Program-made: the position numbers and the translations under genes
From: Deuterostichococcus epilithicus
Taxonomy: Eukaryota; Chlorophyta; Trebouxiophyceae; Prasiolales; Stichococcaceae
Reading direction: 5' to 3'
Assembly: GCA_033439295.1 (NCBI GenBank)
Contig: JAVTLE010000001.1
Span: 2,232,001 to 2,296,000, forward strand
DNA: 64,000 nucleotides
The notes under the pieces: generated by a model
The model's database searches: none
Told to the model about the DNA's origin: nothing
The model's input: the letters and a program-made list of their open reading frames with translations, nothing else
Shown: positions 1-64,000 of the stretch, in pieces
Layout: the number at the start of each line of letters is the position of its first letter
Position numbering within the stretch: position 1 is the first letter of the stretch

Positions 1-2440
1 GTGGAGCCCAGCGACCGACACACACCTCGCAGCGCAGTACTCTGCAGATGACATGTCGGGTGCGCGCCGGTCTTTTGAATATAAAAATTAATAAAAATCT
101 TAATGTATTCACAATAGCACCTGCTCTCAGCTTGAACGACTAGCAACGTCCAACCCTGGCCATGCAGCGCGCGCGCCATCAAGGCCGCGCTCCAAGGCGT
201 GCTTGCGCTTGGAAGGCGCGGTTGTGCATCTTGCCATGGAGGCAGGCCAGGCGGAGTGCGCGGCGGCGATGCAGCGGGCGCTGGGCCTGGTTACGGACGC
301 CGCCCGAGCCTCACGAGCACAGTGGCGCCAGCCGGAAAGCAACGGGGATGTTACTCCATCAACCCAACTGCTCTCTGCTCGACTGCGTCGGCAGGCAAAG
401 CAGAGTGCAAGGCGGCGCTGCAGCGGGAGCTTGGCCTGCCGGTGGACGCCTCGACACCACTCATCGGCTTCATAGGGCGGCTGGACCACCAGAAGGTGGG
501 CGTGCCCACGAACTTTGACTTACATAGTGGGACTACTTGTACTGCTCTCTGTGAAGCGCTCATTGCAGTGTGCCAATGCAAAGCAGGAGACAGGATCGCC
601 AGCAGTCAGGCCTTCCATCCACGGGCGCAGTCTGAAACAAGGGTTCTGAGGTGCACCATCTCTGCCGCAGGGTCCCGACCTGGTGCTGGCGGCCGCCGGC
701 GAGTTGTCGGCTCGCGACATCCAGGTGCGCGCCTGCCGCCTGATGCCGATGCGTCCTGTCACGCAGCGCTAGCATACAACGCTCACACCTTCTGCCGGGT
801 CCACAGCCTGTGTGCAGACGGACTGTCAAAGTTCTGTAACATAACACATTGCAGTTGAAGCCGCAGGACGGCAGGAGGGACTTGCTTGGCAAGATGGAGG
901 ATGTGCACCCTCGCTCAAACCCAGGCCAAAGCATGTCCCCTCCTGACCCTCTCCACGTGACGAACCACCGTCCTGAAGTGCGCTCCCGCTTCGTGCAGAC
1001 AGTGATGCTGGGCAGCGGGGTGGAGGAGTTCGAGTCGGCGATGCGGGAGACAGAGCGACAGCACCCCAACCACTTCCGCGGCTGGGTGAATACATTGGCC
1101 GCCTCCTTGCCCTGCCCTGTATCTCAGGCACAGGTGTCCGACCAGCATCCTGCAGCGGCAGCGCCGCAGCCGCGGCCGCGCCGGGTGTGTGGCTCAGCTG
1201 CTGCCTCGCCCTGCTTGCAAGTTTTGAGATGCGACCGCCTTGAGCTCGCGGCAGCAGCGCGGGGCGGCGGCGTGCGTCGGGTCGGCGCGTCTGGTTTGCG
1301 CTGGGCTTGTCGACTGGGACATGGCAAGCGCATACCCAAAATCCCCAAAATCCCGAAGAAGAGAGTGTAGTAAGGTCCCGAGGGGTATCGACCTCCCATG
1401 TCCAGCTCAGGAGTGTCGTCCTGCAGGCGTGCCAGAACGCTGCAGACAGCGTGCATGCCTCAGCCTTTGCCCGTGTGATCCAGCCTGTCGACCGGGTGCT
1501 TTGCACGCCGCGCAGGTGGGCTTCTCCATCCCGGTGGCGCACCGCATGATTGCTGGCTGCGATGCACTGCTGATGCCCTCCCGCTTTGAGCCATGCGGCC
1601 TGAACCAGCTGTTCTCCATGGCCTACGGCACCGTTCCCATAGCGCACGCGACCGGCGGGCTGCGGGACACCATCGCGCCCTACCAGCCCGACAAAGCAGG
1701 CGCGCCATCTGCTTTTGCTTGGAAATGCTGGCACTGCTGAATTGCTTGCTTGCTTACAAACCCAATGGCAGCAACGGTGTGACTGTGCCTGCAAGTGCTG
1801 ACACCGCAAACCTGGTGTCTGTTGACAAGGCAGCTTGAACCAGGGGCCTGCGGCAGTCTTGCAGCAGGTAGGGCCGGCGGCTGTCCTGCCGGAGAATCTC
1901 GCGAGCAGATGATGACGCCTGCCGCCAGATCTCGTGAAGTGTGTGCTCCCTGCACGCCGTGCGCCGGTGCGCAGGACGACAGCATCAGATCATGCTCGAG
2001 GTGGCGCACTGGTGCTGACGATGATGGGTCATGCGACACAGGCACGCCGGAGTGCGGCAGCGGCTTCGTGTTCAGCCCGCCGGAGGCAAACGCCATGCTG
2101 CAGGCCATCGACCATGCGGTGCACCTGTTCAGGTGCCTCCCTCTTCACATGCTCCGGTCGTAAGCCAAGTCAGAACAGCCTTCTGGTTGTTTTGGTGTCA
2201 CACCTTGGAGGGCGCACCCTGCGGAGACACCAGCCTGAAAACGTTTGGCAGCAGGACGCTTAAGCCCCTGCGCGCGTACGACGCTCCCTGCGCCTGTCGC
2301 CGCACAGGAACGACGAGCGGGCGTGGAGGGGGCTGCAGGCGGCGGGCATGGCGCAGGACCTGAGCTGGGAGAAGGCAGCGAAAGAGTACGAGCAGCTGTT
2401 TGGCTGGGCGCTCATCGACCCTGCAGTGCGGCCATGGTAG
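1..2440 (+). CDS. Soluble starch synthase, 3' part (GT5 glycosyltransferase)
   Basis: This gene transfers glucose from ADP-glucose to growing starch chains, presumably in the plastid. The window holds only its C-terminal, GT-B catalytic half. Exons read in order: about 394-495 ([12 protein letters not shown], then [11 protein letters not shown]); 671-724 ([18 protein letters not shown]); 999-1085 (VMLGSG, ending FRGW); 1516-1695 ([41 protein letters not shown]); one ending near 2132 ([16 protein letters not shown]); and a last exon from about 2309 ([17 protein letters not shown]) to a TAG at 2438-2440. The RFEPCGLNQ and [12 protein letters not shown] motifs are the family's nucleotide-sugar site. 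The donor after 1695 appears to be GC rather than GT and the next acceptor is not settled. The N-terminus and KTGGL end lie off the left edge. Family call is firm; isoform (I, II or III) is not assigned. Confidence 0.9.
163..320 (+). pseudogene. Decayed extra copies of a starch synthase exon
   Basis: Just upstream of the intact exon encoding [18 protein letters not shown] (from about 394) lie two weaker relatives. One at about 251-311, preceded by the same style of GGCAG acceptor, reads [20 protein letters not shown] second, poorer one at about 170-215 reads [14 protein letters not shown]. After about 60 nt the first copy loses similarity to the real exon, and it lacks the conserved GRLDHQK continuation. 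I infer exon duplication with decay; alternative splicing use cannot be excluded from sequence alone. Confidence 0.5.
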
Positions 2441-3279
2441 GTAGGGGCTGTCGGCGGCTCGGGAATCGAAAAGCGGCGTTGCCCGTGTGCTGGGAGAAGG
2501 CGGCGAGGCAGAAGGTGCAGCTCTTTGGTCGACTGCGCGTCAAGCCCGCCGTGCGGGCCGGATTGAAGCAGGCGGCTGCTCCGGCTTTCTGGTGGGACTA
2601 TTGAGCGCCTGGCGCGGGCCACCAGCGGGGGTGGTACCACGGGCGGGACCGCGATGCACCATCGAGAGAGGCGAATGGAGCCGTGTCAGCATGTTGAGAC
2701 CTCGAGAGACTCGGGAGTGCACCCTGACACCACTGAGAGCTGTAACAAGCCTCGCCGCAGAGGCTCACAGAGACAAGTCAGAGGCTTCGGTGAAGGAGTC
2801 GGGGATTGCGCCCTTTTATGTTCAAGCTAAGTCTACTGCGATTCGGTCTTACGGCCTGAAAACACAGCACCCGCTCCTCGGAAACAGTGCCTTAAAAACT
2901 CACAAAGTTATTTGCATGAACATGCACACCCTCTGACCACAATACCTGCTTGCTCTTCGCTTCACTTGCAAGTATCACATGCAAGTCGCCTCTCCTTCGC
3001 CTCCAACCACTATCAATCTCACACCACTGCATCAACCAATTCCCTCCGAGTAGATCGGCAAACCTATCGTCTTTGAGGTTGGCCTTGTCTCAATATGGCG
3101 GAGTGTGGTGCAGTGGTGCGGCCTGTTCTAGCGGAAACACAATACTCGCTCGGCCCAAACTTGATCAGCTCACTTCATAAACAATGTTTGCTGTAAATCC
3201 CCATCTTCATGCCATCTTCACACAATGCAGGCCTTCGACACGTTGCCGTTGGGGTGCAGCTTGATGAGTGCGCAGCCCC
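2441..3279. other. Convergent intergenic region, starch synthase / ferric reductase A
   Basis: This stretch holds the two facing 3' untranslated regions. I saw no family-like peptide in any frame, apart from short chance reading frames, and no repeat or structural RNA that I could support. Confidence 0.5.
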
Positions 3280-6200
3280 TCACAGCTCCCACGTCTCCTG
3301 TGCGGCAGCATGCAGACACAACATGTGTCAGTCACCATCGCTGATGTGCATTCGGAATCCTGGCTGGTCACATCATTTGCCTGTGTCTCTGGGAAGCAGT
3401 CGCATGCGCCGGACCCAGCAGAAGCGCAGGGTTCAAGGTAAACCTGTCCAGGGGGTCATTTGGCACTTGGCTTCACCGGTCCTCCTTCTGCCATTGCGGC
3501 GCACCTGGTGGAAGTGCAGGGCTGGTGAGCTGCGGGCGCGAGCGCTGTTGATTCTGGCGACCAAACGCTTGGTGGCTTGCACCATGCCGTGCGGGCCTGC
3601 GGCGAGCAGTGCGGTCGTCAGGAGAGGTCAACACAGGTCGCGGCACACTGCAGCGGTACCCTCGTGGATACGATGTCAACAGTTAGGCAAATTCTTGGCT
3701 TCGTCGCGTCCGACGCACGACCGTTTCTCCAGGTCTGTGTTGCTACAGTGCAGAGCACGGCGCCACACACACAGGGCAGGGCCACAGTCACGCTTCTGGG
3801 TCGGGGCTGCAAGAGGGCCCACCTGCGGCGTAGACGCCGACGTCGGCGCCGCCTTGCAGCTCGGCGGCCTCGGTGACTGCCTCCGCGAGCGTCGCGCCGA
3901 TGTCGGGCCGGTGCTCGCCGATGTCCAGCATTGCGCCCGTTTCGACAAACCCAACGCGGCCGCCGACCTGAGCGGGGGTGGACAGGTTTTGTGTACTCGA
4001 CCTTCAAAGGCGATTGCTGTCACGCCATACACTTGCAGCAGCGCAAACGCTGGCATTCAGTGCGCCAGGGGCCCGTGCACTCCCACGAAAGCTTTCCGCT
4101 ATGCAGCCTTGGTCCGACTTCGAAGGGTGCTTGATGATGTGGAGCTATGCAGGCTTGAAGCGGACGGCACCATGTCCCTCACCAGAGTGGAGGCAAAGCG
4201 GGCGGCCGGGCGGATGTCGGCGCGCATGATGGACGGGCTGCGCTTGTCGGCGGAGGCAGCTGCGCCGGCGTGGCGGGCGGCCCGCAGGTAACGGCATGCC
4301 TGCCACGCATGCGTGGCAAACACTGGCAGGCCGAGGCCGCCAACGAACATGCCGAGGAACCACAGGATGCCAAGCTGCGCAAAGTAAGGGAATGTGTGGG
4401 GATATGTCAGCAGGTTGACACGCTGTCACAGCAGCCTGAACGTCCAATTCTCGGCAGCGCGTATCACCATTTCAGCTGGCGTTGTGTCCGGTGAAATTTC
4501 AGTGACATCTTATGAATTTGATTGTCCTGGTTGACAGGGAAATCAATATGGTATTCCCCTCAATAGGCACAACAGGATTGCAATGATGAGCAAGATGAAA
4601 AGATTGCAGCAACCAACAAGCGCACCTTCCAGTAGTAGTCCGGATCGCCAGTGCCAATGAAGCTGCGCACAGAAACAGGCAACAGGTGAGGCTCTCACTT
4701 CTGGCATGGTGGCCATCAAACCCTGCACAGGAGGCGAACAATGCGGGCCCCAATCTGGGCACGAGGCCGATAGCCGCTTGACGAAGGGACACGCTGCTGT
4801 CCTCAGAGCCGGAGTCGCCGTTGTAGTGCCCAAACATTTTGCTGTTTAGAGGTGTGCAACAGGAGGCTGCCCACTTGAAGGCGTTGGTGACGAAGCCCTC
4901 GCCGAACCACACGCTTGCGCACGTCAGGCCGGCGAAACCGCCCAGGGCGACCAGCAGCACGACCAGAGCGCGGTGCAGCGGCCCCGCAGACTTGGGCTGC
5001 ACTGGCCTGCAGTCGAAAGGGTGCTTTGCTCATGCGATGCACATGTAGGACCTGGCATTTGTGGCATGGCGGTTATGGCATGGAGGGCTCGTTATCACCA
5101 GCAGTTGACTGCATCGTGTCGGCCGCTGTCAGCATTGGGTCTCGCCCAGAGCCTGACCACCGCCGCAGCGCGGCACTGTCAATCGCAGCGTCGCTGCACC
5201 CCATGGTTGCATCGACTGCTGCAACGAGACAGCCGCCAGCTGTCCTGTGCAAGACCAGTGAAACGGGCAAGACCCCGAACTCGCAAAGGGTCAGCAGCCA
5301 CCGCACCTGGCGAGGGAGAAGCCCAGGGGCGAGAACCAGGGGAAGCGCAGCGCGCCGCTCAGGTCCAAGGGGCAGCCACCACCGGCCTTGGGGCGCCCGC
5401 CGGACGCCTTGCCGCCGGCGTCGCTGCCGGTGTCGCTGGTGTCGCTGGAGGACAGGTCCGCCGGCATGGGTTTGATGGCCTCGGAGGCGATCTGCGTGAC
5501 ATGAGAATTGACCCTCAGGCATAGTTCCGGTGTTGGTCACCGCACCGGTTGTGCGACCCACATCGGTTGCGCTCAGAGCTCAGGCGTCTTCGCCATGTTT
5601 GCCGTCGCCTTTGGATCTCTTCCCAGAGCTTCGGGGCCATGCGATGGGGGAGGCAGCACATGCGGCAGGCGAGCTTGTCAGGCTGCTGATCCAGGGTGCA
5701 GGGAGGGCATCGCCACGTCAGTATCTTGTGACGAAGCTTTCAGATGTACCTGTTTGGGGTTGTTGCCGATGGAGGAGGCGCGCTCGATGTTGGCGCCCGT
5801 GTAGTGCAGCGTCACGCTCAGCCAGCCCTTGGGGTCGCTGCACACGTTCAGGAAAGATCTCCCTGGAGGGGGCTAGGGTTTCTGTCTGTTCAATGACAGC
5901 AACAATATGACGCACAGAGCTCAGCGGGCAGAACATCGAGCAGTTGCATCACGGCATCAGCACCCAGCGTATGTCTTGCCATTTCGATGGCGACAGGCAG
6001 GGGTCCTGGAAAGGCGTGGTCCGCAGGAGTTTGTGCTCCGCAGCGCTGAGAAGCGGTTCTCCCTACCAGAGAGCGGTTTCGGTGCACGATATGCAATTGG
6101 GTATGGGGGCACTGCGCACGCCTACTCACTTGGCGGCGTTGAGCACGGTCTCGTCCATGATGGTGAACTCGGCCTTGTGGCGCGCCGCCCACACCACGAT

Positions 6201-9200
6201 GACGCGGCGCGGGCCGATGAAGGTGCCCTCGCCGCCGCCCTTGGCGCGCTCAAGGATGAGGCTGTGGAGCATCGCCAGCACCGGGGAGATCTGCGATCAA
6301 GGTCAAGTTTGGGCAGAATTAGGGTCTTGAAGTTGTGAGGTGGGTACGGTTTGTTGATGTCATGCAAGTACATCGTCGAGGCGTCAACAGAAGGAAAGCA
6401 GGCTCTGTCAGCAATCTACCCAGCGTAAACATGCCCAGCCTTGGCTTCACGAGCCGCACAGGCCAGGTGCAAATGCTGCAGGAAAGCAACTGTAGGAGCC
6501 TCCCGAGCTTGAACAGATGAACAGGATGCCCTGCCGCTGCTTTGTGTCGGAGGCGAGCTGCAGTGGAACCAACCCACCCCGATGCCGCCGGTGACGCAGA
6601 CGAGCACCGGGTAACGCAGCCACGGCTTCTCCGAGTCCTGGATGCCGATGGGGCCCTGCACCCGTACGGGCACCGGCATGCCGGTAGACAGCAGGGACAG
6701 GAGGTCCTGGGGCCAGCAGACCCACGAAACGTGATCAGTCGGGGTGCCGGCAAGTTGTGCCGACATGCCGCGCACCAGCAGGTTGCGGGGTCACATGTGC
6801 GCACAATGTGCAAGGTGTGTCAAGTTGCGAGCTGGCATGGTGTATACTGGATGAGGTGTGGCAGGGATGCCGCAACTCGTGCTGGGAAGGAGTGTGCCAG
6901 GGGCAATGGCCGGTGAGGGCCCGAGCTACGATTCAGCAAATGCTTCGCACACGAGGCGGGGGACGACCAGGCATAGGGATGCCAGAGCCACTGTCGCGAA
7001 GTGTACTGCTGCAGATGAACAACTGCAAAAAGTGGTTATCAGGTTTAGACACATGGAGCACGCACCGTGGTGAAGGAGCCGTACTTCTTGGTGTTGAATG
7101 TGACCCGGTTGCCCAGGACACGCGACACTGTGAAGGGATGCCAGCCTGCAGTAGCAGCGACGCAGAAGATCTGAGTGCCAACTCTAATGACATAGCCAAC
7201 GTGAGCAGCGTGCAAACAAAACGGACAGGAACTCGTGAGAAGGACCCGGAAGGCAGATAGGACGCACTCCAGCGGGAGACAGACGGGCAGTTGATGACGA
7301 ACTCGTGCATCGGCTCGACTGGCGGGTGGGCCTGCAGCATCACTGTCTGGATCAGAATGTGCGCCGCCGCCACTGTCTGTCGACAAACTCCAGGCTTGAG
7401 CTGAAGTCGTTGCTGCTGCATATGAGTGTGCGACTGGCGAGATGCAGACTCGCTACTCAGCATGCTCGTCGGTTCACATCTCACCTCGTCCAGGGTGAGG
7501 TCCCAGGTGACAACGCTCTTGTCGTCGCTGAGGGTGGCGGAGGTGATGGCAGACATGCAGCTGCCCTGGGCGAAGCGCATGACGATGTCCACGAACCAGG
7601 GGATCAAACTTGGGATGTAGTACAGCACCATCGCGCCGTCTGCAGCAAGTCATCAGGACGCATTGAAGTCAGTGTCTGTGGTGTCTGCTGCGGCACCTGG
7701 GACATCGCGGCAGTAATGCTGTGCCAACAGATCTCCATGGGTGTTGATCATGCACAATCGCTGTGCATGATGCCGATGGGGCTGCGGCATGCAGGGTCGC
7801 AACCAGGCTGTATTGTCTGCGTTTGCCGACATGTGTTAATTGACAGGATGTCAGGGGAGACACTCACAGTGGACGGCGCCAAAGAACAGCACGATGATGT
7901 ATCCAGCGATGTGAGTGACGTAGAACACCTGAGGGTGAGTGACACAATGAGCATCTCGACTTCCGTACAGTGCATGCTGCCCTCAGAAGAAGAGACGCGA
8001 GATGCACCAGCTGGTGAAAAGGCGTTGGCTCAGCCGCAGCCTAGCCACCTCAAGCCGCCGTGCTGGCGTGTCCAGGCCGTGGTCAGATTATCACATGGCG
8101 TGCTAATCAACCTGACATTGCGTCAACAGGCTGCAGGGCGCACCGTGAACCACTTCCGACGGATGTAGTAGAGAGAGGTGATTTGCAGCGCCAGGCCGCC
8201 AAACCAGGACAGGGAGCCCGGCAGGAATGGGATGGAGTCCCTCCACGAGCTGAACTCCGGCCAGAAGCTGTGCGCAAGACCGGCACACGGCTGGGTCTTC
8301 ATGACAGGCAAGGGTGTGGCGCCTGCTCGTGAGGGCATGCGGCAGCACACGGCCTATGGGCATGCAGGGGACACCTGGTCGTCTGGCCCTTATGGTTGAG
8401 ACAGCACGGAGGCTGTGTGACGCTGAAAACGGACCAACAATGACACTTGCACGTGCCGAGGCAGCCACATGCAGCAACGAGATGACGCAGGGGCGCACTT
8501 GTTCTCAATGCCCCAGAGGATGAAGTAACCCACGCCGTGGGCCGTCATTACCCACATCGTAACATGCCCCATCCACCTGTGAAACTTGATCATCTGCATT
8601 TGCAAAGAAAAAAATTGTTCGTCATCACGACGAAGGTGGGGGCACGGACTGCAAAGGTGTCACAAAAATGGAAGCGAACACTCAATGCGACAGAGGCAAT
8701 GCACGAGGCGCCTCAGTGCAGGTCTCACCTGGGCCCAGGGGATGCCTGCGGTCGCAGAGCAAGCCACAGATCTCAGTCGAAAGGCAAGTCGCAGCAGCTC
8801 ATGGATTATGGAGCAGCACCTTGCAAACTTTCCAAACCACGACTTTAGAACAGCCACTGCTGGGCGGCCATCCCTTGTCTTGTGACAAATGACTGCTGGA
8901 GCCTTGCCGCCCAACACCCAGGAAATCATGCCAGCGACATGCGCTTGGTACCTAGCTAGTAGCAAACCCCAAATGGCAACATTCTACATGCTGAGCAACA
9001 CAGCAACGACTCACCGAGCATGTGGTTGAGGAAGGAGTCGTGGGCGCAGGGCCAGAAGAGGCACAGGAAGCATGGCAGCAGGGCCAGGCCGAAGCACAGC
9101 GACCACCTTCGCGCAGGAAAGAACGGTGAAGGTCCACTTCTCTGGCCTTCCGGATCATGTACAGCTGTGCACATGCAGCTTGCACTCCATGCAGCTTGCA

Positions 9201-11503
9201 CTCCACATCAGGCATCGATAGGGAGTGTGCGTGAGGATTGAGCAAAATGCAATGCGCACGCTTCCAGATCGACCAAGGCGCGGTCATGGTCGCCGACGTC
9301 GACGACCTGCCATGCTGCACGAGCAGGAGTGACACCGTCAGGCGCGCACGTTCAGGGTATTAAAGTGACCGCACATCAACTCGCTGTCAGACAAGAGTTT
9401 TCCGGCCTGCAAATCATGCCAGTGGCAATGCGCCGTGGCGTCACTTGCCAATGTCGCTTTGAAACTCAAAGCACACTGCTTGCCGGCCGCTCATGCAGCC
9501 AGGGCCACACACGCCTGTTCTACCACTTCACAGATTGCAACGGAAGCATGGACGCACATGCGTCGTTGCGGTCCAGCTGGTTATAGAGGTAGTACTCGAA
9601 CCAGCTGACCACCGCTCCCATGAAGCCGATGTAGAAAAGCGCCTCCCCAAAGCTGAGGCCGCCGCACCACCAGGACCAGAAGCGGCGGCCGGGGACCTGC
9701 CACCCCAACACCCTGCCGATCTGCAAGACGAGGGACGCAGAGTTTGGCGAACATGCCGTGCGTGATGCAGTCAGGCAGCGCCCACCATGGTCGGCAGGCA
9801 GTGCGCTTGGAGCTGCCGCAATCACGCAGACAAGTGCGGTGCAGCCAGCGACGCGAGGCAGGGGTACTGGTGTGGGACGCAGCAGCACAAGCAATTCTCA
9901 GCAGCAGCCACAACAGATAAGGCCCTCTGCGCAGCGCGTGACGCACCTTTGCTCTGGTATTCGTGAAGCGCGGCCGCGCCTTTGGCAGCGCCTCGGTCAG
10001 CGATATGGCGAGCGACGCCACGATCACCGGCACCACCACCGCCATGAACCCGGCCTGCGTGCAGACCGTGTCTCGACGTGTCAGCCCACGCGGTAGCCTG
10101 GCTGGCAGACACTGCAGGTAGCTGCCCGTGCAGCAGTGCATCATCACTTGTGCTCGTGCTGGCAAGACCGCATGTCAGCCAGCGCATATCATACTTGCGA
10201 ATGCATCGCACACCAGCGAGTAGTGATCCCACAGTAGGCTCGTGTAGGAGCCGTAGTGGTACCTGCAACAGCCAGGCCACACATCAGCAGGCGCATGTGC
10301 CTTTCCATAATGCGCATGTCCCCGTGCGCGCGCACAGGGCATCACCCCCGGCTAAGGCGCCACCGTGAACAAGAGAGCGTCAGCACCCGGGAGCATCCAA
10401 ACACGCACTTGATCTCCCACAAGGTCGTCGAGCTGAGATTGTAGAAGTCCGCCAGCCATCCACGCAGGAGCATGAACTGCATGTGAGGATGTCATGGGAA
10501 TTGGTTGAGAGCTACAATATGAGTGCGTCACAGATTCGATAGCACTCTTCCGCTGTGCATCGATCGGCGCTGGCCGGAGCGCACGCGCCGGAGCGCACCC
10601 GCGGTGCTTCCCAGAGGCAGCAAAACGGCGGGCAGTAAATCGATGTTCATAAGAGCAACAATGTTCAACCGATTGGTGTCAGGAGTGGCACACGCCATCC
10701 GTGCTTGCGCCAGCCAGCGCACGTGCATCAAGTCGGATTTTCGACACTCGCGTGGATGCTGCCAAATGAGCACTCAGACCCACATTTAATGAGGAATAAT
10801 TTGGACGCTTTTGTACAAAACATTTATTAGCTCGCAGGTCAGTCACGTTCGCAGAGCAGCCTTTCGAGTTTGTCCGAACCAGGGGGCAAAACGGGGGATG
10901 TTGAATGCGGAGCATCTTGCATCTGTACATCGAACTACTGCAACACGGCAATGTGGTGTTCCGCTGCGTTGCGACAGAATCCAGCCTACCGCATTGCAGT
11001 GCTGCCTCGATGCACACGCACTACAGATATTTCCTGCAGTCACGTGGGAATGACTGATGCAGCACAGGGCCAGGGGTCCACCGCCGTGTTGCAGCCCGTC
11101 GCCGCTCGGCCATCCAGACTTTATTGTAGGTGAATGGTCATGCACCGTGTATACGAACTGTGCATGCTTTCGTGGCTGGCACTCACGAACGGTTCTGGTT
11201 GATGGCCGGTCAATTACAGGGGGCCATTCAGCGGCACGCTGAGGCGTAGCGCAGGCGGCGATCTGCCCGGGATATCCTGGCACTGAAGGCGCAGGCGCCC
11301 AGCCTTGGCTTGCCATGTGTCCCCGACGCGGCACTTCTTTCGGCTATAACGTGCGTACGCATGCACGATGGATTGCCGAAGCGAAAGCGGAGGCAAAGGC
11401 GGCGACTCACCAGCCAGAAGGCGACGCTGAGCCAGGCAACGGTCAGCAGCGGAATCCGCAGCAGGTCAGCCGCCCGAGAAGGCATGGCCGTCCCGGCGGC
11501 CAT
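3280..11503 (-). CDS. Ferric-chelate reductase A (FRO/FRE type, heme-FAD-NADPH membrane reductase)
   Basis: It should pass electrons from NADPH through FAD and two b-hemes across the membrane to reduce ferric iron. The start ATG at 11503 opens a 31-residue hydrophobic exon (11411-11503, RIPLLTVAWLSVAFWL). Then follow membrane exons near 10.45 kb (LADFYNLSSTTLWEIK), 10.0 kb, 9.65 kb (GWQVPGRRFWSWWCGG, SWFEYYLYNQ), 9.06 kb, 8.58 kb (heme helix FHRWMGHVTMW) and 8.2 kb. The FAD motif HPFTV is at about 7.14 kb. The NADPH motif TGGIGV (about 6.58 kb) splices to ISPVLAML (about 6.28 kb). Two further membrane helices sit inside the C-terminal half (near 4.95 and 4.35 kb), as in plant FRO proteins. 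The last exon is ETWEL-stop (TGA at 3280-3282), the typical aromatic/acidic tail. At least 18 exons. A Nox oxidase role is less likely given the FRO-like inserted helices. Confidence 0.9.
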
Positions 11504-12248
11504 GGCCGCACGCGCGCTGCTGATCGATAACGGCCCGTCGTACTACTTGGTAAGTGCCACAGGGTTAACAGTCCGCGGACGCACGGAAAGAGCGTCAGCT
11601 AGTAACAATCGGACTTTCTGCTCAATCTGAGGCACCGCAGCCTGGGTCCGGCGCCGTTGAGACCCTGGCTGTGTGGAGTGCGCGTGCATGCGTGCGCGCT
11701 GACGAGGACGAATGACTCATGGGGGTGCAGCAGTGCAGGTGGTGTGCAGGTGCAGCAATGATGGATGGTCTTCGGCTTGTGAATCAGTTCAAGTTTAAAA
11801 GTGTATTGGCAATGGTGCAACAAAGGCATTGTCACTATCATCCAGCCAAACATCTGCAAAGTATGGTCATGCACGCAATCACACAGCCGCCACGCAGCCG
11901 ACACCAAACCACGACCCATCAGGCGGGCGTTCGACCTCAACACCGTCTATAACCACCGAAGAACACGGACCAGCTGCCTTCACATCCTCGCACAGAGCAG
12001 GTCGAGCCAATCCACGCCCGCCCCGGCCGCCGGCCGGGTGCATGCATGATCACAAGACTCACTGCTATGGTGTAAGTATGGGCGCCATTCATGGCAGCAG
12101 GTGCGAACTCCTCACTCCCTTTCGTGCCAGTGAGTTCTCACAGTAGATTCAACTTCGGTCATCCTTTCTCGGTCACTTCCCCATCACGACCCTTCACGGC
12201 CCTTCCCGTCCCGCCGCTAGCTGTGGTCCGGGCGCAGCTTGGGCTCTG
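11504..12248. other. Spacer between the two tandem ferric reductase genes
   Basis: It must contain the promoter and 5' UTR of reductase A (minus strand, right of 11503) and the 3' UTR of reductase B. I could not recognise a TATA box or an iron-response element with any certainty, and no additional coding segment stands out. Confidence 0.45.
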
Positions 12249-15200
12249 CTACAGTTCCCACGTCTCCTGCGCAAGTATTGTGAGATGGATTGGCCTGAGC
12301 GCTGTCAGTGCCCCATTAAGACCACAGCCTCCGCCAACTTCCGGCAACCAGCGCATAGGATTTTCCAGCCTAAGAGTTTCAGAGGGTCGCCAACATACAG
12401 CTGCATCGACAGCCAACATGTGCGCACAGGGGGCAGCCGTTCGCAGTGCAATCCGGCAGTGCCAGCCATGCATGTTGGATTGCTCAGGCTCAGCAACAAT
12501 CGGAAAGAGTCTGCATGCAAGCTGTCGAATAGTGTGTGCGGGCGCATCCCCGGCAGATCTCTGCCGCACGAGTCTTGTCTTCTGTTGCGGCAGATCTGAC
12601 TCTTTGCAGTCAGTGACATGTTGGTGGAGGGTGCTCACCTGGTGGAAGTGCAGGGCCGGTGAGCCGCGGGCGCGGGAACTGTTAAGATCCGCCACCAGAC
12701 ACTTCGTGGCGAGGACCATGCCTTTCGGCCCTGTGGCAGCATAAGCACAACGTCGTTGTGCATCCTGCTGAGGAGCTTCTGAGAGGGCCAGCCAAGACGG
12801 CTGCACGAATAAAGCCGCCCCAAGCAAGGCCAACGCACCTGCGCGATTACATGCACCTCCTCTCAACATCCGCTCTTGCAGATGGAGATATCGCAGCACA
12901 GGAATGCATAACCCCTTGAATGCATGCGCCAAGACCAGGAAGCATGCTACCGGTGCGCTTATCAGGAGCCCTTTCCAAGGCGGATTGAGTCAACCCAGCA
13001 AGGATGGAGGGCGAACGAGCACATTCGTCTCACCTGCTGCATAGACGCCGACATCGGCGCCGCCCTGCAGCTCGGACGCCTCGACGAGCGCCTCGGCGAG
13101 GCTGGCGCGGATATCGGGGCGGTGGTTGCCGATGTCCAGCATCGCTCCCGTCTCCACGAAGCCGACGCGGCCGCCAACCTGAAGGGAGGTATTGAGTCGA
13201 CATCGTCATCTCATTGCAAGCTGCACCGAGGGCATGGTTGTTACACCGCGGTCCAGTGTTATGTACGCTGCCAACTCGCAGACTGCTGGCAGACTTCTAA
13301 ATCCAGCAGAACGAACGCTTCTGCATTTGCACCTGTAATCTTCACCAAATATGTGTGAGCACTATCGTGCAAGAGAGGGCAGTGTGCGTGTTAGGGTCCT
13401 CAAGGAGAGCCGCAAGGGCGGACAGTCAAACGAATCGTGCGTGCAGCCCAGCAATGGAAGCTCGCGGGAGGTACACGTACAAGGCAATGCACCGCCAACG
13501 ACACCGGCAGCCGTGCTTGAGCTTGAGAAGCGCACCAAAGTGGAGGCAAAGCGCGCAGCCGGGCGAACGTCACAGCGCATGATGGACGGGCAGCGGCTGG
13601 TGCCACCGCTATCTGCAGTGACGTTTGCGCTCCGGCGGGCGTCAGCGCAGTAGTTCCACGCGGCCCAAGTGTGCGTGGCGAAAACCGGAAGTCCCAGACC
13701 ACCGACAAACATGCCGAGCAGCCACAGGGCGCCCAGCTGCAAGGAGCGAGCAAACCACTTAGCAATGTCAATTTGTGGCACGACTGCCTGAAAGGTTGTT
13801 GGCCAGCAGGATGCACCCTGGTGGCTTGCTGCACTCAAAGACCGATCAGTGATGCGCATGCTGGGAGACATTTACTAAAAAGCTCAATGGCAACGGACGG
13901 GCTTACCTTCCAGTAGAAGAACTCTGTGGTGCCATCATACCTACAAACAGGTTCCAAAAAGTGAGAAGAGATGCACGCTGCAGCAACATTGTGATTGGCG
14001 CTGACTCCACGCCGCTGACGACATTGCAACCATCCGCCAATCCAGCAAAGAACCACGACAGTCGAAAACTCACAGGAACTGGTTGATGGCAATCCCCTCG
14101 GCGAAGTAGACCTCTGCCATGGTGAGGCCGCAGAAACCGCCCAGCACCACCAGCAGCAGCACAATGACGCGGTGCAGCGTGCCCGCCGACCTGGGTTGCG
14201 CCGGCCTGCGTGCAGCGGGCGGTTTGTCGAGCTGACAAGCTTGACATAATCTGCCATCAGACATAAGCAGCACAGACATTGAACAGGCCGTCGCGCCCCA
14301 ATGCAAAGTTCTGGCAGTAGCTAGCTGTGGCCGCAAGCGCACTCGTTGGACAATCCACATCGATGGGTCGGATGCCTTTGCATAGACTGCAGTAACTTTT
14401 GCTTGTCGACACGATCGGTAATCTCGCCATCTTTCCCAGCGGCCTGTGCACTGCTCCTGCTACCGTAACAAGGACAGCTGGAAGGGAGCAGGAAAACGCA
14501 GCAGAGAATGAACAGACCTGGCGAGGGAGAAGCCCAGCGGCGAGGACCAGGGAAAGTGCAGCGCGCCCTCCAGCCGCAGCGGGCACCCGCCGGCGCCGCC
14601 GCCGGGCTTCTTGAGGCCCTCGCTGCCGAAGTCGGTGTCGGAGGCAGTCTCGCTGGACTCGCTCAGATCTGCCGGCATCGGCTTGATGGCCTCGGACGCG
14701 ATCTGGTGCCAGGATCACATCCACGCTGTTGATTTCGGAACTTGCTGCAGCAAGAGAGCGCTTCATTTTCATGTGGCTACCTCTTCACTGCTAGTGAATT
14801 CTGCGGGAGTGAAAAACGGCGCCATGCTGGCTCGAATGCAAGGCCACACCAGACTGCAACCTGAGTGAATCTGGTTCATGGTGTTAGAACTGGTTCATGG
14901 TGATAGAAAACATAGACACCCCACCTGGTCGGGGTTGTTGCCGATGGAGGAGGCGCGCTCGATATGGGAGCCGGTGTAGTGCAATGAAATCGTCAGCCAC
15001 CCGGACGCATCGCTGCAGAGAGACCAAAAGAAATGTTGTTCAGCGCTACCTCCGCAGTCTGTTGAGCCACATAGCTGATGCTATGCTGCCGCCAAGCTGG
15101 AGCCACGCGTCTGCATATGCTCACTTGAGCAGCAGCTCGACAAAAATGGCAATGCTCCAGCCAGTCCTGACTCGGCCCTCGTGCATCCCCTGGCTCTGAA

Positions 15201-18200
15201 TCCTAGAATACCTTCAGGAGCATGCTCACTTGGCGGCAGACAGGATCGTCTCATCCATGATGGTGAATTCGGCCTTGTGGCGCGCCGCCCACAGCACAAT
15301 GACCCGCACCGGGCCACCGCCCTCGCATGAGCGCTTGCCCACCAGGTCGTGCAGCATCGCCAGCACCGGTGAGATCTGCAGTAGCCCGGGTCCGCCTCAA
15401 CACACAGGTTTCGTCCAAGCAGCTGTCGCATACCGTCGATATAGCTCCAAGAATCTATTTCCAGAACTGCACATCATGGCAGCGCACCCCGATACCGCCA
15501 GTGACACAAACGAGCACTGGGTAGCGCAGCCACGGCTTCTCCGAGTTCTGGATGCCGATGGGGCCCTGGATTCGAACTGGAACCGGCATGCCGCGTTCGA
15601 GAAGTTCCATGAGGCTCTGCAGTGGACATGCGAAAAAAGTTTGTTATGCTACAGTACTTGGTTCGTTGCCTACCCTACTTGGCAGGCATGCTGCCCTGCA
15701 GCAGGAGTGTCATGCGGCTCACCTGCAGGCCGACATTTGGTCAGGGGCAAACAGGGAGCGGCAAGCGGAACAGACTGTCCATATCTGGTACGCATTGAAG
15801 GCCCACTGCCGAGTTCAGTACAGGCGGCGGCCGGTGAATGGGGTAATAAACGCACTGTCGTGAAGCTGCCGTATTTCTTGGTGTGAAAGATGACCCTGTC
15901 GCCGGCGGTGCGCGCCACGGTGAATGGATGCCAGCCTGTGCGTGTGATTGGCAAGGCACGGCTAACGCCACTAGCCATTGTTGGGTGCATCGCAGGTGAA
16001 GCACTGGCAAACTGTTTCTGGAACGTCGCCTAGCTAGACAGCTGTGTGCAGGGAACTATCTCTTGCCGCTGTGGGAGCGCGGCATGGCTATGATGGGCAC
16101 GAATACTCTCCATCAGGAGGCGCCAATAGTTTGTGTAGTGCTTTGCCACAGTCACATCCAAGCCAGCAACTTGACCCTCCTTTGTTCGTCTGTCCTCGAA
16201 CATCAGATCTGCTTCATCTCTCGCTGATTCTGAGAAGCGAATGAGACATCAGGCACTCGAGGCGCACCCCAGCGGGACAGGGACGGGATGTTGACCAGGT
16301 ACTCGCTCATCGGCTGCACCTCGGTGCCCTGCACCACGAGGCGGCAGCATGCATCGATTCAGCATATTGATTGCGCTTGCAAGGTTTTGCCAGCAGTACC
16401 CCCCCCATCTTCCCGGCCCTCCCCTCGCTGTCGCGAGCGGGGGGCCATGTAAGCGCAATAGAAACATCACCACACTGTTCGGTTCGCATTCCAAGACGCC
16501 AAGGTGACTCTCTGTAGCAATCAGACACCTGACACACCACGTGCCATACTCTGTTCCCGAACCTGCGACTGCTGGAGCCATCCTGCAGCATACCTTCTCC
16601 ATACGGAGCTCCCAGGTGACAACGCTCTTGTCATCGCTGAGCGTGGCGGAAGTGATGGCGGTGATGGAGGAGCCCTGTCCAAAGCGCAGCACAACGTCCA
16701 GCGCCCAGGGGATCAAAGAGGGTATGTAGTAGAACACCATAGCGCCGTCTGCACCGGAGCAAAGTGACAATGAGAGCACTCAACAGCTTCGTTATGACAG
16801 CATGAAGCGGCAACTGGGCCGATGCGCAGCACAAACGGAATTGCTGACTGAAAGGGTTGACATCTTGACATAGCAATTGCAAAACTAGATGATGGCTCCA
16901 AACATTGTGGGCGACGACCAGCACATGAGAGGGGACCATAGGCTCACAGTGAATGGCGCCAAAGAGGAGGACCAAAATGTAGCCAACAATGTGGCACACG
17001 TAGAAGACCTGCAGTGTTCACGTTCCAGCAATTCAAATCATTGCATCTTCCGCGTACTTGACAAGCGGATTTCAGTGAGCCGACTCCGCAGCTTCCAAGT
17101 TGCAGAGTAGCAACAGCTGTGTGTTTATGAGCGGCACACCGTGAAGTGCTTCCGGCGGATGACGTAGAGGGAGGTAATCTGCAACACCAGGCCAGCGAAC
17201 CAGGCCAAGGAGCCGGGGAAGAAGGGGATGGAGTCCTTCCAGCTGGAAAACTGGGGCCAGAAGCTGCTTGCAAAACGACGTGACCATTTGGTCAGACGGC
17301 AGCAACTCTGTGAGACACGCACAAGCTGATGGCAGCGCACTGAAGAACACCCTGCGCTGCCATTCAACAGGCACTAGTCCTGAATAGCAAGGACTGCCTG
17401 GGCACTGAGAAACCAGCCTGCAGCAGGGCATGGCTGCACTGCCGCTATCGGCCAGTGCATGCAGCACCAGACTGTGCCGCCCTTCATTACGAAGAACAGT
17501 GCCACGAAGCAGATGCATGACACAAGAACCGAAAAGAGCAGAGCGGTGCGCACTCGTGCTCAAGGAACCATAACACGAAGTAGCCGATGCCGTGAGCTGT
17601 CATGACCTGCGTGAACAGGACATATCAGTCGAGCTCAGTCGAGATGGTTAGGACGAGCAGCGAGCCATCTAGCAGCAAACGCTGCCTGTAACGACCAGTC
17701 AGTGATGCGACATAAGGTATGTCAGTTCCATGCCGAGTGACATGGAAATACCATGAAAGACAAGTCTGTGGAGAAAACACAAGTCACTGAAAGCCTCACC
17801 CACATGGTGATATGGCCCATCCACCTGTGGAACCTGATCATCTGAGCCCACGGAATGCCTGTTGCCCCACGACAGCAAACTACATGCATGAGCAGGATCT
17901 CCTGGTGCAGTGGAACATTGTTTGCGCATCTGCACCTGCAATTTGTAGGAAACATCCCACTACCCCATGCGCACCCAGCATGTGACAGCAGGCGGAAACA
18001 TGATCTGCCGTTCACCGAGCAGTCTGCAGATTACGGCCAGGGGCTGGACGAGAGGCAATGAGCCCAATGCGTACCCAGCATGTGGTTCAAGAAGGAGTCC
18101 GTGGCGCATGGCCAGAAGAGGCACAGGAAGCAGGGGAAGAGTGCCAAGCCGAAGCAAATCGACCACCTGCACGCACGGCATGGCATGCCTTCATGAGGAC

Positions 18201-20928
18201 AAGGGAACGAATCGAGCAAACAAGCTAGATGCACTTGCTGAGCTTCCTTGGCGGTCATGCAACGAGGCCTGGCAAGATCTTGCACTTGATTTGCATATGT
18301 TGCACTTTGAAACGTCAGAGCTCTTTATGCTTCATGGCGGGACAGCTGCGATCGGGTTGAGCACGCAATTATGTTAAATCAGCAGCAAGCAGATAGTGTT
18401 GACGCCGTGGCGGCTGCTCAGACGGAGCGCACGCTTCCAGTTCGACGAGTGCCCGTGCGTGGTCACCGATGTCGATCACTTGCCACGCTGCATCCAAAGA
18501 GGCAATGCACATCGGCCATTGTGGAGCCCATCCCGGAGCCGCACGAGGAACTTTCTGGAGCAAGCGGCAGTCAGTGACAGCCGAGGAATGTGAAGGAGGG
18601 GCCTCGGAGGTATAAGCACTACCTGCGTCATGGTACTGGTACTGATTGTACAAATAGTACTCGAACCACGAGACCACAGCTCCCATGAAGCCCACGATGA
18701 ACAGTGCCTCGCCGACGCTCATCCCACCACACCACCAGGACCAGAAACGGCGGCCGGGAACCTGCCAACCCAGCCCTCTGCCGATCTGCGAAGAACCGTG
18801 CGCAGTGCATGAATGTCGCATGAGCCCATAACCGAGCAGAGCTGGGTAGTCTGAGAGGGACAACGTATGCATAACTGAGCTGAATTGTTGTCTGCAGGTC
18901 GATTAATCGCATGATGCCTCTCATGCTGCAGCGCCACACTTCAACGAGCAGGCAGGCTGAGAACCTAGTTGTGCCCCGCACCTTAGCCCTCAAGCCGATG
19001 AAGCGCGGCTGTCCGGGCGGCAGCTTCTCGCATGCTGCGACGGCCAGCGCTGCAAGCACCGGCGGAACACACACAGCTACCAATCCATTCAGGTAATAGT
19101 ATTCCCTACAAATGAAGGTGATCGAACGTTAGGCGGGCCCACTATTGATGAATGTGCGATGCACATTTGGCGGTCAGCTGCGAAGATGCTCCTCTGCAAA
19201 TGCCCAAATCTTGGTGCATGGTATGTCTATGTAGCAAGTGGGTGCACTGGTCTTCATACAACAAGTTTGGCAGTTTGGCAAAACCTTGACTCACCATAGC
19301 TTGACGGGCAACGGTCCATTGCCGTAATGATACCTGCACTTGACAAGCAAAGGAGCATCACGTGCCAGGACGCGACTCCATCACCGTAGTACGTAGTTGT
19401 GCAACAATACCCTGGCGAGGAAACTCTTCTTGCAAGACAACTACGGGGCACAGCCTGGTTGGCGGCTGCCACTTGATGAGAGCTTGCAAAATGTGTTGAG
19501 CAGCGTGCATGCTTTAGACGCGGCGGCTGTGCTGTATACCACATGCATTGCACATCCTAGCATGCAATCGCCAGCATGCCGTAGCCTTGATACAAACTGT
19601 GGTCAGCCGTCTTGCATACTTTGCTCGTGCCAATGGCATGCTTGGAGACCGTGGATAACTGTAGCAAGCAGAGGGCACAGACCACGCACTTGATGGATGG
19701 GGCAAAGTTGTAGTAGAAGAAATCGGCCAGGTAAAGTCGGAAAAGTAGCATCTGCACGAGCAAAGCACTGCAGAGGTCAGCACTTGGTTCCAGATACGCC
19801 ATTATTGCGCTAATCGTCGACAAGCTTGCATTCCTGCTAGCAGCCTGCGCACCGACGCAGCACGTCAGTCACGGCGCACTTTCATTGTTGATGCAACTCT
19901 CACGGATTGCACACCATCATCGCAGCTTCTATATGGCTGTCCAGAGCACGAGGTCAGATATCGTGCAGGCCTCAGCCACGGCATTGAGAGCGCGTCACAA
20001 TGGCGCTGCCTTTCTCAGTCTGTTTCTTCATTGTTGCTGCTTATTTCAGCCCTGCAATCCCGTACCGCCTTTATGTTCCCGTTCTGAGTGCTGGCATCCC
20101 CACTTGCCAGCTCGCTCGAAGAGACTTCGTTTCTTCCCAAAAGTCAGGGCATGTCTGGCTGAAGCCTCCAGGCATGTCCCTCAGAAGCCAGATGTGTAAC
20201 ATCATCAAACTTCGCGTCAGCACCCATCAGCAAGCTGCTGCACAGTGCAATAGAGGCTCGAAGCAAGCTCGACAGAGCTTGCGTGAACCTGTTCGACTGG
20301 TAGAAATTGACCAGAAGATAGCTTCTTTCATGTGCAGGGTTCTGAAGCCTGCCTTACCTAAGTCTGAGATCTGATCGTGCTGGCTGCAATCTAGCAGGGG
20401 CACTTGTGTCTAGGGGCCTTGCCCTGAGGCCTTGAAAAGCCGATCTGCCCCCGCGCCAACTTTTGACTATGCGCATGATAGCAATCCACCGATGATTGAT
20501 GCATGCGTGGCTAGATTGAGCGCTTCTCATGCATGTTTTGTTGGGCCGCCGCTTTGTGCGTGCATTCGAGATGGCCCAGGGCAGTCAACTGACCGTGCAT
20601 GTTACACGGTTATCACAACCTACGTCTGTGGCTGCACAATGCCGCCTACAGCTGTCATCGCATTCGTTGCGACAGCCTTCGTTTACGACAGCACGCAGCC
20701 ATGGTGTTGCTGTGGCCGGCGGTACGTGCTGCTAAACGCCAACAGTTGCTGCGAGACATTAGGGGACCCTCGAGCCTAAAGCGCTATACCGTGCAGCACT
20801 ACGCAGTGAACCAAAAAGAAAACAGCGCGCACCAGCCAGAAAAACACATTCAGCCAGGCGAAGGCGAGCAGCGAAACACGCAGCACGCCAGTCGCTCGTC
20901 TTGGCGGCGCGAGCTTGAGCGGCGCCAT
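12249..20928 (-). CDS. Ferric-chelate reductase B (tandem paralogue of A)
   Basis: This is a second complete FRO/FRE-type reductase in the same orientation. The start ATG is at 20928, giving a 32-residue first exon (20833-20928, ending RVSLLAFAWLNVFFWL) that matches the length and hydrophobicity of exon 1 of copy A. Equivalent exons follow: LADFFYYNFAPSIK (about 19.7 kb), GWQVPGRRFWSWWCGG (about 18.75 kb), FHRWMGHITMW (about 17.83 kb), SWKDSIPFFPGSLAWF (about 17.22 kb), HPFTVARTAGDRVIFH (about 15.9 kb), PVLVCVTGGIGV (about 15.5 kb), SPVLAMLHDLV (about 15.35 kb), AGTLHRVIVLLLVVLGG (about 14.17 kb), GALWLLGMFVGGLGLP (about 13.73 kb), and ETWEL with TAG at 12249-12251. Exon content is shared with A while introns differ strongly, so the duplication is not very recent. 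Plasma-membrane iron reduction is the expected role. Confidence 0.9.
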
Positions 20929-22400
20929 GTGGTCGTCGCGCGGCCCACCAGCCGCCACAAGGTGTGTCGTGCACGGTGCGGCTGTTGTGTAGTCGTTGGC
21001 AACGCCGGCGCCTTCAGGAGAAACGGCAACGGATAAGCCGCTTACCGCAGAGACATAGAAGATAAATCCTGATTCTGAACGACCAGATCGTCAGATCGAG
21101 CATCGCCTCGGGCACGGTCGAGCCGTGCGTACGCATAGCACACGCACAAGGCACGGGTCAAACTGGGAGGCGTACGACAGGTTGTGACCAAAGATTAGGT
21201 AATCCAGAGGTGTTAGCGGCCGTCAGGTGCAACTGATTGCAAGCTAGAGAGTACTATTCCAGCATTACAGCCACATACGCCACGTACTATATCAAATACA
21301 TATTTGGTGCGCCTAAGTCGTTGCGGTGTCATGTTCTGTATGCATTTGACCACACGGCGCGCACAGCAGCGGACCTTACGTTACAAACCTATTGCCAGCC
21401 ACCGAAAGTTACCCACTAGTAGTCCATCAAATGGATCGTGGGGCACCATGCCTTCATGCAGCGAGCAGCAGCCTCATATTATAGGCTCGAGCCCATGCAC
21501 CACGCAAGCAAGCGTAAACACTTGTATTGAATTTTGATCCACCGCCATTGTCACCAACTGCAACCAGATGGACCTAGTCGTATAATAGTGCCGCTGCGCC
21601 GCTGCCCGCCATGTCACCGAGAAAAGAACCGCTCCACCCTTCTCACCCCCCTCCCCCTCCTTGCTTTCTCCCTCGCAAGGACTTGGCGCATACTTTCTGC
21701 AGGATGCTCGTCGAATTACCATTGTTGGAACGTCAGCAATATGTACAACATCCAGCAAATATTACGACCTGTTGCGTCACCAGTCCAGGCAGACGATTGC
21801 CAGCATGTGCCATCACGTCTTTTCATTTAAATCTGCGTCGATATGCGTAGAGACGACTCTCTGTGCTGCCACCTGCTACATCTAACCACACCGGCAGGTG
21901 CTGCACGTTGCTGGCGCTAACACTGGGAAGTTGTGACTGGGCGGCAGAGTAGGCATGCGACAAACCTGAAATGCTGTGCGCTCCCGATGGGTACGTGGAG
22001 CACATCTGGAAGTTGCCAGCTCTGCCGCTAGCATTGTAAAAGTCTTGCAGTCGTGCCTCAGCAAAGGCGGCGCCCTTCCATGCTAGCGACACTAGCGCCC
22101 GCAACATTGCGAGTGCCACATGTTGTAAACGAAGCTTTTGATCGTGCAATGGTCGGTACGCTGCTTCATGACGACCCACATTGCAGAAGAAGCTTCAATC
22201 AGGCAGTGACGAATGGCAGGGCAGAGAGGCGGCCGTGATTGCTAAGTGAGCCCTTCGCCATCTACCATGCAATATGGGCCACTGCTTTTTGGCAGTCCGG
22301 AGAGCTTCATAGGTAGCGCACGTCCAAAGCACACCTCCACGGCAATGGGCACAGGATGTTGATGCGCTACAATGCGGGCAGATGTGTGACGCCACCTGCG
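20929..22400. other. Region without a supported gene
   Basis: It contains the upstream region of ferric reductase B and A+T-richer sequence around 21.2-21.8 kb. Short open frames occur on both strands but none shows a family motif or a consistent exon chain. I see no rRNA or tRNA. Confidence 0.4.
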
Positions 22401-22639
22401 GAGCATACAGCGAGGGGTTGATTAGTGTCTTATGACCCGCTGAGGAAGGAGCGCGGCAACTGCTCGAATTTCCAATGCTGGCCTCCTCGTCGAGTTTCTG
22501 AATGAAGCAGACACTGCAGTTCCCGAGAGCAAGCATTTCAGATCAGCAGACAGCGGGCACACCAGCAGCATACCCCACCAGCAATGTCGCAAGCCGAAGC
22601 GGCAGCAACAGAGCTGGGGCCACCCCGCCCATAACCAGC

Positions 22640-23440
22640 CGTGGATTGCGTTAGAGCCCCACAGCGACCAAGCAGAAGCTCCAAGCTTCGTCGAGAAGGC
22701 CATTGCTCAGCAGGCCTCCATCAGGCAGCAGCTTGCTCAGAGCCCCCAGCAGCCGCAGGGTTTGATGAAGTTGTGCACAGTAATGCCGCCATCTGCATGA
22801 AACAGGAGCGATCACAGGTGCTGGCTTGACGTCAGGTCTGTTCATCCTGGCTTTGATCAGCATCGATTGCCTCGCAAGGGTGCAGGGTGTGCAGGAACAA
22901 AGCTGCAGAGGTGGCCTGCGCCTTGCAGGCTGCCATGCTTGCATGACCACAACACTGAGACGCTGCCATTTCCTGCATGCAGCCGCTGACGGCACATGCT
23001 GTACCTGAAGTCTGGCGCGCAGAAAATTGTGGGCCCAGTAGCACTTCCGGGCCATGGGGCAGCGCCAGGCGCCATGTCAAGGCCTGCACGTAGTTGATGC
23101 GCCGCAAGTCGGCGGCTGACACATCCTGCACAGTCCCACTTCGACAGGATGAGACTATATTGTATACTCTCGCGTTCGCGTATGCAACTGGCACGCAACC
23201 CACCATACATGCATGCTGCCACGAGCAATCTGGGCCACGCTTCATTTGGATGGCCAGCCAGTGGCATGAGGAGGGCCAGGTGCTTGGATTCAGTGAGAGC
23301 AACACGCGAGCAACCCGCTCGATGAGCGACGGCAGCTGCAGCTCCTATAGTCAGCCGTGCCTCTGCAGCACAGCCACCGACGGGCCATGAAGTGTGGCGG
23401 CGGCGCGCGGCATGATGTTGGCGGACCCTATACCAGGAAT
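22640..23440 (-). CDS. Possible unidentified minus-strand gene (fragments only)
   Basis: Two minus-strand segments have a coding look. One near 23.03-23.12 kb reads SAADLRRINYVQALTWRLAL and continues PHGPEVLLGPQFSAR. One near 22.65-22.78 kb reads LHQTLRLLGALSKLLPDGG and continues LLSNGLLDEAWSFCLVAVG. Both have balanced amino-acid use, unlike the arginine- or cysteine-rich shadow frames around them. I do not recognise the family, cannot join the pieces by phase, and cannot place the start or stop. The strand and the reality of the gene are both uncertain. Confidence 0.3.
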
Positions 23441-23865
23441 CCATCGAGCCGTTTCAGACATTCACAGGACGACTAGCAGCTTTGATTTGTGTGCAGACAT
23501 TGAACTGCGACATCACGGGAACACCTAGTAGAAGCATGAGGCTCGCATGGCACGGCCTGCTCTGCCAAGGCGACTGGCGTGCACTTCAAATGACCGTGTC
23601 ACGAAACGTGATGTCTCAAGAGAGACGTGAGCCACCTCCACAGAAACGATTCGAGGGAAGGACGCATGATGAACGGAGCATCCCCCCGGCCTTTTCAGCC
23701 GCATTCGTTCAGGGCAGTCACCAGCCACGACGTACCTTGCAGAGGCCAGAGCCTAGTAGCACTCTCAGCATCCAATGAATCGAAAGGTACACCCCTGCAG
23801 GCAAGTGGTAGCCGGGCACGGCAGGTAGAGTCTACCTGCGTGTCAATAAACATTCGAGGGCTGTC

Positions 23866-24392
23866 AGCCTGGCAGATTGGCAGAACTAATCTGCCACAAC
23901 TTGGCAGATTAGATTACATAACCAAAACTTTTGGCAAAATTGCCGTTGAGGGTGGCATTGAGCTCCTCTCGCTCCTCTATCGATTGAGCTGGTCAACGGC
24001 TTGGTATATCCAAGAGTGTCTGCTGGATGTTCACATCACGACAATGGCACTAAAGTGGCGCCACTAGTGGTGAGCATAAAAAGTCTGAGACACCCTCATA
24101 AATAGAGCGGAAAATGCAATGTTCATTGTCATCTTGCAATAGAGCAAGCAGGCGGTCTCATGACATGCAACTGAGCATTTGAAGGTGTGCGGTGTCTCCA
24201 GCTGCTTGAAGACTTGCGCTGCTGACATGGAGACTGGGGGTGCTGACATGAAGAGTAAAGCTACTTACGTAACGATGGCAGTCACGTAATCATCAATCTG
24301 CCATTGGCAGAATCACCACGTTGGCAGGACCTGTGGCAGAAAGCAATTCTGCCAAGTGGCAGATTAGGCCATGGCAGATTAACCTATCATTG
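23866..24392. mobile_element. Candidate non-autonomous DNA transposon with TGGCAGATT subterminal repeats
   Basis: The motif TGGCAGATT or its complement AATCTGCCA recurs in two clusters. The left cluster is at about 23868-23912 (TGGCAGATTGGCAGAAC, TAATCTGCCACAA, TTGGCAGATTAG). The right cluster is at about 24293-24390 (ATCTGCCATTGGCAGAAT, TTGGCAGGAC, GTGGCAGAAAG, TTCTGCCAAGTGGCAGATTA, ATGGCAGATTAAC). Between them are about 380 nt with no coding signal. Arrays of short inverted subterminal motifs flanking non-coding filler are typical of hAT- or MULE-derived elements. No exact terminal repeat or target-site duplication was established. Confidence 0.4.
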
Positions 24393-24540
24393 ACACGTAC
24401 ACTGAGGTAGACCCCAAGTACAGGAATGATAAACCCTCGTGGCAGTACAAGTGTGCTCTCTAGGTGTTGGTCCGCAAGCGTGCCGACCCGAAGGCCACAG
24501 AGAAGCACCTTTCAAGTACCATTGGCCGGAGTCTTGACTC

Positions 24541-27500
24541 ATGTCCATAGCGATGTCTGCGGCACAACAGGTGCAGCTGCAGACTTGCACCGTACTATCG
24601 CCCTCGCACCCAGCCCAGACCGATAGTGTAAGCAGACACAAGCCCTGTGCGTCTGGCGAGGCTGTGGGACTGCGGCCCGGCTCGCACATGGTCTGTGGCG
24701 ATGGCGGCGTCGTGCCGCCCCCTAGGACCAGGCCTAAGCAAAGTGACGTTGCACCCAGCTATTGCGCGCGCACGACGGACATCGACTCGCTGCCCGACGA
24801 GATTCTCACGCTTATCCTTGCGCAGAGCAAAGTCTGCGGCTGCGCGTGAGTACACGCTAGCCACTGTCGTATACAGGAAACTGGTTGCTGACCTGAAGAC
24901 CTGAAGATCACCCTCACTCAGCCTTCTGTCGTGCTGTTCCAGCGATCACAGCGTTTCACTCAGTTTTGCCGGTGCCGCAGGTCCTCCATCTTTCCATTCG
25001 TCAACCAGCGTTTCAGGTGAGGCAACACAGCTGGCGCCCCGTTGTGCCGATGTTACTGCCCGCACCCCCCATGGGGCCTGGAGTCCTCCTCTTAGTTGCA
25101 AGCTTGGCAGCAGCAGTGGATGCCGGTCAAGACATGCAGCCACCGCTCCCTCGGTCGCTCGGCCGACATGTCTCGCCATGTGGCGTCTGGCGGGTCACTT
25201 CACGGGCGGCCATCTAGACGCCCGTTGGATGCGCCCTCGCGCCAAACCATGCCGTGCAGGTGCCTGTATCCATGTGACAGCAGGAAGAAAATGCTTCTGA
25301 TCCATACACAAACCGCCTGTGCCGCGCAGGCGCCTGTTTGCGGAGCCCAGCGCCATCTGGGCGCACACCAGCCTGTGTGCTTGGCGGGATGGGCCGCTGC
25401 GCGGCGGCACCGGCGCCGCAGACCACACGCTGCGCCGTCTGACTTGGCTATCCCCCAGGTGCGCCGTGCCGTCCGATCAGCGCTCTCTCATTCGATGCAG
25501 CGTGCTTGCAGGAAACGGCCAGGACGCTTCGTGCAGCAGATAAAAGTTTTACTGATGTTGCTGCAGGGCATCCAGCATTCAGAGCGTGGACCTGCACGGA
25601 TGGGTGCGCTCCCCGCGTGCTAAAGAAAGGTCTCCCATGCCATGCTATTCTGCATGTGCGGTCCTAGGAGTGGCTTCGTTAGTTGTGTCTCGGCCAGCTG
25701 CCTCCTTGCCAAGACTGGTTGGGGTCGGCTCGGCCCTTGCTGGCCCTCATCAGTCAACAGAGGTTTACGCTGGCGGCGCTGCGCCTGCGGCAAGCCTGCT
25801 GGCTTGGTTCCTCAACCTAACGAATCGTCCTCATGCAGTCCAACTCGGTGCGCTGCAGAGCGGGCCGCTGGCTGACCAGCTCTTTGCGACGCTCACGGGG
25901 ATGCTGGCGGCGGGGGAGCCAACGACGCGCATCGCCGCCCACGACTGCGAGTTCACCGCCAAGGCGCGCGCCCCACAGCCCCGCCCAGAACACATCGTCG
26001 CCCAAGCTGCTGCATTGCCACGCCTGCAGAGGTCTGCTGCGCGCTCAGCAGGAGCAGGTATTGTAGCTGGCAGGGGCAGTGGCCGGCCAACCTGACTGCG
26101 CAGTGAGCATCCCAGCCGTGCAGCCGCCGGCCAGCGCCCCTTGCTGCGCCGCAGCCGCTGGACCCGATACATGCCGGGACATATGATACTCCCGGCTGCA
26201 GGTGTCGGCTTCCAGCTGACACTTGTGACTCCTCATCCGTAGTCACACAGGGGCCGCGACTCGGGATGCTGCGCTGTATGGCGCTGGACTCGCTGATGCT
26301 GGGGTCGCGCATGGCGGCGCCGGAGCCGGATATAATCTCTACCACACTGGTTCGATCTGAACGTGGCTGATGTGACTGCGCCCCTCCGGTCCACAGGCCC
26401 TGGACTCGCTGCTGCTGGTGCCGCGCCTGGCGGCGCTGGAGCTCGGCCCCATCTCCGGCAGCGTCGCCTCGGACCACCTGGGGATGGTGCTTGGCAGCCT
26501 GACGGCGCTGACGTCTCTGGACCTGGATTTTGAGTGGTGCGCCTCCAATTACCTTTCCCTCGTCGGCTTGCCCTGCTCGCAGTGATGCCAGCCGCAATTC
26601 TTACAACACTCGAGAGCGACTGCGGCCTGACGGCGCTCGTGTCCCTGGACCTGGACCTCAAGTGGTCAAGTGGTGCGCTTCCTTGGATTCCTGTTCGTTG
26701 CTCACCGGCTCTCGTGTTGCCAAGGCAAATTCGGCAGACTCCGGCAGAACATCAGCCTCGCGGTACCGACCTCCCTGGGCATTGATTGGGGTGCCTTCCT
26801 TCCAACGAGGCCAGCTCCATTAGCTGCCGTCATCAAGCAAAAGTCACATCTCGTACCTGAACCCAAAACGCACTTTATTGGTTACCATATAGAGGCGCAC
26901 AGCACCTGGTAGCGCTGACAATTGTGGACCTGAATTGCGAGGTTCTGCATCCTCCCGTGGGCGGTCAACCGCTTGCACCCGCCAAATGACTCTCCGGGCA
27001 CACATCAAAAGGGCTGGCGCGCGTCGGCCGGGCGGATTGTCACGACTGACGACCGAACGTCCCTTGCATGGTGTCCGTGGCAGCAAAGCAGGACGGGCGC
27101 ACCGTGTGAGCGCCAGCTTTCAAGCACCAACATTACCCAACCACCCTGCGCAGGTGCGAGGAAGGGTCCGTTGAGGGCGGCTTCCCGGGCGGCCTGCTGC
27201 AGTGCACCAGGCTGAAGCGGCTATGCCTCAGCAACGCCGGCGACGCGGCCTTCACCTCGCTGCCGCCGGATATCTCCAGGTTGCAGGCGCTGGAGCACCT
27301 CATCTTTTACGACTGCGGCGTCGCCAAGGTGCACCCTCTGCATCTTTCTGGACATGGCTTGCACTGCGATGCGGCGCACAGCGAAGGCGACCACTTGCCA
27401 GCCGCAGGAGTCGTTGGTGTTCCGGGGCCGCAACTCCATGCAGCCTGCAGGCTCTGCCGTCTTCGTGCCATCCCCTGGACATTGCTGCATGACACCACAT

Positions 27501-28425
27501 GTTTTTTGACGCTGTAATGCTGCCAGCATCGCACCGCCTGCCGGCCTAGTAACTTTGCATCCTGAGACGCGCTTCCGATCGCAGGTGCCCGAAACGATCA
27601 GCCGGCTGACGGCGGTCACGCGGCTGGGCGTCTTCCAGTTCGCGGGCCCGGCCGCAGACGTGACGCCGCTGAGCCTGCCGGCCGGGCTCACTGCGCTGCG
27701 CGGTCTCAAGGAGCTGGGGCTGTCGCTGCCGGTGTGGAAGCCGGAGTTGAAGGCACTGACGGGGCTGCTCACGCGGCTCATGGTGCGATCCCCGGGCCAC
27801 TGGAGTTGCGGCTGCAACACACGATCCTAGCAATCCCGCTTTATAAACTGTGCGACATTCAGGAGGCCGGGCTTCACGACCGCGGCTTCTCCTGGTCTTG
27901 AAGTCGTGGCACCTGGCCGCGAGCGCTGCCAGCAGCGACGCCTTGATCTCAGAGGCTGTTGCGTGACCCAACGCTGAGCCCTAATAGCCATTACAGCTGG
28001 TGCGGAGCATGGGCAATAATGACCGGGTTGGAGATGTCACAGGGCAGCCAGGGGTTGCGAGAGCTTTCTGATTGCTCAGTGCAGTGGCCGGGAAGGCGTC
28101 TCTTCCCGCCATGGAGCATGTGACTGTGACAGCCGCAGGCCTCACCAGCCCAACCCAACCTGCCGAGGGAAGCTCCTTGAATCTTTGCCACGTCTCACGT
28201 TGCCCTCGGGTGTTCTGTCTGCTGACAACCTGACGGGGTCGACTTCTGCTGCTGCAGGTGCGCCACATCAGCTGCGAGGCTGAGGCCGAAAAGTTCTTGG
28301 CCGCCTTCTCGCACCTGGCGCCACTGAAGACCCTGGAGCTAACTTCCGACACCGACCTGGCCACGGGGAGCAAGGACGCCTTCTCCGTCATCCAGTGGGC
28401 AACACCGGGAGTGGAGTTTTACTGA
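24541..28425 (+). CDS. F-box / leucine-rich-repeat protein
   Basis: It is probably a substrate adaptor of an SCF ubiquitin ligase. The proposed ATG at 24541 leads to an N-terminal F-box core (LPDEILTLILAQ, near 24.8 kb). A GTGAGT donor splices it in phase to a 37-nt exon at about 24980-25016 (SSIFPFVNQRF) and then to an exon from about 25331 (RLFAEPSAIWAHTSL). Leucine-rich segments follow: IQSVDLHGW (about 25.59 kb), LADQLFATLTGMLAAG (about 25.9 kb), ALDSLLLVPRLAALEL (about 26.42 kb), SLTALTSLDLDFEW (about 26.51 kb), LQCTRLKRLCLSNAGD and LQALEHLIFYDCGV (27.2-27.33 kb), VPETISRLTAVTRLGVFQF and LRGLKELGLSLPVW (27.6-27.75 kb), and HLAPLKTLELTSDTDL (about 28.33 kb). The TGA is at 28423-28425. Several middle exon joins are unresolved. 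The substrate is unknown. Confidence 0.75.
26276..26668 (+). repeat. Duplicated and decaying LRR exon segments inside the F-box gene
   Basis: The segment at about 26276-26330 (ALDSLMLGSRMAAPEP) is a near-copy of the better-conserved one at about 26397-26450 (ALDSLLLVPRLAALEL). The tail at about 26625-26665, read as LTALVSLDLDLKW in its matching frame, copies that at about 26497-26537 (LTALTSLDLDFEW). The spare copies break the repeat spacing or reading frame and look like exon remnants rather than extra functional repeats. Confidence 0.5.
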
Positions 28426-30210
28426 CGCCGCTGCAGCACCGTCCGCTGCCAGCGCGGCGGCGGCCATAGGCGTCTTCGGCGGCAGAGCTGGCACCTCACA
28501 GCAGCAGCAGCGGCGGCAGCGTCAGCGCTTCCGGGGCTGCCGCTGTGGCGCGGCGTCGGCAGCCAGGTCGGCTGGTCCCCGCTGGCGCTGTGTGGACGGA
28601 ACCAAGGAGCGGGCATGGAACAGATGGGTGCTGTTGCACGCCCAGCGGTCAGGCTCAGCAGCCGGTTGGGCACGTGCGAAGCGCACGCAGCGCGCTGCAT
28701 GTGGCCTCCGCTGTTCGGCAAAGACTTTGCGGCTCACCCGGCACCGTGGGCAGTTGCGTGGCTGCGCCGGCACCCACAGAAAGGAGGCACATACGTGGGG
28801 CGCCGCTCTGCGACTGCGCACGATCAGCGACTGCAACCTTGCGGCCAGGGGGCGGGGAGGCGAGGGCAAGGGCGGCAGGCGGCAGTGCCCAAGCTGTCGG
28901 CGGCCCAAGCCACAACCCATGTCGAGGCGACGCCCATTGTGATGCTGCAAGGCCCGAAGCTGACGCTGCCTCTGGATGCGGAGCATCAGCGGTTGTGAAC
29001 GATTCAGGGCCCACCCCTGTGGCTGCACCTGAATGCGCCTTCCCATGCTCAGCACGGCGTGCTGGGCTGGCAGCTTCGTGCCAAGCCGGCCTGGTTGGCA
29101 GCCCTTCTTGCTCCTCATCAGCTTCACGTTGTTGCACCGTTAGCTTAGAATTGCATGGCGACCACTTTCTGTTTGTATCCTATATTTCTTGGTTGCAGGG
29201 TGTTCAGCGCGCCAGTGCCGCACCAAGAGCTGCGCCCAGTAGGCATCCCTTGTGCATCAGCAAAGGCGCGGAAGCAATTTCATGCCTCCATCTGCACTGT
29301 GAAGGGCGGCAAGAGTTTACGACCTCTCGGCAGAAGAGCGCAGAAGTGCTCCTCTACATGGAGGTTCTCCTGCCGCCCTTGGCGGGCTGCCTGTGCATGC
29401 TGCAAAGGCAGCGGCTTGACACTATCCACCGGCTCTCCCGCTATATCATGTAGTTTCCATTTCCAGGTTGTGCAGTCTCAGTATGTTCTGCATGATAATC
29501 TCGATTCCAATAAATCGTTTCAGAGGCAGAATCACTCACTATATACTACCAGATACCGAATCTCCTACCACAGAGGAAGTACCGCAGTGGGCGTGCTTTG
29601 GCCTTGAAGATCGAGGATAAAAATCCCCGCATAATGCTTGAAACCTTCTTATCCGCTGCGGGCGCACAATTGCAAAACACACAAAGAAGAGGTTTTGCGC
29701 CATCCCTACGATGGCGCGAAACCCGACCAGTTCACAAAACTGATCGCGACCCCGCCCTGAGACAGGGAAAAGATACCTCGCCAGAAACACAGTTCACCCG
29801 TTCATCTTCAGGCAGTGCGTGTCTCCAGCCAAAGCACGCATGGCGCACTTATGCTTGCAAGCGTGCAACCATAGCGATAATGAATGCGAGCCGCTTGCAC
29901 AGGAACTTCTAAAACTGTGCTGTGCTGTGCTGCGCCGCGGGTCTCGCACTCAAATTCCTCCTCAGCCCCAGCCAAGCTCAGACCAGCACACGTCGGCGCC
30001 GCCGGCGCCACCCGCTGCCTCGCTACCCAATGACGCCCGCGGCTCCCTGTGCAATCTGGCTTCGACGAAATATTTCCCGGCCGCTTTGGCTGCAGGCTGT
30101 GTTCGCCGCCCAGTTGGGCACATGCCGCCCCGTTGCACATCGTGTCCACCAGCTGCAGTGTGTCCTTGTCCTTGTGTCTTGAGACGAGTGGACCAAATCC
30201 TCAGGTATCC
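28426..30210. other. Convergent intergenic region, F-box gene / bestrophin gene
   Basis: The first part is G+C-rich 3'-flanking sequence in which frames stay open on both strands for composition reasons (28.5-29.1 kb). I found no family signal. The later part (29.5-29.8 kb) is A+T-richer and contains three neighbouring hairpins, listed separately. No supported gene. Confidence 0.45.
29694..29767. other. Cluster of three short hairpins (possible structured RNA)
   Basis: Three inverted repeats follow each other. The first is 29694-29720, an 11-bp stem formed by TTTGCGCCATC and GATGGCGCGAA around CCTAC, with one G-U pair. The second is about 29727-29743, CAGTT and AACTG around CACAA. The third is 29755-29767, CCCTG and CAGGG around AGA. 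The sequence does not match any spliceosomal snRNA, 5S rRNA or tRNA that I know. It could be a non-coding RNA or a 3'-end structure, or chance. Confidence 0.25.
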
Positions 30211-33200
30211 TCAGCCGCCGTAACCGCGGGCAGTGTACGCCGCCTCCAGCGCCCGGCGCTCCGCCTCTGACAGCGCAAACTCCTGCCAGGGGGCAGAAGC
30301 GGGATCATTCGCCTGAGGGGCGAGGGTGGTGCTCGTGAAGGCAGGCGCCGGGAGTCGCAGCAGAAGCTGCTCTGCAATCGGCACTGCCGGACACTCCCCT
30401 GGTGCAGGTCCTTTGACGAAGTATCCTTTTGTGGAGCATCATTGGCATGCCTTGGGCCAGGGACAGACTTCAGGTGTCACACCAGCAGACTGGAGGACCG
30501 TGATTTTTACTTCCAGGGTTTTCACTTGGGGCGCACCTCGCCGCCGATGAAGCTGGCTGACGACTGGAAGCTTGCACGCCGTGCCGCGGTTCGTGGCGGC
30601 GCACCAGCAAACTCCGCCATGCCCCAGCTATCGCGCCTGCACAAGTGCACAGCAGCAGAGACGTTGCACGGGCCGTACTGTGGCGCACGGAAATCGCCGC
30701 AGACACAGCACGACCGGTGGCTGCAGAACAGGCTGATGCTCCTTCGTGTTGCAGAAGACGAGCTCCCTTGAGGGGTACGCTGCCAAACTTGCGCACGGCC
30801 AGAGAGGCGGCTGCTGCTTGCCGTGCTGCGCCCACGGAGCGTTGCTGACCAGCAAGCTTTGCGCCGCGCCACGACGTTCCCTGCCGCAGCCCCGACTGAC
30901 AAGAACTACCGTGAGGGAGCTGCGCATCCCCGTGAGTTGCCTAGGAGCTGCCTGCCGCGTGTCCCTCCCAAGCGCTGACATGCCTAGCGAACCGCCTGCA
31001 ACGAGCAGCCAGCCGGCTCCCCGTCCGACCTCAGGGGCCGGACCCCACCTGCGCGGCGGTGCCATGGCGGTGCGGGCCAGCGGCGGCAGCAGCACTCGNG
31101 CGTCGCCCGCCGCCGCCCGCAGCGCCGCCAGCCGCGCCGGGTGCACTGACGGTGCGCCTGCGCTGCTGGCCGCTGCCTCCACCTCTGCCTCCTCCAACAC
31201 AGACTCCGGCTGCGACTCCTACGAGGAACGCACAGTCAACACATGTCATCTACAAGCGCTCGAAATGCTGTTCCCATCCCGGCCTCCCCCGGGGTCTGGC
31301 AGCGACTCCTTCGATGAACGCAACAAATAACTCACGAATTTTCGATGCATGACAAAGGCACTTGATACTACCGATACGGACTTGATACTCTGCTGTTAGC
31401 TGCAGCATTCTCTTCAGGGCCTCCGCCAGTGACTTCTGAGCGGGGCTGGGGCTGCTGAATTCATTGCGCCATGTTTTTTCAGATCGACTTCGCATGCGTT
31501 TTGTCAGCGTCACACCCGTCGGTAGCCGTCCGCCGCTTCGAAACCCGCCTCTTCCGGCACAGGCTCGGGCAGCGACTCCTGCGAGGATGCAACTTCGACG
31601 CTTCAGTTTAAAATACTCCTCCAACACAGGACACATTTTCCTCCGCTGCTGGCACCGCCTCAACTTCAGTCTCTGTTGGCATGGGAACCGGCAGCGACTC
31701 TAGACGAACATGGGTTTGCACAAATCAAGTTGCTGCACAGCCCGACTCGTCAGGTCAATCATTTCTCAATTTGTCGGCGGCATCTCTAGACGAGGGCATC
31801 GCTACACGCTAACCTGCACATATATGGCACGGGTGCATCGTAGCGGTCGAGCATACTTGCACAAGACATGCAGCTTCGCGATTGCCCTGCTTCGCCCCCA
31901 GCTCATGGTGCTCAATGGGATCGCAGCCCCCGCCACACAGCATCACGCTGGTGTTGCTGGCATACGCAAAGGAATGTCGGCATCTGCAGTTGCACTTCAG
32001 CAGCAACGGGCACTAGTGGCATGCGCCGCGCTTGATGTCAATCGACTTGAGAGGCGATTGCATCTGATGGCACCCTCACCTGCTCGGGGCTCCTGGGGCG
32101 GTGTGGCTGCCCTGTAGCACTCGTGAAGCTGCCGCCGCCGGCCAAGAAGCCGTTGGACAGCCCCGAGCCGTCACGCGACAGCGCCTGCGGGCTGGGCGGA
32201 GCAAACTCCGCTGATGCGCGCATGCTGCCTGACTGCGCCGAGGCCGCCTGGTATAGCAGGTCCCCACCCCGCGGTCGTGTCTGTCGCAGCGGCACACAAG
32301 CCACCCCTTTGTACGTTGAAACAACGTTGTGCTACAGAAGTGATTTTGCCGACCGGACAAGGAACAGTGGCAATTTGTGCAGCAGCAACTGGGGAACCTG
32401 CTTCGGGTTTTCGGTTCTACCACGGGTCATTGCTGCGCAGGAGTCAACGTGGCAAATGGATCCCATTGTCGCGGCCATCAGCAACTCGCCAGCAGAGTGC
32501 TTCGCTCACCTGCAGCTGCTCGATGATATTGGAGCGGATGGTGGCGCAAAACAACTCCAGCGGCAGCACAGAAAACGGCTGCTCGATCTGCGGGAGGCAC
32601 TATATGCAAAATTTGAGTGCCAAGCCGGAAAAGCATCCCACCAGTGCTATGAACCACAACTGCAGCAGTTCGCAAAGACGGATCCCGACCTCGGAATGAG
32701 GAATACACATTGGCAAACATTGCACCTGGATGCCGATGTTTTCCACTCCCAGCAGCAGGAATGTGACCTGCAAATAATGTCAGAACACTGTAGCGTAGCA
32801 GAGAATTGCAGTGTGACTTGGGCCAACGCCGAGCACGACTGTGCGAATGTGTGGTGGCTACACTTGTCACGAAGAAATTTGCTGCCCAGCGCAGCATGTG
32901 CCGCTGAGCTGCTGCACACAAAGAGCGGCTGCCAATTCAACACTGCATTAGGGGCAAACTCAACCCAGGACAACCCCGGTTTGAACAAATCACAACGCAC
33001 CACAGCCACGACGAATGGAGTGAGCCTGCAGACACCAGGCAGAAGTTTTCAAGACGGGTCTCATTCGCTTATGCCTGGCATAGCCAATTGATCACTTCGG
33101 TGTTCTACTACAACAGCAGCCAAGTTCGTGGTATATTTTCGATTACAGCTCACCACTGGAAGTGCTGCCTGCAGACATCACGCAAGATGCCGTCAGAGTA

Positions 33201-36200
33201 TGTATCAGAACACTGCATGTTCAAACACGAAGTTTCATGGACTAGCCTGAGAGAGAGATATTCTGGACCCTTAATATATTTCACTCCAAATTTAGAATTG
33301 TTACAGCAAACCAGGTGTTGGGCAGGAGAAATGATTACCACAGAGCAAAAGGGAGGAAGCACGTCCAGATGACCAGGAAGCGGGATGTATGGCGCGTGTA
33401 GCTGGAGGGGATCGGCTGCCTGCACAACAGGGCAGCAATTGGTCGCTGGGTCGATGATTCGGCAGTGTCGCCCCACATGCGCTGCGAGCTCTCTACCCAA
33501 ACATGCCCATGGAGCAGGCCGAGCAATGTGTGCCGAGAGATGCGACGCATCACGCACGAGGATTGGCGACAAAAGATGGACAAGCCTTGCACACCTGAAC
33601 AGGCGCTCCATGCCGCCGACCAGGTCCATGAACTCGGAGATGCGCTTGTTGATCTCCATGGTCTGCAGCCAATGTAGGTGGCCAACCGTGGCACATTCGA
33701 GCGGATCAGCAGTGCTCGCCGAGATGAATTGCAGGGAATTTGAACCCGTAGAAGCCCAGCGTGCCGCGCCGACGGGCGCCCAAATCCCAGCCGGCCAACA
33801 TGCATGTCGACCGAACAGCGCTCGTCGGGTACGAGAGACCCGACCTCGCATCTGCAGAGCTCCACGCAGACGAGGGGCGGCGCCCGCCAAAGCTGCTTCA
33901 AGGCGTGTCTCTGAACATAAATGCGCGGTGCCAGCCAAAGGCACCAAGGTCGCAAGGCAAGCACCTTGTAAGGATGGGTATCCAGAGCATTTATGGCATC
34001 CGACAACGCCTGGCCCACCACATTGGGCCGGTGCCCGCAGTCGTGCAAGTACTGCAACTCGTGCGGCAGCAGCACGCCCTGAACAGCAGCACATGCGCAC
34101 GGTGAAGCCCCAGAGTCAGTTAGCTGTCGATCGATCGGTGCAGATGAAGATGACACTTCCGTTTGAAGGCGGATGCACACTCAAGGCTTGATGAGGAGAG
34201 CAGCAATGCGCGTGAGCTGGTCGTCCCTTGAGCGGTGAGGCTGCGGATACGTCACACTCCTCGCCAACGGCGTGCTTAGCGTGGGGACAGCAGCTATCGG
34301 CAGGACTGTTCGAACGAACGGTGAGCGATATGCAAGGCACCCGCAGCTGGAGGCTGAGGTCGGTCAGCTCTGTGACATGTGCCTTGAGCACATATGGCAG
34401 CGCAATCGTCCAACGCCCAATCTGCGCTCGCAACCAGTTGTCCTCGTATTGCTGTGCAGATCCTGGTAGACTAAGGCGCATCTACGTGTATGCTGTGCAG
34501 TGTGCTTCGTCACTGCCTCGGCGCATCTGCTTTGGCAAGCTCAGCTGTATGATGTGCTGACCGTAATGACATGACGTATGACATGCATGATGGCTGATCG
34601 CGGCACAAGGCACCCACCATGTCGATGAGGTAGCCATCCTCCACTGACGCAAAGGTCATTGCCTACACGTCACAGCGCAGCAGGACTGAGATTTGCTACA
34701 GACGGAGGAGGGTCAGGAGCTTCTCTGAGAGTCCATGACAAGGCAACTGTGCTCATCAGTCTGAACCCCATTCTTCCCTGAGCACAGCGCACAGTGACCT
34801 GGGGCGCTTGCGGTGGAGCATTCCTCAGATATCTCAGCAAAAGCGCCTACGTCATTGCATCGGAATAGAAGCGGATGCAAGCACCTGGCGCACAATGTCA
34901 CGGGTCAGCTGGGTGATGGTGCCCCACTGGATGCGCGCCTCCCACCACCTGTAGGCCCAAGATCGGCTCCTTGAGAAGCCTCTTGCAAGTATCCATCTTG
35001 CAGTTCAGAGGCGGAATTGGCCAACATGCACTCGTTCCCACATCAGCTTTCTTGGCTTGTGTCTAGCAGTGCAATGATTGCGCACCTAGCATAGGCGGAG
35101 TTTGTTCGAAACACCTGTGTGATGATTGAACTGGTGAGAGAAGCAACTTGCATGCTGCTGGATATACCAGGACAGGCCGCTAAGAACAGCAGGGACCAGA
35201 TTGACATTTTGACCCTAATATTGCCAGTCGCTGTGTGTGAGGGACTGACACATGCTAATGCTAGCAGGGAGCGCAGGCATCGATGTCAGCAACCATTGCA
35301 TACACGATGACGGTGCGTGATTCAAAGCGATGCGAGAGCGTGCCAGCAGCAACGACAGGACGAAAGACATGAGCTCGAAGGGCGAGATGAAGTCGCGGTC
35401 AGTCACATTTGGCCACCTGCGGCAAAGCATACCCCGGCGCTCAGAAAGTGCAACTACAGGTTGCCAACGACGCAGTAACCTTGCCAACAGATCGTTCATC
35501 TCAGCGCAGTTGTAGCAATGACAAGACACAGCGGCTGCAGCAGCGCTGACAATCGAGGACAGCAGCTGCGCGAAAACGCAGGCCAGCATGTACATGCGCA
35601 TATGATAGATACTCACCCCCGCGGCAGCGCATAGGTATGGTACAGTCCGACCGCCACACTGATGACCAGTACCAGGAGCAGAGGCGGCCAGTAATACAGC
35701 GTGACTTGGATGCTGCGGGACGCATGGAGCGTCACGTCAGGCGGCAACTGGGACGATAGCCAGCAGGACGAGATGACAGGTTCGAGGGACCAAGCCATGC
35801 CAGGCGCAGATTGGCCCTTAATGCATCAACTGGATGGAATAGTCACATCCAAACTTCCGAACTTGCAAGATAGTAGCTAGGGTTTGATAACGCACCAGAT
35901 CCACCAGTTTGGGCCATGGCGCCGCCAGGACTTGTGTCGTTGCCATCCATCGTAGTCGAAAACCTGCTGGATGGGGACGAGCCTCAACCTGTGGGCGCAG
36001 CCCTCCCCGAAAAGGCGATGTTCCCAGCACACAACGCCGCGCGACACGGCCCCTGTTGTATGACAGCAGGTGCATTGATGAGGCCAGCGGGACATGAGCA
36101 GTTTTCGGTGCAGGGTGGTTAGCAAGCTGAGGACTGCAGCGGCGCACCAGGTCCTTGAACAGGCTCTGCGACTCGATGCAGGGGCAGCACGCAATGTGGG

Positions 36201-36708
36201 TGTCCCGGTACTTGCGACCCGGCGCAGCGTCTGACGACTGCATCTCCGTCATCGAGGCCGCTGCTGGGCTCAGGTATCTGCGAAAGAGGGAAGTCGTTCG
36301 TTGGCGCCACTGCCCTCTGCCGGTCTTGACAGTCATGCTGCCAGGACCCGACAGTCATGCTGCCAGGACCCATCAGTGCTGCCAGGACCCAGCTGCCGGC
36401 GGACGCAGGCAGCCATCCGCTTCCACCTGGAACCATCATGTGCGGGATCATCTGACAGCGGTGTCAAGCTACAGGGTCCAAGCCAAGGGATTTCGACACA
36501 CTCAAGAGTCGCGCACCCAGGCTTGGGCACGCCCAGCGAGTCCTGCTTCAGTTTGCTGGGTTTGATCTTATGGCCGGCAGCCGCAGCCGCGGCATTCTTC
36601 CCCTCCATGCTGGCACGCCGATCGTGCTTGCGGCCTGACCCCCCGCCGCTCTGCCGTGGGCCGAGCGCCATGGCTGCGTCTTTGGGCTGGTGCGGCGTCG
36701 TGCCGCTG

Positions 36709-36745
<37 letters not shown>

Positions 36746-36820
36746 CGGCCTCCTCCCCGTACGGCAACACGCGAGGATGCGCCAGCTCCGGCTATAGTGT
36801 GGGACTGATATGCAGCCAGG
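30211..36820 (-). CDS. Bestrophin-family anion channel (VCCN/BST type, UPF0187)
   Basis: Algal and plant relatives are thylakoid chloride/bicarbonate channels. Phase-checked exons: 35905-35963 (VFDYDGWQRHKSWRR), 35617-35712 (YYWPPLLLVLVISVAVGLYH), 35344-35416 (SPFELMSFVLSLLL), a 29-nt microexon 35086-35114 (VFRTNSAYA), 34885-34948 (RWWEARIQWGTITQL), 34618-34662 (FASVEDGYLIDM), 34341-34421 (IGRWTIALPYVLKAHV), 33965-34078 (LLPHELQYL), 33595-33662 (MEINKRISEF), 33339-33419 (PIPSSYTRHTSRFLVIW), 32726-32767 (VTFLLLGVENIGIQ) and 32510-32587 (IEQPFSVLPLELFCATIRS). The FRTN-YARWWEAR pore motif, SYTRHTSRF and GIQIEQPFSVLPLE identify the family. One exon between 33339 and 32767 is missing from my model. 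A Ser/Ala-rich tail ends ALEAAYTARGYGG, TGA at 30211-30213. Upstream, a poly-Q exon (about 36520-36800) joins in phase to an exon starting YLSPAAASMTEM (about 36.28 kb); the true start codon was not found. Confidence 0.88.
36710..36744 (-). repeat. CAG/CTG trinucleotide run encoding poly-glutamine
   Basis: On the plus strand about eleven CTG units in a row appear. Read on the minus strand they give a run of about eleven glutamines after LPYGEEAG in the presumed N-terminal exon of the bestrophin-like gene. The run is uninterrupted and so should vary in length between strains. Confidence 0.8.
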
Positions 36821-36849
36821 CGCCGGCTGCAGACGAACCCGCGGCGGGC

Positions 36850-38284
36850 GAGCTATTGTAGCGGAGGCTCCTGCAGTACACGGGGAACATGCACAGATGA
36901 CCCTGCTGGACGATGCTGTGTTGGCAGTGGTACGCAGTGGTACACGTATGCATGGCGTGCACCCTGCTGATGATGCTGCCATCAGCTTTGGAGATCAAGT
37001 TGTGGTTGCACGCCTCTGGGTCGCATTTGGGCGGCTGCAGTGCCATTCTTTCTGCCTCAGCCACAAGGGCTAGCTAGCGCGCACTGACGCCTCACCAGCA
37101 GCACTATTGCCATCTGCACGCGAAGCTGATGTGCGTGAGCGGGGCACGTCACCGCAACATCACCACATGATCGAAGCATGAAGCAGCAGCTCCGAGCCCC
37201 AGGCACAGCGCTTGGCGGACCAGATCCCAGCTGGGAACAGGCTGGACGGCAGCAGTGCAGAGACATGACTACAGGAAGCCTCGATACTGCTCAGCGCTCC
37301 GAAACAACGTATGCGCAGGCCCCATAAAGGATCCTAATCTCGCCTGCCCTGCTGCACCCGTGACTGGAGATCGTGAAGGTACTCGCGAAGGTGATGCAGA
37401 AATGCCGGCCACGTGGGCCGATCAAAAGGTTCGATTGCCCGCGATCGCAGGAAACATTCGACACGTGCACGATGCCAGCAATGTCGCAAATGTTTTGGGC
37501 GCAATTGATCGAAGCTACGTCGCAAGCTCGTCAGCACACATGTGCGTCTGCAGGCCGCACATTGTTGACAGGCGTGCGCTTCCGCCACGAGTCGACCGTG
37601 AAAGGCCACAGGACCTCATTAATGGACTATGCGAGGCGCATGAGGCAGTCGCCATGCTGCGGCATCCATTGCGAGCCGTAAGTAGGGTCAGAGGATCTGC
37701 TGACCTCGAACGGACGTACAGCCGATGTCCCGCGGCGATGGCGTCCGGCAGACAAGTCATGTATCACCTGCGACGCGACCGGTGAGAAGGGCGCAGCAAA
37801 ACCCTGACGCAAAGTGCGCATGGATTGGCATGGCATATGACGCGCTGAGGCGATGACACACACCTGCCCGACAGCTGGTGTGCCGCTGCTTGATTAGCTG
37901 GCGGAGTTCTCATGGCAGTGTCCCTGGAATGTGTTGTGGGACCGTCCAAGGGCGAAGCCAGTGAAACCTGGGATGCACGGTTCAGGTTCAACTAGGCCTA
38001 TAAGTGCATTTTGACAGCTTTCGTTTGCCGGTTGCCGAGGCCGGCTTCCTTGGAGCACGACACGCACGAGGCGGCAGACTGGCGGATAGCAGCCCAGATG
38101 ATGTCAAGTTCCTTTCCTCGGGCGTGACCCTTGCCAGTGGCTTCCTTTACTGGCCATCCCCTCATCTTGTGCAGCTGTTCGGTCAACCCCGCCAGTGCAG
38201 CCGCCTTCGTTGCACTACTACGCCTCAACCACTCATCGTTGCGCCCTGAGCTAAGCCCTTGGTGGTCCGCACTACTGCTGCGAC
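36850..38284. other. Divergent intergenic region, bestrophin / FkbM-like gene
   Basis: The two genes point away from each other, so both promoters should lie here, and possibly the 5' exon of the bestrophin gene. A plus-strand stretch at about 37.37-37.78 kb stays open, and one short motif (NVLGAIDRSYVA) resembles the first-Asp block of PIF/Harbinger transposases. The rest does not match, so no element is called. Confidence 0.35.
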
Positions 38285-41200
38285 ATGCCAAGGTCATCAT
38301 CAGGACGCACGTCCCAATTGCAGTGTGTTGCAGTGGCAGCCGCCCTGCTCACCACCGTGGTGCTTTTTGCCGCATATAGCGGCAGGCTGCCAGGCGCTGC
38401 CGGTGTGGCGTCTGCCGCAGGTGATCGCTGGTGATGCGGCGTGCAGGCCTGCAAGCTGGTTGTGTATGGCTACGCTCACTACTGCTGCTTGAGCAATTTG
38501 CAATGCAACACATCCAGCACTTGCTTCTGCACTAGTTGCTTCACTGTCACTGCCATGGCCCGGCTGGGCACGCTGCTGGCGGCTCGCAGCGGATGTTGCA
38601 CTAACAAACGCCAGCAAGGCAATCACACTCTAGGCTCCTCACTCAATCAGGCATGGGAGCGTTCGGCAACGGCGTGCTGACACGCCTTCCGGCGCACGCG
38701 GCGACAGCTGCGTCGCCTGGGGCGGCAACGGGCTGCGGCCTGGAATTCAAGCGGTATGTGCCGAGCGGCTGGGAGGCACAGTGGCTGGCGCAGCGGGCGG
38801 CGCTGGCCCCCAGCGTCTGTGCCGCAATGCTGCAGCAGAGCGAGCTGTCGGGGCGGTGGGCGCGCGGCGCGTCCGCGCTGCTGGCGCAGAACGCTACAGT
38901 CGACGCAAAGCTGCTGGGAGGTGCGATTGCAATCTGATCCCCTACAATACGAGGCTCGTATTGGCAGGACCAGCAGCGCTTCAAGCGCTAAGTTAGCTCA
39001 GACCACGGCATGGGAACACCAAGGCAGCTGCTGCTCGTGGCACCTGCAATAATTGGTGTCAGACCCGACGACAGCCTGTGCGCCATTGCATTTGTGCATG
39101 CACTAGCTCTAAGCAGCAGTGTACACGGAAACATGCCGCCTGGTGCATGTGTTGAAACGGTTGACATATGTCGAGACGGTAGACGGCATGCAGCTGATAC
39201 ATGCTGGCTTCTGGCTTGGCACATCCGAGGCCCGACACCTGCTGCCGCCTCGACCCGCGCAGGCCTGCTGGGAGACGCCGAGGTGTGGTCGCGCCTCGAG
39301 TATGCGGACACCTGCTCCGGCCGACCGGTGGCGATCCCCATTGAGCCGCTGGTGGGCCTGCTGCGACACCCCAACGCTCACAGGTGAGGTGTCGAGCACC
39401 GACGCTGCCCCCGTCCGCCCGCAGATGCCATCCTCGCTTGCGGCATCGCCTGCAGTGCAGGAGAAGGGCAGGCATGCCGAGCAGAATTAGATCGCTAGGG
39501 GTTGAGGACGCTTGCTATATGTGTGGAACTGACACCTAGTCACAGAACGTACTGAAGGCCATGCCTGTGCTGCAGCCACTGCGCGCATGTGCAAGTGTGC
39601 ATCTTCGAGTCATGCATGGTGCAGGAGGCAGGGTCCTGTCGCCATGATGTGCGGAGCAGGTCCATCAGGTTGGGGTGCGCGCGGGTCAATCATGAACCTG
39701 GAGAAACGGGAATCGTAGAATGTCGGCTGTTAGTTGGAACGAAACGATAGAGTCTCTGCTGCGGCGGTGTGCGCAGGGACTGCCGGGTGCCGGCGCTGGA
39801 CTGGACGATCGACAAGGCCCATGACCGGCCCGGATGCGGCAGCGAGCACATTGAGGTGCCCCACCTGTGGCTCAGGCTGTGCCTGTTGGCCTGCTTGAGG
39901 GTACCTGTTCCTTTGTCGGGCACAAGCATGCCCCACGCAAGCATGCGCATGTCAACTGCTGTGCATCTGCCCATACCAGTTCATCGTTGATTTGCCGTCG
40001 TCTCAATTCTGCCGAGCCTTCCGGGGCTCAGCAGAAGGATTTGCTGACTTTTACTGCAGAACAAGGGCTACATGGCGGTCGCGCCACTGCCGCCAGCCCG
40101 CATCACAGTGCAGTATCCCGGCCGCAGGTGCAAAAGAGATCCGCCCTGTTCATCTGAAACGTGTTCGTGACTTAAGTGCCAAGGGCGACAGCTGCGTGAG
40201 AGCCAGCCGCTGCTGAGGCATCGGCTGATGGCAAGGCATTCACGCTTCTGATTGCCTGCCAATGCGCACATATCTGCTTCATCATGCAGAACAGCTATGT
40301 GTTCGTTGGCGGAACCTCCAGCGGTAGGCATTGCGCTGCAAGTCGGTCGGAGAGTGGTGCAGCAGCAGGATCTCTGTTGGTCGTTCCGCTTGACAAAAGG
40401 CGGGTCAGCAGCCGTCAACATCGTCTCGTGACTGCGATGCCTTGCATCTGGCGCAGGTACCTGTTCGACCTGGGCTCCGGGCTGTACAGCAGCGGCAGCC
40501 TGTCGTGGCTGATGACGGCCTACGAGCGGCGCGGCCTTGCTTTCGACGAAATCTGGGGTGCGCCGGCGGCGTCGCTGCTCATCATCTTCAATTGCCAGAA
40601 GTCGTTTCCTGAGCCCTACTTTTCTTATTATGCAAGGTCAATGCGGCGCTGCCCTGGCTCCTGCCTCATCACATTGCACCTCCGCCCTGCCTATCGCACT
40701 CTACCCTGCCTACCTCTGCCCTGATGAAGCAGGAGCAGTGTGCTGGCTGTCATCTGGATGTGCCAGACGCAGCTCACTATCGGAACTATATGCCGAGCAG
40801 TGCGCTACTCTGAAGGCAAGAGGCCTGGTGCCACATCCCGGGCGGGGGCACAGGGCACAACAACCCAGTACTAATGGGAACTGCCACGGACAGGTATAGC
40901 ATCATGTGACTTGCAAGGAGCGCCGTGCGCTGCAGGGTGGGAGGTGACGCAGACGCCGGCGGCAAAGTACTGGGCCGAGTGGCCGGCAGCGCAGCGCCAC
41001 AAGATGCACTGGTACAACACGCCCGTTGACGCCGACGCGGCTGCCGCCGACCACCCACTGGCCATCCTGAAGCGCGTCTACCGCCCCGGCGACTTTGTGG
41101 TCGTCAAGCTGGATATCGATATGGAGGCCCTGGAGCTGGCGTTCATGGAGCAGATCGAGGCCCAGGGTTTAGTAGGCGCCATCAGTGAGATCTTCTGGGA

Positions 41201-41327
41201 GCAGCACTTCAACAACCCGCACATGGAGCGCTACTTCCACTATAACATGCAGGCCAACTGGACGGACGCCGTGGCCACCTTCAACCGCTATCGCTCGCTG
41301 GGACTGTTCTTGCATTACTGGCCCTGA
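38285..41327 (+). CDS. Membrane-anchored protein with FkbM-methyltransferase-like core
   Basis: Exon 1 (38285-38420) starts at an ATG and encodes a short basic/serine head and a transmembrane anchor (VAVAAALLTTVVLFAAYSG), so a Golgi or ER type II protein is likely. Phase-consistent exons follow: 38651-38920 (GLEFKRYVPSGWEAQWLAQR), 39263-39383 (RPVAIPIEPLVGLLRHPNAH) and 39777-39855 (CRVPALDWTIDKAHDRPG). One exon was not found by me. Then come 40457-40557 (YLFDLGSGLYSSGSLSWL) and 40936-41327 (WEVTQTPAAKYWAEW, then DFVVVKLDIDMEALELAFM), ending LGLFLHYWP with TGA. DLGSG followed later by VKLDIDMEALELAF resembles the SAM-binding loop and the K-D-V-E-GaE-l-e-l motif of FkbM methyltransferases, with Met replacing the usual Gly. 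Substrate unknown; a glycan is a reasonable guess for a lumenal enzyme. The family link is inference. Confidence 0.65.
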
Positions 41328-41982
41328 GTGAGGCTGGTGTGTCGGCATGCGGGCTGCAGCTGACATGTTCATGATGTTGGCTGTGCGGCAGCAGATTCGA
41401 CGACTTACGACCGGCATCATACTTGTTTCATCGCTGGATTCAAAGCGGGATCATTCCAAGCTTCAGATGTATAGGTCTGCAGCATCATTATTGGGAGTGC
41501 CAATAGTCAGCTCCGGACATTTCTAGTGCTGGGCCGACCTTGATTGACAGGCGTTCTATTCATGAGATTCTACTTCTCTTAGCAAGATCAACTGGTGAAA
41601 GCTGCTCCGAGATCGCCGTTCGCATGGGACATTAGTCGCCAGGTGTGGATGAATTGGAAGGGAGACAATCGCTGTTAACTCTGCCAGGAACTGCCCCTGC
41701 TGATGCTTACATGCAGGCAGCCGCACGCCAATTGTCCTGAAATTCAATTCGTGGCAAAGTGCCCCTTATGTGATCTGTCACCACCCAAGGGCACTTCATC
41801 CAACGGCAGGCGTTCGATGCACACAGCATCTGATACTGTGAGGCGTCATCAGGTTGCCCCGTGGTCAACAGTGCGGCGGCCGCCGGCGCCGCCGCCCCTG
41901 CCGCTGCCGACAGGTGAAGTCTGAAGCGGCCCGACGCGCCGCCTAAGACAACGACGGCGCCCACAGGCACGTGCGCACAGCA
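41328..41982. other. Convergent intergenic region, FkbM-like gene / metacaspase
   Basis: The two facing 3' untranslated regions meet here. No coding signal, repeat or RNA gene was seen. Confidence 0.5.
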
Positions 41983-44900
41983 TCACATCTGCAACGGCGT
42001 GTTCATGTCAAAGGCGTAGTTCGCGCTGATCTGTGGCGTCTGCCCGCCACGCACGCCCACAGCTGACATACCGCCCTCCAGCATGCCCTGTGGCGAAGGC
42101 AGCCCACAGTCAGCATGCCTCACAACAACCCGTCGCAGTCACGCACCACTTCGGATACAGCTGCACCACAGAGAGCAGATTTCGGATGCAGAGAGCAGTC
42201 GCATGTGCCGCAGAACGAGACCATGCAAATGGGCAGTCGAGTTGCATCATGCACAGCAGGGCGGCGGCGACGTGCGAGCAACCATGCTACTTTGTGCACA
42301 GGTGCGTGCGACGACATCGCGCACCAGGATCTTGCTGCCACCGGAGAAGCCTCCCAGCATTTTGTTGATGCCCAGGCTGCTCATCATGCCGCTGGCGCCT
42401 GCCAACGAAACAGAGCTCCTCAGTATGGCACGGGTGCGGCGTCTCACAGCCAGCGGCCACCAAGGGACTCAGCGGCCGCAGCCGTGCAGCACGCAATGAA
42501 GCGCCCTCTGCTAGGCTTGCATGCCAGCAGCGACCACAGACGTGCAGGTACCTTCCTGGTGCTGTCAGAAGCTAGGGTTAGGCAAAGGGTAAAGGAGGCA
42601 GCGCCAAGGGCACAGGGAAGGCAGGGCGAGCGCACCAGAGCTGCCGCCCATGGAGTGCAGCACCTTGTCCATCTGCAGCAGCAGCGTGCCGTATGTGACC
42701 TGCGACCACAGGGCATCACTTCATCTATCCGAGTCTGGATCCGCTCCGCATCATTCGGGCGCCGCACAACAGGAGGCGCCACGAGACGTCTGCTGGAGTG
42801 ACAGCCGCAGCGACCGCCAGTCGCAGCGGAGCGTTGGCAAGCAGGGCTGCATGCAGAGCAACCACACGTGCCACACAGGCGCCTCATAGCCGGGGCCTGG
42901 CTGGTAACCCCGTGGGAGTTGCCGCACTTTCGCAGTAGCCTGCAGCGCAGGTGGACTGCAGGGTTTGGGGATTCGCGCCTGGGGGCCGTGCTGCTCTATG
43001 GCCTGTATGAATGAGTAGGTCGCGGCGCCTGTGGAAGTGCCCCCTGCGATGCGGTGCAAGATTTAAGATTGGTTGGGAGGCAATCTTGCCTGGCCAAGAG
43101 CGCAGGCTGCACAGTGCAGCCGCCGGGTGGGCGCCCAGCGAGTCCTCAGCAGCGGCTCTCACGTCTCCCCGTTGTCAGAAGCTTAAACACCATATCTGAC
43201 GACTGCACCTGACAATGTGGAGGCGTTCAAGGGGGCAGACACCCGGGTCCCAAACCAAAAATTATCATCCGACCCCTCACGTTTCATCCTTCTGAGGAAG
43301 CTGTGCCAGCGCAGAGGTGTCCACAGCGACCTCCGAGCCCCGGCGGGAACGACCTGCGATCTTGACGGTTCCAGTCCTCAAACGTCTTCTGCCAGGGACC
43401 GCACCTGAGAGTGCGGAGGTGTCTGCGGCCGTCTCCGAGTCCCCAGCAGCGGCAATCTGCACCGCCAGGCCGCCCGCGGTGCCCTTGTGGCTGCGCTGCC
43501 GTCCCTCTATGTACTCGCTCTTCCACTTGGGCACGCCACCCTTGATCTGTTGCCGATACCACACAAGCGACGGGTCATGGCATGGATTACTGAGAAGCAT
43601 GTGCCACCGCCCCTCTGTGTGGTTGCTCTTCCACCCGGGCCCGACGCCCTGGATTGCAGAGCTGTACTCAGCTGCTTGGTGAACGCTGTGCTGATGACCC
43701 TTGGCGGCCCGGCCCCACCACTTGCAGCCTGCAGGCCTGACAAGGTTCTCAGGCCTCCGCAGCACGACCCCTACAGCTCAGTAACCCTGCAACGAAACCC
43801 TAAAAACCGAACCTCACATGCAGCAGCAGCCCCTGGCTGGTGGCTGCGTGTTTGTGCTGGCCTCGACAACAAGATGACTGGCGCAGTCCGTCTGGCACGC
43901 GCCTTGCATCGGAAGGGCAGGTCCAGAGCGGAGCCGGAGTGACAGGCGTCAATGACGGCGTGCAGCCGCACACCCTGCCGCAGCGGGTTGCACCTGGGGT
44001 GGCAGGCGGGACGGCATCAGGGCGCGTTCGTCCCGCAGCAACTCGATGATGAGTGCACATGCAGAACCAGAGGTGCCAGCTGGGCCGCCACCTGCACCAA
44101 ATCTGGATCTGGACGGGCCAGACAGCCCACGGGCGCTGCCGCGACGCCAGGGTGGCTGGCGCAGGCGGCACCAAAGTGCGCAGCTGTCTTGGCGTGTGCA
44201 ACGATTGCAGATGCTCGGGGACAGGAGAAGCAGTGGCCGAGGGTGGCGGGGGCTCACAAGCGCTGGTTCAGCTCGTTGTCCGAGATCTGCGCACAAAAGC
44301 AAAACGTCGCATCATGCTTCAGAAAGGTAAGCTAGGCAGGCAGCCTGAGCTGCCCACGGCCAGCCGGAGCCCCGCCATGGTCCAGCAAAGCATGTTCTGC
44401 AGACGCCTAAAACCTTTAAGCAAATCCAAGGCACCGGCGCTGCGCTGCCGCATCTGTGAGCAGTCTGATCTGCGGCGCCCGCAACATCCGAAGCCAGTGA
44501 ATCGACTCGAGACGCCTCCTGGCGGCACGCCGTGCGCGTCGGCGGGGCCCAGCAGAGCCGTCGCAGGAAATGATCCCCACCTGGCCAGCGGTCTTGTAGT
44601 CGCAGGGCAGAATCGTGTCGTTCAGGCCGCTGGTCTCCTCGCCGGTGGGGTCCGGCTCCTGCGACCCGTGGCCTGCGGGAGGGTTTAGGAATTCTTCAGT
44701 CTTTGACAGACCTGCCGGCGAGCCTGCCAATTTGCATCATGCAAGGCCGTGCCGCCGGGAATGAACTGTCGTCCGGCCCACCAGCCCCTTGAGCTGGTGG
44801 AGGAGCCTTTTGCGTGAGCAGTCAGCACAACCCGGTGCAAACTCCACCTCCCAGGTAGCCGCGGCTGTCCTCGGGCACAGCACCAACTGAGGCAGGACAC

Positions 44901-46857
44901 CCGACCTGCGCCGCGCGTGGCACGGTGCACGAGCATGACGCAGCCGCACCAGAGAAGTGGAAGAACAGGTCGTCGCCGGGCTGCGCTGAGTCCACCAGCC
45001 AGCGGATGCACGCCACAATATTGGCGCGCTTGGGCCAGTGCGCCGGGTTGGGGTGGTCGTCCACGAGCAGGCGGATGTCCTGCTCCTGCGAGGGGACAGG
45101 ATGGAAGCGGAGCCTCTCAGTCGAGTCATAGGGGTAAGGGTTCACCTAGGTGCCTAGGTGCCTAGGCCTAGCTAGGGAGGCGCAGCTTCTCCAGGTGATG
45201 GCGCATGGTGCGGCGCCACGGATGCCGCACCGACGCCATAAAGCACGACTGGACGATGAGTCACGCTGCTGCAGTGCCCATGTCCAATTTCTGTCAATCA
45301 GATTGCACCGCAGCGCCTCCCGCCCTGTGGCATCGAATTCCCCATGGTGCCCCTCTAACCCGCTGCCATACTAGACACTGGTGCACAGTCAGGCATGAAG
45401 CACATGCTCAGAAACGCTGCGACGCCGCATGCATTCTGCCTGCCCAATCTGAGCTGCTGGAGCACGGCACCTCACCTGGAAGTTGAAGCGCTTTATGAGC
45501 AGGTACTTCATGCACAACGAGTCGTTGATGCAGCCTGCAGGGCGCATCAGAAACACGATGTGCATCTCATCAGGCGCCAGACTGGTGCTAGGGCGTTCAG
45601 CATGTGCCAGCGCAGAAGGCGACAGCAGCCTCTGGACCCGGCCGCACGGAAGATTGCTGGACATCCCGCCACGATGCAGGCGCAGGAATACGGGTCTAGG
45701 TGCAGGACGCGGTCTCGGCCCCTGGCGTGGCTCACCGTTCAGCTGCGCGGATGTGCCCTTGTAGTTGCAGCCGCACAGCACCGCGCGCTTGCGCCCGCTC
45801 AGCTGGCCCTGGCCCTGGGGCCCGGGCGCCGACGGCTGCTGCATGCCCGGCGCGTACGGCGCCACTGCGCACGATCACACCCGGTCAGGCCTCAGCCTCG
45901 GCTGGGCTGCACGACGCCTATTGCAAGACCTCGCGGAACTGAGGCTTCATCCTTGCAAAACCCTCCGGCCTGGAGGCGATCAGCCCATGCAACAGCCGCG
46001 AAAGCTGCCTGGCCGCGTGCAGGCTTGGTGATACCCCAAACCTCTGGGCAGAGTTTTCAGGCAGCTTGCGGCACCTGGGTGGGGTCCCGGCCCGTGCGCA
46101 AGTGGCTGCATCGGCTGGCTGGCGTACGCCGGTGCGTGCCCAGCCTGCGGCACAGGGTGCTGCTGCGGCGGCAGCGGGTGGCCCTGCTGCCGGCCGTCCC
46201 ACTGCTGCTGCGGCGGCTGCTGTGGCGGGCCGCCATAGGCCGGCGCTCCGTCATACTGCGGCGGCGGGCCGCCGAAGCCGGCCTGCGGGCCGCCGTAGCC
46301 GCCGGAATACTGCGGCTGCGGCGGAGGCTGGCTGTACTGCTGCGGTGGCGCGCCCCACTGTTGGTGCGGCGCACACTGTCCGCCACCACTGTACTGGGGG
46401 CCGCTGTAGCCGCCACCGCCGCCGCCACCGTTGCCGCTGCTGAAAGAGGGGTCGCTGTCAAACTTCGAGCCGCCGCCGACGCTGCCGCTCCAGCTGCCCC
46501 CGCTCTGCTGCGGGCCGCCGTAGGGCGCCTGGCCGCCGAGCTGCCCCGGCGCTGGCTGGCCATAGCCGCCCTGCGGCCCGCCAGGAGGAGGCACGGAGAA
46601 GGCCGGGTCGCTGTCGAACTTCGAGCCGGCGGTGCCGCCGCTGGCCTGGGTCTGTCCGTAGCCGCCCTGCTGGCCTGCGGCGTCGCATCGCGTCGGACAC
46701 GGTCAGACGCCTCGCAGCTCAATCATCGGCGATGCCTCCAGCCACAACATGTTGCAACCCTTACCATATTCTGGTAACACGTGAGATGAAAAGGGAAGGC
46801 ACGAGCAGATGCCTTGCGTGGCTCACCGTACTCTCCGTATGGTGGCTGCCAGGACAT
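41983..46857 (-). CDS. Type I metacaspase with Gly/Pro/Gln-rich prodomain
   Basis: A Ca2+-dependent cysteine protease cutting after Arg/Lys, linked in plants and algae to cell death, stress and protein quality control. Exon 1 (46827-46857) encodes MSWQPPYGEYG. Exon 2 (about 46.67-46.08 kb) is a prion-like prodomain rich in Gly, Pro, Gln and Tyr, with two copies of the SKFDSDP motif. The catalytic part begins at about 45.87 kb (RKRAVLCGCNYKG), followed by INDSLCMKYLLIKRFNFQ (about 45.5 kb) and IRWLVDSAQPGDDLFFHFSG (about 45.0 kb). The latter joins across an intron to GHGSQEPD (about 44.68 kb), carrying the catalytic His. The catalytic Cys is in AVIDACHSGSALDLP (about 43.93 kb). C-terminal exons are GAATYSFIQAIEQHG (about 43.03 kb), VTYGTLLLQMDKVLHSMGG (about 42.67 kb) and the last, NYAFDMNTPLQM with TGA at 41983-41985. 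No zinc finger of the LSD1 type is visible. The p20-p10 spacer is short, as in type I. Confidence 0.93.
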
Positions 46858-47602
46858 GCTCGCTGCGGGTGAATTTGCAGGGCGTCCTCACCGGGGCCGC
46901 AGGCGTCACGCTTGGACTTGTAAGTGGCTGCCGCCTGTACGTGTCGGGACCAGCATAATGTATCACACTCGGCGTAAATAAACTCAGCAGGATGTGCAGG
47001 GGATGGACCTGTACTCGCGGCCATGGTCGCCCCCGCAGACTCACCGCCGCAGAAAATGCTGTGCTGCGTCAGCCGGCGATGACCTCTGCAACAGCACACA
47101 AAATGTTCCTCAGTGCACCTCGGTGCGCTTCAACAAAGGCGACATGCCTATGAAAGCGGCAGGCTGCAAAACGCAACCGTGGATGATGGCCGACGGTTGG
47201 GATGAGCAGAACTCTGCTACCAAACAATTCTCATGTGCTGACAATGCGGAAATCTGAGACGCTACAATCTGACAAGGATGTCGAGGCAGTTGGAAACGCA
47301 GGGATCCGAAGGATGGAAAAAAGTTGCAAGTCGAAAGTCTGACGCCGTCTGCACCTGAAAGGGCGTCGGTAGGGTAGGGCTTGATCAAGGTTATCATTAT
47401 TCAATGTATCTGCTTGCTCGACCCTCATGATCTCATACTGTTCAATGCTTGAAGCTTAAGAGCCGTGGGCAACAGGTTTTACTGAAGGTGCTTAGAGGGC
47501 ATTAACCAAGCAAGGTATTGCACAAAGCCTTCTAGCCCCTACCCTGCATGACGCGAACTCACAACTCCAAGCCCACTTGCGCATCGGCAAAAGCTTCACT
47601 GG
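46858..47602. other. Region upstream of the metacaspase
   Basis: It should hold the metacaspase promoter and 5' UTR (reading leftward) and the 3' end of the unidentified gene to its right. No coding signal recognised. Confidence 0.4.
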
Positions 47603-48354
47603 TCAGCAAGAGCCAGACGATGAGTTCAAAATTTCAGCCGTAGCAGCGGCCGCACCATCATACAGCTGCTGGCGGCCGGTGATCACGGGCGTCGCCGGGC
47701 GTCTCCAAACAGATAGGAGCCTACCGCGTCCATCACGAGCACGCGTTGTGGGTGCGCAGATGCTGCAAAGCATCGCAGATCAGTGCAGGGCTGTGCTGTG
47801 GGTCTGCCAATACCCAACGCTGTCGCCGATGCCAAAGAACACTCCCAAGTCTGCCCGACGCATGGCTTTATGCAACGGTCGCATTAAGAGGCTGAGGCAA
47901 GACGTGCAAGAGGAAGTCGACTCTCAACGGACTCAGCTGGCCCGGTCGGGTCCGGCCAGCAAGGCGCCGTGCGTGCTTGTTGCCGAGGTATTAGTAACCT
48001 TGTGTTGTGTTGTGCTCGGCCGCAGCAGCATCAGCGCCGTCGCCTGCACGATAGCGCATCAGCAGTGCGAGCTATGCATCAGCTGGTTCGGTATCATCTT
48101 TTTGCGGCAACGGCTGGAGCACTCTCACCTGCCAGGCCATAGCGCACGTTAGCCCGGAAGATTTGACCCTGTTTGAAGGTGTCATGGTACATCTGCCGCA
48201 GCTGGCGGGTCGTCAGCAGGGTAGAACCCAAAAATCTTCGCATTGCCGCAGTTCCTTCCGGCTGCTGGCGGAAATTGCCGTTGCCGTGCACCTCCGGAGG
48301 ACTCCGCAGTCTGCGTATGGTCTGCGGTTCCGTGTTGGGCTCACACACCGGCAA
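47603..48354 (-). CDS. Unidentified gene, two probable exons
   Basis: The minus-strand exon from about 48351 to 48129 reads CEPNTEPQTIRRLRSPPEVH, later LTTRQLRQMYHDTFKQGQI and FRANVRYGLA, and ends at a strong GGCAG/GTGAGA donor. An ATG in frame lies inside it (MRRFLGSTLLTTRQLR). The final exon candidate reads ATPVITGRQQLYDGAAAATA, then EILNSSSGSC, with TGA at 47603-47605. I could not find the exon or exons between and do not recognise the family. The first exon is convincing as coding sequence; its link to the last one is a guess. Confidence 0.45.
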
Positions 48355-48896
48355 ACTTCAACTAGGCACAGCAGTTGCTACTGGTGTCTCCTGGTGGTCA
48401 CAAATTCTCCCCGGAACGCTTCATAGCCTTGCAGCGAGGATCACGACACTCTGCGGCCGGGATGGCGCCAGCAGAAGCTCGATCCGCATTTAATTCGCAG
48501 CGCCCTCTGCGGCCGCGCAGTTGCGGCCGGGCAGTGGCGTCTGCACGACACTCTGAGCCAGCTCGTTTTAATGCTCTGCAACCCAGCGTACGGATGCATA
48601 TTCCGCTGCGGGTTGTTACAGCTCCATAAAGTGCCATAAAACCAGCTTAATGATGAACGCGCACCCGCACGTTTTCTGGTTGATTGCAGTTCCTCAGCTG
48701 CTCCATGATTGCCACGCAGCCACTCTCACCGAATTTATCGCGAGGCTCATCACCACTGTCTTTCGTCTCCACGACGTGGGGCCCCGCTCGCAGCGGTGCA
48801 AGGCTGCCGGGATCCATTCACTACGACTGCTCAATGCTCACCCGACTGACCGCTCTCATCTTGTGCACTGCGCAGATGGCTCATCATCCGGGCCGC

Positions 48897-51800
48897 ATGC
48901 TGCGGCAAACTCAGGCGCTCATGTTGCTGATCATGGCTGCAACTTCAGCAACAGAGGCGCGTGTCAACACTTCAGGAAGCGTGGAGGCGGCCAACACTTC
49001 AACAATACAGCAGGTCTGACGCCCATGCCGAACCAGCGCTTATGCCCATGCCTATCGTCTTCAAGGTCAAAAACTAGAGACTGGCCGCCAAGACATCAGG
49101 AAACTTAAGAGTCTTCTGGCGGGCAACATTGCACCGCCGTCCGGCACAACATATTTTGCCATGTTTCGCATGTTTTACATATTTTGCCATTTTGCCATCT
49201 GATGCCTACTTTATAATTCAAGGCAGGGTCCAAGCCAGACTCATCGAGGCAANAATTGCAGTACCCCCCCACCAATGGATCTGGCTCGTTTGCAATCTGC
49301 AGGCCCGCCTGACGGCCACAGCTGACGGCTTGGTCGATATGGCGTTTGGAGTCGCAGCCGCGACCCTGAGAGGGCGACCCCGCGCCCTGGCTGCCACTGC
49401 AACGGCAAGTGGTGAGTACTGCATAACGATTGGCCCTTAAGCTTTGCCATTCACGTGGCAGATACACATCCACATCTTTTATAGAAGCACTGCAATGGCA
49501 GTCGGCATGGTAGTTACTGCATTGTACGGTTGAAAGCACCTACTCAGTTTCAAATGCAGCTGTCTCACCAACAAAAGGTGAAAACCTTCTCATCAGTGGC
49601 ATTTTCTGGCTTACAGTACTCACGGTGCCCCCGCCTGGAAAGCAAGCTCCCCCGCCGGCAAAGCGTGCGCCGCCGCCTACAAGGAAGTCTCCCCCACCAG
49701 CAGAGCGCGCCCCACCGCCAGCGAAGCGCTCCCCGCCGCCGGCGAAGCAGTCTCCTCCGCCGACAAAGCGACCCCCACCACCGGCGCAACAGCCTGCCCC
49801 GCCGGCAAAGCGCAGCCCGCCGCTGACACGGCAGTCTCCCCCGCCAACGGAGCGCGCCCCGCCGCCGGCGAAGCGCACCCCGCCGCCGGCGAGGCAGTTT
49901 CCTCCGCCGACAAGGCGACTCTCACCACCGGCGCATCAGTCGCCCCCGACAGCAATCCGCAACCCGCCGCCAACGAGGCAGTCTCCACCGCCAGCAAAGC
50001 GCGCACCGCCGCCTGCAAGGCAGTCTTCCCCGCCAGGCAAGCGCACCCCGCCGCCAGCAAGGCAGGCTCCCCCGCCGGCAAAGCGCTCCCCGCCGTCAGC
50101 AAAGCGCACCCCGCCGCCGGCAGAGCAGTCTCCGCCGCCAACGAGGCAGTCTCCTCCGCCAGCAAAGCGCGCACCGCCGCCTGCAAGGCAGGCTCCCCCG
50201 CNAGCAAAGGGTGCCNCNNCGCCAGCAAGGCAGTCTCCTCCGCCAGCAAAGCGCTCCCCGCCGCCAGCAAAGCGCACCCCGCCGCCGGCAGAGCACTCTC
50301 CTCCGCCAACGAGGCAGTCTCCTCCGCCAGCAAAGAGCGCACCGCCGCCTACAAGGCAGGTTCCCCCACCAGCAAAGGGCGCCCCGCCGCCAACAAGGCA
50401 GTCTTCCCCGCCAGGCAAGCGCACCCCGCCGCCGGCAAAGCAGGCTCCCCCGCTGGCAAAGCGCGCCCCTCCGCCAGGAAGACGTGCTTCCCCGCCAGCA
50501 ACACTTCGACCCCCCCCGGGTGCCAGGCTTACTGCACACGCACATATGTTGCGGCTGGACAATTGTTGCCGTCACAGCTGCTGCTCTGACATGCTGGAGT
50601 CATGGCAGAACTGGCACAGCCGTCAGTCTGTGCAAGTGCAACGTTATTGCTGATTGCTTGCTGGAACACATCCAATCACATGGTAGAGCATGGATCAATT
50701 TCTGCAGCTTTGATATTTGCCATCTCTGTTGTGCAGCGGTTTGCCCTTCCAGATGTGCCAACTCGGACCGCACTGGCGGTGATGGCGTCCGCTACCTGTG
50801 CCTAGACTCAGTTCATGATGCGGTGCCCATCTACTGCCGTGCCATGGAGACAGCGGATCCGCAAGAGTTTCTACCGGTGCGTACTGTAGCACCACTCGCC
50901 AAGACTACATCCTCAACTTCATTGTTGCTTACAAACAACCTATCATAGTATGTCCTGGCTTGCTGGTGCTCTCATGTCAAGTTCTGACAGTGGGTTCGAC
51001 TCCCTGCCTGTTCTCTCGTTTTGGTGTCGCCACTCCAAGTGCTCCCTCCCTTTATGGCTGGTGGAAACGCAACTGGACTGAGCGCACATCTGTGGCTGCA
51101 ACAGCTGCGAATTATAAACGGCACCTCTCACAGATACAATTACGCGTGCTACAGTGATTCAGCCTGCGCTTATTACACGAAGGTGCGCACTCAGTGTGGC
51201 CTCGAGGAAGCGAATTCCATATTGACAACTTGTTGACAGGGTGATTGCGTCGCTCCAGCTGATGCGCTGGGTAGCGAGCCACCGCATGGCGAGTGTGCCG
51301 GGGTATTGACCGCAGATTTCCATGCTGCAACCGATTCGCTTTGCTTGTAATGCTAGACTGCATGTTGCCGTGGTGATCTGCGTTGTGACTCACGGCCATT
51401 TGATCCGCACCACACAAACGCTATGCTGAAGTAGCTGTGCATGGGGCTCCGGCTCTCTTAACACGGTGACGACACGGTATGCAGGTCCGTTTAGATGTGA
51501 CCACGATGTCCATTGTTGAAGACTCTGCCTTTGCGACTTGCGATGGCTGCGGGGAGGGTGGTGAGGGCGTTGCCAAGGCGTACGGATCCGCTGGTAGCTA
51601 CGACACCGCAGACTACGATGCTGATGCAGGTGTGTGTCTGACTGCGGATGTACTACAGCTGGACCATAGCCGAGCGCATGGGTTCACTCTCAGCGTTGGT
51701 TGCACGTATCTTCTCGTGCATGTCGGCATTTGCTAACATATTGGCTGGCCCTTGGCAAGTCATCACCACGCGATACATGCATACGTTTCAGTGCGTGTTG

Positions 51801-54800
51801 AAGAGGGCTTAATGAGCCGGACAGCAACCCTATGCGCATAGGATGCTGTCCGGCTCATTAAGCCCTCTTTCAACAAAACATGTAGACTGAGGTCCCAGGT
51901 TTGACTCCCAGAAGGGGCAATTGACAGAAGGGCAGGCATCTATGCGATAGGATGCTGTCCGGCCCATTAAGCCCTCTTTCAACAGTACGTCAAGTGCCGA
52001 TGTTGACTGAGTGCATTTCGATAACGCTCAAATAAAACCACCAACTCGTGTCGGCACAGGGTATGCCAGCATCGACTTGAGAGGGACACCATTTTCAGTC
52101 AGCAAATCGGCTTACGACCTCGCATTCTATCTACCCCTCGGCTGTATCTTCCGCTACTCCCACAGTGATCAGGTGCACGCTGAAGCTTCGTCTACTTGGC
52201 TGATTGTCGACCTGCCAGACGTGAACGGCATTGCTAAGGAGGTTGGGGCTGAGACACAAGCATCGATGACAGCAGCATTATCAGCTGTGAGGCAAGGTAC
52301 AACAATGGCCCATCTGTTACATGTTGCACACAAAGCCTCCTTTGTCAGCCGAAACATGCATTTCTGAGTGTCCTTGCTGAACACGTGCAGGTTGTAGACC
52401 TGAAGGCAGGGGGCAACTGTGGTCACTTGAGCCCGGGTGAGCAGCTAAAGGAGTGATCCTCGTTCAAATGTGCTACCCAGTTGATGGTGCCATGACCTAT
52501 GTAGAAAGTCAGTGTTTGCGCTGCGAGCCCAGCGGTGCGCTCACTGGCGATGACTCGCTCACTTGCTGAGGTGTGGTCTTGCATGCCAATGACCGTGCAC
52601 AAGCCATGGACGCCTCCAGTAGGGACGGCCATATGTGCTCATCCCGGGCTGGCGCAACAGCTAACGCGTCGCACCCTGGCCCATGGGTCCGGGTGCAAAC
52701 CTCGCCGTTGCCATACATTTCCAAGCGGGTCTAAAGGATGCCGTTGATGTGGCGTCTTGCATGCGTTTATTGTACAGGCCCGTATGGTGGCGGCGCAAGC
52801 ATCTTGTTGGAGTGGACAAGCGACACAGGCGCGCTGGCGCCCAGCTTTCTTTCTGACTTACCAATCTCAGAGATTTTGCCATTTCAATCCCGACAGCATT
52901 CGGTGTCTTGCGTGCAATCGTGGTGCAGTATGGTCGTTCGTGTTGCTGCCGCTGCAGCACGATGTGGGTCGACTTTGCGTGACGCTGCCGGCACAGCTTC
53001 CGAGTTTGCAATGGCAGGGTTTACATGTTTCGCTTGCGCTGCGCGCCGAGGATTTGGTGGCTGCGGTAATTTGCGGATGTTCTATTGCGCAGGCAGGGCA
53101 TGCCCTTCCAGATGTGCCAACTCGGACCGCACTGGCGGTGATGGCGTCCGCTACCTGTGCCTAGACTCAGTTCACGACGCGGTGCCCATCTACTGCCATG
53201 GCATGGAGAGAGCGGTTCCACAAGAGTTTCTTATGGTGCGTAATGGAGCATCCTTCGCGAAGGCTAAACTATGACATAGCCTTTGGTGTTGTGAAAAAAA
53301 CAGATCTTTGTCTTGGCGCGCTAGTGCCCTCATCTCGAGTTGTGCATGTGGGACTGAATCCCATCCCGAGTTGTTCATGTGGATTTGACTCCCTGCCCAT
53401 GCTCCCATTTCTGGTGTCGCCAATCGAAGTGCTCCTTCTCTTCATGGCTGTGGAAATGCGACTGGACTAAGCGCATGTCTTTGGCTGCAATGACAGCTAA
53501 CGAGGGTGGACAGGGACACGGCCGCTCGCACATACAATTACGCATGCTATGGTGATTCGGCCTGCGCTTATTACGCGAGGGTGCGCGCTCATAGTGGCCT
53601 CATGGAAAGGCACCTTCTCTTGTGACAATCAAAAGGTGGTTGACCCGCGATGGCTGAAGCCCTTGGTGATGAGCCACCGCATGGCGAGTGTGCCATTGCA
53701 ATAATTTGCACCATCTGCACCAACAAGGCCCTTTGCCAGGGCCTTGCTTTGCCTGGGATGCGAGATTGAATGTTGCCATGGTAATTTGCGTTCTGAGGCG
53801 CGGCCTTTCATGGCCGATCGATCCGCTCCAGACAAGCACTATGGTGCAGTAATTGCGCATGGGGCTCTGCCTCTCCAACACAACGACATTATGGTACGCA
53901 GGTCCGTTTAGATGTCGCCACAATGTCCATTGTTCAAGACTCCACCTTTGCGACCAGCAATGGCGGCACACAGTTTGGTGGGAGCGACGCACCCATGGAG
54001 TACGGGTCCGCTGGTAGCTACAATCACGACGCTCCAACAGGTGTGTAGTGGCTGATTGTGGAAGTGATAAGGCTGAAACCTAGTACATGCTTGACTCAGT
54101 CACAGCGTTGTCTGCGTATGTGTTGTCGTGCATGACGGCGTGCTGCTGGTATGTTGCGCTGGGTGGCTTCTCGCAAGTCATCACACGATGTGTGCAAGTC
54201 TGTGCCCGAAGTGCCGATGCTGACTGGATGTTTTTCCGGTGAGTCGCCTGCTCGCACCAGACTTCCCCATCATGTGTCTGGCACAGGGTATGCCAACATC
54301 GACCTGAGAGGGACACCCTTTTCAGTCAGCGCATCGGCTTACGACCTCGCATCTTATTTACCCCTTGGCTGTGGCTTCCGCTACTCCCAAAATAACCAGG
54401 TGCACGCTGATTCGCGACTGTTTGCATGGCTTTGGCGACCTGCTAGACCTGAGCAGCGCTGACGAGCTTGGCACTGACTGAAGCGTTGAAGGAAGCAGCA
54501 TTATGAGCTGTGACGCAGAATACAACAACGGGGGAGCTGTTGACATGTTGCATACGCAGCCTCCGATTCAACAGCGATAACATGCATTCCTGGGTGCATT
54601 CCCTTCTGAACACATGCAGATTGTAGACCTGGAGGCAGGGGGCAACTGTGGCGATTTAAGCGCGGGTGAGAAGCAACAGGATTGTTCCTTGTTCAGATGT
54701 GCTACCCATTGGTTGTGCTGTGGCTGTATGTAGAAAGCAACGTTTGCGCTGTGAGCCCAACGGCGTAATTACTGGCACTGACTCGCTCAATTCTTTGCAT

Positions 54801-57800
54801 GCACATGACCTGGCATGAGCTATTGGCATCTCGAACGCGGACAGCCACGCTAGAAAGCTGTTGATGTGGCGCCTCGCATGGTTCTCAATACAGGCCCGCC
54901 TGGTGGCACCGCAAGCATCCCATTGGAGTGGAGAAGCCACGAAGGCACGCTGGCGCCCATCTTTCCTCTCGACACCCTTGAGTCTGTTGCAGCAGTGGTG
55001 CAGTATGGTGGTTAGTGATGGTGCCGCTGCAGCACGATGTGGGCTCGACCCCGCCTGTCGCTGCCGGCACAGCTACCGACTTTGCAAGGGCAGGGTTTAC
55101 AATGTTTCGCGCGCGCTGCTTGGCAAGAGTCTGGTGGCGGCGGTCATTTGCATATGTTGTGTGCGCAGGCAGACCGTGCCCGTCCACATGTGCCGACTCG
55201 GACCGCACTGGCGGAGACGGCTTCCGCTACCTGTGCCTGGACTCAGTTCATGGCGCGGTGCCGATCTATTGCAGCGGCATGGAGACAGCGGTTCCGCAAG
55301 AGTTTCTGCTGGTGCGTAATCGAGCATCACTCGCCAAGGCAGAATTATGAAATTTCCTTGGCGTTAAGAATCAAATCAGCTCATGTCCTGACTCTGCTGG
55401 CGCCCTCATCTCAAGTTGTGGATGTGGGTCCGACTCCCTGCCCATGCTCCCATTTGTGGTGTCGCCAATCGAAGTGCTCCCTTGCTTCATGACCGGTGGC
55501 AATGCAACTGGACTGAGCGCATACCTGTGGCTGCAATGACAGCTAACAAAGGTGGACGGGGACACTGCCGCTCACACATACAATTACGCATGCTACGTTA
55601 TGTCAGCCTGCGCTTTTTACACAAGGGTGCGCACTCAGTACGGCCTTCTGAAAGCGAATCTCCTTTTGACACTTAACAGGGTGGTTGACCCACTCTGGCT
55701 GATGCACTCGGTAGCGAGCCACTGCATGGCAAGTTTACCGTATCGCGTGGTCATAATCTGCACCACGCTGCCAGCGCTTAGTTGTGCATGTGATGCGACA
55801 TTATGTGTTGTTGTGGTGATCTGCGTGGTGTTGTGGCACACCACTTGCTTGGACATCCCTCCAAGCGCTATGCTGAAGTAGCTGAGCATGGAGCTCCGCC
55901 TGTCTCACACGACAACGGCACAGAATGCAGGTCCGTTTAAATGTCGCCACAATGTCCATTGTTCAAGACTCCACCTTTGCGACCAGCGATTATGGTACAA
56001 GGTTTGATGGGAGCACTTTACCCATGGAGTACGGATCCGCTGGTGGCCATGACTACGATTACGACGCTTACACAGGCGTGCTTCTTATTGAATTGTAATT
56101 CACTGCAGCCTAGCCGAGTACATGATAAACTCACAGCGTTGTCCGCACGTGTCGTGTCGTGCCAGCCACTGACATGTTGGGTGACTATGGCAAGTCATCT
56201 TATGATGCATGCCTATGTGTCAGTGCCCCAAGTACCGATGTTGGCTGGATTCATTTCGAGGAACCACCTGCTCGCTACAAAATCCCCCATCTTGTGTCTG
56301 GCACAGGGTATGCCAACATCGACTTGCGAGGGACGCCTTTTGCAGTCAGCGAATTGGCTTACGACCTTGCATTCTATCTACCCTATGGCTGTGGCTTCCG
56401 CTACTCCGCCAATAACCAGGTGCATGCTGATTCTTTGCATTTGCATGGAGGATTGGCGACTTGGCAGATGTGAGCAGCGTATCTGAGATTTTGGGCCTGT
56501 GACCTAAGCACTGATGGTAGCAGCGTGATGAGCTGTGAGGCAAGATACATACAACAATGGAAAAACTGTTGATGTGTTGCATACAAAGCCTCATTCATTA
56601 GCAAAAAAAAACTGCATATCTGAGTGTCCCTTCTGAACACGTGCAGGTTGTAGACCTGGAGGCAGTGGGGGGCAGCTGTGGCCACTTAATTGCGGGTGAG
56701 CAGCTACAAGACTGTTTCTTTTTCAGATGTGCTACCCAATGGATGGTGTCGTGACCTATGTGTATCTGCGTTGTGAGCCAAGCAATGCATTTATTGGCGA
56801 TGGCTCGCTCGCTTGCTGAGATGTGGTCTCGCATGCACATGGCCGTGCATGAGCCATGACAATACCAATGGGGACGGCCATACATATGTGCTCACCCGGG
56901 CTGGCGCACCAGCTGACTTTAAGCACCCTGGCCCACGAGTCCGGTCGCATCTTCCCCTTCAGAATACAATCCCAATAAGCAGGTCTACAGGATCCTGTTG
57001 ATGAAGCATACCATTCAATATAGGCCCGCCCGGTGGCAATGCAAGCATCTCATTGGAGTGGACAAGCCAAAAAGGCACGTTGGCGCCCATTTTTCTCTTG
57101 ATACTCTTGATTCTCCTGCAGTAGTGGTGCCATATAACTTTTGGTGATGGTGCCATTGCCAGCACAGCTACCAACTCTGCAATAGGCAGGGTTACAGTGT
57201 TTTGCGCGCGCTGCATGCCACGAGTCTTGTAGCTGCGGCCATTCGTGGATGTTGTTGTGCGCAGGCAGGATGTGCCCGTCCAGATGTGCCGACTCGGATC
57301 GTACAGGCGGTGATGGCGTACGCTACCTATGCCTGGACTCCGTTCATGACGCGGTGCCCATCTACTGCAGCGGCATGGAGACAGCGGCTCCACAAGAGTT
57401 TCTATTGGTGCGACACAAAGAATGTATCACTCGCAAAGGCAGACTTATGAAATATCCTTGGCATTAAGAATCAAATCAACTTGTGTCCTGGCTCGGTAGT
57501 GCCCTCATGTCGATTGTGGACGTGGGTTCGCCTCCTTGCCCGATCTCCCATATTTGGTGTCGCTGTTCAACATGCTCCCTCCCTTCATGGCTGGTGAATC
57601 AGACTAGACTGAGCGCATGTCTCTGGCAACAGCTAACGAAGTTGGACGCGGACTATGGCGGTCGCAACTACGCATGCCGCGGTGTTGCAAGTTGCGCTTA
57701 TTACACAAGGGTGCGCACTTAATATGACCTCGTGAAAGGCGATTTGCCTTTAGACACTTGAGAGTGTGAAGATGCGCTCTGCTAGCTGACGCACTTGGTA

Positions 57801-60800
57801 GAAAGCCATTGCATGGCAAGTGTGTCGTGGTCATCGTCTGCACCATGCTGCCCGCGCTTTACTTTGCCTGTGATGCGAGATTGCATGTTGCCTTGGTAAT
57901 TTACGTTTTGAGCCGCTGCCATTCATGACCAAATCATCAGCACCGGAGAAACGCTGTGCTGAGCTAGCTCAGCATAGGGCACCGCTTCTCTAACACAATG
58001 ACTTCATGGTACGCAGGTCCGTTTAGATGTGGCCACAATGTCGATTGTTCAAGACTCCACCTTTGGAACCGGCGTTTTGGGCATTCCAGATTCTGATGGG
58101 AGCGCTGCGCTCATGTCATACGGATCTGCCGGTGGCTATCCAGGTGCATGCCTTGTGCAGGTGTTTGTTGAAGGTGCAAGTGGTATGGCTGGAGCCTAGC
58201 CGAGCACATGTTTGTGGCGCAGCATTGTTTGCACGTGTCTTCTCGTGCATGACTGCCTGTTGCTGACAAATTGGGTGGCTCTTGGCAAGTCATCACGCAA
58301 TACAAGCATACGTGTCAGTGCCCCCGAGTGCCATTGTTGACTGGGTGCAATTTGGTGAATCGCCCGCTCAAAAACGTGTCCCCCATTTCGTGTCAGGATC
58401 AGGGCATGCCGATGCCAACATTGACCTGAGAGGGACGCCTTTTTCTGTCAGCGCATTGGCTTATGACCTCGCATTTTATCTACCCTACGGCTGTGGCTTC
58501 CGCTACTCCGCCAACAGCCAGGTGCGCGCTGATTCTCGTCAAGTTGCTTAGCTGATTGGCGACCTGCCAAACACCAGCAGCGTTACAGAGGATTCTGCGG
58601 CTCATCAAAGCATTGACGACAGCAGTTGAGTTGTGAGGCAAACAAGAATACAACAAAGGTGGAGCTGTGAACAGATTGCATACGCAGCCTCCGATTCATC
58701 AGCCAACACATGCTTTTCTAGGTGTCTTTTCTGACCACGTGCAGGTTGTCGACCTGGAGGCGGAGGGCAGCTGTGACCATGTGAGCGCGGGTGAGCAGCC
58801 ACAGGATTGTTCCTTGTTTAGATGTGCTACCCAATGGTTGATGCTCTGACCCGCATGTAAAAGCAATGGTTCGCTCTGTTCGCCCAAAGGTTAAATCACT
58901 GGCAATGACTTGCTCGCTTGCTGAGATGTGGTCTCGCATGCAAATGACCGTGCATGAAACCATAGGCATCTCCAACGGGGACGGCCATAAGTGCCCACCT
59001 CATGCTGGCGCAACAGACATTATGAAACACTGGCTCATGGGTCCGGCTGCAATGCTCGCCTTTGCAATGCACTCCCGAGCGGATTCACCAAATGCCGTTG
59101 ATGGGGCGCCTCGCATGGTTTTCCATACAGGCCCGCCTGGTGGCGACGCAAGCATCCTATTGGAGTGGACAAGCGACAAAGGCACGCTGGCGCCCACTTT
59201 ACTCCCGACACCCTTGGGTTCCCTGCGGCACTGGCGCAATATGGTTGTTAGTCGTAGTGATGCTGCCGCTGCAATTTGATGTGGGTTCAAGCCTGCCTGA
59301 CGCTGCCGGCACAGCTACCAACTTTGTGATGGCAAGGTTTGCAGATGTTTTGCATGCGTTGCATGCCAAAACCCTGATGGCTGCGGTCATTTGCGGATGG
59401 TGGTGTGTGCAGGCAGTTTGTGCCCGTCCACATGTGCCGACTCGGACCGCACAGGCGGAGACGGCTTCCGCTACCTGTGCCTGGACTCAGTTCATGGCGC
59501 GGTGCCGATCTATTGCAGCGGCATGGAGACAGCGGTTCCGCAAGAGTTTCTGCTGGTGCGTAATCGAGCATCACTTGCCAAGGCAGAAATATGAAATATC
59601 CTTGGCGTTAAGAATCAAATCAGCTCATGTCCTGACTCTGCTGGCGCCCTCATCTCAAGTCGTGGATGTGGGTCCCTGCCTGTTCCCCCGTTTTCAATGT
59701 CGCCACTCGGAGTGCTCTCTCCCTCGATTGGTGGTGGAAATGCGACTAGACTGAGCGCATACCTGTGGCTGCAATGACAGCTGGCAAAGGTGGACGAGGA
59801 CACCGCCGCTCACACGTACAATTACGCGTGCTACAGTGATTCAGCCTGCGCTTATTACACGAAGGTGCGGCGTTGTGGAATGCAACATCTCTTTCGACAC
59901 ATTTGCCACCAGACAGGGTGGTTGACCCACTCTGGTTGATGCACTCGGTAGCGGGCCACCGCAGCAATGGCGAGTGTGTCGTGGTTGTTAACTTGCACCA
60001 TGCTGTCTCGAGGGTTTGCTATGTCTTCAATGCGAGACCGCGCATTGCTTGGTGATCCACATTTGAGGCGCAGCCATTCAGACCGGCTGATACGCACCAG
60101 ACAAGCGCTATGCTTAAATAGCTGAGCATAGGGCTCCGCGTCTCTAATACGGTGATGTCATGGTATGCAGGTCCGTTTAGATGTGGCCACGATGTCCATC
60201 GTTCAGGATTCCACCTTTGCAACAAGCAATGGCGGTACAAAGTATGGTGGGAGCCATGCGCCCATGGAGTATGGACTTGCTGGTGGTTGCAACGCTTATG
60301 CAGGTGCATGTGTGATTGCGGAGGTAGTCCGGCTGGAACCTAGCCATGCACATGGTTGTCGGCTAGTGTCATTTGCACTCATCATGCCGACTGGCTCTTG
60401 GCAAGTCAACACACGACTGCATGCATACGTTTAATGCCCGACTGGGTGCAATTTGGATGACGGCCTGCACTGAACAACATCTCACATCTTGTGTCCGGCA
60501 CAGGGCATGCCAACATCGACCTCAGAGGGACGCCATTTTCAGTCAGCGCATTGGCTTACGACCCCGCATTCCGCAACAACCCTGGGTATAATTATCAACC
60601 CTTCGGCTTTGGCTTCCGCTACTCCGCCAATAACCAGGTGCGCGCAGGTACATTGGTCCATGCAGGACCGATTGGCGAACCGCCCAAATGTGAGCAGGAC
60701 TGTGCCGTGATTTTCTCGGGGCTGAATCACGGGGCTGACCAAAACACCGACAGAAACAGCATTGCGAGCTGTGAGGCATGATGCAACGATGGCCCAGCTA

Positions 60801-61257
60801 TTGACATGATGCATACACAGCTTCATTCGTCAGCCGAGAATTACATTTCTGAGTGACTTGTTGGAACATGTGCAGGTTGTAGATCTGGAGGCAGGAGGCC
60901 ACTGTGGTCACTTGAGCGCGGGTGAGCAGCTGAAGGACTGTATTTTTCTTGTTTCTGCTACGCATTGGTTGACCTGAGTTGTCTTGAAAGTCAATGTTTG
61001 CATTGTAAGCCCAGTGGTGCGTTTACTGGCGATGACTCGCTTGCTTGCTGAGATGTGGTCGTGCATGCACATGACCGTGCATGAGCCATTGGCAAGGCCA
61101 ATGGGGACGGCCGTGCTGTAAACTATGTTTGATGTGGTGTCTTGCATGCTTCTTTGGCACAGGCCCGCCTGGCGGCAACAAGAGTATCTCATTGGAGTGG
61201 ATAAGCGACGAAGGCACACTGGCGCATCGGGACGTTGCCCCTTCTTTGTTCGTTTAA
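48897..61257 (+). CDS. Secreted proline-rich protein with five tandem GON domains
   Basis: The proposed ATG at 48897 gives a signal peptide (MLRQTQALMLLIMAATSATE). Exon 1 ends in phase 0 at a weak donor (near 49016) and exon 2 starts at about 49303 (ARLTATADGLVDMAFGVAAA). A GTGAGT donor then joins in phase to a proline-rich exon (about 49614-50513), which joins in phase to GON module 1 at 50737. Five modules of six exons follow, ending GPPGGNKSISLEWISDEG with TAA at 61255-61257. Key GON features recur in every copy: a Cys-rich start, DG-RYLCLDS, an IYC-ME...PQEFL block, then VRLDV-TMSIV, IDLRGTPFSV and VVDLEAGG-CG. GON domains are known from the C-terminus of ADAMTS9/20; here no protease domain is present. 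An extracellular matrix or cell-wall role is plausible, with no direct evidence. Total is roughly 1,400 residues. Splicing across the module 3/4 boundary is the weakest part. Confidence 0.8.
49625..50515 (+). repeat. Proline-rich low-complexity repeat, PPPAKR/PPPTRQ type
   Basis: About 295 codons repeat units such as PPPAKR, PPPTRQ, PPPARQ and SPPGKR at roughly six-residue spacing. The mix of Pro runs with Lys/Arg resembles hydroxyproline-rich cell-wall glycoproteins (extensin or pherophorin spacers). Four ambiguous bases (near 50202-50220) sit in the middle, so the copy number in the assembly is unsure. Upstream-strand frames that look Gly/Ala-rich here are shadows. Confidence 0.85.
51797..51874. 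mobile_element. Palindromic foldback element in intron of GON module 1
   Basis: GTTGAAGAGGGCTTAATGAG with CCGGACAGCA, then the complement running back to CTTTCAAC, forms an almost perfect palindrome of about 78 nt, centred on TATGCGCATA. It matches the elements at 61.36-61.91 kb. It is followed by CAAAACATGTAGACTGAGG, which is also found, inverted, at about 61.84 kb. Confidence 0.75.
51946..51986. mobile_element. Single arm of the same palindromic element
   Basis: GGATGCTGTCCGGCCCATTA with AGCCCTCTTTCAAC repeats one arm of the palindrome at 51797-51874 and stands alone, about 75 nt downstream of it. The two pieces bracket a short spacer also present at 61.78-61.85 kb in the opposite orientation. 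Confidence 0.7.
53093..55007 (+). repeat. GON module 2
   Basis: Exons: 53093-53235 (start RACPSRCANSDRTGG), 53497-53580 (YNYACYGDSACAYYAR), 53902-54040 (VRLDVATMSIVQDSTFATSN), 54287-54399 (IDLRGTPFSVSASAYDLAS), 54620-54665 (IVDLEAGGNCGDLSA) and 54894-55007 (GTASIPLEWRSHEGTLAPIF). All six exon phases match, including the join to module 3. Confidence 0.87.
55169..57130 (+). repeat. GON module 3
   Basis: Exons: 55169-55311, 55543-55626 (YNYACYVMSACAFYTR), 55931-56075 (VRLNVATMSIVQDSTFATSD), 56307-56419 (IDLRGTPFAVSELAYDLAF), 56647-56695 (VVDLEAVGGSCGHL) and one from 57024 (GGNASISLEWTSQKGTLAPI). The third exon would use a GC donor (ACAG/GCGTGC), where the other copies have GT. The last exon lacks the donor used at this place in module 2, so its join to module 4 is uncertain. 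Confidence 0.8.
57265..59250 (+). repeat. GON module 4
   Basis: Exons: 57265-57407 (MCPSRCADSDRTGGDGVRYL), 57633-57710 (LTKLDADYGGRNYACRGVAS), 58017-58143 (VRLDVATMSIVQDSTFGTG), 58403-58521 (HADANIDLRGTPFSVSALAY), 58745-58790 (VVDLEAEGSCDHVSA) and one from 59131 (GGDASILLEWTSDKGTLAPT). The second and third exons are shorter than in other copies and the fourth has two extra codons, all keeping phase. Confidence 0.83.
59413..61257 (+). repeat. GON module 5
   Basis: Exons: 59413-59555 (SLCPSTCADSDRTGGDGFRY), 59781-59864 (YNYACYSDSACAYYTK), 60171-60303 (VRLDVATMSIVQDSTFATSN), 60504-60637 (HANIDLRGTPFSVSALAYD, with a seven-codon insertion NNPGYNY), 60876-60921 (VVDLEAGGHCGHLSA) and 61163-61257 (last exon with TAA). 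Phases match throughout. Confidence 0.85.
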
Positions 61258-61360
61258 GGCTTTGTTGGCTTGGGGTGAAAATGAACTGAAGTTTAAGAAT
61301 ATTTTGCCACAAGCCCTAATGATGGCCAGAAATGCAGCGGGCGAGGCCGGGCGTCATTTT

Positions 61361-61442
61361 GTTGAAAGAGGGCTTGATGAGCCGGACAGCATCCTCTGCG
61401 CATAGGATTGCTGTCTCCGGCTCATTAAGCCCTCTTTCAACA
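61361..61442. mobile_element. Palindromic foldback element, copy behind the GON gene
   Basis: An 82-nt inverted repeat begins GTTGAAAGAGGGCTTGATG and ends CCCTCTTTCAACA, with small changes near the centre (CTCTGCGCATAGGATT) that break perfect symmetry. It lies about 100 nt after the stop codon of the GON gene. Confidence 0.75.
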
Positions 61443-61456
61443 ACACATGCAGACTG

Positions 61457-61790
61457 GGTCCTCTAGGTGGTGTCGCCACTGTTCATCTCCCAGTTACCGT
61501 TCCCAGCCGGCTGCAGAGGCCCCCATAAGCGTGCCAGGCCGGACCAGTGCCCTGTTGCATAGATGCTCAACCGAGCCTAGACCTCGGTCTACATGTTTTG
61601 TTGAAAGAGGGCTTGATGAGCCGGACAGCATCCTATGCGCATAGGGTGCTGTCCGGCTCATTAAGCCCTCTTTCAACAAAACATGTAGACTGGGGTCTTT
61701 AGGTGGTGTAGCCACCGTTCATCTCCCAGTTACCGTTCCCAGTCGGCTGCAGAGGCCCCCATTAGCGTGCCAGGCCCGACCAGTGCCCTA
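61457..61790. repeat. Direct repeat of a ~100-bp spacer between palindromes
   Basis: The segment 61457-61556 (CTAGGTGGTGTCGCCACTG, CTCCCAGTTACCGTTCCCAG, GGCTGCAGAGGCCCCCATAA) recurs at about 61697-61790 with few differences. Each copy follows a palindrome, so palindrome plus spacer is the duplicated unit. Confidence 0.75.
61588..61690. mobile_element. Palindromic foldback element, extended copy
   Basis: GTCTACATGTTTTGTTGAAA and its complement form the ends of a palindrome of about 103 nt, centred on TATGCGCATA. Symmetry is nearly perfect. Such a sequence would form a strong cruciform or RNA hairpin. Confidence 0.78.
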
Positions 61791-61850
61791 TCGCATAGTG
61801 CCTGCCCTTCTGTCAATTGCCCCTTCTGGGAGTCAAACCTGGGACCTCAG

Positions 61851-61909
61851 TCTACATGTTTTGTTGAAAGAGGGCTTAATGAGCCGGACAGCATCCTATG
61901 CGCATAGGG
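61851..61909. mobile_element. Half palindromic element
   Basis: One arm plus the centre (TGTTTTGTTGAAAGAGGGC up to TATGCGCATAGGGT) is present. The returning arm is missing, so the element is cut at its centre. Confidence 0.7.
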
Positions 61910-63467
61910 TCAGAGATCCACCTGGGTTTGTACGAACGCGTTGCTTTGCTGGCTGAGTTGTTTGGTGTTGTATCGCATCTACTCTTGATGCGGGCAGCCA
62001 CTCAGGGTTTATGGGCCTAGTGCAGGCTGCATCAATACTATAAAATCGAACTGTCTGTCTAAACCCAACCCGCAAAAGTGCGGTTTTCGGCGCTGAGGAG
62101 CCGCGTGCGGGCGGCGACCCCCTCAGATGCTGTCTAAAATCGGGATGCAGCGTCCTGTGAGATTGATCCCTGTCTGCTGACCCCAACGCGCCGCAGTTGG
62201 CTGCTTTCTGCTGAAAACATGAGGTAATCCGCGTGACGTCTGCCGCGAACTTCGTTGCAGCGGGGCTTGCCGACATCGCAGCCAGCCCTCACATGACTCT
62301 GGCACCGAGACAGTCGCATGGGGGCAGGCGGACGAAGCGGCGCTCTCATTGATAGTGAAACAAATCCATGCAACGCTGCGACGGAAGCAAGGTTTTCAGC
62401 AAACGGGCTGGACGGGCGGCCACGAAAGACGGGCAGACTTCTGATTGGTCTTCCGCAGCGAATTAGCCATTGTCATTTCATCGAGTGTTCTCTGCGAGCT
62501 TTTCATCAGACGTTTCCCATTCGCACTTTGAGTCCCTGTCGGAACCACGGGTACCAGAGGCGGGTACACTGCGGGTACAGCAGCTAGTATTGTCAGAACG
62601 TCGGTCCCAATCCATAGTGCAGCTACAACCACTACCCGCCATCTGCACCCTCCGTCACTCTCTTGTACCATGTGATTAGTGAGCAGCGACACCGCTGCCC
62701 TACCTGCAGGGGATGATTCTCCACGTCCTAAGTCCTAACAATACCTGCACCTTTTTCAGCGAGGGCTGTGTCAAGCGGGGCTAGCAGCCGCTCTCAAAGG
62801 GGGCTAGTTTTGCGAGATTCGGCATGCTCTCTCGCCACGAGCCTGCAGGCCCTGCTGAGTGCGGCACGCATTAGGTGCGGCAGGAGGCTTTGCTGCAGTT
62901 GGGTATCGAAGCGCTCCAGGTCCTTCAAGCCCTGCCTCGCTGTCTGCATTTCGGCGCGGCAGCTTTCAGGCGCGGCAGGAGACATCGCTGGAGGCGTCGA
63001 AGCGTGGCAGGTCTCGCCCCTCTGGGCTCTCCGCAAACTGCAGCGCAGCACGGTCAGCAGCTTCAGCGTGCCGCGGGCATCGCAGGAATGCACGGTGCCG
63101 GAGGTGGCAGGCTGCCACAGCGGTGCCGGAGGCGGCAGGCTGCCACAGCGGTGCAAGCCGCCACCCTCCGATCGAGCAGGTCGCAACATGCCTGCGCGCT
63201 TCCTCCCCTTCCGTCAAGAATTTCAGACACGTTCCTGAGAGGACGTGCTGGTGGTTGTCAGAGCATCGTGAGCATCCCCCAGGAGCTGCTCCCCGTGCCA
63301 TCTGGGCCGCTGCGCGCTGCCCACCACAGAGTCTTGGCATTGCAGGCCCCCGAGGCTGTGCCGCCCTGTAGTGCCCTGTGGCCCCGCAGCTCCGAGTGAA
63401 GCATCATAGCGCGGACCACCGCTGCGCTGATGTAGGGTTTAGATCCTAATCAGCTTCGATGCTGCAC
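61910..63467. other. Region without a supported gene; small tandem duplication
   Basis: Frames on both strands stay open for stretches, but I found no family signal. A unit of about 29 nt (GGTGCCGGAGGTGGCAGGC and onwards) is repeated in tandem at about 63091-63155. The end of the Gle1-like gene probably lies here, but I could not place its last exon or stop. Confidence 0.4.
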
Positions 63468-64000
63468 CTGGTTGTCGTGCAGGAAGGCCCGGATGCGCGT
63501 CACGATGGCGCGGCTGTCGGGGTCGTTCGCCTGCGTGCAGCACATCGCACGCGGCTCGGGTGAAGGCGCGAAGCTGCTGCTGCCCAGGAAACTGAGTGGG
63601 CCAGGCGTGCGGCTTCACTGCCGGCGCTGTCGAGCAGTGCACGGAGCCTGCACCCATGTGCAGCGCGCGCGCAGCGTGCAGGTGCAGGTGCAGGGCGGAG
63701 CAGGATATGTTTGAGACTGTGTAGGGTTAAGGGTTTTGTCACCTGCTGCAGTGCGGCCAGGAAAGATTGGTCCACGTGGTGCAGCAGCTTGACGAATTGG
63801 CTGCGGTAGGCGGCGTACAGCCGGTAGCCGGCGACGCGCAGAAAGGCCTCCAGCGCCGTCGCCGTGAGCCGCGTGGCCGGCAGCTCGTTCAGTAGCCTGG
63901 CGCGGCAGCAGCACGACCGGGGGGTCAGGTCTCCGTTCTGCAGCCCGGGACGCCAGGCTGTGGGCACGCGTGGCGTGTGCGATTATGCGACACGGCAGAG
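63468..64000 (-). CDS. Gle1-like mRNA export factor, C-terminal exons (partial)
   Basis: Gle1 activates the DEAD-box helicase of the nuclear pore to release mRNA in the cytoplasm. One exon (ending at 63743; start near 63905) reads LTATALEAFLRVAGYRLYAA then YRSQFVKLLHHVDQSFLAALQQ. It joins in phase 0 to 63468-63530 (ANDPDSRAIVTRIRAFLHDN). The VAG-L--Y-SQF-K-L pattern followed by an R-I--FL helix fits the C-terminal HEAT-like part of Gle1. Upstream exons are beyond the right edge, and the stop codon was not located. Family assignment rests on pattern similarity only. Confidence 0.6.

Follow-up and report, generated by a model that had tools for sequence, protein, structure and literature searches.

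A green-algal gene model with five tandem GON domains, a proline-rich heptad region and no ADAMTS protease

Most discussion of the GON domain concerns GON-1, ADAMTS9, and ADAMTS20, of which it forms a part; in the literature searched, none of the 23 titles using the phrase GON domain names an alga or a bacterium. What kind of protein, then, is encoded by a tandem array of GON-like modules in a window (the whole stretch of DNA analyzed) of 64,000 nucleotides from a photosynthetic eukaryote, probably a green alga? The genome of this host gives 39 light-harvesting-protein matches.

Tandem units of ~2.1 kb, five in number (detected as repeat families with five copies), occupy positions 50737 to 61257 of the plus strand (Table 1). 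The sequence-only reading had proposed five modules, each with the same conserved blocks in the same order, and a true multi-GON architecture. The blocks are present in that order in the spliced modules, with small differences between modules, and the architecture is borne out by Pfam GON (PF08685), against which all five spliced modules are significant at 30.8 to 52.9 bits (curated cut-off 22.6 bits), with the model covered in one or two stretches. The ends of the proposed interval are exact, in that exon 1 of unit 1 opens at 50737 and the stop codon of unit 5 occupies 61255 to 61257. None of the five modules matched PF08685 after shuffling. Exons were joined manually, following conservation and GT-AG sites and in part guided by the GON pattern; this gives one GON-length protein of 190 to 199 aa per unit, from six exons in one phase pattern common to all five units. 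Within units, 24 of the 25 introns are GT-AG and one is GC-AG. Two same-phase donors fit the end of exon 3 in each unit, and with the alternative donor units 1 to 5 score 46.0, 46.5, 38.3, 32.3, and 45.6 bits. Splicing matters, because in unspliced DNA the Pfam model lists only one of the five units, at 17.6 bits, under the cut-off. Stop codons in frame between exons (such as those ahead of exon 2 in units 2, 3, and 5) had raised the worry of a pseudogene; they are harmless, since the shared acceptor CAG|CT places them inside introns, and the joined modules are free of stop codons in all five cases. Across all 10 module pairs dN/dS is 0.27 to 0.69; the units are thus under purifying selection relative to one another, with a constraint that is only moderate at these values. 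In the phylogenetic tree the five window modules form a single clade (support 100/100). That the five GON units are real is virtually certain, and they would have arisen by tandem duplication of the 2.1-kb unit. A PDB sequence search with module 4 alone gave two matches, neither relevant (best E 0.33).

Table 1. Features of the proposed gene (window positions)
Feature	Position	Strand	Exons or details	PF08685 (bits)
Proposed exon 1	48897..49013	+	start codon; signal-peptide-like stretch MLRQTQALMLLIMAATSATEA; donor GTCTGA; phase 0	
Proposed exon 2	49303..49411	+	acceptor CTGCAG; donor GTGAGT; phase 0 to 1; model only, without homology support	
Exon 3	49617..50519	+	903 nt, 41 heptads; from 21-nt period and translation	
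GON unit 1	50737..52842	+	50737-50876, 51105-51182, 51485-51629, 52060-52172, 52391-52436, 52778-52842	49.1
Unit 1 exon 6		+	extends past 52842 into a tail of ambiguous end	
Inter-unit stretch 1-2	52843..53096	+	18 frame-keeping GT-AG intron options	
GON unit 2	53101..54958	+	53101-53235, 53497-53580, 53902-54040, 54287-54399, 54620-54665, 54894-54958	52.9
Unit 2 ends		+	exon 1 reaches a few bases further upstream, with more than one possible acceptor; exon 6 extends further	
GON unit 3	55177..57088	+	55177-55311, 55543-55626, 55931-56075, 56307-56419, 56647-56695, 57024-57088	42.6
Unit 3 exon 3	55931..56075	+	GC donor; GT donor after 56042 fits too	
Unit 3 ends		+	exon 1 reaches a few bases further upstream, with more than one possible acceptor; exon 6 extends further	
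GON unit 4	57273..59195	+	57273-57407, 57633-57710, 58017-58143, 58403-58521, 58745-58790, 59131-59195	30.8
Unit 4 ends		+	exon 1 reaches a few bases further upstream, with more than one possible acceptor; exon 6 extends further	
GON unit 5	59421..61257	+	59421-59555, 59781-59864, 60171-60303, 60504-60637, 60876-60921, 61163-61257; stop TAA 61255-61257	51.2

The gene model begins at 48897, upstream of the interval first proposed. The best hydrophobic 10-mer of exon 1 has a mean KD of 2.44, and 10-mers of at least 2.0 occur in 2 of the 23 open ATG frames between 47000 and 49620 and in 47 of 654 on the plus strand of the window; judged by hydropathy alone, exon 1 is suggestive of a signal peptide. 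The heptads of exon 3 are mostly (K/R)(R/Q)(S/A/T)PPP(A/T), with 119 prolines in 301 aa; the sequence has N at 50202, 50216, and 50218-50219, and the junction of this exon with unit 1 is in phase 1. A start that looks signal-like by hydropathy, followed by 41 proline-rich heptads, invites comparison with the hydroxyproline-rich wall glycoproteins, and the heptad region is likely of this type. The suggestion that the array serves the matrix is plausible in light of these two upstream features of the gene model.

Comparison with animal GON-1, ADAMTS9, and ADAMTS20 was made through the Pfam model only, and what they have in common with the window is PF08685, found in 5/5 units, whereas the window gene model has five GONs, proline-rich heptads, and no M12B protease. 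The array had been described as lacking a metalloprotease, and this holds for the gene model; a protease in the same gene was accordingly rejected as a candidate. A genome search for PF01421 returned no matches, a weak result in that its control was silent, and the one Reprolysin_3 match in the genome lies on another contig (C10), with HELGHTFGMQHDH. Thrombospondin type 1 and spacer domains gave no Pfam match in eight ORFs on either flank or within the initial 270 aa of the gene model.

It had also been supposed that GON is described almost only from animal ADAMTS proteins, and this fails. The same genome has three further GON genes, with two GONs each, on contig C19 (677-696 kb), and the domain is found in several bacterial phyla: in 14 of 282 Myxococcota genomes (a sample that includes the genome on which it was centred, one of the positives), and, outside Myxococcota, in one record each from Chloroflexi, Paenibacillus, and Desulfatitalea. 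A sample of 299 Bacillota genomes gave one positive, the genome on which that sample was centred. Corallococcus encodes a tandem (double) GON, and a bacterial subtilase carries a C-terminal one; Ig-like, cadherin-like, and crystallin domains are further partners. GON as an animal-only domain is ruled out by these proteins, and GON can exist without an ADAMTS protease, because the bacterial relatives carry it without such a protease. Bacterial GONs match the algal GON of C19 at 30-40% identity along almost the full domain and share with algal GONs the blocks NIDLRGTPF and QVVxLxGGGxCG, but their genes are contiguous frames without introns, with at most two GONs seen per frame, varied partners, and no proline heptads seen. 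In the full-length alignment A4, whose 14 rows are two window modules, one C19 domain, and 11 bacterial GONs, 17 columns are invariant, and conserved Cys and core blocks are common to the window modules and the other GONs. Two of the 14 bacterial loci, L015 and L017, which are from Corallococcus as are L013 and L016, entered neither the alignments A2 (13 rows, 12 loci) and A4 nor the tree, and the second GONs of L013 and L016 dropped out because boundary finding failed on them; A4 was also built without the second GON of L012 and without L013, L021, L024, and L026. Kinship of algal with bacterial GONs is shown by these computations. Viral origin was rejected, with no relative among the five stretches matched in each of two pattern-limited scans of viral contigs; a plasmid scan gave no match.

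The N-terminus of the domain offers a new lead. At E ≤ 0.01, half of the 14 rows (seven) match the NCBIfam model GGGWT_bact (NF040941), the first row at 33.7 bits for a cut-off of 30, and hhalign of GON with a fibrinogen-like profile scores 40.4, where 200 column shuffles reach at most 25.1. Bacterial rows alone score 43.4, whereas algal rows alone score 19.6, under the shuffle maximum and with no fibrinogen-like signal. Seven of the eight PDB profile matches are intelectin or tenascin, at E values of 0.19 to 0.55, none significant singly. The alignment spans 49 columns and takes in only the first ~45-50 GON residues; the remaining ~150 did not align. In this stretch of the bacterial GONs (first ~45 residues), C, DGxY, and YC-xM stand in register with the fibrinogen-related/intelectin motif (NF040941, PF00147), while the GGGW part is absent and P-x-EYLTL takes its place. 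The N-terminus of bacterial GONs thus resembles the fibrinogen-like/intelectin N-terminal motif, which gives a concrete hypothesis of glycan or matrix binding that could be put to the animal enzymes as well. Not all fibrinogen-like domains are lectins. An extended picture, which we place on the unlikely side, would treat GON as an ancient and mobile glycan-binding domain, derived from fibrinogen and common to bacteria, algae, and animals, gained by ADAMTS9/20 as a substrate-aiming part and independently by a bacterial subtilase, and multiplied fivefold by the alga at the tip of a proline-rich rod to give a multivalent wall lectin or a mating or defense agglutinin.

A recognition protein directed at bacteria or serving in mating (a defense molecule of lectin type or an agglutinin), whose GON came from bacteria such as myxobacteria, would draw on the fibrinogen-like N-terminus of the family, on the Myxococcota occurrences, and on a tree that places the algal GONs together with two GONs of Minicystis (support 96/96). 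That tree (16 bacterial rows, no animal rows) is midpoint-rooted and gives no direction of transfer, however, the two Minicystis rows lie in an open fork with long branches, and a branch setting the bacteria apart has a support of only 62/6; we consider this alternative unlikely.

The junctions between units bear on whether there is one protein at all. The four inter-unit stretches measure 180 to 254 nt and hold 18, 12, 5, and 6 frame-keeping GT-AG options, with the linkers between units left ambiguous. The frame of unit 1 is open after exon 6 into the first exon region of unit 2. Five neighboring single-GON genes, or partly pseudogenes, would account for the in-frame stop that soon follows exon 6 of units 2, 3, and 4 unless spliced, for the hydrophobic run and then stop in unit 3 exon 6, and for linker splice sites that differ between units without conservation. 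Yet the gaps are short, every junction offers a frame-keeping intron, the joined modules are stop-free and under constraint, and of the 24 ATGs in the gaps none starts a reading frame whose hydrophobic 10-mers attain 2.0, four reaching 1.81-1.93. Separate genes are therefore quite unlikely, and a single multi-GON gene is very probable. TGTAA is the algal poly(A) motif; it is absent from the four gaps, which decides nothing because the 673 nt after unit 5 also lack it.

Read as one gene on the plus strand, from about 48.9 to 61.26 kb, the locus would encode a secreted protein of about 1,400-1,500 aa, with a signal peptide, a rod-like proline-rich heptad region, and five GON domains at the end, where they would form a multivalent binding head, with glycans as a candidate ligand, on a wall-embedded rod. 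We infer the single transcript, secretion, wall location, and binding; the array may be an adhesive module. An extracellular wall or surface protein is probable, glycan-type binding by the GONs is tentative, and the whole, a wall-like glycoprotein that is secreted and binds multivalently through its GON head, is the explanation that we favor with modest confidence. In the literature consulted, the only function tested for a GON domain, that of worm GON-1, is in secretion, not adhesion, and a signal sequence with the GON domain alone rescues secretion defects in Caenorhabditis elegans (PMC4517882); an array that likewise aids export inside the ER/Golgi is nevertheless improbable, as the predicted C-terminal end APSLFV is no known ER retention sequence, and the proline-rich heptads and the secreted-type GON proteins of bacteria, which have no ER, fit an extracellular place better. 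With the five-GON protein and the bacterial GONs, the ligands of the domain could be studied free of any attached protease.

The proposed wall-like glycoprotein may have company in the same genome. The C19 genes share GON domains and a PPP linker with the window gene, and one C19 copy, read by eye, has a signal-peptide-like start, as the window gene does; they differ in carrying two GONs and a hydrophobic C-terminal tail in place of five GONs. With a tail of GPI or membrane type, their products could be surface-bound partners of the five-GON protein. Identity of the second C19 GON is 43% with the first one and 33-35% with the window modules.

The GON array in the window consists of five tandem units of ~2.1 kb, with a start-to-start spacing of ~2,020-2,420 nt, both delineated from repeat families of five copies, and introns separate the conserved blocks within each unit. 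Splice sites common to the units define six exons per unit with the phase pattern E1-0-E2-0-E3-1-E4-0-E5-1-E6; the within-unit introns are GT-AG in 24/25 cases and GC-AG in one of the 25. The joined modules are free of stop codons in all five units when E6 is counted to 65 nt, are 190-199 aa long after splicing, and are 68-83% identical to one another in pairwise comparison. The dN/dS values, 0.27-0.69 across all ten module pairs, fit moderately constrained coding units. Between units 3 and 5, DNA identity is 96% over a 276-nt stretch comprising E1 and some of the intron that follows it, which points to a conversion or duplication event in the recent past.

The sequence-only reading had taken each module for a GON domain, and this was borne out by hmmscan against Pfam-A, where every module had PF08685 as its best-scoring family (49.1, 52.9, 42.6, 30.8, and 51.2 bits for units 1-5; cut-off 22.6 bits). 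With an alternative E3 donor the corresponding values were 46.0, 46.5, 38.3, 32.3, and 45.6 bits. None of the five shuffled modules gave a GON match, and without splicing PF08685 listed one unit only, at 17.6 bits, under the cut-off.

The preferred reading, drawn from the sequence, is that the five units probably form a single gene with ambiguous modelled linkers. The gaps between units measure 180-254 nt; frame-keeping GT-AG introns can be placed in all four (18, 12, 5, and 6 options), and no frame begun by any of the 24 gap ATGs contains a hydrophobic 10-mer averaging at least 2.0, though four of these frames reach 1.81-1.93. The gene model extends upstream of the interval originally read, to a proline-rich heptad exon that joins unit 1 in phase 1 (RPPPAVCPSRC) and is itself preceded by two small exons of matching phases with a putative signal-peptide-like start, MLRQTQALMLLIMAATSATEA. 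Since hydrophobic 10-mers with a mean of at least 2.0 occur in 2/23 open ATG frames nearby and in 47/654 on the forward strand, this first exon with its signal-peptide-like stretch is put forward as a proposal only. Downstream of the array, one of the eight flanking ORFs scanned, GLE1-like, is over its family cut-off.

Features of the gene model, its surroundings and related loci (window positions unless a contig is named)
Feature	Position	Strand	Description
Heptad exon	49617-50519	+	21-nt period; 41 proline-rich heptads, actual number may differ (N bases at 50202, 50216, 50218-50219)
GON array	50737-61257	+	units 1-5
MITE-like repeat	51820-52004		one copy inside the unit 1 E3-E4 intron; 112-nt arm 51827-51938, 100% complementary to 61799-61910
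Unit 5 stop codon	61255-61257	+	end of gene model
MITE-like repeats	61357-61910		more copies near 61357-61697
GLE1-like ORF	63500-63979	-	PF07817, 28.1 bits, cut-off 24
L008-L010	C19:670001-700000		three tandem genes, two GONs each; PPP linker; hydrophobic, GPI- or membrane-type tail stretch
L055, metzincin-like stretch	G000:C10:1183392-1183595	-	PF13582, 26 bits; frame reads HELGHTFGMQHDH

The genome containing the window (46.8 Mb, 21 contigs) has 39 light-harvesting-protein matches, which mark it as that of a photosynthetic eukaryote; "green alga" would fit. A PF08685 profile search of this genome found six further GON exons that exceed the cut-off; each lies on contig C19, where they belong to the three tandem two-GON genes. 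A protein query gave at least 35 exon matches, at least 28 in the window and at least 7 on C19. One C19 copy, read by eye through to its stop, has a signal-like peptide upstream and a hydrophobic tail ahead of that stop; the other two C19 genes have corresponding tail stretches. Searches for proteases gave no genome match for PF01421 at E ≤ 1 or for PF05548 at E ≤ 0.01, the control of each search also being silent. PF13582 (Reprolysin_3) has only one match listed for the genome, so a metzincin-like stretch is present, though the contig that carries it (C10) has no GON match.

The view that GON is nearly confined to animals falls, as the domain is present in bacterial genomes. A pattern-limited search of genome contigs with the algal GON alignment detected 14 loci, ten from Myxococcota (Minicystis, Corallococcus, Myxococcus, Pyxidicoccus, and one MAG) and the remainder from a Chloroflexi MAG, Paenibacillus, a record named Comamonas, and a Desulfatitalea MAG, all 30-40% identical to the algal GON over almost the full domain. 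Every row of a 14-row alignment, A4 (two window modules, one C19 domain, and 11 bacterial GONs), matches PF08685 at E ≤ 10 (best 1e-22). Counting the genome around which each sample was drawn, PF08685 occurs in 14/282 Myxococcota genomes and in 1/299 genomes of the Paenibacillus phylum. Corallococcus has two GONs per ORF; among six scanned bacterial ORFs, GON stands alone in two, and its partners are subtilase, Vps62, crystallin, Ig-like, cadherin-like, and STIG1-like domains. Bacterial GON proteins are also listed in databases. The protein of the record Comamonas sp. KCTC 72670 is a subtilase with a C-terminal GON, and a protease-GON combination thus exists outside ADAMTS. This GON protein nests among Myxococcaceae, and the genome is ~9 Mb; the record may be mislabelled.

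In a midpoint-rooted, long-branched tree of 27 rows, none of them animal, the window modules form one clade (100/100) and the C19 domains a separate one (85/84); two Minicystis GONs cluster with the algal rows at 96/96.

The array is a real, unusual architecture, a variant of a known domain family, and its interest lies in the array itself, the rod-like proline-rich region, and the link to fibrinogen-like domains. The term GON domain occurs in 23 papers of the literature searched, which has few subscription papers, and no paper was found that combines it with algae, Chlamydomonas, or fibrinogen; this gap is no proof of novelty, and reports of algal or bacterial GONs may exist. In C. elegans, a GON domain joined only to a signal sequence is reported to support secretion (PMC4517882), and a table in another article places GON among the Pfam domains exclusive to ECM proteins in the human proteome (PMC4224354).

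A lead on function comes from the GON N-terminus. A profile of 13 bacterial GONs had eight matches at E ≤ 10 in the PDB, seven of them intelectins or tenascin, which align at this end with E values of 0.19-0.55, each weak singly. Aligned by hhalign with seven bacterial fibrinogen-like domains (A3), A4 scored 40.4 (probability 78%, P 1.8e-5), against a maximum of 25.1 in 200 column shuffles and 11.3 for a reversed profile; the alignment spans 49 columns and is N-terminal in each of the two families. Bacterial GONs alone scored 43.4; algal GONs alone gave no signal against the fibrinogen-like profile (19.6, 200-shuffle maximum 25.1). Independently of hhalign, the fibrinogen-like NCBIfam model GGGWT_bact matched 7/14 GON rows at E ≤ 0.01 (top row 33.7 bits, cut-off 30). 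We read this as a probable N-terminal subdomain common to GON and fibrinogen-like domains, the rest of GON being different. Because fibrinogen-like domains often bind glycans, our best guess is a putative binding role for GON. The fibrinogen C-terminal-like family PF00147 is common in Myxococcota, with a match in 69/140 genomes, and many of the matches extend over no more than roughly the first 50 positions.
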